DNA of 64,000 nucleotides from Blepharisma japonicum (taxonomy: Eukaryota > Ciliophora > Heterotrichea > Heterotrichida > Blepharismidae). Positions 1 to 64,000 of this stretch are shown here, piece after piece. The translations under genes and the position numbers were made by a program. The notes below the pieces were generated by a model. The model ran no database searches. It was not told where the DNA came from and was given only the letters and a program-made list of their open reading frames with translations. The stretch spans positions 62,001-126,000 of the forward strand of contig CATKHK010000009.1 in NCBI GenBank assembly GCA_949751835.1, in the 5' to 3' direction. Every line of letters starts with the position of its first letter. Position 1 is the stretch's first letter.

Positions 1-224
1 TTATGAAATTTTATGTAGCCATATGTTTACTTAACTACATTTAATTTAATTTGTGCCAAGGTATAAGCATTGATTTCGCATTAAAGAGTTTTTATTTTAA
101 AAATTGGCAATTATTTTTATCCAATTTGACATATTCTTGAGATAGAAGAATTTTAAAAAATAGATTTATATATTTAGCATGAATTAAATTGCTTGCAGTT
201 GTGCTCTCAAAAGTATAATATAAA

Positions 225-2267
225 ATGAATATGGAGCCCATCTCAGAACAAATAAAGAAATTGCTTGAAGAGGGTGGACAAGGCATAATTGAAATGCACC
301 CAGAACGTCATAATCTTACCTCAATAATCTCTTTGATTACTCTCTATAAAAAACCAGCACAGCTTGGGAAAGTTATAATTTGTCCTAAAAATATTGAAGA
401 AGTGGATGAAATACTCAAAAGACTTAAAAATATAAATTTTGATGGTCTTGCGTTTGGAATTTTACACAAGAAGGGTTTATGTCTTAACAATGAAGTAAAC
501 TCAAAAGAAAGAATTGAAGTCGAATCAGAGTGCCTAGAGCTCTGCAATGCCAGTCAAGGCTGCAGCTACTATGAAAATTTCAAAGAAAAGCCAAATTTCT
601 TTATTAATGGTGTTTTAACAAGCAAAGACTTAAAAGATATGTGCGAACTCGCTGGAATCTGCCCTTATTTTCTACAAAAGCGCGCTTTATCTCAAGCAGA
701 AGTTATTGTTTGCACCCACCAATATTTCTTTCAGTCTGGATTTTCAGAACTAAAATCAATCCTTCAACAGAAAAATGCGATTTTATTTTTAGATTCCCAT
801 AATCTTGACTCCACAATATTAGACGAGTGCAGCATAAATTTGAATTTAAACTCGTTATCAGAATCTTTAGGAAACATAAAGGCTATTTTGCAGATTCTTG
901 AAACGACTTACCCAAATTTGAAGCAAAATTATTATAATGCTATGAAAAATGTAAATTCTAAATAGAACTTAAGATCTGCGAATTTTTTTGAAAGAAGTTT
1001 AATGCCTATTTCTGTTCCTGACAGCTTGATGGAGAGGACAGTCCCAGGCCAAATAAGAAAACCAGAATATTTTTTAGGATTTATTAAGAGAGTTGCAGTC
1101 CACTTAAGGAAGCTTTTAAGATCAAAAGAACCAAAAATATACTCAGGATCTAGAATGCTTTACGACTTAAAAGTTAACGCTCTCATTGAGCCGGACTGTT
1201 TGAAATTCGCGATTTTTTCGCTCCATGCTCTCTTTACACTGTTTCCTGACATTTTACCTAAAGAATACTACCCTCTCCAGCTACTCTGTAGATTTTGTAC
1301 AACTTTAGCAAACAGCTCTGAAGGTTTTATAATAGTTTTTGAGCCTCACCCAGAGTCTCAAAACATATACTCTCCTGTTTTACAATTAACTTGCCTGGAC
1401 GCTACATTTTGCTTATCTCCTATATTAAGCTCATTTTCCTCATCTTTATTTATAACAGCAACTTGCACCCCGCCTGAAATTTTTTCAAAATTATTAGGCC
1501 TTTCCCCAAGTTTTAAGGCGGAATTAAGCTGCACTTCCATATATTGCCCACTTATGCTGACAAAAGGATCCGATCAATTAGCAGTTTCTGCTAAAGAAGA
1601 AAAAAGTGACGAAGGAGTAATTAGAAATTACGGGGATTTATTATTAGAGCTAGCTGATACCATTCCTGACGGAATCATTTGTTTTGTGACTGGATATAAA
1701 TATTTAGAGGACATTGTGCTAAAATGGAATGAAACTGGCTTACTTTATAGGCTGTTAGACCATAAGCTAGTATTTTTCGAAAGTCGTGATATGAGAGAAA
1801 CACAAATAGCTTTATATAATTTCAAGCTTGCATGCTCTTCTGGAAGAGGGGCTATTTTATTTTGTGTTACAAATGGATATGCAGTTGATACCGTTAATAT
1901 TTTTTCAGCATGGTGCAAATGTGTGGTTATTTTTGGGGTTCCTTATCAAGATGTGCTGAGTAGAGTACTAAAAGCAAGACTTACATATATAAAAGAAAAA
2001 TATTCAATAGAAGAGAGTGAAATGCTTAATTTTGACTCAATGAGACAAACAGTTTATTGTATGAGCCAAGCATTAAGACCAAATAATAATTATGCTTTAC
2101 AAATTTTCGCAGATAAAAGATATGTTTATAGCCAAAAGAAAGATAAGCTTCCCAAATGGATCCAAGAGAAATTAAAGCCAAATTTTTCAAGTCTATCAAC
2201 AGATGTACTTATTAATATTTCAAGGCAATTTCTTAGAAGTGCAGCTAATAAAATTAATTTAAGGTAA
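225..2267 (+). CDS. XPD/Rad3-like protein with all helicase motifs degenerate
   Basis: 675-aa protein, exons 225-950 and 966-2267, joined across a 15-nt intron (gtaaattctaaatag) that removes an in-frame TAG. It aligns with XPD/ERCC2, the TFIIH 5'-3' helicase, over its whole length, including the C-terminal GVPY, LKARLTYI, FADKRY and LPKWIQE blocks. The catalytic residues are lost: Walker A is replaced by HPERHNLT (residues 25-32), DEAH by DSHN (190-193), and motif VI QxxGRxxR by YCMSQALR (606-613). The Fe-S cysteines look kept (C86, C103 or C107, C113, C146). No ATP hydrolysis is expected; a structural TFIIH-type role is inference. It is about 85 aa shorter than human XPD. The open frame and neat splicing argue against a recent pseudogene. 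Family assignment is firm, function open. Confidence 0.88.
951..965 (+). other. 15-nt intron in the XPD-like gene
   Basis: gtaaattctaaatag. It carries the only in-frame stop (TAG) between the two halves of the XPD-like frame, and removing it keeps the frame. GT-AG, 15 nt, the standard heterotrich miniature intron. Confidence 0.9.
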
Positions 2268-2315
2268 ATCTCATAATTCCAAAAAATTCACAACTTGGGG
2301 GCCTGCAATAATTAA

Positions 2316-3074
2316 ATGAAAGAAGCTGCTCTCTGCGCAATTATTAAAGGCTTTGAACAATCCAAGAAGCTCTATAGCATTGACGAGCAAAAAATCAGAT
2401 CCTTAATCCAAAGTCTTGATTTCGACCATGAACCCTTTTTTATCAAAATCCGAGAGCTTATCTCCAATGTCGTCAACAAAGTAGGTGCTCAAAAAGCCTG
2501 CGAAACCTTCCACTTGCCTTCTTCTATGTCAGAACATTTTGCAAGCTCATCAAGCTCTTCAGAAAACGCTTCAGAGTCTGACCTTACCAAAGAAAAAAAG
2601 AAAATAGCTGTCAAAATGAGCATGAGTGGGAAAAACACTGCAGAAATAGCATTAAAGCTGGGCGTCAGAGAGACAATGATTCAGCAATGAATTAAAGCAG
2701 TTAAAAAACATATAGGGACCAAAAAGAGAAAAATCAATGAAAATGAAGAAATTAGAGGAGAAATGGACAGTGAGGGGAGCGATATGCCGTCAGATGAAGG
2801 GTCAAGTGATATGGACTCTTTTGAGGAATCAGACGAAGAAAAACCGAAAAAAGGAAAAATTGCAAAGAAAAAGCCAGAGAAAATGCCTGTGAAGAAAAAA
2901 GAGGAGAAGAAGGAGGAGAAAAAAGTTGAGAAAAAGCCTGAAAAAATAGAGAAAAAAGCTGAAGAGAAAAAGAATAATGATTTGAAAGCAGCAGCACTTA
3001 ATAGCCAGCTAAAAAATGCGGTGGCTAATTTGGATCCGTTTGATGACTTGTATCTTGAAGCGGCGCTCATTTAA
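2316..3074 (+). CDS. Hypothetical nuclear-looking protein, HTH-like core and Lys/Glu tail
   Basis: 252-aa protein read through one UGA-Trp (2688-2690). Residues 1-80 are helical and unrecognised, followed by a serine run. Residues 93-133 look like a homeodomain-like helix-turn-helix: a basic helix, then AEIALKLGVRET, then MIQQWIKAVKKHIG, where the UGA gives the Trp. The tail (about 145-225) is almost wholly Lys/Glu/Asp/Ser with Pro, typical of nuclear or nucleolar proteins. It follows the XPD-like gene by 48 bp in the same direction. No family was recognised; DNA binding is inference from the HTH pattern. Confidence 0.75.
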
Positions 3075-3773
3075 ATAATTTTAAAAATAATTTAGCGTTA
3101 TTTCAGCTTCACGTTAAGATTTTATCCAAGATTTTAGTCGGTATTCCATTTATTTGCATGTTAATATATTTAAATTTATAAAAACAAAATTAAAATAATT
3201 TTCTTTTTGGAAATTATAAAACAACGATTATAATAACATTCTAAACTATAAGCGAAAAAGCAGATTGAGATGCACTAATTGCGTGAATTTAACTATAAGA
3301 GTCCCTAATAAACAAAAACATCATGACATAAATCTGTTGTTAAGATACTCCATGTTCTGTCCCTCTAGCTTAGTTGAGGCCTTCTTGGATGCTAATAAAC
3401 CATTAGAAAGACTAAATTTTAAGCTTCAATTTTATGCTCTTGAAAAATGGCTCTTCCAAATTGTTGAGTATATCGATGGCCATCTTTAGGTCATTTTAGC
3501 ACAAATCATAATAGTGGTTCAAAAGAAATAAAATTTATTCAATTTTTCAATATTTAATTCATGCAGACAATTAATTTGCATTCGCGCACACACAGTAAGA
3601 AGCATATATGCAAATAATAGCAATTCATTAAATAATAATATATAATTATTATAATTTATGTAACTGGAGGAGGACTAAATTAAAGAAAATAAAATATCGA
3701 TTAAGGTTCATGAAAAATTTTGTAAAAATGTTTTTAATATCTAAAATCTTTAGTAAATTAGTCACATAAAGCT
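3075..3773. other. Intergenic, with one Met-less open stretch
   Basis: About 700 AT-rich bases between two genes. The only open stretch, 3220-3489 on +, has no ATG at its head and no convincing splice site, although its 3' half (LVEAFLDANKPLERL) reads like protein. It may be a gene relic. Nothing else is seen. Confidence 0.5.
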
Positions 3774-4985
3774 ATGGGTATTTGTATGCAGAAACCAAAA
3801 AAGGAATCCTCAACCAAAAAAGAGCAATCCCCTATGGCCACTTATGAAACCAAAGAAAAAGAGCCAGCACAGCTCCAACGGCCTATAAGGAAACAGCATG
3901 TACGGTTGTCAGTAGTGCCGTCCAAAACTCCTTTGGCAAACATCGACTCAGACTTATTAACATCAGTGAAAGAAGCTATTACAAAATCAGAGAAGTCTCA
4001 TGGTATCCCAGAAGATGGGCAAAACGAATCAAAAAATTCCAGGATTTTAGTTGCTGGTGCACCTCATGAAGGTCGGCAGAACGGATTTGAAGATAAAAGG
4101 ATCCGGTTTGAAGGTGAAAATTCAAATATGAGCTATGTCAGCTCCATAGGGGTCGGGATAGCTTGTAAAAAAGGCCTCAAAGAAGACCCTCACAACCAAG
4201 ATGACTTCACAGTGCTTGTTGACAAGGCATTTCAATTTTTCGGGGTTTTTGATGGCCATGGGGCTTATGGGCATGAAATTTCGAATTTCATTCATTTGCT
4301 GCTACCAAAATTAATTATAAAACATGAACAATTTGAAGAAAACATTCATGAAGCCATTATTCAGTCTTTTCTCAGAGCCAATAGCTCTTTAGTAGAACAC
4401 TGCGACAAGCCAGAGTCTACCTATGACTGTATGATGTCAGGCACTACTGCTACCACTGTCCTGATTAGAAATGGTCACATCTTCATTGGCCATGTGGGCG
4501 ATTCCAGAGCTGTTTTATGTTTGAAAAATGGAGAAAACATTGAAGCGAAGCGTTTAACTACTGACCACAAGCCGACTTTAGCAGGCGAGTTGCAAAGAAT
4601 TCAGGCTTGCAATGGAGAAGTCAAGCAGCTGCCTGACGATGTTCCTCATAGAATCTTTATGAAGGGAAAAGACTACCCAGGGCTTTCTACAAGCAGAGCA
4701 TTAGGTGATGCTATTGCACAGATGGTGGGGGTTTCTCCACTTCCGCAATATGAAGATGTACCAATGCAAGATAATTTTGAGTATATTATTATGTGTAGTG
4801 ATGGGGTGTGGGAGTTTGTAAAAGACCAAGAAGCTGCTGATATAATTTCGAAATCAGGGAAAAACGTGAGACAAGGAGCTCAGAATCTAGCATCTTTTGC
4901 TTGGCAACAATGGATCACTAATGAAGAAGATGTAGTGGATGACATCACAGTGCTTGCAATTCACTTGCCAAGTTTATTGAAATAA
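3774..4985 (+). CDS. PP2C-family Ser/Thr phosphatase, probably N-myristoylated
   Basis: 403-aa Mn2+/Mg2+-dependent phosphatase (PPM family). The N-terminus MGICMQKPK has Gly2 plus Cys4, which fits myristoylation and palmitoylation and so membrane attachment. A variable region of about 120 residues precedes the catalytic domain. Metal-binding motifs are intact: EDPHNQDDF, FGVFDGHGAYGHE, GDSRAVL, CSDGVWEF and, near the end, EEDVVDDITVLAIHL. The start is the first ATG and gives the acylation signal. Single exon, no UGA codons. A second PP2C lies at 40047-41267 with a different N-terminus, so the two are not a recent tandem copy. Substrate unknown. Confidence 0.93.
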   Translation: MGICMQKPKKESSTKKEQSPMATYETKEKEPAQLQRPIRKQHVRLSVVPSKTPLANIDSDLLTSVKEAITKSEKSHGIPEDGQNESKNSRILVAGAPHEGRQNGFEDKRIRFEGENSNMSYVSSIGVGIACKKGLKEDPHNQDDFTVLVDKAFQFFGVFDGHGAYGHEISNFIHLLLPKLIIKHEQFEENIHEAIIQSFLRANSSLVEHCDKPESTYDCMMSGTTATTVLIRNGHIFIGHVGDSRAVLCLKNGENIEAKRLTTDHKPTLAGELQRIQACNGEVKQLPDDVPHRIFMKGKDYPGLSTSRALGDAIAQMVGVSPLPQYEDVPMQDNFEYIIMCSDGVWEFVKDQEAADIISKSGKNVRQGAQNLASFAWQQWITNEEDVVDDITVLAIHLPSLLK

Positions 4986-5032
4986 GGATTATTATAAATA
5001 AGACTAGATTAAATCTGCTCTCTTTAGGCTAG

Positions 5033-6367
<1,335 letters not shown>

Positions 6368-6370
6368 TAA

Positions 6371-6436
6371 CACATTAATATGAATATAAAGTTTCCTTAA
6401 TATTCTCGACACATTAAAATGAATATAAAGTTTCCT
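6371..6436 (+). repeat. 27-bp direct duplication covering a gene's 5' end
   Basis: Two copies of cacattaa(t/a)atgaatataaa plus gtttcct, at 6371-6397 and 6410-6436, differ at one base and lie 39 bp apart. The second copy includes the start codon and first six codons of the coiled-coil gene; the first sits wholly upstream of it. Confidence 0.95.
6380..6400 (+). promoter_or_regulatory. Six-codon upstream ORF made by the 5' duplication
   Basis: The upstream copy of the duplication reads ATG, then codons for N-I-K-F-P, then TAA. It is the same peptide start as the true gene (MNIKFPKL) but stopped after six residues. If the 5' UTR of the 6419 gene begins upstream of 6380 this is a uORF that would compete for initiation. 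Whether it is transcribed cannot be seen. Confidence 0.5.
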
Positions 6437-8593
6437 AAATTATCTCTTGGGAACATATCTCCAATACGCAAAGATGAAAAACTGAATACTATGAGGAATT
6501 TTCCTGTAGAGTCTGTACTTGCTTCTAAATTTTTTTTAGAGAGCACAAAACAAACTTCTTCTCTTGACATGTCAGTTGTTTTGCCAAGCAAAACAAAAGA
6601 GCAGAAATTGCATTTAAAAGAATTTTTTAGATTAGAAAACGAATTAGATATTAAAGAAATTGAACTAACCAAAGAAAAAAATATAGAAAAAGAAATCAAT
6701 ACTTATAGATCTTACTTAGAAGGAATCTCATTTTGTTTGAGATTTCGCGACAAAGAATTAGCTAAAGGAATTGTAAGAGGTCTTAGAGGATTTTTGAAAA
6801 TTACTGCGGAATTATTAAATAAGCCAACAATAATTGCTGATAAAAAGAAACCAAAAACAAAAGAAGTCGTTATTCAGACTGATGAAGAAGCAATCCCAGA
6901 TGATATTGAAAATTATAATCAAGAAATTCAGTTCCTTAAGAGCTTAGAAGCCAAGCTTTATACTATAAAATCCTCAAAAGTAGCCAATAGGCTCTTTGAA
7001 GCGTATGATTCTTTGATAAAAATGCACACAACACTGCCATCTCCTATAAATACACCTGAGGTTCTTGATATCGATGAAGTCACAGAAAAGCTGCAAGAAA
7101 AAATAGTAGAAATAAAAGAAGGATTAATAGCACATGTGTCAAAAATGCAGTCTAAGGCAGCTAAAATTGATACAGAAACACAAACAGAGGCAATAAGAAA
7201 CGCAAATCATCACCATACAAAAAACGAAGAAAATGAGGAAGATTTACTATATGAGCTGCAAAAGAAATATGAAAAAGTTTACAATGAAAAAAGAAAGCTT
7301 GAAGAGCTTTTAAGAGGTAGGAAAAATGTTAGTGATAATATTGAAGACCATCTAACACACGTTGAATTAGAGCTTTTTCACTATAAAAAACAAGCTTCTG
7401 GATATGAAGATACGATTAAAAATTTAAAAGCAAGGAGTATGGCTATGAAAGATAAGATAGAAAATTTAGAAATCAATATAAACCTATTAAAAGATGAAGT
7501 TAAAGCAGCAAATGCCAAAACTGACTCAAAAAAATCAAAAATTCAAGAGTTGTCAGAAGAGATTTATAGAGTAACTTTAAACTGAAAATTAAATGAAAAA
7601 AGATTGAAGCAGCTTACAGATGCATGAAATAAAAAAATTGGAAAAGCATTTGAGCATGAAGAAATAGATGAAAATGAGCTCTTGAGAGATATTGATTTGC
7701 CAAAAAAGAAAGAGAAAGAAAATATTCAAGAAGAAAAAATAATCAAAAATACAGAAGTTGTTAGTGATAGAAAGACCAATAGATCAAATGGAAATAGACC
7801 TACTGATACAAAAAAACAAAACACTAAGGCAGAAAATCCAAAACAAGCAATTGTCTCAGAGGCTTGCAGTCAAAATCAAGCAATATTACCAGGAAAGCAA
7901 AAGGCAGATAATAAAAAGATAATCCAAAAACCTCCACCAGAAAGTCTAAGCCCTGTTCCTCAAAAAAAGTCAAAATCACCAAAAATATCAAAAAATAAAC
8001 CTCCGAAATCCCAGTCCCCAAAACCTTTAAAGGATTCTCAAATACAAACCTCAAACGCCAGGCTTAACAATTCAAGCATTGAAATTCGAGCTGAAAGTCC
8101 AGAAGATAAAAAATGAAAAATTTTAAAGCAAAAACAAGAAGAAAAAATTCTAAAAACCTTAAAAGATGACACTCAACGAGAACTATTTGAAGAATACAAA
8201 GCAATTCTTGAGAGAAAAATTTACAAAAAGCCTATTAAAAGCCCTAAAATCAGCAATAAAAATCAAGAAGACAGCTATACAGATTTAAATTCCGAATATA
8301 TATACAATGCATCTGAAAATATGTCTCAAAAAACTATTGAAAATTATGAAGAAAATTATGAAAATATAAAAAAAGACCCAGAATTTATGTCAGCGATAGA
8401 AAAAGTTTTTGATAGCGAAGAAGAAGTTGATATTCTTCCTTTGCAAGTAAGAGTTAATATAATGAAAGCGTTAAAAGGCCATGAAAGGAAAAAATGTGGC
8501 AATAAATGTGACCATTTAAGGAGAGCAATGATGATTAAATACAAAGAAAAAGGAATTCCTTATCCTATTAAACAAGTTTCTGTAGCAGATTAG
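6419..8593 (+). CDS. Long coiled-coil protein with basic Ser/Pro-rich middle, hypothetical
   Basis: 724-aa single-exon protein, with UGA-Trp at 7583-7585, 7625-7627 and 8114-8116. Residues 55-410 are mostly heptad-rich helix, broken by short loops, including the segment around KYEKVYNEKRKLEELLRG. Residues 430-570 are a basic, low-complexity Lys/Ser/Pro region with repeated KSPK-like motifs. The last 90 residues are again helical, with a CGNKCDHLRRAM motif. The pattern suggests a cytoskeletal or ciliary structural protein, but no family was recognised. The start at 6419 is preceded by a duplicated decoy start. Confidence 0.8.
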
Positions 8594-9998
8594 TAATATT
8601 ATTAATAAATATAATAAAGCCAAAATTAATAATTTTTTACTAGCCCCAAGAATAATGAATGTCTGCCATAGATAAATATTATCTAAATAATATCATACTT
8701 CTAAATTTAAATTCTTGAAGAATTTAACTTAAATTGTTCCTGCAATTAATTTATATTAAGTTTCTATATTAGTTAATTGAATTTTTAAATGCCTGCATGG
8801 ATAATAAGCCTAGCAAATCAATCTAACTTCGTTAATTTCTGCAAGAATTCAAGCAAATGATGAGGCTTTTTCACTTATTCATACTCAGCGCTTAATTTAT
8901 TATACTTAATAGATATTCTTATATTATAGGGTTTAGCAAAAACATTCAGATTTGTGCAGTACTATTAGCCAGTGCGAACATTTCATAAGAGATAGTTCTG
9001 CTTCATCTTCTGATCTGACCCTTGATGTTGCTTGGGACTTATTGTACACAGTTGGAAATTTAACAGATTAGTGGTCATTATTACTAAAAAGTCTTTTCCT
9101 CCAATATCAATTTTGAGGACACGAGTTCTTTATTGACAATTGGAAGCAAATCCAGTCAGAGCACAAATACCCCGAACTCGTAAATTCTGTTCCTGCTTGA
9201 GCCGCAGCTGGTCCAGGAAAGGATGAGAAGTTGCCATTTTATTCTTGTTAGTCAAAATCCAAGATTATGCGCTTATATATTTGCTTCTCTAAATTGTAAA
9301 AAGAAATTCATTCAAAAATACAATTATATTTTATATTAATATCAAAAGAGGCATTAATTAAACTGCATAAATATTTAATGAAAAGCTATTTCATTACTAA
9401 ATTTTTTTCTCGATTTTTTACTTGTTTTTCAAGCATTTTATCTTATCAATTACTTTTGGAAAAGTCTTTTCAGCTTTAGCACGAGTTATCTCAAGGACTC
9501 GAGATCATTATTGGTGCCATTTTCGTTTTTAAATTATACTTTATAATTTTCTATCCTTTTTCGAGTTTGAAATTAATTATCATCAATTTAATGATTGAGT
9601 TAAAATTAGCAAATATAGACTTTCTAATCTTTTTTGATTATAAAGTGTTTTGGTCTTATAAAAAGAAAGAAAATGCATAGAATATTATTATGCCTAGGGA
9701 ATCGATGGCTGAAAAATGTAATATATTATTGTTGAAGAATAATTAAAAGCAAGCGTTAGTGCTTATTTCTAAAGATCAGTCTAAACTCCTTTTATTTAGC
9801 TATAATAATTATATAAGGATGCATTTCTTAGCCTTCAAGAGATGTCGTAAAACATTGAGTTCTCCTAAATTCTTATTTTTATAAAAATTGTTGAAATCTA
9901 TTTAAAAAGAAGTCAAATATTATTGCTAAAAGTTAAATACTCCTAATAGTTTGAAAATATTTTAATAAAATTTAATAATACTTTTAAACTACTATATC
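8594..9998. other. Gene-poor 1.4-kb stretch with coding-like relics
   Basis: The longest gene-free stretch of the window. It holds the relic at 8937-9251 and a weaker one around 9460-9540 that reads protein-like in short pieces on both strands. No complete gene, RNA or repeat is seen in the rest. Confidence 0.6.
8937..9251 (+). pseudogene. Relic of an unidentified gene, one internal TAG
   Basis: 104 sense positions read as plausible protein, with UGA as Trp: segments DLTLDVAWDLLYTVGNLTD, then WSLLLKSLFLQYQFWGHEFF, then YPELVNSVPAWAAAGPGKDE, ending at TAG 9249-9251. There is a TAG at 9069-9071, no upstream ATG in frame (TAG at 8934-8936), and no GT-AG pair of 15-16 nt removes the internal stop in phase. 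Base composition and codon use resemble the neighbouring genes and not intergenic DNA. Most likely a decayed 3' part of a host gene. Family unknown. Confidence 0.5.
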
Positions 9999-11405
9999 CT
10001 ATAACTCAGGCCTCTTTTCATTAACAATATCAACTGACTTGATTCCAGTAAAATTATCAACAGTATTGTGTAATGCGCTTTGCCCAGCTATTATCATATC
10101 CTTAGGAATTTTATTATCTGGGCACATCCCTTTCAGTTTTATAATAGTTTCATGCTCTTCTCTCACCGTTTTGAGTATTTTTAACATTCTTGAAACACTC
10201 TTGACTTTATTCACTAATTGAACTTTTCTATTTTCTCTAACACTTTCTTCTAATTCTTTTAGCCTTGACTCAAAATATTCATTATCAATATCATCATTCG
10301 GCTTAATTTTAATCACAGTCATCAGCATTTCCATCACTTTTTCTATTACAAAAGGAATGCTTCATTCAAAAACATCCATAAAATTTGGCAATAAATACGG
10401 ATGCTGAGTATAATTATATTGCTGTATGTTCAATGTATTATTGTCAAATTTTATTATGGCTGCTTTATTTCCATACAGATCACAATAATTTGGAGCTGAA
10501 AAAATTGTAATTACTGAAGGAAATTCACTTGTACCGTTTCACCGGTGCATTTTATAGCCATCTAGTTGAACCTCATGAGCTCTTATAAGTGAAATAATCT
10601 CATTGTCCTTTAGGAATTTATTTGTTACCTCTTGCCCAAAAAAATAGCTGCATCCTCTTATATCATTGTTTCGAAATCCTTCAATTAGTCTTCCTTCCGG
10701 ATTATCAATAGGATCTGACCATAAAAGATCACAAAATGCTCCATACCGAGGTGTTTCATTAAATCTATTTATTCGAGTTATGTCATCAATACTTCTCAAT
10801 TCTGGAGATAAGCCACCGTGAACATTCAAAAATTTTTTATTTACAATACACGCCAAAGGTAAGCAGTCCATGCTATCCATAATTCAATCATAAACTTCTC
10901 CATCAGACTTATATAAGCATTCCTGTCTAAAATTAAAAAATGAAGTCATTTGTCGACATTCATGGTTTCCTCTTATTAAGAACAGAGTATTCGGAAAATT
11001 AATTTTCAGGGAAAATAGATATATTATTACTTCCAATGAAAATGAACCTCTGTCAACATAGTCACCTAAAAATAAATATTTTGTGGCCTCAGGATTTCCT
11101 CCTATAGAAAACATTTTAAGTAAATCAAAATATTGCCCGTGGATATCACCTACTATAGTTACTGGATCTTGTAGAGTTAGCAAATTTGGTTCATCTCTTA
11201 ATATATTTGTTGCCAGCTCAACAATTTTAAGAATATCAGCTTTATAAAGGCAGCCTTCCCTTTGGTAATGGTCTCTTAATACTTTTCATGAAGGTTTCCC
11301 ATTATTATTGGGAGGAAACAGCAATTCTGTGGATAAAGGCCGATGAGGTGGCGGCTTTACTTCTTTGATTGCCCTGTTGTTTAGTGGATCACTTAAAGCT
11401 TCCAT
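9999..11405 (-). CDS. Calcineurin A (PP2B catalytic subunit)
   Basis: 468-aa Ca2+/calmodulin-regulated Ser/Thr phosphatase. The metallophosphatase core has [35 protein letters not shown] and IFSAPNYCD. Calcineurin-specific features follow: [16 protein letters not shown] leading into the calcineurin-B-binding helix, then a calmodulin-binding and autoinhibitory-like segment with [19 protein letters not shown] and [14 protein letters not shown]-Trp codons are needed at three or more points, for example Y-D-W-I-M-D and H-R-W-N-G. Start is ATG at 11403-11405; stop TAA at 9999-10001. Full length for the family (human about 520 aa, with longer ends). No calcineurin B is in the window. Confidence 0.95.
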
Positions 11406-12100
11406 TTTTCTTTAGTGAATATACGCAAATTACTGGGTAAGGAAACTATTTATTTTAATTTGATATCAGATGGGAAAATTTAATAAAAAACAAAAATAAT
11501 ATTATATATACAAGTAGAAGGGTTTTTAAATTAAATTCAATTGTAATTTTGAAAAATAGAAATTTAGAAAAAAAATAGAACAAAGATGTTTTATTTATAT
11601 TTGATTGGTTTTTTTGATTATTTTTAGGGTTTATTAATATAATAGCAGTGTTAGGATGAATTCGTCAAAGGATTATAAGCAAATATTTGTATTGTCAGAA
11701 TTTTCATAAAATATTAGAGTCATTAAGAAATGAGATATTATAAAGAGTTCTTTATTAATTCAAAATTTATGTATTCTGAATAAGATAAATGGATTCTAAC
11801 TAATATTATGATAAGAAAAATAAATTTATGAGCTAAGGATTTCTTGCTTAACAGCAGAGTCAAAAAATAATCTCAAAATTATAAAATTGAACAATTTAAT
11901 TTTCATTTTAATTCAAACTCTATTCAAAATAAGCTTATAATGGTGCTAACTTACCAACCAGCAGTTTGCCACTTTTATTTTTTGCTAAAAAAGGATAATT
12001 TTATACATATAACTTTATTTAATTTTTGATCATATTTTTACCACAATTAATGCATTGATCATCCATTCCAAAATAGTTTTAATAATTTTTATCCAAGAAG
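11406..12100. other. Divergent intergenic region, calcineurin A to CDPK
   Basis: About 700 AT-rich bases between divergent starts. It presumably holds both promoters. No ORF, repeat or RNA gene seen. Confidence 0.6.
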
Positions 12101-13693
12101 ATGGGTGCCTGTCTTAAAAAACAGAATAAAAACGCAAGAGTTTCTCAAGATATCCCAACAATTGAGAGCCCCTGGAGAAGAAGAAGCGCATCTATAAATC
12201 CCTTAAGAGATGTAATTTTGAACAAAAGTAAGAATTATTTAGACATTCACCTTGATTATGAGTTTATCAGAGTTCTTGGCCACGGAAAGTACGGTAACGT
12301 TAACTATGTGAAAAGCAAAGATCCTCTTATAAAGCAGGAATATGCAGTGAAAAGTCTTATTAAAGCTATGATAGAAGACAAAATGAATGTTATTCATAGA
12401 GAATTAGAGATTTTACTCTCAGTTGACCATCCCAATATTGTAAAATTTTTCTATGCCTATGAAGACCCAAAATTTATCCACATAGTCACTGAATATTGTT
12501 CAGGCGGCGATTTACTATCAAAACTGTGCCAAGTTGGAACATTTTCTGAAACAGAAACTGCAATTATAATTAAAAACCTTCTTGGAGCACTAAACTATTT
12601 GCATAGTATGGGGATATGCCACCGAGATATTAAGCTTGATAATATTCTTCTGGCCTCAGAAGGATCAATTTCTGATATCAAGCTCATTGATTTCGATTTT
12701 GCCAAAAGAATTGACACTTCACTATTGGACATGAATACTGTTGTTGGGACGCTGCATTTTATTGCCCCAGAAGTTTTTGACAGAATTTGTGGGACACCAG
12801 CTGATATTTGAAGCTTAGGAATTGTTATGTACGTACTATTGGTTGGAAAGCCACCCTACAGAACTGAGAGCGAAAGTGAGATTTTAGTTCAAATAAAAAG
12901 TAGGCATCTGGATTTAAATGATAAAGAATATCGGCGAATAAGCTCATCTGGGAAAGACTTGCTATCAAAGCTGCTAGATTTTGATTATAACACAAGAATT
13001 ACTGCAGAAAATGCATTAAAGCATCCATGATTTATCAGTATCAACCAAAAGTCAAACTTTTATAATAACGAAAGAATATTAAAAAGACTTAAACAATACC
13101 AAGTTAAAGGGAGACTTAAAAAAGAAATAATGAAAATTATCGTAAAAGTCCTTGATACAGATGAAATCCAGCACTTAAAAGAAGTCTTTGAGCATCTAGA
13201 CCTTGACCACAACGGTTATATTACTTTAGAAGAGCTAAAGCAAGGCCTAAATGCTGTAGGAATTATGGACTCCTCTGAAATCGAACGTATTTTTGAAGTT
13301 CTAAACGATGCAGAAGCTAAAATAAATGGCGGAATTAGATATTCTGATTTTCTTGCCGCCACTCTTAATAGAAAAGCAGCACTCACAGAGTCCACTTTAT
13401 GGGCTGCATTTAAATATTTTGACCATGATAACTCAGGTAAAATTACTCCAAGTAATATATATTTGGCATTAAAAAGAACTGGAGTTGATATACCAGCTGA
13501 AGAAATGGAAAAAATGCTTACGGAAGAAGGTATTTCGACGTCGGATAAAATTGATTTTGCTGATTTCAAGAAAATTGTTATGCGTAATTTTTATGTAGCT
13601 GTAGAAACTTTGATAAAGAAAAAATCGCTTCAGTCAAAAAGAGGTGCAGGACCATCTGTAGGGAATAATGGGATTGGACTTAGCTATCTGTAA
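12101..13693 (+). CDS. Calcium-dependent protein kinase (CDPK), acylated N-terminus
   Basis: 530-aa kinase fused to a calmodulin-like domain. MGACLKKQNK suggests myristoylation at Gly2 and palmitoylation at Cys4. The kinase domain (about residues 50-310) has the glycine loop LGHGKYGNV, the lysine YAVKSL, HRDIKLDN, APEVF and DIWSLGIV (UGA-Trp at 12809). The usual DFG is DFD (LIDFDFAKR), which is unusual. A junction helix and four EF-hands follow; hands 1 (DLDHNGYITLEE) and 3 (DHDNSGKITPSN) have full Ca2+ ligands, hands 2 and 4 are degenerate. CDPKs convert Ca2+ signals directly to phosphorylation in ciliates, apicomplexans and plants. Confidence 0.94.
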
Positions 13694-13757
13694 ATATTTT
13701 TCAGAGGCAAATTCCTCTGTTAATTTAATTTTTTTATAAGTAATAAAAGAAAGTAAA

Positions 13758-14663
13758 TTATCCCTTTTTTTCTTCTTCGACCTGTTTCCGCTGTGGCTCG
13801 AGTTCTGAAACTTCTGAAACATGGACATTTCTAATACCAAGTTGTGCTTGTATTAATGGGTCATTTCAAGGACCTGCGTTACTGTAAAGGCAGCCCATTT
13901 CACAATTACAATTGCCTCCTAAAATGTGTGGAACATTATCAGCTGGAGCTAATTCCAATAATTTTTTCTGAAATTTACTTCCTTCAAGGCTAATCTTATG
14001 CTGAGTCCTTTCATCAAGTCACGGCCTTATTACTTTCCATGCTACAGAAAAAAGCATAGGAGTATTCACAATAAACATCCTCCCAAGCATTTCTGGGTAA
14101 TAATCCTGTCCAATCTTTGAAGCCATTTGTATAAACTTGTACACTTTTTTGCTCATTAATTTTGTTGAAGAGCCTCCTAAATCTAGAATAGTCAATGATT
14201 GCTCGACTGGGTGTCCAGCTGCAATGGCACATGCAGGAATTTGTACATTAAGCATGGTTTCATAAGATTTTACATAATATCTGATCATTCTTTCTTCTGT
14301 AGTAATTTCAAATAGTCTCTTTAAGTCTAGCGATCCTATTCTTTCAATATAAATAGGTCTGCCATGAGAGTCAGTCTTATGGAACCCATGAGGATAGCAT
14401 GCTTTTACTTGCTCAAGTTCAGGGAACTCATAAGACATGATTTGATCTACGCCAAACTCTTGTCTCCACCTAAGATAATTTTGAAACATTTCCATTGCTT
14501 TATCAAAGTTGAATTTTCTTGCACGAAGAAATCTGCCTAATGTATGGTCATCAAAATTTCCTCCTAGTGCTTCTTTAAATCGGACAAGTGTTTGACGCTC
14601 TTCTGGGGTTAGTGTACCAAGAAGTGTTGGTAGGGGAGTTGTCTGTTGCTTGTGCTCTTCCAT
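13758..14663 (-). CDS. SEC14-like CRAL-TRIO lipid-transfer protein
   Basis: 301-aa protein. A CRAL-TRIO N-terminal helical segment (about 15-80, with DDHTLGRFLRARKFN) is followed by the lipid-binding domain, with YPHGFHKTDSHGRPIYIER, LDLGGSS, GQDYYPEMLGRMFIVNTP and, after UGA-Trp at 14019-14021, DNVPHILGGNCNCE. These are hallmark SEC14 residues for phosphatidylinositol/phosphatidylcholine exchange at the Golgi. The C-terminus is a short Gln/Glu/Lys-rich tail ending at TAA 13758-13760. It converges with the CDPK gene across 64 bp. The family is firm; ligand and compartment are inferred. Confidence 0.93.
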
Positions 14664-15035
14664 TGTTTATTGGTTTATAATTAAACTACCGTGATTACAC
14701 AAAATATGAAACATAGCGTAAAGAACTTACATGTTAGTTAAAAATTAATAGGAAGAGGTTATTTTTTTGCTGACATAGATAGTTATAAGCTATTATAACC
14801 AAGGCATCGATATATCTCAAATTCAGATATATATAATCTATTGCTAAATAAACTTATCAGTTTTAGTTATAAATTGATAGAATATTTCTGTTAAGATATC
14901 CAAGAGCTTAATATATAAATTGAGGATTTATCAATTCCAATTTCTATTTTATTACAATATTACATGAGATAATGCTCTATTTAAATGTATGAAATCTAGG
15001 AATAATTTTTGTCTGATTATAAAAATATTAGCAAA
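14664..15035. other. Intergenic, nothing recognised
   Basis: About 370 AT-rich bases between divergent starts. No ORF, repeat or RNA gene seen. Confidence 0.6.
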
Positions 15036-15203
15036 ATGATTGGAAATCTTTTGAGATTTTTAGCTGGAGTTGGTCTAGGCTCTTGGGCTTCATATTACAT
15101 GCTTCACTCAGATATGGTTGCAGCAAATAAAGAAACTACTGCCAAGATTGAAGATTTAAGAAAAGAAGTCTTGTCTCTTCAGAGCTTAAAGCAGCTTAAA
15201 TAA
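15036..15203 (+). CDS. Small single-TM protein, hypothetical
   Basis: 55 residues from the ATG at 15036. One glycine-containing hydrophobic segment (FLAGVGLGSWASYYML) is followed by a polar, helix-prone tail with Lys/Glu and Leu heptads. The layout resembles small mitochondrial inner-membrane proteins, but no family was recognised. The frame stays open upstream without another ATG, so a miniature 5' exon is possible though none was found. It is short enough to need expression support. Confidence 0.5.
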   Translation: MIGNLLRFLAGVGLGSWASYYMLHSDMVAANKETTAKIEDLRKEVLSLQSLKQLK

Positions 15204-15430
15204 ATAAAAATCGACCTTATAATAAGCATTGCTCATTCTCTGCTAATCACATATTTAAGCTATTAATCTCCTTAACCTGAATGATTTTTATATAAAAAGT
15301 AAGAAATATTTTTGATAAGAAAATTATATTAGCTAGGAAAGGAAAATCGGCCTTTAAAATATTCAAGACTACTAATTTCATAACTGCTTTAATATTAAGC
15401 CAGCTCTTTGCCAATATTTCTTGGTTTAAG

Positions 15431-15769
15431 TTAATGAATCTTTCCAAACTGGACAGTCTCATAAGGTCTGACTTTCTTCTCCTTTGCCCAGACTTGAGGA
15501 GCATACAGTTCTCTATAATTCTTTGTTCCTAGCAGCATCATTTGGGTCAGCCCATTGATCCCATATTGATGCATAGAAGTCATTTCCATCAATTTGCTGC
15601 AAAAAATATAAGCAATTGGTGCACAAAGTAACATTCCGAGGGCATACCCACCTCTTTCCATCCTAATTCTTTTAAAGCGAGACACTTCATCTTGTACGAG
15701 GGCTCTATCAACCAATGCTTGCATGCTTGCTCTTCCTGCAGCTCTTAAAGTTTCAAGCTTATCAGCCAT
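15431..15769 (-). CDS. Small protein with a central hydrophobic segment, hypothetical
   Basis: 112 residues, start ATG, stop TAA at 15431-15433. An N-terminal amphipathic helix (about 1-35, Ala/Arg-rich) precedes one hydrophobic segment (GMLLCAPIAYIFCSKLM, about 44-62), then a polar C-terminus with Trp and Tyr. The positively charged start and size suit a mitochondrial membrane or respiratory-complex accessory protein, which is inference only. The sequence is not low-complexity, so it is probably a real gene. It shares a 169-bp divergent upstream region with the MFS gene. Confidence 0.65.
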   Translation of the reverse strand: MADKLETLRAAGRASMQALVDRALVQDEVSRFKRIRMERGGYALGMLLCAPIAYIFCSKLMEMTSMHQYGINGLTQMMLLGTKNYRELYAPQVWAKEKKVRPYETVQFGKIH

Positions 15770-15938
15770 ATTTTACTTTAAAGAATTAGAAATGAGGGAA
15801 GAAAAGCCAATGAACATATGAATATCAATTAAAAATATAAAATTTTAAGATTAATTTCTCATAATAATTCTTTTTAATTAATTTCTGTCCATTTTAAAGA
15901 AATCTTTTACCCAATAATTTTTTATTTTATGACCAAAA

Positions 15939-17186
15939 ATGAAATTCGAAGATTTCAAATTACTGAGTATTTTCCTTTCAACAATGCTCATTAACCAAAT
16001 TTATACAGTTATTGCACCTTTCTACCCTCTAGTTGCTCAAAAAAAAGGAATTGATCAATGAGTAGTTGGCCTTATTTTTACAGTGATGCCTTTGTCAGGC
16101 TGTCTAATAGCTCCATATATAGGCAAAAATTTATCCTATTTGGGAAGAAGAAATACATATGCAGGAGGGATGCTTTTAGGTGGTGCATCATTATCAATTT
16201 TAGCCTTTATCCCAAACGCCAGCAATGCGGTATTTATTATAATGAGCATTTTTTCAAGAATTCTGGGAGGCATTGGGATGGTATCAGTATATATAACTGG
16301 CTTAGCAATAATTTCAAGCGAATATGAAGACAAAAGAGAACGTAACATATCAATTTTAGAAGTTTTCGCCGGGCTTGGCCTGATGGTTGGCCCATCATTT
16401 GGGACTTTATTTTATGCGTTAGTAGGTTTTACAGGGATTTTTTTAATTTCATCAATGCTTTTTTATATGTTTGTCCCTTGTCTGTGGTATACATTATCAG
16501 AATCATCAGAGACCGTAGAAATCAAGGTAAATGTTGCATGCTGAAAACTCTTGAAAAATAAAAATATTTTATTAGACGTCCTTGTAGGGCTGTATTCGTC
16601 TACGACATACAACTATTTTGATCCCAGCCTTGGACCATATATGGTTTCTCTAGGATTTTCTGAAAAAGATGTAGGGTATATTTTTATTATTGCGACTTTA
16701 GCTTATACCGTAGGAAGTCTTGGTCTCGTTTTTGTATTGAGTCATGCCAATAAATTTTGCTTGATGATTTGGAGTATTGTCATGATTATGCTGGGAGAAA
16801 TCGTGATAGGACCTTTGGGAGGGTTTATGGAAAAAGTCCCTTTTTGGGTGCTAGTAGTTGGGATTTGTCTTGCGTCACTTGGGGCTTCGGTAGGATTTGT
16901 TACACCTTTGCCATCAATGCTGAATGAAGCTGATATGCTGCCTTATGAAGATAAAGATATGAATGGTGAAGCACTTTCAGCGTTATTTACTATGGAGGTT
17001 ACCATGGGAGAAATCATAGGGCCGATGATGGCAGGATTCTTAGTTCAATTTATAGGATTTGAGCTTAGTTCTGCCTCTATTGCGATAGCTGGAGGGTTTT
17101 TAATTTTTATATATGGGATTATGCGATCAAATAAACAATTGTGTATATCAAGCGAAAAAGACTTAGAGCATCCTTTGTTAATATAA
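15939..17186 (+). CDS. Major facilitator superfamily transporter, SLC18-like
   Basis: 415-aa protein with about 12 hydrophobic segments. The first half has the MFS loop 2-3 signature region in the form PYIGKNLSYLGRRN, and VGPSFGTLFY in TM5. The second half carries TNYFDPSLGPYM-like and GFVTPLPSMLNE segments, and EIIGPMMAGFLVQFIGF, which resembles the C-motif of vesicular amine and drug/proton antiporters (SLC18/DHA1). UGA-Trp occurs at the Q-W-V-V-G position in the first loop and at 16542-16544. The ATG at 15939 is chosen because it adds the complete first TM. A proton-coupled antiporter is likely; substrate unknown. Confidence 0.88.
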
Positions 17187-17270
17187 TTTCGACTATATAA
17201 CTCATAATTGTTGACTCAATTTAAATAATTGCTATTTGCGTAATAACCAATTCAGTTACCATATTATAAG

Positions 17271-18470
17271 ATGCACAGTAACCTCTAACTAGAGTATCGT
17301 TTAATTTCAAAAAAGGGTGAAGGCGCTTTCAGCGAAGTTCTCAAAGCACAAAGCATTAAAACAGGAAAATATGTAGCTATAAAATGCATGAAAAACCATT
17401 TTGATAGTCTTGACAAAGTCAATAATTTAAGAGAAATCCAGGCTCTTAGAAGATTATCACCTCATCCACATATCGTAAGACTACTTGAAATCCTATAGTA
17501 ATTGGTATTCAGCGATGAGCCAACTGGGAGACTGGCCCTCGTTTTTGAGCTTTTGGATCAAAATTTGTATGAATATACAAAAGATAGAAGACAATTTTTG
17601 CCAGAAACGAAAGTAAAAAATTTTATGTGGCAACTTTTAAAAGCCATTGACCATATGCACAGGAATGGGATTTTTCATAGAGATATCAAGCCTGAAAATG
17701 TTTTATTAGCTGATGATGCATTAAAACTGGCTGATTTCGGATCATGCCGTGGAATCTACAGCAAGCAGCCATATACAGAGTACATTAGCACGAGATGGTA
17801 TAGACCTCCAGAATGCTTGCTCACTGATGGCTACTACAACTATAAAATGGATATATGGGGCATTGGCTGCGTATTTTTCGAAATCCTTGCTTTATTTCCA
17901 TTATTTCCAGGTGAGAACGAACTAGACCAAATTGATAAAATCCACAATGTGCTAGGGACTCCTCCTCAAGAAATTCTTGATGAATTTAAAGAAAAAACTC
18001 AAACAATAAACTTAGCTTTTTCAGGAAAAGATGGAACTGGTATAGATAGACTTATTCCTCATGTATCACCAATGGCAAGAAGCTTGATAAATAAAATGCT
18101 TACTTATAAATGCGATGAAAGGCTGTCTGCGCGACAATGCATGAAGCACCCTTATTTTAAAGAAATAAGGGACCAGGAAATGCCGCTGAGGATTGTGCCT
18201 TCACCTCATAGCATCGGAGGATTTGATGGAGATAGTGGGGCAGGGGACGAAAGTAAAAGGTCTGATCCTATGCTACCACCAATTAAAGTTCCTGTTATGA
18301 CTTTACCAAAAATTAAGAAAAAAAATGAGCTGAGGCTGAAAAATAATCCTTCAGTAAAAAGTATTAATTTTGACCAAATATCACCATATACTAATAAAAA
18401 AATTAGCCTGGAGCCAAGAAAACCATATGTGCCTCCATATAAAAAAGGCCTTTACAAGACTAACTTTTAA
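17271..18470 (+). CDS. MOK/RAGE-type MAP-kinase-like kinase with two 15-nt introns
   Basis: 389-aa kinase of the MAK/ICK/MOK group, which acts in cilium length and transport control. Exons are 17271-17277, 17293-17497 and 17513-18470; the first exon codes only 7 nt. Introns gtaacctctaactag and gtaattggtattcag each remove in-frame stops and restore [18 protein letters not shown] and [18 protein letters not shown]. Catalytic motifs: [26 protein letters not shown] (the DFGSCR form typical of MOK), and the activation-loop [13 protein letters not shown] with the TEY motif. The C-terminus (after about residue 300) is basic and proline-rich. Confidence 0.93.
17278..17292 (+). other. 15-nt intron 1 of the MOK-type kinase
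   Basis: gtaacctctaactag, seven coding bases after the start; removes an in-frame TAA. Confidence 0.9.
17498..17512 (+). other. 15-nt intron 2 of the MOK-type kinase
   Basis: gtaattggtattcag; excision rebuilds the family motif [16 protein letters not shown]. In the unspliced frame TAG and TAA interrupt the kinase domain. Confidence 0.95.
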
Positions 18471-18505
18471 GTTAATATCTGTTGATATTTCTGTTAATTT
18501 TTAAT

Positions 18506-19486
18506 TTAAACTTGAGGAGCTGGCTTATCATAGTCCCACACACAGACTTTTCCATCCCATCCGCAAGATCCCATTAATCTGCATATTTCTTACTTGTCGT
18601 TAAATAGATTCCAATCAACCCCAGAGGCGAATTCTGTATGATGCATGTGTCTAATTAGAGGGGAGCTAGGATTCGATAAATTTCAGACGCAGACTGACAT
18701 GTCATATGAGGCAGATACTAGGATATTTCCATAGAATGGGGAATATTTGACTTTTCTGATTCCTAGGGAATGGCCTGTTAATATTATCATCGCTCTTTGA
18801 GTATTTCTGGGATCCTAAGTTATTTTTACCCAAATAGAAATTGATTGATCTATGGAAGCTGTTGCAAAGCATTCAGAATATTTATCCCAATCACATGAAA
18901 GCACATCTCCTGCATGCCCAAGCACTGTTAAAACTGACTGAGGCTGTCTAGTATCCCAGATTTTGGCAGTTCGATCTGCACTTGAAGATAAAAAATGAAA
19001 AGGGCTGCTTAATAATTACATTCTTGGATTTCATATAGTGGAGTACACATGTGAAGTATGCTCTGCAAAGTTGTGCGTGCATACACCAGAGGCCAAGTCT
19101 CATACTTTTGCGGATGAATCATAGGATCCTGATACAATTTGTTTAGTGAATTGGTAATTTGAGTGGACTGAAAATACTTCTGCAGTATGCTGAACCAGAT
19201 TTAAAATAGGCTGTGGATATGCCAGGTCATATAGCTTCACAGATCCATCTCCTGAAGCTACTAATATCTGATGCTCATTCCCTTCTAGTCAGCATACATC
19301 AAATAAGTTATCTTGAGTATTTGCTCTGTATATTTCTCTCATAAAAGGAACTCCTAGCTGCAATACATGAAGTGCCCCATTTCCTGCTACTCCAAAGTGC
19401 TGAGAGGTAGCGACTGCTACTTTGTCTTGCTCATATGGGCTAAAAGCTAACGAATAGGCACTAAATGGTGTTTTAAATAGTGACAT
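18506..19486 (-). CDS. PEX7: PEX7, peroxisomal PTS2 receptor (WD40)
   Basis: 311-aa protein in four exons: 19020-19486, 18830-19004, 18594-18814 and 18506-18578. Three 15-nt introns remove in-frame stops. The seven-bladed WD40 propeller matches PEX7 throughout: FSPYEQDKVAVATSQHFGVA near the start, LFDVCWLEGNEHQ, VSGSYDSSAKVWD, VYSTIWNPRIP, LSCDWDKYSE, LGIRKVKYSPFYGN, HHTEFASGVDWN and SCGWDGKVCVWD. PEX7 binds the N-terminal PTS2 signal of matrix enzymes and delivers them with PEX5 or a PEX20-type co-receptor. Length is near human PEX7 (323). The start lies only 15 bp from the start of the divergent SWI3-like gene. Confidence 0.95.
18579..18593 (-). other. 15-nt intron 3 of PEX7
   Basis: On the minus strand gtaagaaatatgcag; excision gives the last WD40 blade (NDKLMGSCGWDGK). 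Confidence 0.92.
18815..18829 (-). other. 15-nt intron 2 of PEX7
   Basis: On the minus strand gtaaaaataacttag; excision joins SISIW to DPRNTQRAM. Confidence 0.92.
19005..19019 (-). other. 15-nt intron 1 of PEX7
   Basis: On the minus strand gtaattattaagcag; excision joins IWNPR to IPFHFLSSSADRT. Confidence 0.92.
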
Positions 19487-19501
19487 GATAAATATTAATA
19501 A

Positions 19502-20689
19502 ATGTGGAGTGACCAAATCGTGCTGTACTTAGCAAAGACTGAAGATGGGTACAAGGTAGAAGAAGAAGGACCGATTTATCAGCCTCCACAAGCAGAAATT
19601 GAGGCTCCTTTGCCAAACCCACAGTTTGAAGTTGAGCCGATCTCTATTGACCCTGAAATGAAAGAGGATAAACCATTTCCAAGCGCGAGGATTCCTACAT
19701 CTTCTGCATGATTTAACCCATGGGAAATCCATCAGATTGAAAAAGAGTCAGTGCCTGAGTTTTTTTCAGGAAAATATCCTAGCAAAACTCCTGTTACCTA
19801 TATGCATTTTAGAAATTATATAATCCGCGCTTATAGAGAAAATCCGAAGCAATATTTGACGGCTACTACGTGTAGGAGGACGCTGGTTGGGGACGCTTGT
19901 GCAATAGTCAGACTTCATGCTTTCCTTGAAAAATGGGGACTTATAAACTTTGAAGTAGACCCTAGCACAAGGCCTCAGCCTTTGTATCAAGCTGTAATAC
20001 AACCTAAAAAGCAAGATATTATAGAAAATACTGACACTAAATGGTGTGGATACTGTGGAGAACCCTGTGAAGAAGTCTGGTATAGCCATGATATACTGAA
20101 TCTATGTGCAAAGTGCTTTGGAGAAGGGAATATACCAATAATTTTTTCTCCTGATGATTTTATAAGGCAAACAAGTGACCCTGTGAAGCTCCAAGCAGAA
20201 ACAAATATTTCTTTACCATTACTGCAGGCTGTTTATACACATAAAGATAACTGGGAAAAAATATCTGAAGAGCTACAAAAGCCAGCTTCCCAATGCTTGT
20301 GGGAGTTTTTACAGCTACCAATTAATGAAATTGGAGACTTAAAATTGGGAACAAAATCAAACGAAATTCCTTCGGGATTTGGAGATATCAGATATCCACT
20401 TTTAAGCCAAATTTATGACACTATGAAAGATAAGGAATTTGGTGAGAACGAGATCCCACCAAGCCCTGCACCCCAACTTGACGAAATTAAAGAAAAAATA
20501 CAAAAATATAGAGAATTGATAGAAAATGTCAGTGAAGCCAGAGGGTATTTAGCACAGCAAGACTATTTGATACAAAAAACCAAAGCAGAATATTTACTTT
20601 CGAGGGTTCATATGGCTAGAAACAATAAACTAAGCCAAACAAATAAAATATTTGTGCTGAAAGCGCCTAAATACGCAAATATTTCATAA
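19502..20689 (+). CDS. SWI3/RSC8/SMARCC-type chromatin-remodelling subunit (SWIRM-ZnF-SANT)
   Basis: 395-aa protein. The SWIRM domain covers about residues 80-165, with VPEFFSGKYPSKTP, YMHFRNYIIRAYRENP, CRRTLVGDACAIVRLHAFL and KWGLINFEV. A ZZ-like zinc finger (WCGYCGEPCEEVWY, then LCAKCF) follows, then a SANT-like segment (LLQAVYTHKDNWEKISEEL, with SQCLWEFLQLPI). The end is a helical, coiled-coil-prone region. This order is diagnostic of SWI3/RSC8 core subunits, which dimerise in SWI/SNF-type remodellers. UGA-Trp at 19709-19711. If the ATG at 19502 is right, the gap to the PEX7 ATG is 15 bp; a downstream start at 19658 is a less likely alternative. Confidence 0.92.
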
Positions 20690-20719
20690 TGGTAAATTGA
20701 AAATTAAAGGAATTTTAGT

Positions 20720-21694
20720 CTAGAGAAAGCGGTGCTTGTTTTCTTGCTTATCAAAACTTCCTCGATTTGAGCCTCTGAAACCTCCTCTGGATTGACCGCC
20801 TCGAAAATCTCTTTGACCGCCTCTAAAATCTCTTTGGCCGCCTCTGAAATCTCGTTGGCCACCTCTAAAATCTCTTTGGCCGCCTCTAAAGTCTCTTTTC
20901 CTTCCAAAATTTCCTCTATCTCCTCTTCCCCCTCTGAATCCTCTTCCTCTGCTATCTCCTCTTCCGCCTCTAAATCTGCCACCTCTAAAATCTCTTCTGT
21001 CATAGTCATCATGAACTTCCCACGTATTTTTGAATAATTCTCCTTCTCCTTCGCTGCTATTTTCACTGATTTCTTGCTGCGGGCCTTCTAAATCAAAACT
21101 GTCACTGTCCCCTCCTTTGAAATCTTTTTCTTGGGAATTTTCAGTTTTTTGGGATTTTCCTGGCAAAATTGGTTGAAAAGGCTCTGGACGTTTTGATGGT
21201 AATTCTTTTTTTTTATTAGTTTTCTCTTCTTCATTACTTGAAGATTCAGGGCTTTCTTCTTTGTTTTCTAATTCTTCTGGTTCTCTCTCCTCTTCACTTT
21301 CCTGGCTCTCTATTTCTTCTTCCTCTTCCTCTCCCTCTTGCTGTTCGCTTTCTTCTTCAGATAAATCCTCTTCATTTTCTTCCTTGGAATCTTGCTCTTT
21401 ATCATCCTCTTTCAATTCATAATACCCAAGGAACGTGATTTGGCCTGAGCCTTCAACTATAAAATCAGGATGAGTAGATGTGTGGAATGATAAATTTGTT
21501 TTAATCATACTGTTTTGGTTACTTAAGTATCCAATTGGAATTTTATTTCCATCAATTTTGACAAAAATCACTGTGGATGTAGATGACATCATAGGATGTA
21601 AAATAATTTGAGATATGTGGAGAAATTCTCCTTGGCTACTGATAGGCTTTAATGCTAGGGGCTCATCTTTTGACAAGCTTGCAGCCCAGAACAT
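20720..21694 (-). CDS. Nucleoplasmin-like (FKBP-N/HD2-type) protein with acidic tract and RGG tail
   Basis: 324-aa protein. Residues 1-90 resemble the NPL fold of plant HD2 histone deacetylase-like proteins and nuclear FKBPs: MFWAASLSKDEPLALKP, then GEFLHISQIILHP, then FVKIDGNKIPIGYL. A long Glu/Asp/Ser tract spans about 95-240. The C-terminus is RGG-rich, with five near-perfect QRDFRGG units. NPL plus acidic stretch is a histone-chaperone layout; RGG boxes bind RNA, so a nucleolar chaperone is a reasonable inference. The start chosen is the ATG at 21692-21694, which begins the conserved MFW motif. No FKBP isomerase domain is present. Confidence 0.85.
   Translation of the reverse strand: MFWAASLSKDEPLALKPISSQGEFLHISQIILHPMMSSTSTVIFVKIDGNKIPIGYLSNQNSMIKTNLSFHTSTHPDFIVEGSGQITFLGYYELKEDDKEQDSKEENEEDLSEEESEQQEGEEEEEEIESQESEEEREPEELENKEESPESSSNEEEKTNKKKELPSKRPEPFQPILPGKSQKTENSQEKDFKGGDSDSFDLEGPQQEISENSSEGEGELFKNTWEVHDDYDRRDFRGGRFRGGRGDSRGRGFRGGRGDRGNFGRKRDFRGGQRDFRGGQRDFRGGQRDFRGGQRDFRGGQSRGGFRGSNRGSFDKQENKHRFL
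20791..20896 (-). repeat. 21-bp coding minisatellite (QRDFRGG)x5
   Basis: Five tandem 21-bp units that code for QRDFRGG, with third-position differences between units (for example tcgaaaat, tctaaaat and tctgaaat on the + strand). They lie in the RGG tail of the nucleoplasmin-like gene. Synonymous drift implies selection on the peptide and not a fresh expansion. Confidence 0.9.
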
Positions 21695-22134
21695 TTTATT
21701 TTGCCATAATTTTAGATTAATTTTCCTAGTAATCAAAATGGAATTAAGTGCAAAAATTGATGAAGAAAACGATTAATGAATTTTATGTATTGACAAAAAT
21801 ATTTTATTCATATATTTTTTAATTATATATATATATTAATTAAATTTTAAAAATAAATATGAAATTTTAAATCCTGTGATGCATAATGCCTTTAAGAGCT
21901 GATTTAAAAACAAAATAATTGCTATAAAAATACCAAAAGCAGGCATAAGTATTTTTACAAATTGAGGTCAATAAAACTCCATTGAGCAAACAATTTTCTT
22001 GTATGATTTCTATTTTTTGGAAGAGAAAAATCCGTATAATTAAATAGTAGGATAGAGTAATTTACAAAGAGAAAAAAGTGATTTTCTGTTTTCTTTTTAA
22101 GGCATGTTTTCTCAGCTTCATATCTCTTATAAAA
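21695..22134. other. Intergenic, nothing recognised
   Basis: About 440 AT-rich bases between divergent starts. A (ta)n-like run lies around 21820-21840. No ORF or RNA gene seen. Confidence 0.6.
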
Positions 22135-22437
22135 ATGGGCTGCGTAGAATCTTATAAAGAGCGTGCTGAAATTGACATATCTGACGATCCACCAAAATTA
22201 ACTAGGTCTGCTCTGAACATGCTGTCAACAGAAGACCAATTTGATGACATAGACTTAGAATCTCCAAAGGAATTTTATATTTCTCCACAAAGTGTAAAGG
22301 GAAATGATGAGTTATCTGATCATGAATCACTTGTTACAACAGTTCGTTCAACCTGTGTTTCTTTTCATAGAAACGAGAATGAGTTGGCGTTTCTCATATC
22401 TTCACCTAGGATACGAAAACAAAGCGATTTCCTATAA
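22135..22437 (+). CDS. Small acylated-type acidic protein (MGC start), hypothetical
   Basis: 100 residues beginning MGCVESYKERAEID, a textbook N-myristoylation (Gly2) and palmitoylation (Cys3) signal. The rest is polar and acidic, without a recognisable domain: DDPPKLTRSALNML, then an aspartate-rich stretch, then a C-terminal ISSPRIRKQSDFL. The open frame extends upstream of 22135 but without another ATG, and the MGC start gives the clear lipidation motif. Probably a small membrane-attached protein. Family unknown. Confidence 0.6.
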   Translation: MGCVESYKERAEIDISDDPPKLTRSALNMLSTEDQFDDIDLESPKEFYISPQSVKGNDELSDHESLVTTVRSTCVSFHRNENELAFLISSPRIRKQSDFL

Positions 22438-22881
22438 AATCTTTTTAATGTTATCGTTAAAGGAATATCTTTAATTAAGAAGTGTTTTACTATAAAAAAT
22501 GAAAATTAAATTGATTTTAAATTGAGAAATTGTCTACAATAATTTGGGAAGGTGGAAAGAAAGTGGAGGAATTAAAATTGTGTATTGTTGTTGTCAGTAG
22601 GGACATATTTGTCTTTAATGGTGATATAAGATATATGCTGGGATTGATAAGTTCTTTATTAATTTAAATTTTATTTTATATTGTCAAGATTTATTATTTT
22701 ATTATTAATCTATCGCTTTAAAATTAATACTAATTAGGTTTTCTTAGAAAATGAAGATTTTACTTATTAAAATTATTTTATTTTTGAAAAATATCATTTT
22801 TGTAAGCTATTTTGATTTGAGTAGATGACGTCTGCATATCCTAAAAGTTTTCATATGTCTAATTTATAATAAATCGAAAAA
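22438..22881. other. Intergenic, nothing firm
   Basis: About 440 AT-rich bases. A short stretch at 22540-22620 is less AT-rich, but stops break every frame within about 30 codons. Confidence 0.5.
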
Positions 22882-23538
22882 ATGTCTTCTATTATCTATT
22901 CCCTCGTAGTCAGAGATCCTGATATTGTTTTATCTGAATATTCACGAGCTCAAGGCAATTTCCCTCAAATTACTAGAAACATTCTTTCTAAATTACCTAG
23001 AAGAGGTAAATTCTCCTACACATATAACGAAAAATATTGCTATCATTACATCTCTGAAGAAAATATAGTCTTTATTTGCCTTTCAGACGCAGAATTCCCA
23101 AGGAGAATCTGTTTTTTATTTCTAGATGACATAAAATCAAACTTTATGAAGCGCTATGGGCAAGTTGTTAACACAGTAATAGCATTTGGTGTAAATGCAG
23201 AATTTGCGGAAATTTTGAAGAATCGGATGACTTATTTTAATACAGACCCAAATGCAGATAAACTGCAAACTATTAGATCTAGTGTAGATCAAGTTAAAAA
23301 TATTATGATAGAAAATATTGATAAAGTGTTAGCAAGAGGAGAAAAAGTGGAATTATTAGTGAAAAAATCAGAAGTCATGAGTGAGCAAGCAATTACAATG
23401 AAAAAAAGAGCAATTCAAGTCAGGAGAAAAATGTGGTTTCAGAATATCAAACTATATTTAGTGTGTGGTTGTGTATTTTTGTTTTTGCTGCTTTTGCTTA
23501 TGATGTCTGTGTGTTCTCCGGACTTTTCAGAGTGTTAA
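22882..23538 (+). CDS. Longin-type R-SNARE (VAMP7/VAMP72-like)
   Basis: 218-aa vesicle SNARE. The longin domain (1-120) has IIYSLVVRDPDIVLSEY, a central YCYHYISEENIVFICLSD and FLFLDDIKSNFMKRYG. The SNARE motif (about 130-190) includes the central-layer Arg in NIDKVLARGEKVELLV. A C-terminal anchor (LVCGCVFLFLLLLLMMSV) and short lumenal tail finish it. Longin R-SNAREs drive fusion at late endosomes, lysosomes or the plasma membrane. Single exon with no UGA codons. The exact VAMP7 subtype cannot be told from sequence alone. Confidence 0.95.
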   Translation: MSSIIYSLVVRDPDIVLSEYSRAQGNFPQITRNILSKLPRRGKFSYTYNEKYCYHYISEENIVFICLSDAEFPRRICFLFLDDIKSNFMKRYGQVVNTVIAFGVNAEFAEILKNRMTYFNTDPNADKLQTIRSSVDQVKNIMIENIDKVLARGEKVELLVKKSEVMSEQAITMKKRAIQVRRKMWFQNIKLYLVCGCVFLFLLLLLMMSVCSPDFSEC

Positions 23539-23760
23539 TACGAAGCAATAAACTAATTAGAGAAATAATTTGACTTACTAAACATTAAAAAAGTATGCAT
23601 ATTTATCAAATTAAAAATTTTATTATCCTTAAATTGTAATTGACAACTTTATAAATAGCTTTTTTTACTACAAAACTAGGAATATACTAAATTATTGCTC
23701 AAAACTTAAATATTACAGAGATTCTAGCTTTATATATTCTGGCGTTAAATTAATTAATAA

Positions 23761-24866
23761 ATGAAAGCTAACACCCAGCAGTTCCAAACATTCGATTATA
23801 CACTTGACGACGAAACAGTCCAAGAAATCGTTTCAAAATTCACAAAAAGAAACCCTTCAGTCGACAAACTTCCAGCACTTCGGAAGCCTTTTAAGATTGA
23901 TTCTTCTTTAGTCCAAGTAAAAATAATTAGGCAGCTGAATACGAAGCCAAAGTATGGCTAGAACGCAGAATTCCTGCCCAGCAGGTAAAGCACCAAACCC
24001 TTGAAGACTTATTAAGAGCTCTTTTCTGTGCATTATCAGTTGATGAGAATGGAAAAGTAAATGGACTGCGCATTGTTGAACAGCTAATTTCTCTCGGCCT
24101 CGCTTCAGAGCCTGCTTCTTTAATCAAAGTACTCTTTATATAGATTTTGTGTGCTGCTTTTAAAGAGCCAAACATAAATAAGCTGACTTTATCACTACAT
24201 GATATGATGCTATTTTGTTCAGGTGATCGTAGGACTGATTATATCTTGGAAAAGCTAAATTTTTATGCTGAAAATTACCGTTCCCCGTCTCCAATTCTCC
24301 ACTCCAACCTAATCCTCCCAAACGCTCCTTCTATTTTTGCTAGACCTATTTCAATGGAGCCTCCAAAGCGAAAACATGCAATATCTCATACAGCCCGAAC
24401 ACAAAGTGTCACCAAAAAGAAAAATTTGACGATGGCAGACCATTTAAATATAGTTAACGAATGGTGAAAAGAAATTGACAACAAAAATGAAGGATTTGTG
24501 GATAGTGAAGAAGTTGCTATTAAATTAATAGAAAAAAGAATAGTCGCTAACAGCTTAGAAGCTAAAAAGTTAGTTGGCCCTGGAGAAAGTAAAACTGGGA
24601 AGGCCAATTATCAACAATTTCAGCAGATTTTTGCACGAAGTATGCTGAAAGGGTCATTATTAAGCTTAGCTGACAGACTGTCAGAAGGCCCGCTTGCGAA
24701 GCCTTTTTTTACAGCTGCCATGAAGCTGTCAGCTTATAAAAGAAAATTACTGATTGCAAGAATCAAGCCAAACGAAGCTAATATTACTCAAGAAGAAGGA
24801 GAAAACGCTTTAAAAGCGATTGAAAAGTACAAAAGATATGTCAGGTCGATATCCCCAACTAAATAA
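23761..24866 (+). CDS. Hypothetical EF-hand-like protein with an apparent 14-nt intron
   Basis: 358-aa protein if spliced as 23761-23916, 23931-24128 and 24144-24866. The second intron (gtactctttatatag, 24129-24143) is standard. The first, gtaaaaataattag, is 14 nt in this sequence, one short of the usual size; without it a frameshift would be needed. Two regions look like paired degenerate EF-hands: around ALSVDENGKVNGLRIVEQL and around WWKEIDNKNEGFVDSEEVA (UGA-Trp at 24465-24467). A basic linker carries IARPISMEPPKRKH-like sequence. The helical C-terminus has no known domain. Possibly a ciliary EF-hand protein; inference only. Confidence 0.72.
23917..23930 (+). other. Candidate 14-nt intron
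   Basis: gtaaaaataattag. Its removal is the only small change that keeps both flanking frames (...DSSLVQ and AAEYEAKVWLERR...) together. A lost A in the five-A run during assembly would also explain it and would make a normal 15-nt intron. Confidence 0.55.
24129..24143 (+). other. 15-nt intron in the EF-hand-like gene
   Basis: gtactctttatatag; removes an in-frame TAG between SLIK and ILCAAFKEP. Confidence 0.9.
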
Positions 24867-24900
24867 TTTTTAATGTAAATTAGACATTTTGATAAAAATA

Positions 24901-26154
24901 ATGAATTCGGCTGGGCTCACAAATGATCAATCAGAAGCTCTTGTGAACTTCCAAGCTATTACTGAGTGCTGGGATAATTCAATGGCAATGCAGATCATGA
25001 GGAAACATAATTGGGATGTAACAGCAGCGTCAAATGAGTTTTTCGCATTTTTTTCAGCTGAAGCACAAATGCAAGACAGAATCAACTATGATCAGCCTGC
25101 ACCGAGACAAGAACCTCCTATGCAGAATCAAAATCAAAATCAAGCTCCGCAAGTAGCTCCACAAAATGAATCATACTGGTCAATCAGATCTTGGCTTACC
25201 TGAGGAGCTAGTGCAATATACACAGGCGCTTCTAACTTATTATGAAATGTCTATACCTACGTAAACCCTCCTGCTGCTCAAGGTGCTGAATCTGCAAGTG
25301 CCAGAGCATTTGTGGAGACTCTACAAAATTTAGGGATTCATGAGATTCCCCCGTTTAGCATAAGAAATTTATCAGAAGTCCTACAAGATGGCCAAAGCCT
25401 AAATAGGCCAGTTCTTGTATATATAAACTCAAGAGACGTCCCTGTTGGCTATTTAAGAGAAGTTATATGTCATGAAGTGTCAATTGCTTATATTACAGAA
25501 AGTTATTTAATATGAGGAGTTGACGAAAATTCTCAGGATGGGATTAATGCGATAAGACAGCTACAAATTACTGCATTGCCTACTTTGGCTGTTATAAAAG
25601 CTAGAAACAATGGTCGTCCACAAGTTTTAGATAGACTAGAAGGCTGCGTTTCTTTTGACATTTATATTGAATTTTTAGAAAGAAATGCAATACAAAATGT
25701 GCCTGTAGTTGACCAAGGTTTGCATCAAGAAAGACTAATAAGAGAACAGCAAGATAGAGAACTAGAAGAAGCAGAAAGGATTACAAGAGAGCGATATAGA
25801 GCAGAAGAACTTAAAAGAGCCCAGATTAAGAAGGAGCAAGAGGAAGAAATGAGAAAACAGATGGAAGAAGAACAAAGGAGGAAGCAAAAAGAAGAAAGCA
25901 TAGGTGCAGAGCCTAATCCAGGACCAGATATTGCTCTAATTAGTTTTAGATTGCCTGATGGGAAAAAAATAGAGCGAAGATTTTATAAAGAAAAACAAAT
26001 AGAAACTCTTTATGATTTTATCGAAACTTTATCCCTCAAAAACTTCGAAATAGTTACAAATTTTCCATCAAAGGTACTAGATGAAAAACAAATAACCCTT
26101 GAAGCTGCAGGACTGTTCCCGAAATCTATTGTCTATGTTAGAGACACTTCATAA
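24901..26154 (+). CDS. UBA-UAS-UBX protein, FAF2/UBXD8-like p97 adaptor
   Basis: 417-aa protein in the FAF2/UBXD8 order. A UBA-like domain (residues 4-45, with NWDVTAASNEFF) precedes a Gln/Asn/Pro linker and a moderately hydrophobic segment (around SWLTWGASAIYTG, UGA-Trp at 25201-25203). The thioredoxin-like UAS domain follows (about 140-260, with NRPVLVYINSRDVP and LPTLAVIKAR), then a charged coiled coil (270-325) and a C-terminal UBX domain (about 335-415, with ISFRLPDGKKIERRF). Such proteins link Cdc48/p97 to ERAD substrates; the HRD1 ligase of the same pathway lies at 45422. Start is the ATG at 24901. Confidence 0.93.
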
Positions 26155-26237
26155 ATAATTGATTAAGGTTTGCTAATTTCTTAAAAAATCCCAAATAATC
26201 ATTTCTAATTTTTTTCATAAAAATTCATATTTAAAAA

Positions 26238-27170
26238 ATGCAAGGTCTATCCAAACTGATAATTAGACCGTTCAGAGAAACATACTCAGCAGAGAAAGAT
26301 CTTGGGCCTAAAAACTTCATAGTCAAAGGAAAAGTCTTTACCCGCAAGGATTTCGCAATAATAAATTCTCGAGGCCTCGCTATTCAGTGCAGCTGGTTCT
26401 TACCCAAGTTTTCAAGGATCGCATATCCCTGCATGATATACTGCCATGGTAACTGTGGAAGCCGCTGTGACTCCTTGGATATTGCGAAGGCCTTATTGCC
26501 AGTGGACATTTCAGTTTTTACCTTTGATTTTACTGGCTCTGGACTATCCGAAGGTGATTATGTAACCCTAGGTTACTATGAAAGCTGAGATATCAAAACC
26601 GTTGTGGAGTATATAAGGGAAACTGGGCATGCCTCATCAATTGGATTATGAGGAAGATCAATGGGAGCTGCTTCTAGCATTTTATATGCATCTTGTGATC
26701 CTATGATTTCTGTGCTAGTTTTGGACTCGCCGTTTACGTCACTTAAACAGGTTACTGAAGATCTATTGACATCTTATAAGCTTCCAACAATACTTTTTAA
26801 ATACTTATTCCAATCAATTAGAGAGCATATAATTGCAATTGCAAATTTTGACATTTTAGAAGTAAGTCCAATAAAATTTGCACAGTATTGCCAAATGCCA
26901 GCCATTTTTATGCATGGAGTTAAAGACAAGCTAGTCCCGATTTCACAGTCTAGAGAGCTTTATGATGTATATTCAGCTGATAAGTACTTATTGGAGCTAG
27001 GAGGTGGACATAATTCTCCTAGACCTACACAAGTGTTAGACAGGGTAATTGAAATTTTAACTGAAGTGTTAGATTCTCCGCAGCCTTCACAAGAATATCT
27101 TGAAGAAGGGATGAAAACAATTCGAGGCTTGCCTCCAAGTTTTAAAATCAATGTTTCGTTAAAACATTAA
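26238..27170 (+). CDS. Alpha/beta hydrolase (BEM46/ABHD-like)
   Basis: 310-aa serine hydrolase. Visible features: MIYCHGNCGSRCD (oxyanion-hole HG), FDFTGSGLSEGDYVTLGYYE, the nucleophile elbow GLWGRSMGAASS (GxSxG; UGA-Trp at 26649-26651), LDSPFTS, and a C-terminal MHGVKDKLVPISQSRE (acid) with GGGHNSPR (histidine). The catalytic triad is therefore complete. It resembles ABHD17/BEM46-like depalmitoylases and ciliate 'serine aminopeptidase S33' proteins. It has no signal peptide or TM. Substrate unknown; depalmitoylation is only a possibility. Confidence 0.9.
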
Positions 27171-27205
27171 TAACATGTATTTTACTCTAATTTCTTATTT
27201 TAATT

Positions 27206-27751
27206 ATGAAAGCAAGAAAAACCACTCCTACAAGCCCATTTAGGAAAGGAGAAAACAGAAGGAAAAATAATTTAGATGAAGAGCAGTTAGCAGAAATTAA
27301 AGAAGCATTTGATTTATTTGACACTGAGCATTCTAACGAAATAGATGCAAGGGAATTAAAAGCGGCAATGCGAGCTTTAGGCTTTGAGCTAAAAAAAAAT
27401 GATATTAGACAGATAATGCAAGATCTAGACAAAGATGCAACTGAAAAAATTGATTTTACCCAATTTTTATCAATAATGGCTCCAAGAATGTCTCAAAAAG
27501 ATACACGTGAGCAGATCATGAAAATTTTTAAGCTGTTTAACGAAGAAAAAAATGGGAAAATCTCTTTCAGGGATTTAAAACGAGTAGCGACTGAGCTAGG
27601 AGAAAGTTTAAATGATGATGACCTTCATTCAATGATAGAAGAAGCTGACAAGGATGGAGATGGGCTGCTAAGTTTTGATGAGTTTTACAGAGTAATGAAG
27701 AAGCGAGGCAATGATCCTCTTGAAGATATTGATAGTGATAGTGATAATTAA
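27206..27751 (+). CDS. Centrin
   Basis: 181-aa EF-hand protein of the centrin/caltractin family, found in basal bodies and contractile fibres. A basic N-terminus ([15 protein letters not shown]) precedes four EF-hands starting at [19 protein letters not shown]. The typical centrin phrase [12 protein letters not shown] and [21 protein letters not shown] are present. The fourth hand ([12 protein letters not shown]) is a full Ca2+ site; the others have one or more changed ligands (for example [12 protein letters not shown]). The C-terminus is Asp/Ser-rich. Single exon, 35 bp after the hydrolase gene. Confidence 0.95.
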
Positions 27752-27852
27752 CTATAAAAATCTCAACCCTGATATCTTATGTTTTAATATCACCATTATC
27801 CCTATAGCATCTTTCTCACAAAGATTTTATAATTAAAATGACCACAAATTAT

Positions 27853-29280
27853 TTATCTTGAGTTCGCTGACGTGTAATAAGAGTCTTCACACACGATCAT
27901 CTGATATATAAGTGGTATAAATTTAACATTTTCAGCTCCCACAATTTCATGAAGTTGCTGGTTTTCTTCATCTTCAGGTGGAGGGTTCTATATAAGTTTT
28001 ACTGATAAATATTCATAGGCTTGAATAAACCTTGACATCCCAATGCGGGACTCTAAATAGCATCTCAGCGTTTCTATTCTTGCAAAAGCGGAGTCGTTTT
28101 CACTAATCCCAGGTAACGGCACTCCTTCTGGGGTTAGAAAATTAGCTTTGGCTGGCTGATTTTCTTCAAATGACTCTTCCTCTTCATTATGATTAATTTC
28201 CAAACCTTCTCGTAAACAGTTTATGATGTCTTCATATCTGCTTTGCTCTCTTGAGGCTCGCTTTTTTTCTTCACTGGATTCACTTCTGTTTCGAGGTTGC
28301 AAAATTCGTTCCTTTTTTCTTTCTTCTAATGGAGTATGTGGTCTGGAGCTTTCTTCATTTCTAGAGTCTCTTGATAAGCTTATTTGTGGGTCTTTAATAC
28401 TGTCTTGTTTTTCTTCAGATTGAGGTTCTCTAGGTATAGTCGATTTTTCAGATTCGTGCTTTGAAATAGTTAGGGCTAAAATATCAGGGATTCTTGAGCT
28501 TAAAAAGTCTTTTTCGAGGATTCTCTTTATAGATGGGCGCTTGTGGGGATCTTTTTGGAGCATTTCGTCAATTAGATCTTTAAGGTTTTGGGAGTAGACA
28601 GATGGGATTGAAGGGTAGGTCCCTCTTAAAATTTTAACCACCAGGCCTTTCATTGAGCTGGCATCAAAAGCATGCCTTAGAGTGACCATCTCATAAAGGA
28701 TGCAGCCTAAACTCCAGATATCAGATTTCTGGTTGTATGGTTTTTCTTGGCATATTTCAGGGGATAGATAATATGGCGTCCCAATAGCGGTTTGTGCACA
28801 ATCATATGTGTGTTGCAAGACCCTTGAAATTCCAAAGTCTCCTATTTTTACTTCTCCTTTTGCTGTAAGGAAAACATTTTGGGTTTTAAGATCTCTGTGA
28901 AGGATTTTTCTGTCATGGATATGCTTGATTGCTAAGCAAATTTGTACAAACCAATCTAATAGAAGATTTTCAGGAAAACCTTTCCCTAATTGCTTTTGTT
29001 TTGCAATTTTCGAATACATATCTCCCCCATCTGCATAATCCATGACTATACACAAGCATCGCTTATCCATAAAACTTTCTCTATATGTGACAATATATGG
29101 ATGCCTCATTGCTTTTAAAACATGAACTTCATTAAGCGCTTCTTCTTTTTGTTTTCTATCCATACGAGAAACATCAATAATTTTCATAACATACAGTTTG
29201 CGGTCAACAGTACTTTGAACAAGTACAGCATGCCCAAAACTTCCTTTACCAACGATTTTTACTTTGCGATATTTATCCAT
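27853..29280 (-). CDS. NEK-family (NIMA-related) protein kinase
   Basis: 470-aa kinase, exons 28003-29280 and 27853-27987, joined across a 15-nt intron (gtaaaacttatatag on the minus strand) that removes an in-frame TAG. The kinase domain fills residues 1-260: VGKGSFGHAVLV, YVMKIID, HRDLKTQNVFL, IGDFGISRVL, GTPYYLSPEI and DIWSLGCILYE. The order and ADGGDMYSK segment are NEK-like (NEK1 group), a family active in cilia and centrosomes and expanded in ciliates. The rest is a charged, Ser/Glu/Arg-rich tail. The last 45 residues, added by the second exon, end VCEDSYYTSANSR. Confidence 0.93.
27988..28002 (-). other. 15-nt intron in the NEK kinase
   Basis: On the minus strand gtaaaacttatatag; excision adds a 45-codon exon that would otherwise look intergenic. 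Confidence 0.9.
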
Positions 29281-29527
29281 TATAATTCAAATATAAGAAC
29301 TCCTTATTTCACTGCAATTTAAATTTATATTTCAACTGTCAACTGTATAATTTTAAGAAATATTTTATATCTATTGCTTTATAAAAGAAATTTCCCTATG
29401 ACATATAAGGTAATCGATAAATTATTGAGATTTGAGGTTATGACTATTAATAAGAAAATTATAAAAATGAATTAGGAGTAAAGAAAGTTTTAAAATTAAA
29501 AAATAAGCCAGCGTAATATATATCAAA

Positions 29528-31528
29528 TTAATAGCCTGCTATTAGCTTGCAGCCTTTTCTCATGTTAGTACACCAATCAGCTGGTGCTTTTGCTGCAAAC
29601 TTATTTACCAGAAAAGTTGGAATTAACCCTTTGACGTCATTTTGAGTGATAATTGTAACTTTGCATGACCTTTGAGTTACTGGTCTTATTACATATCCAG
29701 AAATCAAGGTTTCTGCTCTGATAACTCCTTTTCTTGGTGGCATCATAGGATGCTCCATACTAATAAAATGAAGCATAATTGTATTTGGTTCAGGATAATT
29801 CCTAATTTCGATTCTTCTTTGAAGCCAATCTCTACGAGTAAGTCCGAATGGAGCTTTAATCATATAATAAAGGACCTCATAATCTGGAGTTTTATCTATG
29901 ACTTTAAACTCATGGAAAAGTTTATCCCACTGAGTCCTTATTGAAGTATCCCAAATCGTCCTATAGACAGTCTCCGCTGAATAATCGACCTCACAAAACG
30001 CTTTAATCATGCATATTGGCGAGTCGCTAACCTTTTTCTGATAGCAATGAGTCCCAGGTTTATTAACCACATGCCTCCATATCTTTTCTGAGTTTTCCTC
30101 TTTTTCAATTTCCAATAGAATATCAAAATCCTTCTGATACTTATGAACAGAAACATCAATTTTAGCCGTATTGATTTGCTTTACTTCTTCTATTGACTGC
30201 TTTTTAACCATACTTGATCATGACATGTCGAGGCTTTCTTTCCTTGACCTTGGCAGCTCGATGGATTTTTCTTCTTCTTCATCGTCATCACTACTAGCAC
30301 TTTGCTCAATGTCAGCTACTAAGCCTTTAAATGGAGGTGGAGGGGATTTCGGTGGGATAATGGACGAAGAAAAACGCCTTTCTCCTGATCTATTGAGAGC
30401 TTCGATTTTTATTGAGACATCTTTTTCATTGGCGACTGACTCAACATCAGATACAGAATCGGAAGGATCTTCTTGTTTAGCAAACATAGGAGGGTTAAAA
30501 GTAAGTAATGACATAGAAACCTCAGAAATGGCGTCAAGTCTTTCTTCATCTTTTCAATATCGTTTATGATAAGGTTGATGCCTTGTATATCCTGGAATAC
30601 TTGCACGTCTAAATAGAAGTCTTTCGCTGGTCACTTGATTTTCATAATTTTTTGATGAAAAAATGTCTCCTTTGGTTTTAACAAAATATTCTAAGTCGTT
30701 TAAAAGTTTGCAAGAAAGGAAATTTGTGGTAGCTTGAGAAGAATGAATAGCTGGAAAACGTAAAACTTGCTCGATTAAGTTTTCGTCATGAATTTGTGAG
30801 TTTTGGAGAATTTTTTTGGTTTTTTTTCGTGAAATTAAAAATTCAATTTGTTTGACGACTTCTAGCTCACGGTCTTCTCTTTCTGGTTGCTCTTTTAAAA
30901 GCTGCATTATAGGGATATAGATGTGTTTTAATCGTGCTGCTATTATAGTGGTATTTATGTTGAAGTCTACTGAATATTTCAGCTCAGCTACAGAGTTTAT
31001 TAAAGCTGCGTGTGGAGCATTTGTCCTTAAAAATTTCTTTAAACGCTGAACTTTTTTCATTATTTCATTATTATGAAGTTGCAGGATAAAAGCAGGCCGG
31101 AATTCATTTATTACTTGTTCTAAAATTCCTGCATAGTCAGAAATTGGGACTTTTGATTTTTTAAGTTTTTTCATAAATTGAAGTAGGCAATATAATCTAA
31201 GCTCATACTCTTTTTCTCTTGTAATATTATTTCGAGGCATTTTATGTCTTTTTCATCTTCTCCCTAATACATGCCCAATTCCCAGACCGAGAATTCCTCC
31301 AACAACTCCTCCTACAACAGTAGCGCCTGTAAAAATAACAAAGCCTAATACAGCAAGTATTGAGCCTCCAAGAATAGTCCCAATATAGCGCTTATCTGTC
31401 ACTCCTGTTGTTTCGAATATTTTTTGTATGCTTATCTCATAAGAATTAAGTTCAGGTTGTACAGCTTGAGGGAAAATTTCCGATAATGTTATACAGCTTC
31501 TGGTTTTCCTATGCTTTCTAAAGCTCAT
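29528..31528 (-). CDS. Membrane-anchored START-domain lipid-transfer protein
   Basis: 666-aa protein, one frame with UGA-Trp at 31253-31255, 30554-30556 and near 30215. Residues 48-88 form a glycine-zipper membrane segment or hairpin (GTILGGSILAVLGFVIF, then GGVVGGILGLGIG). Residues 95-325 are an unrecognised helical domain, then an acidic and proline-rich linker. The START domain occupies about 455-666: HCYQKKVSDSPICMIKAF, TVYRTIWDTSIRTQWDKLF, YYMIKAPFGLTRRDWLQRR, PRKGVIRAE and SGYVIRPV. START domains carry sterols, ceramides or phospholipids; a tethered form would act at membrane contacts. That cellular role is inference. Confidence 0.9.
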
Positions 31529-32139
31529 TAATTTTTAAATAAATTACTAAGTTGAGACTATTAAAGATTAAAAAATGCTGATATAAATATTGAATATAAA
31601 TCCTTTAAAAAATTATCAGAATGAGATATAAGTATGCTTTAACTTTATTAGTATTTATATAAAGATAGAACAGACAGAAAAAGAGCTTAAATAGTTTTTA
31701 TAAAAAATATTGGCCAAAAATATGAGAAAATTGATGACATAGTAAATGATGCCATGTATCTTTTAATTTCTAAATGAGTTTGATTTTTGATTTACTATGC
31801 TAGGTTAAACTATGTCATCTAAGAATGCCAAAAATTATCAATTTTAGATAAGAGAGAATCAGGTAATAAATTAATTGAAAATATCAATGAAACTTTTTAT
31901 CCGGGTTATTCGAAAGGCAAAATATAAAATAATTACCTCTAAAAAGAATCATAAATAATTAAATGCATTTAATGCTGTCAATTTTAAGTTATTTATGTCT
32001 TTCAAGTCAAAATACAAAAAACTGATAAATCAATAATCAATAAAATATAAGATTCATATCTCTTATTAAAAAAATATTGTAAAAGCAAGCATAATATAGT
32101 TCATTATCTGATTAAAATTATTAAAATAAATAATACTGG
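31529..32139. other. Divergent intergenic region
   Basis: About 610 AT-rich bases between divergent starts. It contains a short inverted repeat, gatgacatagt (31733-31743) and actatgtcatc (31809-31819), 11-bp arms with a 65-bp loop. Nothing else seen. Confidence 0.5.
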
Positions 32140-33006
32140 ATGAAAACAAGAAACTTAAGTTTGTCTCATTTCAACAAATTATTATCTACTTCTCATAGCA
32201 CATATGTTGATTCATGCAAAACTATAAGATCAAGAAACCTTGACTTTGAAGAAAATAACAAATCTGCAAGGCACATCCAACAGTTTATTGACAATTGTAC
32301 AGACTTTCAAAAAAAATTATTAGCAACTAAGGATAATTTCTGTCAAAATCAAGAAAATCAATCACATTATATAGATAAAATCATATCAAAAAATTTCGAA
32401 GAATCCAAGCCATTTTATAAAAACGACAAAGAGTTCATACAAGGAAAATTGAGAATTGCACATAAAAAAGAAATTCAAGAAAAAGCAAGAAAAGCTCAAA
32501 AATCATCACGCTTATCCTGAGATCGGTTTTCTGAGGTTTCTAAAGGATTTGAAAAGCGAGAGTTTGGGAAGGTGAATTCTTCTTCAGAAGATAAACGTCA
32601 CCTTTCTGATTTGTATTTATCAACATTCAACTTAACGTCTGCAAGTGAATTTGCAACAAGCTCCAAAGTTCCTGGCTACAAAAAACAAGAAAAATTAATA
32701 TTTGGGAGAGAAAAACGAGATTCTGTACCTAGCCTTTTTGATAAAAAAATGAGAAGAGAAATCACAATGACATTGAAAAAAGAGTCTCATTTGTCAACAG
32801 ATTTAGCGTCTCCTGATATAAAAGAGCCTCTATCTGCTCAAGAAAAGAAAGCAGAATATGAAAAAGTTATAATGGCAGATTTTAAAAAAATCAGAACTTT
32901 TACACATAAAATCAATTTAGAAAAAATCGTCCGGCTAAAGCTAAAAAGACTGCTCCACAGCATAAATCAGCATTTCCCATTAATTAAATTAAACAATCGT
33001 TTATAG
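32140..33006 (+). CDS. Hypothetical basic protein
   Basis: 288 residues read through one UGA-Trp (32518-32520). Rich in Lys, Ser and Asn, with long helix-prone stretches (HKKEIQEKARKAQKSSRLS, and a C-terminal VRLKLKRLLHSINQHFPLI). No signal peptide, TM or known domain. Codon use is like the neighbours'. It ends one base before the stop of the opposite gene. Possibly cytoskeletal; not recognised. Confidence 0.7.
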
Positions 33007-33007
33007 C

Positions 33008-33685
33008 TTAAAATGGCTTATTTACAGGTGATAACCCAAACATTGGAGTCAAATTGCTGCTTCTTCTTACTGTATATTTTTTATTAATTTTTAATCTGTG
33101 TTTTTCATTTAAATATGGACTTAACGATCTTGTATTGATTCTCTGCTGATCAAAATCTAAATTTTTAAGTGAAATAGCAGCGTTTAGTTTATTAAATACA
33201 TTGCTGTTAGGAATATAAGCATTTATTTGCTTTTTATTTTTATTTGTCAGATTTCCTGTGGATATAGGAGTTTCAGTAAGCTCTTCAAGCAGTGTTTTAT
33301 AATTAATAATCTTCCTATCAAAAGTAACAAAATTCATTATCTTATTGCAAAATTTCGGGTAAAACGGAATATAAGGCAAATGGTTGTCACTTGGCGTTGG
33401 CGAGCTGTTTTTTGATCTGTAGCTTTTATATTGATTTTGGTCCTTAAATGATGGTTTATTTATTTTTGGAAGAGAAATTGTATCAAAGTTAATACTTGCT
33501 TTAGGTGGTGCATACGAAATAATGTTAGCCAGATATTTTGTAGGTGATTGAGATATTGACGAATTATTTGACCGAAAATTGTAAACTTGGTGCTTACTAA
33601 TAACATTTTCCAGAACCTCTGTAGACTGTTTTAGATGCTCCTGAATATTCACTGATACAGCATCATTATAGTTATTATGAGTCAT
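33008..33685 (-). CDS. Hypothetical Ser/Asn-rich protein
   Basis: 225 residues, ATG to TAA, no UGA codons. Polar, basic and mostly disordered-looking, with SRSKNSSPTPSDNH-like low complexity, a short ordered-looking middle (FVTFDRKIINYKTLLEELTE) and a C-terminal RRSSNLTPMFGLSPVN. Not recognised. It meets the + strand gene tail to tail with a single base between the stop codons. Confidence 0.65.
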   Translation of the reverse strand: MTHNNYNDAVSVNIQEHLKQSTEVLENVISKHQVYNFRSNNSSISQSPTKYLANIISYAPPKASINFDTISLPKINKPSFKDQNQYKSYRSKNSSPTPSDNHLPYIPFYPKFCNKIMNFVTFDRKIINYKTLLEELTETPISTGNLTNKNKKQINAYIPNSNVFNKLNAAISLKNLDFDQQRINTRSLSPYLNEKHRLKINKKYTVRRSSNLTPMFGLSPVNKPF

Positions 33686-33786
33686 AAATAATATTAAATC
33701 CCAGTTTTTTACAAATTTAAAAATAAATTCTCCCCAAAACCTGAAAAATTCATTAGTTTTTAATACAATTCATATAAAATTTGGCA

Positions 33787-35511
33787 ATGGGTAAATCATA
33801 ATTAGAACCAAATCCTTTAGAGCTTCTTCGAGAAGAATTAACTACTGACGAAGTCTACGTGAAAGTAAATGCAATCCATCGGCTTCAAATCGTGGCTACA
33901 GTCCTAGGTCCAGAACAGGTCAAAAGTCAGCTCTTGCCTTATTTAGCAAGTATTTTTTATACAGCTCTCACTAATGAAGATGACGAAGTCCTCTTTGCGC
34001 TGGCCAAAGAGCTGGGAGCTCTTTATACTTTTCTTCCAGGTCAAGCAAGCGCTTTAATGCCTTTATTGGAAACTTTAGCAGCAATGGATGAAACAGTGGT
34101 CAGAGATCAAGCAGTGAAGTCGCTTATGATAATTGCAGATGTTTTACCTGATAGTGATATTATCAATCTGTTTGTGCCGACCGTTATCAAGTTAGCCACA
34201 GCTGAAAATTTCTCAGCCAGAGTATCTGCGTGTGCTTTGTTTGCATCTGCATATCCTCGCAGTGGAAATTTGAAAGAAAAACTTAGGCAGAAATTTTTGG
34301 AACTGAGCCATGAAGAAACACCGATGGTCAGAAGAGCTGCTGTTATTCAAATGGGAGTATTTGCTAAGGTAATTGAAAAACAATTTTTAATTTCTGAGCT
34401 CATCCCTGACCTCCGACAACTAGCCCAAGATGAGCAAGACCAAGTCAGAACTCTTTGTGTAGACAGTTTAATCGAGGTCTCCAAACTCCTCAACAAAGAA
34501 GAAAACAAGCTTCATTCCCTCCCTATCATTATCCTAATCGGTGAAGACAAATCTTGGAAAGTCCGATACACATTTGCCAAAGAATTCCCAGCCCTTTCAG
34601 ACGCCTTAGGCAGAGATATCACCGAAAGTTCCTTAATCCAGACTTTTGTTCAAGTTTTGCGTGACATAGAAGCTGACGTCAAAGCTATAGCATTATTATC
34701 ATTGAAAAAATCTTTACAAGTGATATCGAAAGATAGGATCCAAACTTTGGTTTTTCCAACTGTAGAAGCTATAGCACAAGACGTATCCTTACCTCCAAAA
34801 GTCAGGAAAAACTGTGCAGAAGTGATTTCTGAGATGGTAGGATTTGTAGGGAAAGAATTTGCAGCTTCAAGAATTTCGCCGATTTGTTTGACTTTGCTAA
34901 ATGATGATAATTATGAAATTAAATTGAAAATGATTGAAGGGCTTGGAAATGTAGCTGGGGCTGTAGGACCAGAATTTCTTAGTCCTCCTATTTGTGAGAT
35001 TTTATTGAATATAGCAAAAGAAGCTCCACAGTGGAGACTTAGAGAGTCAGTTTATAAAAGCTGTGTGTCGATAGCTCAGTTTTTAGGAGAAGATACATTT
35101 ATTGGTCTACTTCAGCCAATTTATTTTAATTTTTTGACTGATACAGTGAATGAGGTAAGAAAAACAGGGGTCAGAAAAGTCGCTGATTTAGTGCAAGTTC
35201 TCAGCCAAAACTGGGTGCTGACTGAATTTCTTCCTAAACTTGAAGACCTCTACCACCAAGACCTCGGCTATATCAGCAGAAGAACTGTTCTCCATGCCTT
35301 AAGCCACCTTACCTTAGAAGCTGACCAATTTATTCCAATTTTCACTGAAGCTGCCAAAGATAAAGTCGCAAACATTCGCCTTGTCCTTTGCAAAGTTATC
35401 AAAAGACTCAGCTCAAGAATAGATATTGCCCCATTCAAAGCCATGCTACAAGAGCTATCAAGAGACCCCGACAAAGACGTAAAATACTACGCAATCCAAG
35501 CTCTTAGATAG
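33787..35511 (+). CDS. PP2A scaffold subunit A (HEAT repeats)
   Basis: 569-aa HEAT-repeat protein, exons 33787-33790 and 33806-35511. The first exon holds only ATG and one base. The 15-nt intron gtaaatcataattag removes a TAA and a TAG, giving MEPNPLELLREELTTDEVYVK. About 15 HEAT repeats run to the end, with PP2A-A-type phrases: VRDQAVKSLMIIADVLP, VRRAAVIQMGVFAKV, EDKSWKVRYTFAKEFP and NEVRKTGVRKVADLVQ. It scaffolds the catalytic and B subunits of PP2A. Length is close to the usual 589 aa. No UGA codons. Confidence 0.95.
33791..33805 (+). other. 15-nt intron after 4 coding bases of PP2A-A
   Basis: gtaaatcataattag. It splits the second codon (phase 1) and removes two in-frame stops. The next in-frame ATG would not restore the conserved N-terminal helix. 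Confidence 0.9.
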
Positions 35512-35570
35512 TAGGATTTGTCTCTTGGAAATAACTAATATCCTTATTTAAATTAGGAAATTATTAAATA

Positions 35571-36219
35571 TTATTTCCATTTTCTTGAAGATTTAGCTTT
35601 ATAAATGCTAGTGCGGCGGAATTCTGCGAGAGGTAGAGGAATATTTTGGTGGCTTTCTATCAATGATAAAATTAATTGGTCAGCAAGTTCATCGTCATTT
35701 GAAGTAAAAAATGAAAGCATTTCTCCATTTTGGGCATCTTTGTAATATTTTAGCAAGATTTCATTATAGTCTTCTATTGTTAGAGGCATAGAGTAGTTTA
35801 TTAAGCAGGATACACTCTTTAAATTTATTTTCTGAAAATAATTCTGGATAGCAATTAGCAGGCCACTGTCATTTGATTCAAAATTTTTGATAATGTTATT
35901 ATCTTGCAGCTAAGCTATTTTTTACTGATGAAACCCCGCTTAAAGTTCTTGAAAAAATGAATAGTTCTTTTAAATCTTTTTTGAGAAAACTAGTGCTCTC
36001 TGCATTATTACAAAGAATAAGTAATTTTTTGTCTTTATGCTCTTCAATTTTGCTTTGGAGGATTTTTAATCTTTGATTTGAAGCCACAACTTCGACAGAC
36101 TGGATTATTGTGTAGCATTTGCGCAAATCAGGAATTTTTGCTTCTTTTGTTACTTCTTCAGTAATAATTTGGGAAAAAAATCGCTTTAATGTGCTTTGAG
36201 CTATTCAAAATTTAAGCAT
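35571..36219 (-). CDS. Stand-alone degenerate DEAD-box RecA2 domain
   Basis: 210-aa protein, exons 35926-36219 and 35571-35909, joined by a 16-nt intron (gtaaaaaatagcttag) that corrects the frame. It aligns only with the C-terminal helicase domain of Ded1/DDX3-like DEAD-box proteins: CYTIIQSVEVVASNQRLKIL, KKLLILCNNAESTSFLKKDL (motif Ia-IV region), SVSCLINYSMPLTIEDYNEI, MLSFFTSNDDELADQLI and SLIESHQNIPLPLAEF. The motif VI site HRIGRTGR is replaced by EILLKYYKD, and motif V (ARGxD) is not recognisable. There is no RecA1 half, so no helicase activity is possible. The intact frame suggests a retained binding role or slow decay. Confidence 0.75.
35910..35925 (-). other. 16-nt intron
   Basis: On the minus strand gtaaaaaatagcttag; 16 nt. 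Only this length joins the two frames SGVSS and LQDNNIIKNFE. 16 nt is the second known size class in Blepharisma. Confidence 0.85.
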
Positions 36220-36335
36220 ATTTATGTGTAAAACAGGATGCTGCTAATCTTTGTAAATACTTATATAATTGAAAAGATTTTTACTTAACTTTTAATTTAA
36301 AGCAATCCTTTGGTGCTATAATAGACTATAAAATT

Positions 36336-37013
36336 ATGATGCTGCTCAAAAACAAAAAAAGGTCAAATACTCTTTACTCAGTCGCTGAGCTGCGTCTTTC
36401 TAAAGACCTAGCCGAGCTCTCCACAAAGCGCTACTCTGCAGGCTACACCAATGTAAATATCTCGTTCCCCTTCAAAGAAGGAATTCACGAGTGTGTCCCT
36501 GTTTCTCTACAAATTAAGCCAGACCAAAACCATCTCTACGCTGGAGCATGGTTCCACTGTATCATAAAGATTAACCCAGGCTACCCTTTTAAACCTCCTA
36601 TAGTAATAGTAAAAAACCAAGTTTATCATCCCAACATAGACATGGATACCGGGCTTTTCCTAATTGACGCCTTGCGTGACGAGGAGTGAAAACCAGTGAT
36701 GACAGTAAATGCTATAATTTTTGCTATTGAATTGGTCCTTTATGAGCCAAATTTAAACCTGATTCCCGAAAACCTTTTAAATGTCGAGATGGCGGATTTA
36801 TGCAGAAATAATAAAAATGAATTCCAATGGAGGGTCAGCCAGACCTTACAGGGAGGAATTTTCTTTGATAAATACACATTTTCGCCACTTTATGGGGAAC
36901 CAACTAATAGAAAAAGACCAAGAGAAGGCTTAGAAGATGTGACCAGGAAAATGAAAAGAATTTCTTTGTGTGTTGAAATGTCGATGGAAGTGGATCCGTT
37001 GTCAACAAATTAA
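36336..37013 (+). CDS. UBC12-like E2 fold without the catalytic cysteine
   Basis: 225-aa protein with a UBC fold closest to the NEDD8-conjugating UBC12/UBE2M. Matching parts are LRLSKDLAELS, IKINPGYPFKPPIV, VYHPNIDMDTG, LRDEEWKPVMTVNAIIFAI (UGA-Trp at 36687-36689) and FQWRVSQTLQGG. The HPN motif is intact at residues 98-100, but the active-site Cys, ten residues after His98, is Phe108 (GLFLID); no other Cys is nearby. This makes it a ubiquitin-E2 variant (UEV-type) derived from the UBC12 branch. The last 60 residues are a basic extension (NRKRPREGLEDV). It may bind NEDD8, an E1 or a cullin ligase without transfer; inference. Confidence 0.85.
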
Positions 37014-37051
37014 AAATAATTAGGAATTATAATAAAATAAAATTTTAGAGT

Positions 37052-37480
37052 ATGACAGACGAGGGACAAGGAGATTTAAGAGAGCAGGATAGATTTTTGC
37101 CGATCGCCAATATTTCGAGGATAATGAAAAAAGCCTTGCCACCTTCAGCGAAAATTAGTAAAGATGCCAAGGAATGCGTGCAAGAATGTGTATCTGAGTT
37201 CATCAGCTTTATTACCAGTGAAGCTTGTGAGAAATGCTTAAGCGAAAGAAGAAAAACAATCAGCGGAGATGATCTGATGTATGCTATGAATACTCTTGGG
37301 TTTGAGAAGTATATTGAACCTTTGAGAGTTTACTTGCAGAGATACAGGGATCTGTCCAAAGGAGAAAAAGGAGAAGAAGGAGGGATTCCTCCAATGTTAT
37401 TTCCTAATACAATTAAGGGAGAAGAGCATGGAGCAGAGGAAGAAGAAGAGGATGAGGACGAAGAAGAAAAATCAGATTAA
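37052..37480 (+). CDS. NF-YB (HAP3) histone-fold subunit of the CCAAT-binding factor
   Basis: 142-aa protein. The core [20 protein letters not shown], then [40 protein letters not shown] and [14 protein letters not shown] is nearly invariant for NF-YB. It pairs with NF-YC through the histone fold and, with NF-YA, binds CCAAT. The C-terminus is Glu/Asp-rich. Single exon. A candidate partner, NF-YC, lies at 51471-51899. Confidence 0.97.
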
Positions 37481-37607
37481 ATAGAATTTTAATTTATAGT
37501 TATATATTTGGTAATACAAGCTAAAAACAGTTTAAGTAGGAAAATAAGGATAATTATAAATTAAGACAATTTTGATTTACCATAGAACCTAAAATAATAT
37601 TTTATCA

Positions 37608-39980
37608 TTAATTTGAAAAATGGGCCATACTTATCCAATGATAAAAGCAAACTGAAAGCCGAAACTCAATATCTTTATTGATATTTTTAATCAATAGTTG
37701 TGCACTTTTCACAAGCCTTTGTTTATATTTTACATAGTTGATGATACTTTGAAAAGAGTCAGTTAGAGCTCTAATATAGACAAGCTTCATGGTTCTCTGT
37801 AATAATAGTAAAGAATGTGCCTTGGATTTTTCATAGTTGTTTAGCCGAGAAATACTTGTGAAAAATAACTGCTGCTTTGCTGTTATCTTTTTACCTATCA
37901 GATCAAAAAACGTTTTAAGTGAAGCTTTTGTCTTAAATACATAAAAGCTTGAAGAACTGTCTCTAAGCTCAGATTTATAGTGGCAATGAATTGTTTCTAG
38001 TCTCCATGCATTAATTGCAGAAATTTTATTTTTTCGTACTCATTGTCCAATAACGTTAGCAAGCTTTGAAAAAGAGGCTTTTTTGTCATAAAAATTTGAT
38101 AATCCATCATAAGCATCTTGCAATTTTTTTGGCTTTGAAGATGTCCTGAACATATTTCTATATAATTTTAAAAAGGCCCTGATTTTTATCCCTCTTCTTA
38201 TAATTATTTCTAATTTACCAAATGCTGATTTGTATTTTTTTGAGGATTTAATTGATATTTGACCATGCTCCAATGAAAGTGTGCTGACTGTGTCAACTCT
38301 TTGATGATTTTTGCCTTTAGAGGAAAAATCAGAAGGGTAAAACAAATTTGGAGAGCTTTTATAGTCTGCTTTTGATATTGGAGAAAAATCTTGAAAACTA
38401 TTTCTTAAAGGAGGCTTAGACCTATTTAGCAGTTTTGTAGGCGACAATTCTACGAAACTTCCTGTGTTTTTTCTTTCCCTATTTGGTGATGAAGAGCTAT
38501 GAAACGAATTTTCAGACCCACTCCGCCCTCCATAATGTACCTTATTTTCTTTTTCTGGCTTAATCAGAACACTACAGCTTTGTTCTCTATATATATCATA
38601 ATCATCAGGAATATCTGACTCTGATTGCTTCGTAAAAATATGCCCCGAATTATCTCTTTGATATCTCTTAGCTGACTGCGTCAATTCAGAATATTTTTGA
38701 GGTGACAATTTATGGTATAAATTGCCTGATTCTTCTTCAGGACTGTTATATTCAGCATTTCTATCGTGAGAAGATTTTTTCCTTACATGGTTTATAGCTG
38801 GTTTACGAATTCTTTTAGTTCTGACCCATTCTTCAGAGTCTTCAGACGAACATGATGCGGGGTAATCAATAGAGTCATTAGAGGTAACTGTATTAGAGTA
38901 TATGAAACGAGCTGTTTTACCTTGATTATTGTGACTTCCATGGCGATATGACTGTGTTAAAGGAGCTTTTATTTCGTGCTGAGGATGAGATCTTATGCTG
39001 GACCGTGATAGGATTTTATTAATGTTTAGACTTGGGACGTTGGATTTTGTGTGAGAGGGTCTTTTCTTGTGTTTTTTAGCGTAAAGGGAATATTTTAAGA
39101 TAGCTTCAAATGAAAATTTGTGATTTTTGAGATTTATTGTACAGATTATGCTTCATAGCTCCTCAGCTACAAGCTGCTTACAAAAAATTCTTTTTAGGTC
39201 TTTAAATATGATTAGCTTTGTTTTTTCTACTGCGAAGTCTAATTTTTCATAAAGATTGAAGCATGCATCTAAAGAAATGTCCATTGAGACTTTTGGAATA
39301 GGAGATAAATCAGCAGACATATCAGTGTTTCTTCTATTGGGTGACATATACCAGGCATAGTCTTCTTTATTATTATATGACTGTAAACGCTTAGCAGATT
39401 CTCGTTGATACAAATGTGGTGTGTCCATGTTTTTGACCTCTTTTTCATCAACATCAAAAATCAAAGGCGACGGCGATTTTTTAATTTTCTGTTTTGTTTC
39501 ATGAGACTGGTTTGTTTGGCAGCTTACAGAATTATCTTGAAAACTAATGCTTTCAAAAGTTTCATTTTTTGTGTATGTAGTCCGTCTTGAAGAATCTGTT
39601 ATATTTCCTTTGAAATCGCTGATGAATTTTCAAACTTTTAAATGACGTGACAGGAATTTTTTAATAATTCCTACTAGGATTTCGGTAGCGTCAATTTTAT
39701 AAGCTTTTAGCTTGTTATGTTGAGTGGTAGAGCCGTAGTTATGTAATAACTCTTCTCTGGATTTAGGGATGGAGAAACAATCTAAATTAAAGTTTTTAGA
39801 TACTCTGCTAGGAACGTTCTCTGCTTTGAAGTTATTAATAGGAGATTTGCTGCGCGATCTACTTTTATTGCGGTTAAGTGTTCTCTGCCGCCTTTGTCTT
39901 TCTATATCTTTTTTGAGCCTATTTAAAGAACTGAAAATTTCATTAAATTCCATTATAATTTTGAATAAGATTCTTATCAT
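37608..39980 (-). CDS. 790-aa hypothetical basic protein
   Basis: One frame, with UGA-Trp at 39630-39632, 39153-39155 and 38040-38042. Much is Ser/Asn/Lys-rich and disordered-looking (RNKSRSRSKSPINNF near the start, SSSPNRERKNTGSF mid-way). Ordered helical islands with a Leu/Phe/Trp-Lys pattern recur: FLSRHLKVWKFISDF, AEELWSIICTINL, NKISAINAWRLETIH and RLSVCFYHWISMAHF. They recall the spaced Trp helices of Sfi1-like centrin-binding proteins, but the spacing is irregular and this is only a suggestion. Start at 39980 or 39953 (MEFNEIF). Not otherwise recognised. Confidence 0.7.
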
Positions 39981-40046
39981 GTTTGTTATTTATAGTTCTT
40001 AAAGTTAAGCAAGGTTAAAATTTGCATATAAATTAACAGTAAATTA

Positions 40047-41267
40047 TTAATTTTCTAAAATATTCCAGCTTGGTTTCAGAAAAATAACAAGAACTGTAAT
40101 ATCGTCCATATATTGCTGCTTTTCTTGTCATTTCCTCGTAGCTTCTTTAATTAAAACTTCAGAAGCTGAGTGGATATGGCCAGATTTTCAAGAAAACCTG
40201 CATATATCTACAGCTTGGTCACTGGAAATTACGTCCCAGAGCCCATCAGATGCAATGATAACAAATTTATCATCATTTGTGAGATGTATTTTAATGATTT
40301 CTGGGTCAGGTATTACTCCAATATCACTAGCTTTTTTATCTCCTATAGATCTTGACATTGCAAGGCCAGGGATATTTTGTACTCCAATATAAACTCTAAG
40401 TGGCCCTAATGAGATTCCAGATGGTGTATGTACATTATCAACTCTGCCACCAAGCCTTTCAATTCTTCTACGTTCACCATAGTCATTAAGTTTATGGTCT
40501 TTTGATAAAGGAACTGATACAAATTTGTCGTTTTGTTTTCTACCTAAGACTGCTCTGCTATCTCCTACATTTGCACAGTATAGCTCTTCTTTGTTAATTA
40601 AAATGCAGTTCAGTGTACTTCCTGAATAGTCGCTATTTAGTTTTGGTTTATTAACAACAGTATCATGGACTCTGATTATGCTTTGAGATAATGCATTCTC
40701 TCAATCTAATGGTTCCTTTTCTGATTTGAATTTTTCTTCGAGTAGTTTTGGTAATGCAGATTTTATTTCGTCTGAGACTAAATGCCCATATAAGCCATGT
40801 CCATCACATACACCAAAAAAGGCTTTAAACTTTGATTTAGCAAACTCAGAAATCGTAAAATAAGTGTCCTGATTATTTGGTTTTGGCTTATTATTAATCA
40901 TCCCTACCTGTGATTTCACACTAAATGATACATAAGGACATCGAGGCTGATCATAAGTTTTATTTAACTGCTTCAGATTTAGTTTTTTCGAAACACTTTT
41001 AAAATTAAATACAATATTTTTCTTTCGTCTAATGATAAAAGGAACTTCTTTTTTTATCATTATGTTTGATGTATAAATACTGTTCAAGTCTGTGCTTGAT
41101 GGTGTTTTTGATTTTTCTCTTATTTGGCTTTTCCTAATAATCGGGATTTTGCTGATTTTTGGAGTTTCGATTGGAACTAACTCATGTGTCATATAGGATT
41201 TGCTTTTATTATGCCTTGTTTCCTTTGCTATCGGGCTTGGAGCAATACGGATAAAACTTCTATTCAT
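40047..41267 (-). CDS. PP2C-family Ser/Thr phosphatase
   Basis: 406-aa PPM phosphatase. The first 120 residues are basic and disordered. The catalytic domain has PNNQDTYF, FFGVCDGHGLYGH, NVGDSRAVLGRK, PGLAMSRSIGDKKA, IASDGLWDVISSDQAV and MDDITVLVIF, so all metal ligands are present. UGA-Trp at 40701-40703 and twice in the last 60 residues. The arrangement of GV(I)PDPEI is that of plant/ciliate cytosolic PP2Cs. It is clearly different from the acylated PP2C at 3774. Substrate unknown. Confidence 0.93.
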
Positions 41268-41306
41268 ATTTGGACAAACAATTTTATATTAATCAGTATA
41301 ATAATG

Positions 41307-42455
41307 CTAAATGCTTACTTGCTTAAATATTAATGCCAGCGGCCAAAATAGTCTCAGCACAAGACTATTTAATTTCAGAATCAAAGCCATCAGATTTGGT
41401 ATTCTAATTTTCCAAGCGATTCCTAAATAAACCAAAACTCCTAAAGCAGCCAAAAATTTGCTTATTCCGCTCATTTTTGTAAACCCAGGAGGGCCTATTT
41501 TTATCCTTGCCACATTTCCAAGCTTAATTCCTCCTCTATACCTTGCATCTACTCAGTCGCTAATTTTTTTTAAAAATTCATCTCTGTCTAAATCATGGTG
41601 AGGTTCATGATATTCTCCTTCAAGAACTACCATTGTTTTATCCTCACTTCCACAATTTTCATATACTTTTTGGGTGGCTTCACAACAAGTTAGCGTGTCT
41701 TTATTTCCATGGAAAAATACAACAGGGTGGATCAATTTTTTTGAGCTTGAAATAATAGTCCTTAAATGTTTTAGCATACTAAGTGCCATGCAGGAGCCTA
41801 AAAATGGGATCATTTTTTGGTCCTCAAAAATATTTCTAACACATATATCATCTCTAGTTACACTAGATGGACAAATAAAAGAATTAAAAACTCCTTGGCT
41901 TATCAGAGGAGTAGCCAAATTCATGATAAATTCTTTTAATTTCCCAATATCAGCATTAGGTGACTTATAAAAAGGAGAAGTAAGAATGGCCCCTGCAATG
42001 GTAAGTTTAGGATTATTTATCAAAATAGTTGTAGAGAGAAGCCCACCCATGCTATGTCCCCATAAAAAACAAGGGAGATTAGGGCTTGCCTGCTGAAGTA
42101 GAAGATTAATGTCACTTTGAAGCTCAAATAAGTTATGTCCGGCTCTTGCACCTCCTGAGTAGCCTAAATGTCTTAAATCAATCATATGTACTTCATAATC
42201 AAGTAATGCAAAATGAACAGCTGCATTTATAAGCCTCCCACTGTGCTCAGCAAATCCATGGACTATACAAAGAGAAGCTTTTGGGTTTTCGAGGTTTCTT
42301 TTTTTAAGAAATCTGTAAAACAGCCGGATATTTCGAGGATTTGGAGGTAAAGCTGGAATGTATTTTCAGGTCAGGGTTAAAGAATTTAAATTAGGGAATT
42401 TTTGAGATTCGCCAGGGTGAACAAGCTCTATCAATGCAGAGATATCTTCTTCCAT
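41307..42455 (-). CDS. Monoacylglycerol-lipase-like serine hydrolase with C-terminal membrane tail
   Basis: 382-aa protein. The alpha/beta hydrolase (S33 'hydrolase_4') body has SLCIVHGFAEHSGR (oxyanion HG), MIDLRHLGYSGGARAG, the elbow FLWGHSMGGLLS (GHSMGG, typical of monoglyceride lipases), PVVFFHGNKDTLT and, near the end, LEGEYHEPHHDLDRDE. The triad Ser/Asp/His is complete. After UGA-Trp at 41553-41555 a hydrophobic tail (LAALGVLVYLGIA and LVLRLFWPLALIF) suggests C-terminal membrane attachment, unusual for MGLs. It starts at the ATG 42453-42455, which is required for the complete first strand. Confidence 0.9.
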
Positions 42456-42972
42456 TTTAGATATATTTACGAAGGGTATAATGATTTTCTAGATTTGAGA
42501 AATCATATTTTTTAATTCTCTGGAATATTATTTCATAAATTATGCTATTTAATTTGATTTATATATAGAATACGAGTATTTATTTAATTGAACTAAGAAA
42601 TTAAATTGTTGTCAAATTTACATGTATTTAATTGAATTTAATTCTCCAGAGCTTGATTAAGCTTGCATTTATAAGTCATAAAATACCGTTACATTATCTG
42701 GAAATTTTACTTTAAAAATAAGTATCATACTTTTACCAGATTAAAGATAAAAAGCAGCCAAGTTTGACATTAATTTCTATATATAATTTATCAAATAATT
42801 AATTTGTAATAAAAAACCATTTAGCGTATCCAAGCTGTTTCATCTTCAATCTTCCGCAACAAATAAATTTCAATTGGGCCTTCCAACTAATCCGAAATCA
42901 CTCATTCTTCTTTTCTATTATTCAAAAATTGGTTAGTTTACTAAAAATTATTCAGTTATCAATAAAATAAAA
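42456..42972. other. Divergent intergenic region with a short coding-like relic
   Basis: About 520 AT-rich bases between divergent starts. Only 42831-42925 stands out (listed separately). Confidence 0.5.
42831..42925 (-). pseudogene. Possible 3' relic of a gene
   Basis: The minus strand reads RKEEW, then after removal of a possible 15-nt gtgatttcggattag, LEGPIEIYLLRKIEDETAWI ending at TAA 42831-42833. It is clearly less AT-rich and more protein-like than its surroundings, but a TAA lies about 10 codons upstream and there is no ATG. Probably the last exon of a decayed gene; weak. Confidence 0.25.
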
Positions 42973-45366
42973 ATGGGCACAAACTATAAATACTCAATTG
43001 ACTTCATCTATAAGCAGTCACCATTTCTTTACTACGAAAACAAAGACACTGAATCAAAGTTCCAATCAGAAATTTTCAAGTATTCTTGAACTTCTTTGAA
43101 GTTTTTTTTTGCATTTATAGGAAGTTTGATGTCTTTTCTTTATCTCTGTGTAATGAGAGAATTCTTAATTTGTGTTACTTTATTTTTTGTTGGGAGTGGG
43201 CTTTTATGATATGGCAGAAATTATAAAATCATTTTATCAAGACTAGCTGGGTTAATTATCGGGCTGGTTATTGAAATTTCACTCACGTCAAAAAATGCAT
43301 GCATGTTAGGGTACTTCGTAGATTGAGTGATTCGTAATTTATACGTAGATTATTACACATATAAAACGTGAATAAGCTATATATGATTTTATAAGTTATT
43401 TTTGCTTGCACAAATAATCCATGGAATCGAACTTAAAATTTCCCAAAGCATAATAACCGGGGTGGTTTTGACATTAGTTATGTCATTATTAGAAAAGGAT
43501 AGAAGAGATCTGTGGCTTCTTTTGGATATTTATCGAGCTAAATCGATATTCCAAAGCTTTATTATTGATGATAACAGCAATTCAATCATGATTATTGGTG
43601 AGGACGGGAAAATTATCATGACAAATGATGCAGCCATTGCATTTGCTGATAAGAAAGGGGTTTCCCGAGTACTAAAAGCTCATATCACAGAGTTCTTTAG
43701 TAACCCCACAAAAGAAATTATCAATAAATTATTAAAAAATGCATTTGAAGGGACGTATATAGAAGAAGAGCTAATTTTGGATTCTACCCCATTTTTGATA
43801 AAAGCAAAGCTTGTGAATTTTAATCACAGGCCTGCCGTTCATTTTACTTTATCAGATATCAGTAATCAAATAGCAAGGCGAAACTTTTTAACTGACATTA
43901 ATAATGCTCAAGAACTGAAAGTAGCTGAGGTAGAAAAAAGGCTGACTGAATGTTTTATACATAAGAACACAATATCAGAAAATGATTTTGCAGGATTTGC
44001 CCAATGTATATCTCACCATCAGATGACTAAAGCAATTTTGCAATGCTTAATTGGCGACGTGAACATGAAAAATGACGTGTTTAACGCTGAAGTAGAGGTC
44101 GGAAACATTATACAGTGGCTATGATATGAAGGGAAAAATAAAAAATTAAATATAACACTAAGCCAACACCCTGATTTAAGCAGCCCAATCTTTTGTGATC
44201 GGCAGTTTCACAACAATTTATTTAAAGGAGTCATTCATTTTATCATTCTCAAAGCTGACTGGAAATCTGACATTGCAGTTTACCTAGGAAAAATAGTAAA
44301 AATTATATAGACTCATGAAAATGAGACATATATTACATATAGCTTTACATTTGATTCACAGACGCTGGATGCAGATGAGTTTAGCTATTTGTTTAATAAT
44401 GACCCAAGCAAAATTAAACAAATTGAAGACTTGCATGAAATTCTCAAAAAATATAATACAGTAGAACTAGCAATGTTTGATATTATGCTCACCATACTTG
44501 GAGGACAAATTATAAATCAAGGTCCACAGCGTCCGTCAAGATTTAAATTAGTTTACAGCTTAAAACTCCAGTCTTATAATGATCAAACCATTATGGATAT
44601 CCAGCAAGTAAAATTATATGAAAATTCTGCAGACATTGACTCGTCGACTATCACATGACGATGGAGCCAAGAAAAAACAGGAATTATTAGAATAAATAGA
44701 GACCCTGCTCAGGAGCAAGCTGAAAAAGAAGCCAAAGAACCTTCCCAAAGCAACCTTCTGACAACTTCTTATTTACCTGAACATTCACCTAATTCACCTA
44801 AACTAACTTCTACTAACACAGAAAATACAGAAGGCAGCGATTTCGGTGAAGACGATGTTGACGAAAACGTAACTGTTTATGGATTATCTCAATACCTACA
44901 CAAAGAAACTGATATACCAGGGAAAATCTCTCCGCTGCCTATGAGATCTTCTTCTTTATTCCATGTATCAAATTCTTCATTTACTTCAGATTTTCACGTA
45001 TCTCATAAAGGCTTCCTATTAATAGGCAATAAATTTGTAGCGAACTCATTAAAGAAAAATATAGAAGCGATCTTAGGTAAAGAAGTAGATCTTTGCAGCA
45101 CACAGGAAGAGATAATAAGTAAAGTTATTAGGGAAGCCAGTGAAATGTATTTGTGTATAGTAGTTGTTGATGTTCCAGCTAATATAGAAGCAATTAAGAA
45201 TATAAGGAATAATGAAACTGGGCATAGGAGACCTTATGTAATTGCTATATATTCTAATAATGAAGAAGGGAATATTGCGAGCTATAAAGAAATAGGAGTT
45301 GATGAAGCAATACCAAAAAGTGCTGGGAGAGAAATATTACAGTCAATTATAGCTAAAATCTTATAA
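42973..45366 (+). CDS. Degenerate membrane hybrid histidine kinase
   Basis: 792-aa protein, exons 42973-44295 and 44311-45366 (intron gtaaaaattatatag). Residues 35-180 hold about five hydrophobic segments. A PAS-like module follows (about 188-290, NSIMIIGEDGKIIMTND). The next segment corresponds to the dimerisation helix but shows no H-E/D phosphoacceptor. Residues ~365-500 match a HATPase region only in outline (NKKLNITLSQHPDLSSPIFC, then DRQFHNNLFKGVIHFII); N, G1 and G2 boxes are not intact. Residues 674-792 are receiver-like: the acidic pair is lost (LLIGNK for LLVDDN), an Asp in VVVDVP and a Lys in IPKSAG remain. Probably a non-catalytic sensor. Confidence 0.75.
44296..44310 (+). other. 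15-nt intron in the histidine-kinase-like gene
   Basis: gtaaaaattatatag; removes an in-frame TAG between YLGKI and THENETY. Confidence 0.9.
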
Positions 45367-45421
45367 AATTCATATTTCTATTAAAGTCCCTCAAAGGGAT
45401 TTAGGATGATTCATAATAAAT

Positions 45422-46801
45422 ATGATAGGGAGTCAGCTTTACACATTTGGGAGTATTCTTGTTACGATAATAGTGATTTCCAACACATATGCTATTGAAG
45501 AACAATTTTATTCAACTGTTATACATATAGTGAGATCCAAAGCAATTTTACTTGTTTTATTCAACTTTGGGATTGTCATTTCAGTTCAGCTATTTAAAGC
45601 AATAATTTTTGCCTTTTTTGGGGCACTGAAACCAGCAGAAGTCCAGCATATGCAGAGCCAAGCTATACACCATGGTTTTCAGCTTGTGATTTTTCTCTAT
45701 TTGCTGAATATAGAATTCGACTGATTTATAGCAGCCCATATTGTGCTAAATATAGCTGTGGCTTCATTACATACCCTAGCTATAAAGCGAGTAGAATACG
45801 TAATTATTATATAGCTTTTTACTGAAAGATATCCTAAAATGGCTTATTTTCGGATGGTGTTTCTGCATATTTCATTGATGTTTCTTGATTATTTTTTGAT
45901 TACTATGGAAATGAAAGCAAAATTGTATGAAAATTTAAGCATTTTCCTTTATTATGAGGTAAATTATATTTAGTATATACTTATGCTCTTTGAAATAGTG
46001 GAGTCTTTTATATTTTTTGGGCTTAATGCTTATGAATGAATCAAGATCCCTGAAGGATGGGAGGCCAAAGCTGATATAATCAGGGTAGTAGAATTTGTTT
46101 GTAATATCCTTACACTTTGCATTGTTTTGGCTGAATTTTTAGTTTTGTCAAAAAAAAGTGCAGCAGGGATTTATTTTATTGAAAAATCTATTAAATCTGT
46201 AGCAAATATTTACAACTGCTTAGCTAAATTTTTAGAGTCAAGAAGACTATTAGGTAAAGTTGAGCGTTTTCCAGACGCTTCTCCTGAGGAAATTCATCAT
46301 GCCAACGATAAATGCATTTTCTGTCTTGAACATTTAACACATGCAAAAAAAATCAATTGTGGACACTTATTCCATTACAAATGCTTAAGAGATTATTTCC
46401 AGACTTCCAGCAACCCGCTATGTCCTACATGTAGGGCAGATATTGATGAAAGATTTGTGGTGCCTCCAAAAAAGACAGAACATATTACCCAAACTATCGC
46501 AAGCTCACTTATTGTACAAGATTTGCCTGAAGGTTTTCCATTAGGAACTCCATTAAGAATAGGTGCTGTCCCTTGGGGGCTTCCACAGCCTGTAAATTCT
46601 CATAGGATATCAAAACATAGTGAGCAGATGAGAAAAGGTGTAGAAGGGCTTAATAGCTTTATGGTGAGGTTTTATAAGCATCCTCCAGATGACTCTGAAA
46701 TAGTGGACAGAGAAGAGGAAGAAAAAGAAGAAATAAAGACAGCACAAAAAATCCGAGAAAAAGTGCTAAAGAGGTTTGAAAATAAATTTTATGATGAATA
46801 A
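45422..46801 (+). CDS. HRD1/synoviolin-type ER membrane RING E3 ligase
   Basis: 449-aa protein, exons 45422-45799, 45815-45958 and 45974-46801, with two 15-nt introns that remove in-frame TAGs. About six TM segments cover residues 1-240, with the HRD1-type phrases FFGALKPAEVQHM and YPKMAYFRMVFLHISLMFLD. Then FPDASPEEIHHANDKCIFC leads into a RING-H2 (about 288-332: CIFC, INCGHLFHYKC, CPTCRADI), all ligands present. UGA-Trp at 45722-45724 and near 46040. HRD1 ubiquitinates misfolded ER proteins for extraction by p97; the UBX/UAS protein at 24901 belongs to the same pathway. Confidence 0.93.
45800..45814 (+). other. 15-nt intron 1 of HRD1
   Basis: gtaattattatatag; joins KRVEY to LFTERYPKM. Confidence 0.9.
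45959..45973 (+). other. 15-nt intron 2 of HRD1
   Basis: gtaaattatatttag; joins FLYYE to YILMLFEIVE. Confidence 0.9.
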
Positions 46802-46893
46802 ATATAAAGCTTGATAGTAATTTAGGTATTTATAGAAAGATTTAAATATATATTGTTTTGAGGGGTATTTTATAATGTTAATTAATATTATAT

Positions 46894-49800
46894 TTAATCG
46901 AAATATTCATCATTTTCAAAATCTGAAAAATTGGTTAAAAATAATGGTCGCTCATTTTCTACCTGGGGCCGTTTTCTCTTTTTCAAGAAATATCTTGCCA
47001 TTATACAGGCTACAATAAGAATAATAAAAATACATGACCCAAGAATTAACCAAATCCACCAAGAGTTATCATTATAGTTGTACTGAAATCCTTCATCATT
47101 ATCATTGCTTCCAGGAATTGTTCTCCTTAAGCAAATTGGCGTTGTATTTAATGCCATATTTTCATTAATTAGCGTAATAAATAAATCAAAAGTGTCAGTT
47201 CCCCATGTTTTCAGCATTTGCTGATACTCATTAGGGGTCATTCTGGGTATTATTATTTCTGGTTTTTTCAATACATAACTTCTAAGCCAAGGCGTTAACG
47301 CTCCAATTGCAGTTACTGTATAAGAGTTTAAAAATTCTACACTTCCTGTGCTATACGGTAATAATTGTGGAGAAATAGGCATATCATACATTATTGAATT
47401 GGCTTGGCTTACCTTTGTGTTATAAATCCTTATATAAAGTTCATTCCTGGACGATCTGATTGACGATGCGATAAAGTCTGGCTGATAATAATCCGAGCAG
47501 ACTATAAGAGATGTCAGCCCAATATATTCATTTAGAGTATTATTATAAGGATAAAACCTTGTCATAATAGAAGGGCTACTCTTGTTGTTTAATAAGAATT
47601 GATGTATTTTAGTTCCGACTGTCCCTGTAAATAAAAAATTTCCACACACTCCAACAGACACTATATAGTCATTATCCTTCATTGGCAATCCTCCTACAAT
47701 GACGCTGATCTCATCAACATTATTATTTTGTGTTTGCAGAATTCTTATTCCATACCAATGGTCGGCTACATATAAAAATAAATCATTGCTTGAATACACC
47801 CCATCTACAGCGCTAGCATAGAATGCTGGGAGCTGCAAGGAGTGGAAATCAATGATTTCTACCTGAATTAGGTCTAATGTATGGGAATCCCAATGCCCAG
47901 AAATCCTTATCACATGATTATTTCTATAGTTTTCATAATCTGACTTATCAGCGGTATCAATAGAAAGCAGCATAAAATCATAGTTGTCTGAAGGAATTAC
48001 CTTAAGCCAAGCAGGATAAAACTCTACTAATAAAATTTTTGTTCGGTTTACATGACAACGAACAAAGTCATATTCCCATAGCACCAAAGCGAACTGGGTG
48101 AGGGTCAAATTTACCGTTTTTTCTTCATTCCATGAAAATTCTTCAGTCATTTGGTATTGACAAGCAGTCACAAATAAGGTAAAATCACCTTGGGTACCAA
48201 CTCCTTCAATAACAGAGCATACAGGGTTGGTTCCATTTATATAGTCAGAAACATTCAAAATGTACTCAATTGGAATGTCTGGAGCATCCATGCCTTCTTG
48301 ATTAGGAATATCAGTCAAATTAAAAATAAGTAGCCCTTGAGTGCTGCTAGTTACAATTACTCTGTTAGTGTTCTTAATTACAGTATGATCTGTGAAAGTT
48401 TCATCATCGTCGCCTTCATAGTGATCAGTCAATATCATTTGTGGCCATTTTATAGCTGGGACGTAGTTGGGTCCTTGATAATTAAACGTTGGGTATTTTC
48501 CATTGATATTTAAATAGGATTTTACATTTTGTCCTTGGTAAAACCCACTGAAATCTAATATTGTTTCAATATCATAGTCTATGACTAGCTGCTGGCTGAT
48601 GTTCCAAAGCTGTTCATTTATCCATATATTTTCTCCATCAGGGAAAATATTAAGAAAAACAGGCAAAAAAATTGAAGAAACTTCATTTGATGCAACAAGG
48701 GTTAAGTTTGCGATATATTGGGCTTGGCTGGCTGATGCTGGGTTTGTTATGTTTATCCCACCATATAAATAAAGCTCACAAGGCTCGTCGTAAGGCATTG
48801 TTGGGCAATTTGAGCCATAAAATGAAAGACTTTGACTGAAGTTGGCAGTGCATAAAGTCCCAATCATCCCCCAATAGATATCAAATTCACTAGAAACGTC
48901 AAATTGGCAGGACTCATTAATTGGAATATATGTGATTAAGCTGCTATGAGTAGTTTGAAGACCATCTAAAACTGCTACTTTGTCGCTTATATGGATAAAT
49001 AATAAATTTTCAATATTTTGAGTATTATAATAAGTCCCTTGATACCTCACACTGATTCTTCTAATAAAAGTGAGCGTCGTTGTATATACGTCTACATTTC
49101 CATCGTTAAATACAATATATATCTGCTCTTGAGTCCCAATTATTCTGACAGCATTAATTACACTACTTTTATCAATACTATAAGGAAGAATAGGGATTTC
49201 TCCGTTATAAATAAAATTTAGGTCAATAATGTGGACACCATTAAATTTGTCTAATATATAAAGATAGGAGTCAGGAAAGTTTTCAGATGGAGAAGTTACA
49301 GTAGCATCTATTATGTAAAGATTCGTTTGAAAAAGTTCACTTGATACTTGGACCATTCTGTAGTAAAGACTGTTGGGAGAATTTGTTTTATATAAATCAA
49401 GTAGCTGAGTTCCTCCACAAATCATATAATCTTCATAAGCGAAAAAAATATCACAATTCGTCATAGGACTCCAAGTCTGGATGGTACTATTGGATCCATC
49501 AGCAATTAAATTGATAAGTGGAGAGTCAGGTGTTGGCAATGAATATACTAGCCACCCTTGTGGGCATATTACAGTTGATATAGGGTTCATTAAGGACATC
49601 CATAGCGCAGGCTCAGTTTCTCCATAATAAAAAGTGTATATTCCACTATCTGTATATAAAAAAATTTCAACTTCAATTAATTGAACTGAAGTAAGGGTCA
49701 TATTCATAGGTACGCTTTGCAGATAATTGATTTTTTCATATGATAAATAATTAAATGAAAAATCTGCTGGAATGCTATTTATTTGTAACGAAAAGTTTAG

Positions 49801-51390
49801 ATTTGGCCCAGAAAAGTAAGATAGTGGTGTAGCAGTTAATTCAGAATAAAAACCGTTAAATTCTACATCAAGTTGTAGGGCTTGTAGAGGAATAGGATTG
49901 TAGCCATCAATATAAAGAATACTGTTGATTTCTTCAGGGATACCATAAACCGATATAGATCTTGATAATTTTAAATATGGCCCAACTGTGGTTTCAGCAA
50001 TTATTTCTGCCCAATACGAATCTGGATAGGAAAGAGACCCAGGAGTCACCCTTAATCTCCAATAATCCAATGTAAATGAATACGAAGTTATAGCATCAAT
50101 ATCAAATCTGACATAAAAAAACTGCCCAAGGTATCCGTAAAACACTTTCCACATTCCGTTGGGATCAAAATTTCCCCCTACAAGATCTTCAATATCCATA
50201 TGAAGTAGCACGTCTTGAGCTATAGGTGTCCTATCGCTAACAACCATTAGTGATGTATTATTTTCACCAATAACGTCTAGGAAAAAATAATTCAAAGCGT
50301 GCTCACTTGATTTTATAGGTGACATGACTCCATACATATCATAGCTAGTTATCCAGAATACTTCATCAAATTGGTTAGGACTAAAAGCGATTAGTCCTCT
50401 TTCAGTGCCAACTGTAATTACATTATCTGTCTCATATTCGTTTTCTTTATATTCAATGCTTAAACTATTCCCAAACCGAGTCAAATCAAAATAAGCCTCT
50501 TCGAAAAAAAATCCGTTGGCATTATTCAGCTCATATAAAATGACGCCAATATTAGTATCTAGCATATAAATCAGCCCATCAAATATAAGTGAATCAATTG
50601 GATAAGGGATTAGCTTATCTGCATTAGGTAATGTAAAATATCGGCTTATAGTCTGAATAAGGACTGGATCATATGGATCGCTGAAATTATATATAAATAA
50701 CATACCATTATGTGATGAAAAACTTGCCGAAAAAATCCCAGAAATTGGTATTATAAATGTATTTTGTATTTCTGAAGAAATTTTTAAGCTGGAAGTATAT
50801 CTGATATCCCACAAATCCAATATAACAGGCAACCCAGGGTTATCTGGATCTGTGACATTCATTACGTATAAGTCATTTCTTGTCACGTTTTGCCCATCAA
50901 CTTCTTCTAGTTGCGCTAATAAAATAACCGCAATTTTACTGTTATTATTCGTGAATAAAGCGACTTGCAATATATTGGGATCCATATGTTGATACTCCAA
51001 ACTCTCATTTCAATGAAGAGCTAATTCTCCATTTGTAAGCATTAAGCTGTAAATTTCTATATAATTTTGGTAAAACCCAAACAATATCATTTTATTGTCC
51101 GATCGAAAAGAGGTAATTTTTCGTTGGTTAGGAGTTTCTTGTACTGCAGACCCTCTCAAGCCTGCATATTCTATTGAATTAGTAGCATTAAAACTGACTG
51201 GATCGAAAATTCGAAGATCGTCACCTGTAAAGTTGGCTTCACCAACAGAAAAGGTCAAATCTTCACCTTCAAAGAAGTCATTTAAATTGAGATTTAAATA
51301 TTCATTCTTTGATAAGTATGCGACGAATAAGTCTTCCATGACTCCGTATACAGATTCTAGTAAAACTACAAGGAGGAAAGAGATTACCAT
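46894..51390 (-). CDS. 1498-aa type I membrane protein with beta-propeller-like repeats
   Basis: The largest complete gene here. A signal peptide (MVISFLLVVLLESVYGV) starts it; UGA-Trp at 51010-51012. A very large lumenal or extracellular part is followed by one TM near the C-terminus (WIWLILGSCIFIILIVACIM) and a short basic-then-acidic cytoplasmic tail. Repeated segments such as GMLFIYNFSDPYDPVLIQTI, LIYMLDTNIGVILYELN and LFLYVADHWYGIRILQTQ resemble LVIVD-type or WD/Kelch-like propeller blades, suggesting two or more propellers. Many N-glycosylation sequons (NxS/T). It resembles large 'transmembrane protein, putative' families of ciliates. Function unknown; adhesion or surface recognition is possible. 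No intron needed in 4.5 kb. Confidence 0.85.
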
Positions 51391-51470
51391 TATTTTTATT
51401 TAAATATTCTGAAATGATAATAAATAAAGGCTACTTATATCATTGCACTCAAGGTAGGGCGATAATTTAA

Positions 51471-51899
51471 CTATTTTTCAATACTTCTCGTAACTAGGTC
51501 TTGGAGAAAGTCAAAAATATCGGTTTTGTTAATGCAAGCTGTGATATGGTTTTTTTGTAAAATTCTACGCTTTCCTTCTTCTGTGTGGATTCAGGCTCGG
51601 TGGGTTAACTCAATTATAAATAATTCGCAAGCTTTGCCGAACAAAGCTGGGGTTTCTGAGCTTATCATTCGGACATCTTCATCAGATTTCATTATTTTTT
51701 TGATTCTTGCTAAGGGTAATTGATGATTCTTAAAATCATCAGGAGTGAAGTTTTCAACTTCTAGTTTTTGCGCGTTAATTAATTTATCAAGATTTTTTAT
51801 ATGTTCTTGATAGGCTGATTGATCAAAATTTTCTTCAGATGTGGGAGGTATCATATAAAATCCTAGCATTGAGTTGTTGCTGATGCTTTTGGATTCCAT
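51471..51899 (-). CDS. NF-YC (HAP5) histone-fold subunit of the CCAAT-binding factor
   Basis: 142-aa protein. The core [60 protein letters not shown] and [18 protein letters not shown] is diagnostic of NF-YC; the Trp is UGA at 51591-51593. Start ATG 51899, stop TAG 51471-51473. It dimerises with NF-YB (37052 in this window) and recruits NF-YA. The Gln-rich activation region of animal NF-YC is absent. Confidence 0.96.
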
Positions 51900-52670
51900 T
51901 ATTTTATTATAGATTTAATTTTAATTATAAGGATTTTTCTATAACATCATTATTCATAATAGATAAATAGATTAATAGTAAAATAATAAAATAAACTTAA
52001 AAACAATTATTTTGATAAATAGAATTTAATGAGAAGCTCAACATAAATAATCCTTACAAAAGTTTCAGATTTGGAATATGTGTAAAATAAATAGAAATTC
52101 AATAATAAATTTAATCTTTTATAATTGATTTAATGGAAAAAATTAATGCATTCGATATTAGTTTGAATACTATAATAGAAATTTAAATAAATGTTTTATA
52201 ATTTAAATTGAATAATAATAAAATTGTGGATTCCCATGAAATTTAAATGAATTCAATAGATTTTAGCCATAGAATCTTTATAAAAAAATTCAATTTTGCT
52301 GAAATATTAATTTTTGTCCGAAATTTATTTATGATTTAATATTTTATTTGTAATTAATACATTTTGTTTGAAATTATGGAGGTTACATATTTATTTTTCA
52401 AAATTTAAACAAGCTTTATTTCAAAACCTAATTCAAATTTAATTAATATTTCATTAGATAACTCTCTAGCTAATAGATATATTTTATTTTTTAAAGAAAT
52501 AGCATTACTAATTGGCAAACTTATGATCTTTGAAATTTTGCTTAAAGAAGCTTGTATCAACCCTACTTGAATAATTCAAAATCTACTCGTTTATTGCACT
52601 GGATTTAGAGATAAAAAATTGCATATATCGAATTAGAAGCCTTTATTAAGCTCTTTATGCTATTTTACCT
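51900..52670. other. Intergenic, very AT-rich
   Basis: About 770 bases, extremely AT-rich with dense stops in all frames, between divergent starts. No repeat, RNA or relic seen. Confidence 0.6.
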
Positions 52671-52709
52671 ATGCACATCTGTTATACTGCACTAATCCAT
52701 AATAGAACA

Positions 52710-53380
52710 ATGGACAGTGATATCAACAACTTGTATTGGGCATTTCCACAATACACTCAAAATTTGCCAAAATTTGATGAGCTTCCTCAAGGCTGTGTTT
52801 GGGTGCCTTGCATCCCAGACTTTACTACCAATACCTATATCCCCATATATAATCTGCATGCCCAAACCCACATTCACTCAACTACAAAATCCCAAGCTTG
52901 TAAGAACGAAAAAATAAAGATCAGCAGAGGTGGAATAAAAACTCTGCCTTGGAAAGAAAGCGAGGACAAACTTCTTCAAGACCTTGTTGAACTTCATGGC
53001 TTGAAGAAATGGTCATTAATCTCACAAGAGATTAATAAAGCTTTACACGACGGAAACGAAATGCGAAAAGGCAAACATTGCAGGGAAAGGTGGCATAATC
53101 ATTTAGATCCAGGACTTAACAGTAAGATTTATACGTAGAAGGAGAATGGACATATGAGGAAGATATTTATTTGTTACAGCTAAAAGAACAATATGGAAAT
53201 AGGTGGAGCATAATTTCTAAAGGACTACATGGGAGAAACGAAAATAGTGTGAAAAATAGGTGGAATTGCCTGATTAAGAGGGCAAGGCAAGATCCTGAAA
53301 TGCAATATTATTCTCCTGATACAATAACGGCGATTCTTATAAAAGAATTACAAGAGCAAAGAAGCCAAACGAATAACTAA
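52710..53380 (+). CDS. R2R3-type Myb DNA-binding protein, 17-nt intron between repeats
   Basis: 217 residues from ATG 52710 (an in-frame ATG at 52671 would add 13). Exons to 53121 and 53139-53380. The R2-like repeat (LPWKESEDKLLQDLVELHGL, KKWSLISQEI, GKHCRERWHNHLDPGLN) runs directly into R3 (KGEWTYEEDIYLLQLKEQYG, NRWSIISKGLHGR, SVKNRWNCLIKR), exactly as in c-Myb. The join requires removing gtaagatttatacgtag, which is 17 nt and carries the in-frame TAG. The N-terminal 75 residues are Pro/Tyr/Thr-rich and unrecognised. A sequence-specific transcription factor. Confidence 0.9.
53122..53138 (+). other. 17-nt intron
   Basis: gtaagatttatacgtag. Phase 1; excision makes the canonical Myb junction LDPGLNKGEWTYEED. 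No 15- or 16-nt alternative with GT-AG ends keeps the frame here. Confidence 0.85.
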
Positions 53381-53857
53381 TTAATTTAATAGCTTGGCTT
53401 TAAGATCAGCTTTTAGTTATTAAGGATTCTTAGCCAAATGATTAAAAAAAATGGTTTTGACAGATTAGATATAAAGATTAAAAAGCTATAAATTAGAAAA
53501 AATTAAAATAAATTTGCTTAAAATCTTCTTAACTATTTAATTTAAATTAATTATATTTTTGAAATCATTAACTCTCTAATTTAAAGGAGGAGAGAATAAA
53601 CTTAAAAATTTTAAAAAAAGAGGAAATTCTTTAATCTATATATAGAAATCCGAAATAACTCATTTGAATATTATTTATTCGTGCATTTACTGATAAAATC
53701 ATTTTATTTTGAAATAATCTGCACAAGACCACTTTAAGCATTGCAAAAATTCTATTAAAATGGAATGATAGCTACAGAATACCAATTGAAAATTATATAT
53801 AATTAATATCAATTTCATAAATCCAATAATAAAATTCTTCTGGTTAACTAAATTTTA
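53381..53857. other. Intergenic, nothing recognised
   Basis: About 480 AT-rich bases. No ORF, repeat or RNA gene seen. Confidence 0.6.
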
Positions 53858-54814
53858 ATGTCAAAAAACTATTGGATTATTGACACAGATGCAGGCGTTG
53901 ACGACTGCCAAGCCTTAGCTCTTGCATTTTCCTGTCAAGAGTCCCATAATTTTGAAGTTTTAGCCATCACAGTCCTTGCTGGAAATGTACTGTTACCTCA
54001 AGCCATCATGAATATAGCTGAAACTTTAAAAGCTTGCAATAAAGAAAACATCCCTTTCTACATCGGAGCAGACAGGCCTCTAATAAGTACGCTTACCCCA
54101 GCCACACACATTCATGGAGTAGACGGTCTTAATAACTACTGGCAAAGAGAAGGAAAATCCTGTGAAGGTCACATCAAGCCCCAATCCAAAAATGCTGTCC
54201 AAGCTATAATAGATCTAGCTCACGAGTATTCTGGCAACATAAATATTGTCACTATTGGTCCTCTCACAAATTTAGCTTTAGCTGCTTGCCAAAGCCCAGA
54301 TATTATTAGATCGTTTAACAGAGTTTTAGTAATGGGAGGAGCAGTCCACTATAGAGGGAATAGGTATATCACTAATGAATTTAATATTTGGTGTGACCCT
54401 GAGGCAGCTCATATAATTTTTGAAAGGTTTCCAAGCATTGAGCTTGTCCCTTGGGAAACTTGTGTAGATAAGGAGCATTTATTGGATTTAGACTTTTTAA
54501 GGAGCTATATAAGTGGGACCTCAAGTGTAGGGAAATTCATAGGAGAAATTACAGCGGTCAGAGAAGGTAGGACTACTGTGCATTTTTGTGACCCTTTGAC
54601 CCTAGTTGTAGCTATTGATAGGAATGTTGTGGTTTCTGGAAGTAGAAGGAAAGGAATAATTGAACTGAAAGGAACAACAACGAGAGGGATGACTTTAATA
54701 AATTGGGGATCATCAGATATGGAGGAAATAAATGAAGCAGTTCCAAATTTGTTTATTGTGGAGAAGGTGAATATGGAAATAGTAAAGCGGATGCTATTAA
54801 GTTCTATTAACTAA
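53858..54814 (+). CDS. Inosine/uridine-preferring nucleoside hydrolase
   Basis: 318-aa enzyme that splits the N-glycosidic bond of ribonucleosides for base salvage. The N-terminal Ca2+/ribose motif DTDAGVDDCQAL is complete; HIHGVDGLNNYW (active-site His loop), IVTIGPLTNLALA, VLVMGGAVHYRGN and NEFNIWCDPEAAHIIF with its Asp follow. Length is usual for the family (310-330). No signal peptide, so cytosolic. Ciliates cannot make purines de novo, so salvage enzymes of this type are expected. No introns or UGA codons. Confidence 0.95.
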   Translation: MSKNYWIIDTDAGVDDCQALALAFSCQESHNFEVLAITVLAGNVLLPQAIMNIAETLKACNKENIPFYIGADRPLISTLTPATHIHGVDGLNNYWQREGKSCEGHIKPQSKNAVQAIIDLAHEYSGNINIVTIGPLTNLALAACQSPDIIRSFNRVLVMGGAVHYRGNRYITNEFNIWCDPEAAHIIFERFPSIELVPWETCVDKEHLLDLDFLRSYISGTSSVGKFIGEITAVREGRTTVHFCDPLTLVVAIDRNVVVSGSRRKGIIELKGTTTRGMTLINWGSSDMEEINEAVPNLFIVEKVNMEIVKRMLLSSIN

Positions 54815-55187
54815 ATTTACTTGGGTAATAATTAGATGCAAGTATTCATATTATATATTTTTATAACTACACTGTACTAATTTCAATAAAAAAGAGAAAA
54901 TGCTTCCAATATTGTAAAACGTTATTGCTTTCTTTATTCTAACAATAATTAAAGATTTTATTCTTAAAATTTCTCAAAAATGTTTCTGTCTATTTTTCAT
55001 ATTTTTCATGCATATTCTGACAAATTTTTAATTTAATATCGGAATCTGCCGTCTCTTTTTTCTCAAATATTTACCAAATATAATCATTTTGAAGATATTT
55101 AGATCACCAAATAATCTTCTAAGAAAATCTTATAAATTCTCTCTTTAATCTTTGAACTTATAAAATTAACAAATCTTATTAAATTAA
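54815..55187. other. Intergenic, nothing recognised
   Basis: About 370 AT-rich bases. No ORF or repeat seen. Confidence 0.6.
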
Positions 55188-55769
55188 ATGTCAATAAAGA
55201 GATCAGGAATTTCCCGAGATGAATCGCTCAGAGCTTTTTGCTTAATTAACTATTTAATAGAGCAGCCTGAAAGTTTGGAATTTCAAAATCCAGTCGATTA
55301 TAAAGCCCTTAGGTTAGAAGATTATCCAGCTATAATCAGAAATCCAATGGATCTGAATACCATCAAAAAGAAACTCAAACTGTCACAATATCAAGGAATA
55401 AATGATGTTTTAAACGATTTATCATTGATATGAAATAACTGCAGAACTTATAACACAAGTGATACTTATGTATATTGCCAAGCGGAGGTGATGGAAAGGC
55501 ATATGATTCGCTATTGCAATCAGCATGGCATTCCCTGTGATATTTCTATAAAAAGACCTATGATTGACTCAGAGGCAAAAATTTCTGATCTTCAAGAAAA
55601 AATTGACTTGAGTATGAGAATTAAATATGTAAATCATAAAACATTGGCTCAGATTGTAGAACTGATAGAAAAAGAATGCCCACATATTATCCAAAGACTT
55701 GAAGAAGAAAAAATTCAGCTTCGGTTTGATGCCATTGATAAAATTACTTTCAGAAAAATAGCAAAGTAA
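55188..55769 (+). CDS. Small BET-type protein: single bromodomain plus ET-like domain
   Basis: 193-aa protein. The bromodomain (about 12-105) shows NPVDYKALRLEDYPAIIRNP, MDLNTIKKKLKLSQYQ and NCRTYNTSDTYVY, where the acetyl-lysine-binding Asn is present; UGA-Trp at 55431-55433. Residues ~130-190 (SMRIKYVNHKTLAQIVELIE, then IQLRFDAIDKITFRKI) resemble the ET domain of BRD2/3/4. BET proteins read acetylated histones and recruit elongation factors. One bromodomain and 193 residues is minimal for the family, similar to short protist and plant GTE types. Confidence 0.9.
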
Positions 55770-55871
55770 TTTTAAATTAGATTAACATACGAAGAAATAG
55801 GAGAGGAAGAAAACTGCTCTGAGCCTATAAAGAAATTAAAAACAAACTAATAATTAATACACATCTAAGAT

Positions 55872-57520
55872 ATGGATGAAGAATTAGTTCCACCTGACTT
55901 TTTGTTAGATCCCCACATGTTTGAAGCTATTTTTTTCCGAAAACAAGGCTGCTATAGCCAGCTTCGACAGCTCGCTTTAGAAGGCCACTTAGGGAGTCTC
56001 CACAATCGATATATTTCATGAAAAATTTTTTTAGGGATATTGCCTGAGAATGGATCTCTTGATGAGTGAATTGCAACTACCCGAAAATTGAGAGAAGCCT
56101 ACAGTATTCTTCAAGATCGTTACACAGTAATATTAATTTAGAAAGTCCAATCAGACAATCTTGATCCTTTAATTTTTAACCCTTTATCTCCTACTTCAAA
56201 TGTAATTTATTATTCAGCTAGAATCCTTGAAACAAGCTTCATGCTGATAATGAATTAAAAGATTTAATTAAACTTGATATAGACAGAACCTTCCAAGACC
56301 GCTTATTATTTCAACACCCTGAAGTAAAAGGCTTGCTTGTGACTGTTTTATTTATATGAGCTAAAGAACACTCAAGTTTGCTATATAAACAAGGGATGAA
56401 TGAGTTATTAGGAATTATTTTTTTTGTAGCCTTTGCTGAACACGCAACAGAAGATATGAGCATTGATCCTGAAGCTGACCAATATTTATCTGAATTAAAT
56501 AGCCCAGCAGGAATTGAAGCTGATATTTATTGAATTTTTGATAGACTTATGGAGATAGGGACTATGGAATTGTTTAACCCAGTTGTGAATATAAAAAAAC
56601 CTGATAAAAATGATGAGCTATTTGCTTTGAGCTACGAAAAGGAGATAAATGATATGGCGAATAAGGATAAAAGCCATGAAAAAGACGCTTCAAGTGTATT
56701 AAGAAGATGCCATCGGATTCATCATACTTTTCTGCAGACTATAGATAGAGAACTATATAATCATATGGAAAACTGTAAAATAGAGCCGAATATTTACTTG
56801 CAAAGATACTTAAGATGCATGCTGACAAGAGAGTTTACATTAGCTGATTCCTTAGTAATTTGGGATGCATTATTTGCCTCACTTGCAGTACCGATACAAA
56901 GAAATAGAGAAATAATTCTATTGGACTTTATGTGTGTAGCGATGTTTATATTTGTAAGGTCACATTGTAAGGTTTATTTAGTATTAGAATGTGATGATTC
57001 AGGGATATTAAGAAGGCTATTAAGATATCCACCTGTTGAAGATGTTCATGTTATTATTAGCTCAGCTTTAAGCTATAAAGAGAAGATGACTAAATCAAGA
57101 CCAAGTGCTATATCAAGAATGGTTTCAACTAGCACCGAGTCTAGGAGAAGCGATATAATTCATGGACATCCTTTGCATTCTCACAGCACAGAAGCAAACT
57201 CTAACTCAAAATCAGAAGATTCATCTCCAGATTTCAAAGAAAGAAACAGAAATTTTCCTACAAGAACAGAAAAAACTGATCCTTTACTTGATACAAACGA
57301 TCCTTCAAATAAGAATTCACCTGTAAAAGTCAGCATAAAAACAATTGAAGAACTGAGTTCTTCAATCCAAGTACTAGGGATACAAATTCAAGAGAATAAT
57401 TTAAATGAAAAAAGTATGAAAGAAGCATTAAAACATTTAATAAGCTTAAAGAACGAGCTGGCAAAAGAAATATCTAAGAAAGATCAGACAAAAACTCCAG
57501 ATCCACTAAGGAGAGTTTAA
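55872..57520 (+). CDS. TBC1D5-like Rab GTPase-activating protein
   Basis: 537-aa protein, exons 55872-56126, 56142-56201 and 56222-57520. The first intron (gtaatattaatttag) is 15 nt; the second (gtaatttattattcagctag) must be 20 nt to keep the frame. The TBC domain matches TBC1D5: RYISWKIFLGILP, DPLIFNPLS then NPWNKLHADNELKDLIKLDI, DRTF (arginine finger), LLYKQGMNELLGII (glutamine finger), LTREFTLADSLVIWDALF and PPVEDVHVIISSAL. UGA-Trp occurs at five or more positions. TBC1D5 regulates RAB7 with retromer on endosomes. The C-terminal 130 residues are charged and disordered. Confidence 0.9.
56127..56141 (+). other. 15-nt intron 1 of the TBC gene
   Basis: gtaatattaatttag; removes an in-frame TAG between LQDRYT and KVQSDN. 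Confidence 0.9.
56202..56221 (+). other. Candidate 20-nt intron 2 of the TBC gene
   Basis: gtaatttattattcagctag. The inner 16-nt version (ending at cag) leads to TAA within eleven codons; the 20-nt version gives NPLSPTSNNPWNKLHADNEL, the expected TBC sequence. Confidence 0.7.
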
Positions 57521-57597
57521 AGTATAAATAATTACTTCTGCTAAGTCTCTGTATTATTTCTTATAATTTAGCTACTTATCGCTAGTAATAACCAAAT

Positions 57598-60500
57598 ATG
57601 GAAATCCAAACATTGCAAGTTGCTTATCACGATGAAACCAATATATGATCATCAATAGAAGGGAACCTTAAAAGCTTTCTCCCTCTAGCTAACATCTCAT
57701 GCTTGGTAAATCAAGTAGACCAACCTTTGCCTCCACTTAATCTCAAATTCGTTCCAAGTAAAGAAGTAATTTGGGAAACTAACATAGAAGATTCATTTCA
57801 AAAGCCTTACCTCTGAATTTGCATTTTTGTATGTGATGATATCGAATTATTTAAATCAGAAACAAAATACAAGCTTGGGGATTTAATTAGCTTTATAATT
57901 TCAAAACAATTGGAATGGCTTGTATTATATGTTCCAACTATTGAAGAAATACCAAAGAAGAAACATAGAAGTTATATGAAAATCTACGATAATATCCAGA
58001 ACTTTTTATTTGCGACATTTGGGGTTAGACAATGTGTAAGATTGTATAACTCAACTAATAAGCAATTTTTTTGGCAGGAGCAGCTTGAAGATAATCCAAT
58101 TTCTTATTTTTCTGAGTTTCTTATCTCTGTGAGTAAAAGCCTAGGGTGCTCCTTAAATAATCGAATTAAAGGATACATAGAAAATTTAGACCAGCCATTA
58201 GATTTTACACACCTTGTTTTGTCAAAAGATGGACTGGCTTTGATTTTTGCAATGATTGGTATGTTTTTGGAATCTAAAGCATGCTACGATAATATTTTAG
58301 AATTTTTAGATAATTTCACCAAAAAATCATTACCTTCTATCTCTTCTGAATCCATAAATAACAATGAAATTACTACAGAGGATTTTCGAACCCATATTAA
58401 ACTAAGCACAGCTGACGAACTAATAATCAGAAAATATATTTTTGCTAACCAAAAAACGCTGCTTAACAGAAGAGAATATTTTATTCAACTAGGAGAAAGC
58501 TGCGTACGCTATATCAATACTTTAATTGAAGTTTTCAGTCCTTTTGAAGAAGAGTACTTAAAAAAATGCGGCGAGCTCTGGATTTATAAAAATTCATTTG
58601 CTATTGCAGAGCAACTCTATGAGAATATTCAATGTAATTATAATACAGCACTTTCTGATGAGGATTATACAAAAATGAGTTTAAAAGAAAACATCGTGGA
58701 TTTGTTACAGATTTCAAAAAGTAGGCTAGAAAGACTGGGGATTGTAATTTTTGGGACCAATGGAATTATTGTAAAATTAATATAGCCTTCTCTAGAAGAT
58801 TTTAAAAGTTTTTTATTCGATGTATCATCCCACGCACTAGAAAATCGAAAAAGCTCGGTTGAAATATTCCAAGATGACGAAGAAGAGGAAGAATATCCAG
58901 GAAAAGTCTCAGAAATCACAAGCAAAACAAAATACCAAGAAATTCTTTTAGAAATGACTGGGAAGCTTTATAACTGCTCACCACAAAAAAGATTATCAAA
59001 TTTTTATAAGGTAGAGCATGGGATTTTACTCACAAAAAAGCACAGATATGAAGAAGGAGCCAAAGTTTTAAGCTCAGCAAATCTAGAAGAATGGACTGGT
59101 TTAGAATATATTGCCCTTTCTCATCTATTTCAATGCTACCTTAAGTCTTTTAAATATTCTGAAGGTTTAGAAACTGCTATAAAAATGTGTAAAAATTCAA
59201 AATACCTATCTGAAAGAGAGGTCACAAAAATATGAAAATCAATTGTCCAAATCAGCCAGGTCTCCCCACAGATTGTAATTCAGTCTATGTCAATTTTTAA
59301 AGTAAATATAGTTGTGAACTCTCATAGGCTGAAACAAGGAGATTTCTTAATTGCGACCTGCTCACTATATAATTATTTGTCGTGTGACGTTAATCCTAAT
59401 CAAATCATTGCACTTTTCTCATATAGCGAAAACCATCAAGAAATGTATTTAAAAGCTGAACAAGGAACGCTATCTCCAGGCCAAAATTCGTTTAATTTAA
59501 CAGGAGTAGTATGATTCCATGGGAAACTTGCATCGTCTGTTTTACTTATTGACATAAATAACGCTCGATTTGAGGTAAGCATGAACAATATCATAGTCCA
59601 AGTTGAGGAAAATACAAGAAGTGTGACTCTAATACACAAAGTGCCTTCTTTATTAGTATATGACCAAGAACAGCTTCTAGCTGTTGAAATATCGACTAGA
59701 CAAGAGTCAATACAAGATGGGGTGCTAGATTTACAAGACTCCAAGGTAAATTATAAGCAGATTTTATGCTCTGCCAATTCAGTTGATTGTATCAGCTACT
59801 CATCAGATGGAAAAACGTCTTTTAAGCTTTCTATGAAAAATTGCAAAATTGAACTTAGAGAATTGCCACCTCAGTCTAGGACATTTATAATATTAGAAAT
59901 TATTGCATGAAGGCCGAGAGAAACTTCAACAAGCCCAAAATCAAGGTCTTCTAGACTTTCAATAGGAAGCTTGGGGAAATCTATTAATGGGTCTATTAAA
60001 AGCTCAGTTTTGAGCCGCCTAAATACGTGCTCTGAAACACATAATTTTACAGCGATTTTAAGATATAGTAAAAATGGGCAGATGAGGGAAGAAATTTCTC
60101 ATTCAGAACTTTCTTATGTGGAGCCTGTCAGGTTGACCAAAAATTTTTATAAAAGAGAAGGAAAATGTTTTCTTCAGTTGATAATATTAAATTGCGCTAG
60201 AATCAGCTTAGAAATATTGCAATGAGAGTTTTCTGGGTGCAGGATTGAGTATGACCCTAACCCAAAAAACCAAAGATTGCGGACAGCTCAGCAGCTGCAT
60301 ATGGTTTTCATTGTAGCTGACATTGAGAAGCCTGTTGTGTATATTCAATACTGTGCAGTTAGGAAGAATGACTCGAGAATGCATGTAGATCCCATTATTG
60401 ATAACAAAATGAGGTATCAAACTTTTACTATGAAAAAAGAATTATTGCCTGAAGAAGTAGCGATCATAAGATGCAGTGAACCTGTATTTTATGGAAAACC

Positions 60501-60771
60501 ATGCTTAATTTACATTACGATTTTTACCACCAAAACAGTGAAGGTAAGGATTGAATGCTCCAAGTACTGAGAATTCCCTCCAGAATGCAACGGAACTTTT
60601 GAAGGGCCTATAGAGGATGAACTGGCTATGGAAATAATCCCCCACCAAGCAGGAACTGTAGAATTGCCAGAAATCGTTGTATGGGTTCACGGAAAACAAG
60701 TGAGGGTGGAAGGAAGTTTCAAAGTTTTTATATTCCCAGGTTCATTTATATCTGCTGAGAAAGATGTTTAG
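57598..60771 (+). CDS. TRAPPC10/Trs130-like TRAPP II subunit
   Basis: 1052-aa protein, exons 57598-58770 and 58786-60771 (intron gtaaaattaatatag). Read with at least seven UGA-Trp codons, including 59233-59235, 59512-59514, 59908-59910, 60223-60225 and 60568-60570. The N-terminal part matches TRAPPC10 (LEWLVLYVP, HRSYMKIYDNIQNFLFATFG, SYFSEFLISVSKSLGCSLNN). Helical repeats follow (YKVEHGILLTKKHRYEEGAK). The C-terminal third is beta-sandwich-like, ending with IEIIPHQAGT-type immunoglobulin-like strands. TRAPP II activates Rab GTPases in Golgi and endosome traffic. The assignment rests on N-terminal similarity and overall layout. Confidence 0.85.
58771..58785 (+). other. 15-nt intron in the TRAPPC10-like gene
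   Basis: gtaaaattaatatag; removes an in-frame TAG between FGTNGII and PSLEDFKSF. Confidence 0.9.
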
Positions 60772-60886
60772 ACGTTTTCTGTATCAATTAACCTTATCAT
60801 CTGAAATAAAAATTCTCAATAATTAATTATATATTTTCTGATTATATTTTGTAAAATCAAATTAATCAATTAAAAACTCAATTTTG

Positions 60887-62848
60887 TTAAATTTTGGGAA
60901 TTTTTCGATATTGTGCTGTAGCATCCAGAAGCTCTTGATCATTCCTTTCCTTCAACTGGTCATTTAAAGAGATAATTTCTTCTTGATAATTATAAAAGTT
61001 CGAAGCAATGACATAATTTGCATGTAGCACGGCTTGAAGTGAATTTCCATTAACTACTTCTCTATTAGCTATTTTTTTTTCTTTTCCTGTAAATTTAGTC
61101 CCTTTGTACACATTTGCTATAAAAATAGTCTTTAAGCTTGCCAAAAACTGATGAGCCCAAGCTGAATTTTCGCATGCTTCTATACAAATAATCCTCATAA
61201 TTTCAAACGCATCTTCAGAGCTAAATAAGTCTAAGCACCCTAAGAGCTCCCTGATTAATAGAAAACAAACAGAGTTTGGCTCCAGCTTTTTCATAGTGTC
61301 TGCTAAGGCTGAAATGCTGATTTTATTGAATTCCATGCCTGAGTTGTATAGTTTTTTTATCCATGAAAAATTTTCCATAAAAATTTTTATGTCTGATTCA
61401 GTGAGGTTTATTAGAGACTCTTGCAAAGAAATATGTATAGGCTTGAAGTAGTAAGGATCAGCTGGATTATTTATTGGGGCATAAGGCTCATTATATGCAA
61501 TTTTTGACTCTTTTCGCTTGAGGAAATTCTGTTTATTTTCGCGTGGGTAACTTACCATATCATTTTTCGAAAAATCAAGAGTTTCTTCAGTTATTTTCAT
61601 TTTTTTGGGCAAATTTATAGAATTTTCAGCTTTTACATTAAACATTCTTTTATAATTAGCCTCGTTTTTAATATTTCTTTGGCCTTTATTAGAAATTACT
61701 TCATTTTGTAAGCTAGTCCTTTGAGGTCGCTGCCGCTTGAGCGGTAAACCTGTGCCATTTGGAACTAGCTTTTCTATCCCATCAATTTTCCTTTGGTTCT
61801 TTAAAGGAGGTCTAGCTTCTTCTATTACATTTTTCATAACTAAACAACTTACAGTTATAGAAGACTGAGCTTGCAATGCCAATAAGGGTTTATTAGCAGC
61901 TTTTTTGTGGGTTTCTAAAATGTGAGAACCATTTTTAGCTTCATTAATTTTGCTTTGCAAATCAAATACTAATTTCTCAAACTTACATTTTTCAAAATTG
62001 CATATGTCAATTATCTTATTGAGATCAGAATTTTCTTTGGAAATTTGGTCAAAACTTACCTTTAAGGTTATGATTTGGTCATTCATGTGGTTTTTGATAT
62101 CTTTTATTTTGCATTCGAACTCTTCCCTGATTTTTTCTTTTTGGTCTTTGAATAGTTGTTCTTGCTCTTTTATAGTACTTCTTAACTCGTTATTTTCGCT
62201 TTCTTTCAAGCTCTGAGATTTCAAAAGGCTATTTTTCTCCAGCTCAAGCTCAAAAACCTGCTTTTCGCTTTTTTCCAGGGAAAAATTCACAGTGAACAAC
62301 TCTTTTTCTTTTACCACCAAGTTATTTTTCAAAGTCTCGATAATCCTCTTCATTTCTTCAAATTTCGCGTTATTTTGCATTTCGCTGTGCTTTATTTGTA
62401 GTTTCATATCTTTAACTTGATCTCCGGCTTCATTAAGTGCAGCTTTTAATTCGACGTTTTCTTTTTCTTTTTTCGAAATCGCCCTTTTGAATTTTTCCTC
62501 TTCTAGCAGCCACCTGTTTCTTTCTTTTGAAAAATCGGTCCTGGTTTGAAGCTGCTCGTTGATTAATTCTTGGCTTTTAAGTTTGCATTGCAATTCTTCA
62601 ATTTTTGTGTTCAATGAGTCTATTACGTGCGGAATCGAGTCTTCTCGTTGTGTAAGCCTTTTAAGTTCACTTGAAAGCTGCTGGTTTTCAAATTCAATTA
62701 ATTTATTTTTGGCATCTTTCGATTGCAAGACTTTAATCAGTCCGGCTTGGTCCAATAAGGAGTTTTTGACCACTAATAAGTTTTCTCTCATTATTTCTGC
62801 GTCAAGTCTTGCTCTGGATAAATCTGGACTCTCACAGTCGAAATCCAT
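60887..62848 (-). CDS. Long coiled-coil protein with helical C-terminal domain, hypothetical
   Basis: 653-aa protein with no introns or UGA codons. Residues 12-310 are an almost continuous coiled coil (heptads through NSLLDQAGLIKVLQSKDAKN and ELRSTIKEQEQLFKDQKEK). A basic disordered linker (345-455) follows, then a helical domain of about 190 residues with LNKISISALADTMKKLEPN-like and SWAHQF-like elements that I do not recognise. It could be a centrosomal, kinetochore or meiotic structural protein; layout alone does not decide. Start at the ATG 62848. Confidence 0.8.
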   Translation of the reverse strand: MDFDCESPDLSRARLDAEIMRENLLVVKNSLLDQAGLIKVLQSKDAKNKLIEFENQQLSSELKRLTQREDSIPHVIDSLNTKIEELQCKLKSQELINEQLQTRTDFSKERNRWLLEEEKFKRAISKKEKENVELKAALNEAGDQVKDMKLQIKHSEMQNNAKFEEMKRIIETLKNNLVVKEKELFTVNFSLEKSEKQVFELELEKNSLLKSQSLKESENNELRSTIKEQEQLFKDQKEKIREEFECKIKDIKNHMNDQIITLKVSFDQISKENSDLNKIIDICNFEKCKFEKLVFDLQSKINEAKNGSHILETHKKAANKPLLALQAQSSITVSCLVMKNVIEEARPPLKNQRKIDGIEKLVPNGTGLPLKRQRPQRTSLQNEVISNKGQRNIKNEANYKRMFNVKAENSINLPKKMKITEETLDFSKNDMVSYPRENKQNFLKRKESKIAYNEPYAPINNPADPYYFKPIHISLQESLINLTESDIKIFMENFSWIKKLYNSGMEFNKISISALADTMKKLEPNSVCFLLIRELLGCLDLFSSEDAFEIMRIICIEACENSAWAHQFLASLKTIFIANVYKGTKFTGKEKKIANREVVNGNSLQAVLHANYVIASNFYNYQEEIISLNDQLKERNDQELLDATAQYRKIPKI

Positions 62849-62928
62849 AGAAATATTATTAGAGATTACCTATCATCAAATTGAATATATGCCATACTTA
62901 GGATCACAGCCTAAATAAAGATTGAGAA

Positions 62929-63210
62929 ATGGGCGCAGAAACTGGTTATTATTTTCTCTTTATCTCTACTATTGGAGTCTTTTACATGTTTGGAATGGGC
63001 TATTTTTTGAGCAAAGATTATAATTATATACCTATTGAAGATAAAGTGGATCATGCGGATGTCTGCTACTGAACTGGAGTCATTTATCTGGCTGTAGCAA
63101 TTTCTTGTATTATTTACTTAAAGAAATTCGCTTCAAATGATCATAGCTTCGATTATCAGACTGATTTGCAAGGAAAAAGCCGTATTAGAATTGGTCCTCA
63201 TTTACGTTAA
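62929..63210 (+). CDS. Small two-TM protein, hypothetical
   Basis: 93 residues, MGAETGYYFLFISTIGVFYM at the start. Two hydrophobic segments (about 7-27 and 48-67) flank a polar loop (KDYNYIPIEDKVDHADVCYW). The Trp is UGA at 63070-63072, so a standard-code reading splits the frame. The C-terminus is polar and basic (GKSRIRIGPHL). Both ends are clean (ATG and TAA), codon use is like the neighbours', and it sits alone between a divergent gene and a convergent one. Family unknown. Confidence 0.7.
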
Positions 63211-63269
63211 CTTAAATAACCATAGAGCTTATCTGGGTTAAAGTAATGCTATTTTTAAACTATTAATGA

Positions 63270-64000
63270 TTAATAATCCAGCTGAGTAAGAAGCGCAGTC
63301 CCTCTCTTAATCCAATGTGATGGTTTATGTGAAGTATGCAGCGGCAAAAGCATAGAAAGCACAAAGTTAGTAGAATGCCCAGTAGTCGACAAAGTCCCTT
63401 GCCTTTTTGATGTCTTATAAACCGGACATTCATATACATGCTTTTTAGGAAGCTCAGCTAATTTTACAGGCCGCAAATGTATAACAGGCATAGGATAATA
63501 CAAAATCTTAGGAAGCGGCTCAGCGACACAGCTTTTTTCGTCATCCCATCTAGCTCCATCTAAATAAAGCCCAGTAACATAACAACCGTCATCAGGCGGA
63601 CTTGAAATATTGTCCTTAGTCTGAGCTTCTGGCAGGACCTCAAAGTCAAAACATAGAGTATCTATTGGGATTTGGTATTTTCTGGAGAAATTTTGCATAG
63701 TCCCTGTAAGGAAAGATTGGGTGAAATAAAACCCAGAAATCCAAAACACAGCAGGTGGGCCGTTATCTAGCCAGTCTTGCATAAATTTGAGGCGGGTAAT
63801 GAAATCGTCAACCCACTGGGCAAGAGGCTTGAGAGAAGGATAAGCCACATTCATCCACATTTCAGGGACTTTGTTATCAAATAAAGCATTTCCTACCTTT
63901 TCTAAGTCTGCAGACATAGTGACAAGCCCTTCTAAAGCGTTTTTAAGCTGCACTACGGAGGTTCTAACAACGTTTAGTAGCCGATTGAACCTGATTAATT
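63270..64000 (-). CDS. Axonemal dynein heavy chain, C-terminal end (5' part beyond window)
   Basis: The last 242 residues of a dynein heavy chain, frame open to the window edge at 64000; stop TAA-type at 63270. It contains the D6/C-terminal-region phrases FNRLLNVVRTSVVQLKNALE, MWMNVAYPSLKPLAQWVDDF, GPPAVFWISGFYFTQSFLTG, YQIPIDTLCFDFEV, GLYLDGARWD and VYKTSKRQGTLSTTGHSTNF. This is the C-terminus of single-headed inner-arm dyneins (DNAH1/3/7/12 type). About 4000 residues should lie to the right of the window. It powers ciliary beating. Confidence 0.95.
   Translation of the reverse strand, partial: LIRFNRLLNVVRTSVVQLKNALEGLVTMSADLEKVGNALFDNKVPEMWMNVAYPSLKPLAQWVDDFITRLKFMQDWLDNGPPAVFWISGFYFTQSFLTGTMQNFSRKYQIPIDTLCFDFEVLPEAQTKDNISSPPDDGCYVTGLYLDGARWDDEKSCVAEPLPKILYYPMPVIHLRPVKLAELPKKHVYECPVYKTSKRQGTLSTTGHSTNFVLSMLLPLHTSHKPSHWIKRGTALLTQLDY

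What the first reader, a model, noticed from the sequence alone, without database searches (positions are those of the whole stretch)
225..2267. Intact XPD paralogue with every helicase motif destroyed but the Fe-S domain kept
The full-length XPD fold is recognisable, yet Walker A, DEAH and motif VI are all replaced while the four Fe-S cysteines look conserved and the gene splices cleanly. TFIIH needs XPD mainly as structure for transcription (established), so a pseudo-XPD could be a dedicated transcription-only TFIIH subunit, leaving repair to a catalytic paralogue elsewhere. I know of no described family of this kind.
Basis: partly seen in the sequence, partly recalled or inferred. Interest (0 to 1): 0.8.

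Follow-up and report, generated by a model that had tools for sequence, protein, structure and literature searches.

The report
Ciliate's only XPD is a pseudohelicase
In this ciliate genome the single copy found of XPD, a motor protein that other eukaryotes use to repair DNA, has lost its engine but kept its body and key contact points for the gene-reading machine TFIIH, so it probably serves transcription only.

Summary

It is not a paralogue beside an active XPD. Searches of the 45-Mb assembly find it as the only XPD; the two other family members are DDX11/FANCJ-type helicases with intact motifs. XPB, p44 and MAT1 are present. No XPC was found, and the six XPG-family hits look like FEN1 or EXO1; but ERCC1 and an XPA-like protein exist.

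Best reading: a transcription-only TFIIH scaffold in a lineage whose canonical excision repair is reduced or lost. Expression, dN/dS and other heterotrichs could not be tested.

The parts
225..950 (+). Exon 1 of the pseudo-XPD gene (residues 1-242): HD1 with degraded motifs I, Ia, II, plus the Fe-S domain
951..965 (+). 15-nt intron GTAAATTCTAAATAG; its in-frame TAG separates the two open frames
   Evidence: predominantly 15-16 bp introns reported for Blepharisma stoltei (PMC9942806, passages)
966..2267 (+). Exon 2 (residues 243-675 and TAA stop): rest of Arch domain and HD2
297..317 (+). Former Walker A (human P43-T49 PSGTGKT), now HPERHNL
480..482 (+). Fe-S ligand cysteine (human C116), kept
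531..533 (+). Fe-S ligand cysteine (human C134), kept
561..563 (+). Fe-S ligand cysteine (human C155), kept
660..662 (+). Fe-S ligand cysteine (human C190), kept
789..800 (+). Former Walker B / DEAH box (human 234-237), now LDSH
1056..1058 (+). Arg equivalent to human R324 (MAT1 contact, needed for transcription), kept
   Evidence: PMC7125077 (section 9 read)
1086..1091 (+). Lys-Arg equivalent to human R334-R335 (MAT1 contact), KR as in yeast
   Evidence: PMC7125077
1455..1463 (+). Former motif III SGT (human 458-460), now TAT
1866..1901 (+). Former motif V (VARGKVSEGIDF), now VTNGYAVDTVNI
2055..2081 (+). Former motif VI (QCVGRAIRG), now YCMSQALRP; first arginine finger lost, second Arg kept
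2235..2237 (+). Arg equivalent to human R722 (salt bridge to p44 D75), kept
   Evidence: PMC6422496 (passages)

Best explanation
This is the organism's only XPD (ERCC2/Rad3) orthologue as far as the assembly shows. It has become a pseudohelicase: it cannot bind or hydrolyse ATP in the normal way, but still folds around its Fe-S cluster, docks on p44 through HD2 and its C-terminal helix, and holds MAT1 (hence the CDK7 kinase module) through the Arch domain. TFIIH here therefore works in transcription with XPB as its only motor, and the XPD-driven lesion-verification step of nucleotide excision repair is gone. Shown by sequence: sole orthologue in the assembly, loss of catalytic residues, kept scaffold, kept key contact residues, presence of XPB, p44 and MAT1. 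Inferred: lack of ATPase, incorporation into TFIIH, continued selection, and reduction or loss of canonical NER.
Against: A predicted contrast failed: residues invariant across the whole helicase superfamily are kept as often (16 of 35) as XPD-only invariants (84 of 192), p 0.85, so loss concentrates in the motif cores rather than in all superfamily positions. Of 23 p44-interface residues only 9 are identical to human (8 of 14 invariant ones); R616, D673 and G675, where human disease changes weaken XPD or its p44 contact (PMC6422496, passages), read K, N and A. Fe-S DNA-contact residues Y158, F161, F193 are kept although transcription in vitro does not need them. An XPA-like protein and ERCC1 are present, so NER is not cleanly gone. 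The Arch domain is modelled poorly. No transcript, protein or dN/dS evidence. p62, p52, p34, p8, CDK7 and cyclin H were not searched. The neutral simulation has no indels or tree and starts from human XPD.
Confidence: 0.75

Rival explanations
1. The organism also has a catalytic XPD that the assembly lacks (gap, withheld stretch, or germline-limited copy), and the window gene is a dead paralogue.
For: The completeness of this genome is not given, any withheld stretch would read N, and search counts are lower bounds; ciliates can carry germline-limited genes (general knowledge).
Against: Three searches agree on three family members and one XPD, with every first-look candidate scored. XPB, p44, MAT1, ERCC1 and six XPG-family genes were found in the same assembly. 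A gene needed for growth should be in the macronuclear genome.
Confidence: 0.1
2. Overlaps with the best explanation but differs on repair: the protein is in TFIIH and still binds single-stranded DNA through its Fe-S domain without ATP, acting as a passive clamp or sensor, with excision repair kept in altered form and unwinding done by XPB or by one of the two DDX11/FANCJ-type helicases.
For: Fe-S domain is the best-kept part (15 of 25 invariants), with Y158, F161 and F193 kept and R112, R196 changed only to K; XPA-like protein and ERCC1 present; two DDX11-like genes with intact motifs.
Against: No XPC and no XPG found; nothing links the DDX11-like proteins to TFIIH; Fe-S retention can be explained by stability (the ctC133S variant was the exception to clean purification, PMC4182028).
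Confidence: 0.2
3. The protein left TFIIH and took on another role (for example with the CAK module alone), TFIIH having lost XPD altogether.
For: Fast evolution: end branch 1.57 versus 0.21 for human XPD; only 9 of 23 p44-interface residues identical.
Against: R722 and its p44 partner D75, and the tested residues on both sides of the Arch/MAT1 contact, are kept or conservatively changed.
Confidence: 0.08
4. It is a decaying pseudogene.
For: Loss of motifs and of the N-terminus, elevated rate.
Against: 675 open codons and a typical 15-nt intron; neutral decay to this state left no run of 600 without stops; other XPD-invariant residues are kept about three times as often as catalytic ones; no other XPD was found to replace an essential subunit. 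For comparison, a DDX11-like relic in the same genome is scattered over two frames in four pieces.
Confidence: 0.03

Closest known systems
XPD/ERCC2/Rad3 of TFIIH (human, yeast, Chaetomium)
   Same: Orthologue: 224 of 672 aligned residues identical to human, same fold and domain order, four Fe-S cysteines, key p44 and MAT1 contact residues.
   Different: ATPase motifs I, II, V, VI lost, III, Ia and IV degraded, N-terminal Q-motif region missing.
Laboratory helicase-dead XPD (K48R, K370E)
   Same: Predicted to work like them: transcription without helicase (PMC4182028, PMC7125077; sections read). Position 370 is D here, 48 is N.
   Different: Those are point mutants; this is a naturally fixed state with nearly the whole active site replaced.
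Trypanosoma brucei XPD and XPB, reported to act only in transcription, with XPBz in repair
   Same: Functional precedent for a TFIIH devoted to transcription (PMC4138998, abstract and passages).
   Different: There the split was shown by RNAi; loss of XPD catalytic residues is not described in the passages I saw.
DDX11/FANCJ-type Fe-S helicases (two in this genome)
   Same: Same superfamily and Fe-S helicase fold.
   Different: Intact motifs; separate clade.
Paramecium TFIIH
   Same: Ciliate with clear XPD, XPB, p44 and p52 orthologues (PMC12716044, passages).
   Different: The passages do not say whether its XPD motifs are intact; the paper reports no other TFIIH subunits, whereas MAT1 is found here.

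Membership tests
XPD/ERCC2/Rad3 subunit of TFIIH (by descent) | Groups with XPD rather than DDX11, FANCJ, DinG or archaeal XPD | tested here: met
   100/100 clade with human, yeast and Chaetomium XPD; grouping with DDX11-like rejected; TIGR00604 rad3 354.6 bits, cut-off 247 (that model also takes in the DDX11-like proteins)
XPD/ERCC2/Rad3 subunit of TFIIH (by descent) | HD1, Fe-S, Arch, HD2 domain order and fold | tested here: met
XPD/ERCC2/Rad3 subunit of TFIIH (by descent) | Four Fe-S ligand cysteines | tested here: met
   C116, C134, C155, C190; the cluster itself is not shown
XPD/ERCC2/Rad3 subunit of TFIIH (by descent) | p44 and MAT1 contact residues | tested here: inconclusive
   R722, R592, R324, R335 identical, R334K, R616K, but p44 interface only 9 of 23 identical; partner residues kept; binding not tested
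XPD/ERCC2/Rad3 subunit of TFIIH (by descent) | Physically present in TFIIH | not testable with these tools
   needs purification or proteomics
XPD-type ATP-dependent DNA helicase (by activity) | SF2 ATPase motifs I, II, VI | tested here: not met
   HPERHNL, LDSH, YCMSQALR; so it is not filed as an XPD helicase
Pseudoenzyme kept by selection | Catalytic residues lost | tested here: met
   4 of 25 kept
Pseudoenzyme kept by selection | Purifying selection after inactivation | tested here: inconclusive
   Indirect: no stops and higher retention outside motifs, but the superfamily contrast failed; dN/dS not possible without heterotrich relatives
DDX11/FANCJ or DinG families | Tree placement with them | tested here: not met
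   no RTEL1 and no named DDX11 sequence was in the tree
Canonical NER gene set in this genome | XPC, XPG, XPA, ERCC1 present | tested here: inconclusive
   XPC not found (no positive control), XPG not found among six hits, XPA-like found over the Pfam cut-off but below the XPA/Rad14 family cut-off (43.5 versus 113 bits), ERCC1 found; XPF and CSB not searched

The most novel reading that the evidence does not exclude
A free-living eukaryote whose only XPD is ATPase-dead: evolution has carried out the separation-of-function experiment, turning TFIIH into a permanent transcription-only complex and dismantling canonical nucleotide excision repair (no XPC, no XPG, no XPD helicase), while keeping the XPD body as the bridge between core TFIIH and the CDK7 kinase module.
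Probability: 0.5. Interest if true: 0.87.

Novelty: new variant of a known kind. Interest (0 to 1): 0.76.

Why it matters
The evidence I read that XPD's ATPase is dispensable for transcription comes from in vitro reconstitution with point mutants. A lineage living with only a dead XPD would test it in vivo and over evolutionary time. It would also show which parts of XPD are pure scaffold, since the kept residues mark them, and would make directly testable how a free-living cell copes without a key NER helicase. In ten searches of the held open-access library, whose longer lists were cut at 10 to 20 rows, I saw no listing that describes a natural helicase-dead XPD; most subscription papers are not in that library.

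Tried and rejected
Rejected: pseudogene (no stops); member of DDX11, FANCJ or DinG; missed 5' exon with the Q motif (by eye over the upstream frames); motif hidden in another frame. Led nowhere: codon usage does not discriminate (correlation 0.89 in frame, but 0.92 for one reverse frame); the HBB model found nothing in this genome or in any control genome, so it says nothing; the XPC models also rang in no control genome, although the same tool found ERCC1 (39.8 bits), XPA_C (33.7 bits) and MAT1 (65.6 bits) here. A second XPA_C match at 13.3 bits (L108) and three weaker XPB-model matches (L011-L013) were not followed up. The finer placement beside human XPD is not to be trusted (holding human, yeast and Chaetomium together without the window protein is not rejected, p-AU 0.195). 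Heterotrich orthologues for dN/dS could not be obtained; the stated cap for the metagenome collection was 0 scans and I did not try it.

Rows dropped: of 80 loci, 17 archaeal and 6 DinG entered the tree, and 29 of the 77 full-length frames listed entered the structure alignment; L026 was left out of the latter for an unknown residue. Human FANCJ entered the tree as three joined printed stretches.

The p44/MAT1 membership row was lowered to inconclusive.

Full report
What is there. The window is G000:C9:62001-126000 of a 45.2-Mb, 224-contig genome. TGA lies in frame in neighbouring and homologous genes, as expected if it is read as tryptophan, and the intron is 15 nt. The window is 33% GC. These are the traits reported for the heterotrich ciliate Blepharisma stoltei: UGA as tryptophan, mostly 15-16 bp introns, 66% AT (PMC9942806, passages). 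Assembly size and contig number differ from that paper (41 Mb, 64 telomere-to-telomere sequences), so I call it Blepharisma-like and do not name the species. The gene runs from ATG 225 to the TAA ending at 2267 with one intron at 951-965, giving 675 aa. Upstream is about 400 bp in which I saw no XPD-like frame, and the next gene starts at 2316; further downstream are a PP2C phosphatase and an FtsJ methyltransferase, so the neighbourhood gives no functional clue.

The engine is gone. In human numbering: G47H, K48N, T49L, D234L, E235D, R601N, K603Y, S605V, E606D, G607T, D609N, Q662Y, G665S, R666Q. Of 25 core catalytic residues that I listed from general knowledge of SF2 motifs, after seeing the alignment, 4 remain (H237, T460, G602, R669); of the 301 other aligned positions invariant in human, yeast and Chaetomium XPD, 141 remain (Fisher p 0.003). 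With wider motif windows the counts are 18 of 62 and 127 of 264 (p 0.007). A second contrast did not come out as I expected: positions invariant across the superfamily are kept 16 of 35 times and XPD-only ones 84 of 192 (p 0.85). In a working helicase the first group should be almost fully kept, so the special constraint has gone, but the loss is concentrated in the motif cores, not in every superfamily position. Retention by domain: Fe-S 15 of 25, HD2 78 of 154, Arch 31 of 78, first half of HD1 15 of 40, second half of HD1 6 of 29.

It is not a neutral relic, as far as sequence can tell. A simple neutral simulation was run until catalytic retention fell to 5 of 25, or in a second set to 4 of 25. 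One search (200 runs) gave a mean of 31 stop codons, fewest 16, and kept on average 25% (at most 53%) of the other invariant positions. One search (300 runs at each cut-off) gave means of 31 and 33 stops, fewest 14, none with zero; 1 of 300 and 2 of 300 runs kept as much elsewhere as the 47% observed. The gene has no stop. The simulation is crude (no indels, uniform sites, human start). As a comparison from the same genome, a DDX11-like relic upstream of the C2 copy matches in four pieces over two frames. XPB of the same genome is 354 of 645 identical to human, this XPD 224 of 672, while human and yeast XPD are 396 of 749 identical, so XPD looks fast-evolving here, fitting relaxed constraint on part of it. 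Codon usage was uninformative.

It is the only XPD found. PF06733 and PF13307 each find the same three loci. A search with Chaetomium XPD at E <= 10 gives this gene at 336 bits and otherwise only the loci on C74 and C2, at most 88 bits. Those two encode proteins with intact GTGK, DEAH and QSIGRAIR strings that group with human FANCJ, 91/90, not with XPD. I recall their sequences as closest to DDX11/CHL1; no DDX11 sequence was in the tree.

The rest of TFIIH. XPB is present (355 bits to its C-terminal model) with Walker A and motif VI kept, DEVH reading DEVQ. p44 is present once, over the cut-offs of Ssl1 and of its C-terminal model TIGR00622. MAT1 is present over the Pfam cut-off, though as a 197-aa frame below the full-length NCBIfam cut-off. 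Contact residues: XPD R722, whose change to W breaks p44 binding and transcription (PMC4182028, sections read; PMC6422496, passages), is R, and its partner D75 in p44 is D. XPD R324, R334 and R335, needed for transcription through MAT1 (PMC7125077, section read), are R, K and R; MAT1 E71, R75, E86, D97 and E100 read E, R, E, E and E (read by eye). K370, where K370E keeps 84% transcription with 9% helicase, is D. Against this, only 9 of 23 residues of the published p44 interface are identical to human, and R616, D673 and G675 read K, N and A.

Repair genes. Two XPC models find nothing, one of them at E <= 10. The XPG_I model finds six genes. In PDB searches one of four FEN1-like genes scores FEN1 251 versus Rad2 97, and one of two EXO1-like genes scores EXO1 185 versus Rad2 50; the other four were assigned by similarity to these two, and all five of the six that were scanned score higher with the FEN model than with rad2 (L022 not scanned). 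ERCC1 is found. XPA_C hits one protein with a C-x2-C-x17-C-x2-C finger (my reading), 43.5 bits to the XPA/Rad14 model against a cut-off of 113, and a weak F-box-like N-terminus. So the canonical NER set looks depleted, but I cannot call NER absent.

How it most likely works. Human XPD K48R, without ATPase, supports basal transcription and fails in NER (PMC4182028, table and section). A protein without an ATP site but with p44 and MAT1 contacts should therefore behave as a scaffold that brings the CDK7 module to TFIIH, while XPB does the DNA work. The Fe-S domain is kept better than any other part, although the same paper finds it not vital for transcription in vitro (C134S 65%). I read this as folding stability, the ctC133S variant being the exception to clean purification; an alternative is residual ATP-independent DNA binding, since Y158, F161 and F193 are kept. 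The nearest precedent is Trypanosoma brucei, where XPD and XPB are reported to act only in transcription (PMC4138998, abstract and passages).

Novelty and scores. I found no listing of a natural helicase-dead XPD in ten library searches, which cover open-access papers only. I file it as a new variant of a known kind: XPD by descent, not an XPD helicase by activity. Interest 0.76; it is limited by one genome, no expression data and no dN/dS.

Noticed in passing
L107 (G000:C37:198678-198827): A protein that joins an F-box-like N-terminus (below cut-off) to an XPA-type zinc finger and XPA_C domain; possibly a re-purposed XPA.
   Followed up: partly
L010 (G000:C66:159987-160703): XPB keeps its Walker A and motif VI, but its DEVH box reads DEVQ.
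   Followed up: partly
L020-L025: Six XPG-family nucleases: four FEN1-like (L023 with an insert of roughly 100 residues) and two EXO1-like, but no XPG.
   Followed up: partly
L004 and L005 (G000:C74 and C2): Two DDX11/FANCJ-type Fe-S helicases, 56-58% identical to each other, both with intact motifs.
   Followed up: partly
L005:199-1758: A DDX11-like relic upstream of the C2 copy, matching in four pieces over two frames: what real decay looks like in this genome.
   Followed up: partly
window 2316-3074 (+): Next gene downstream has an in-frame TGA (2688-2690), a weak helix-turn-helix match below cut-off and a charged tail.
   Followed up: no
window 2681-3070 (-): A 129-aa open frame antisense to that charged tail, low in complexity and probably not a gene.
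   Followed up: no
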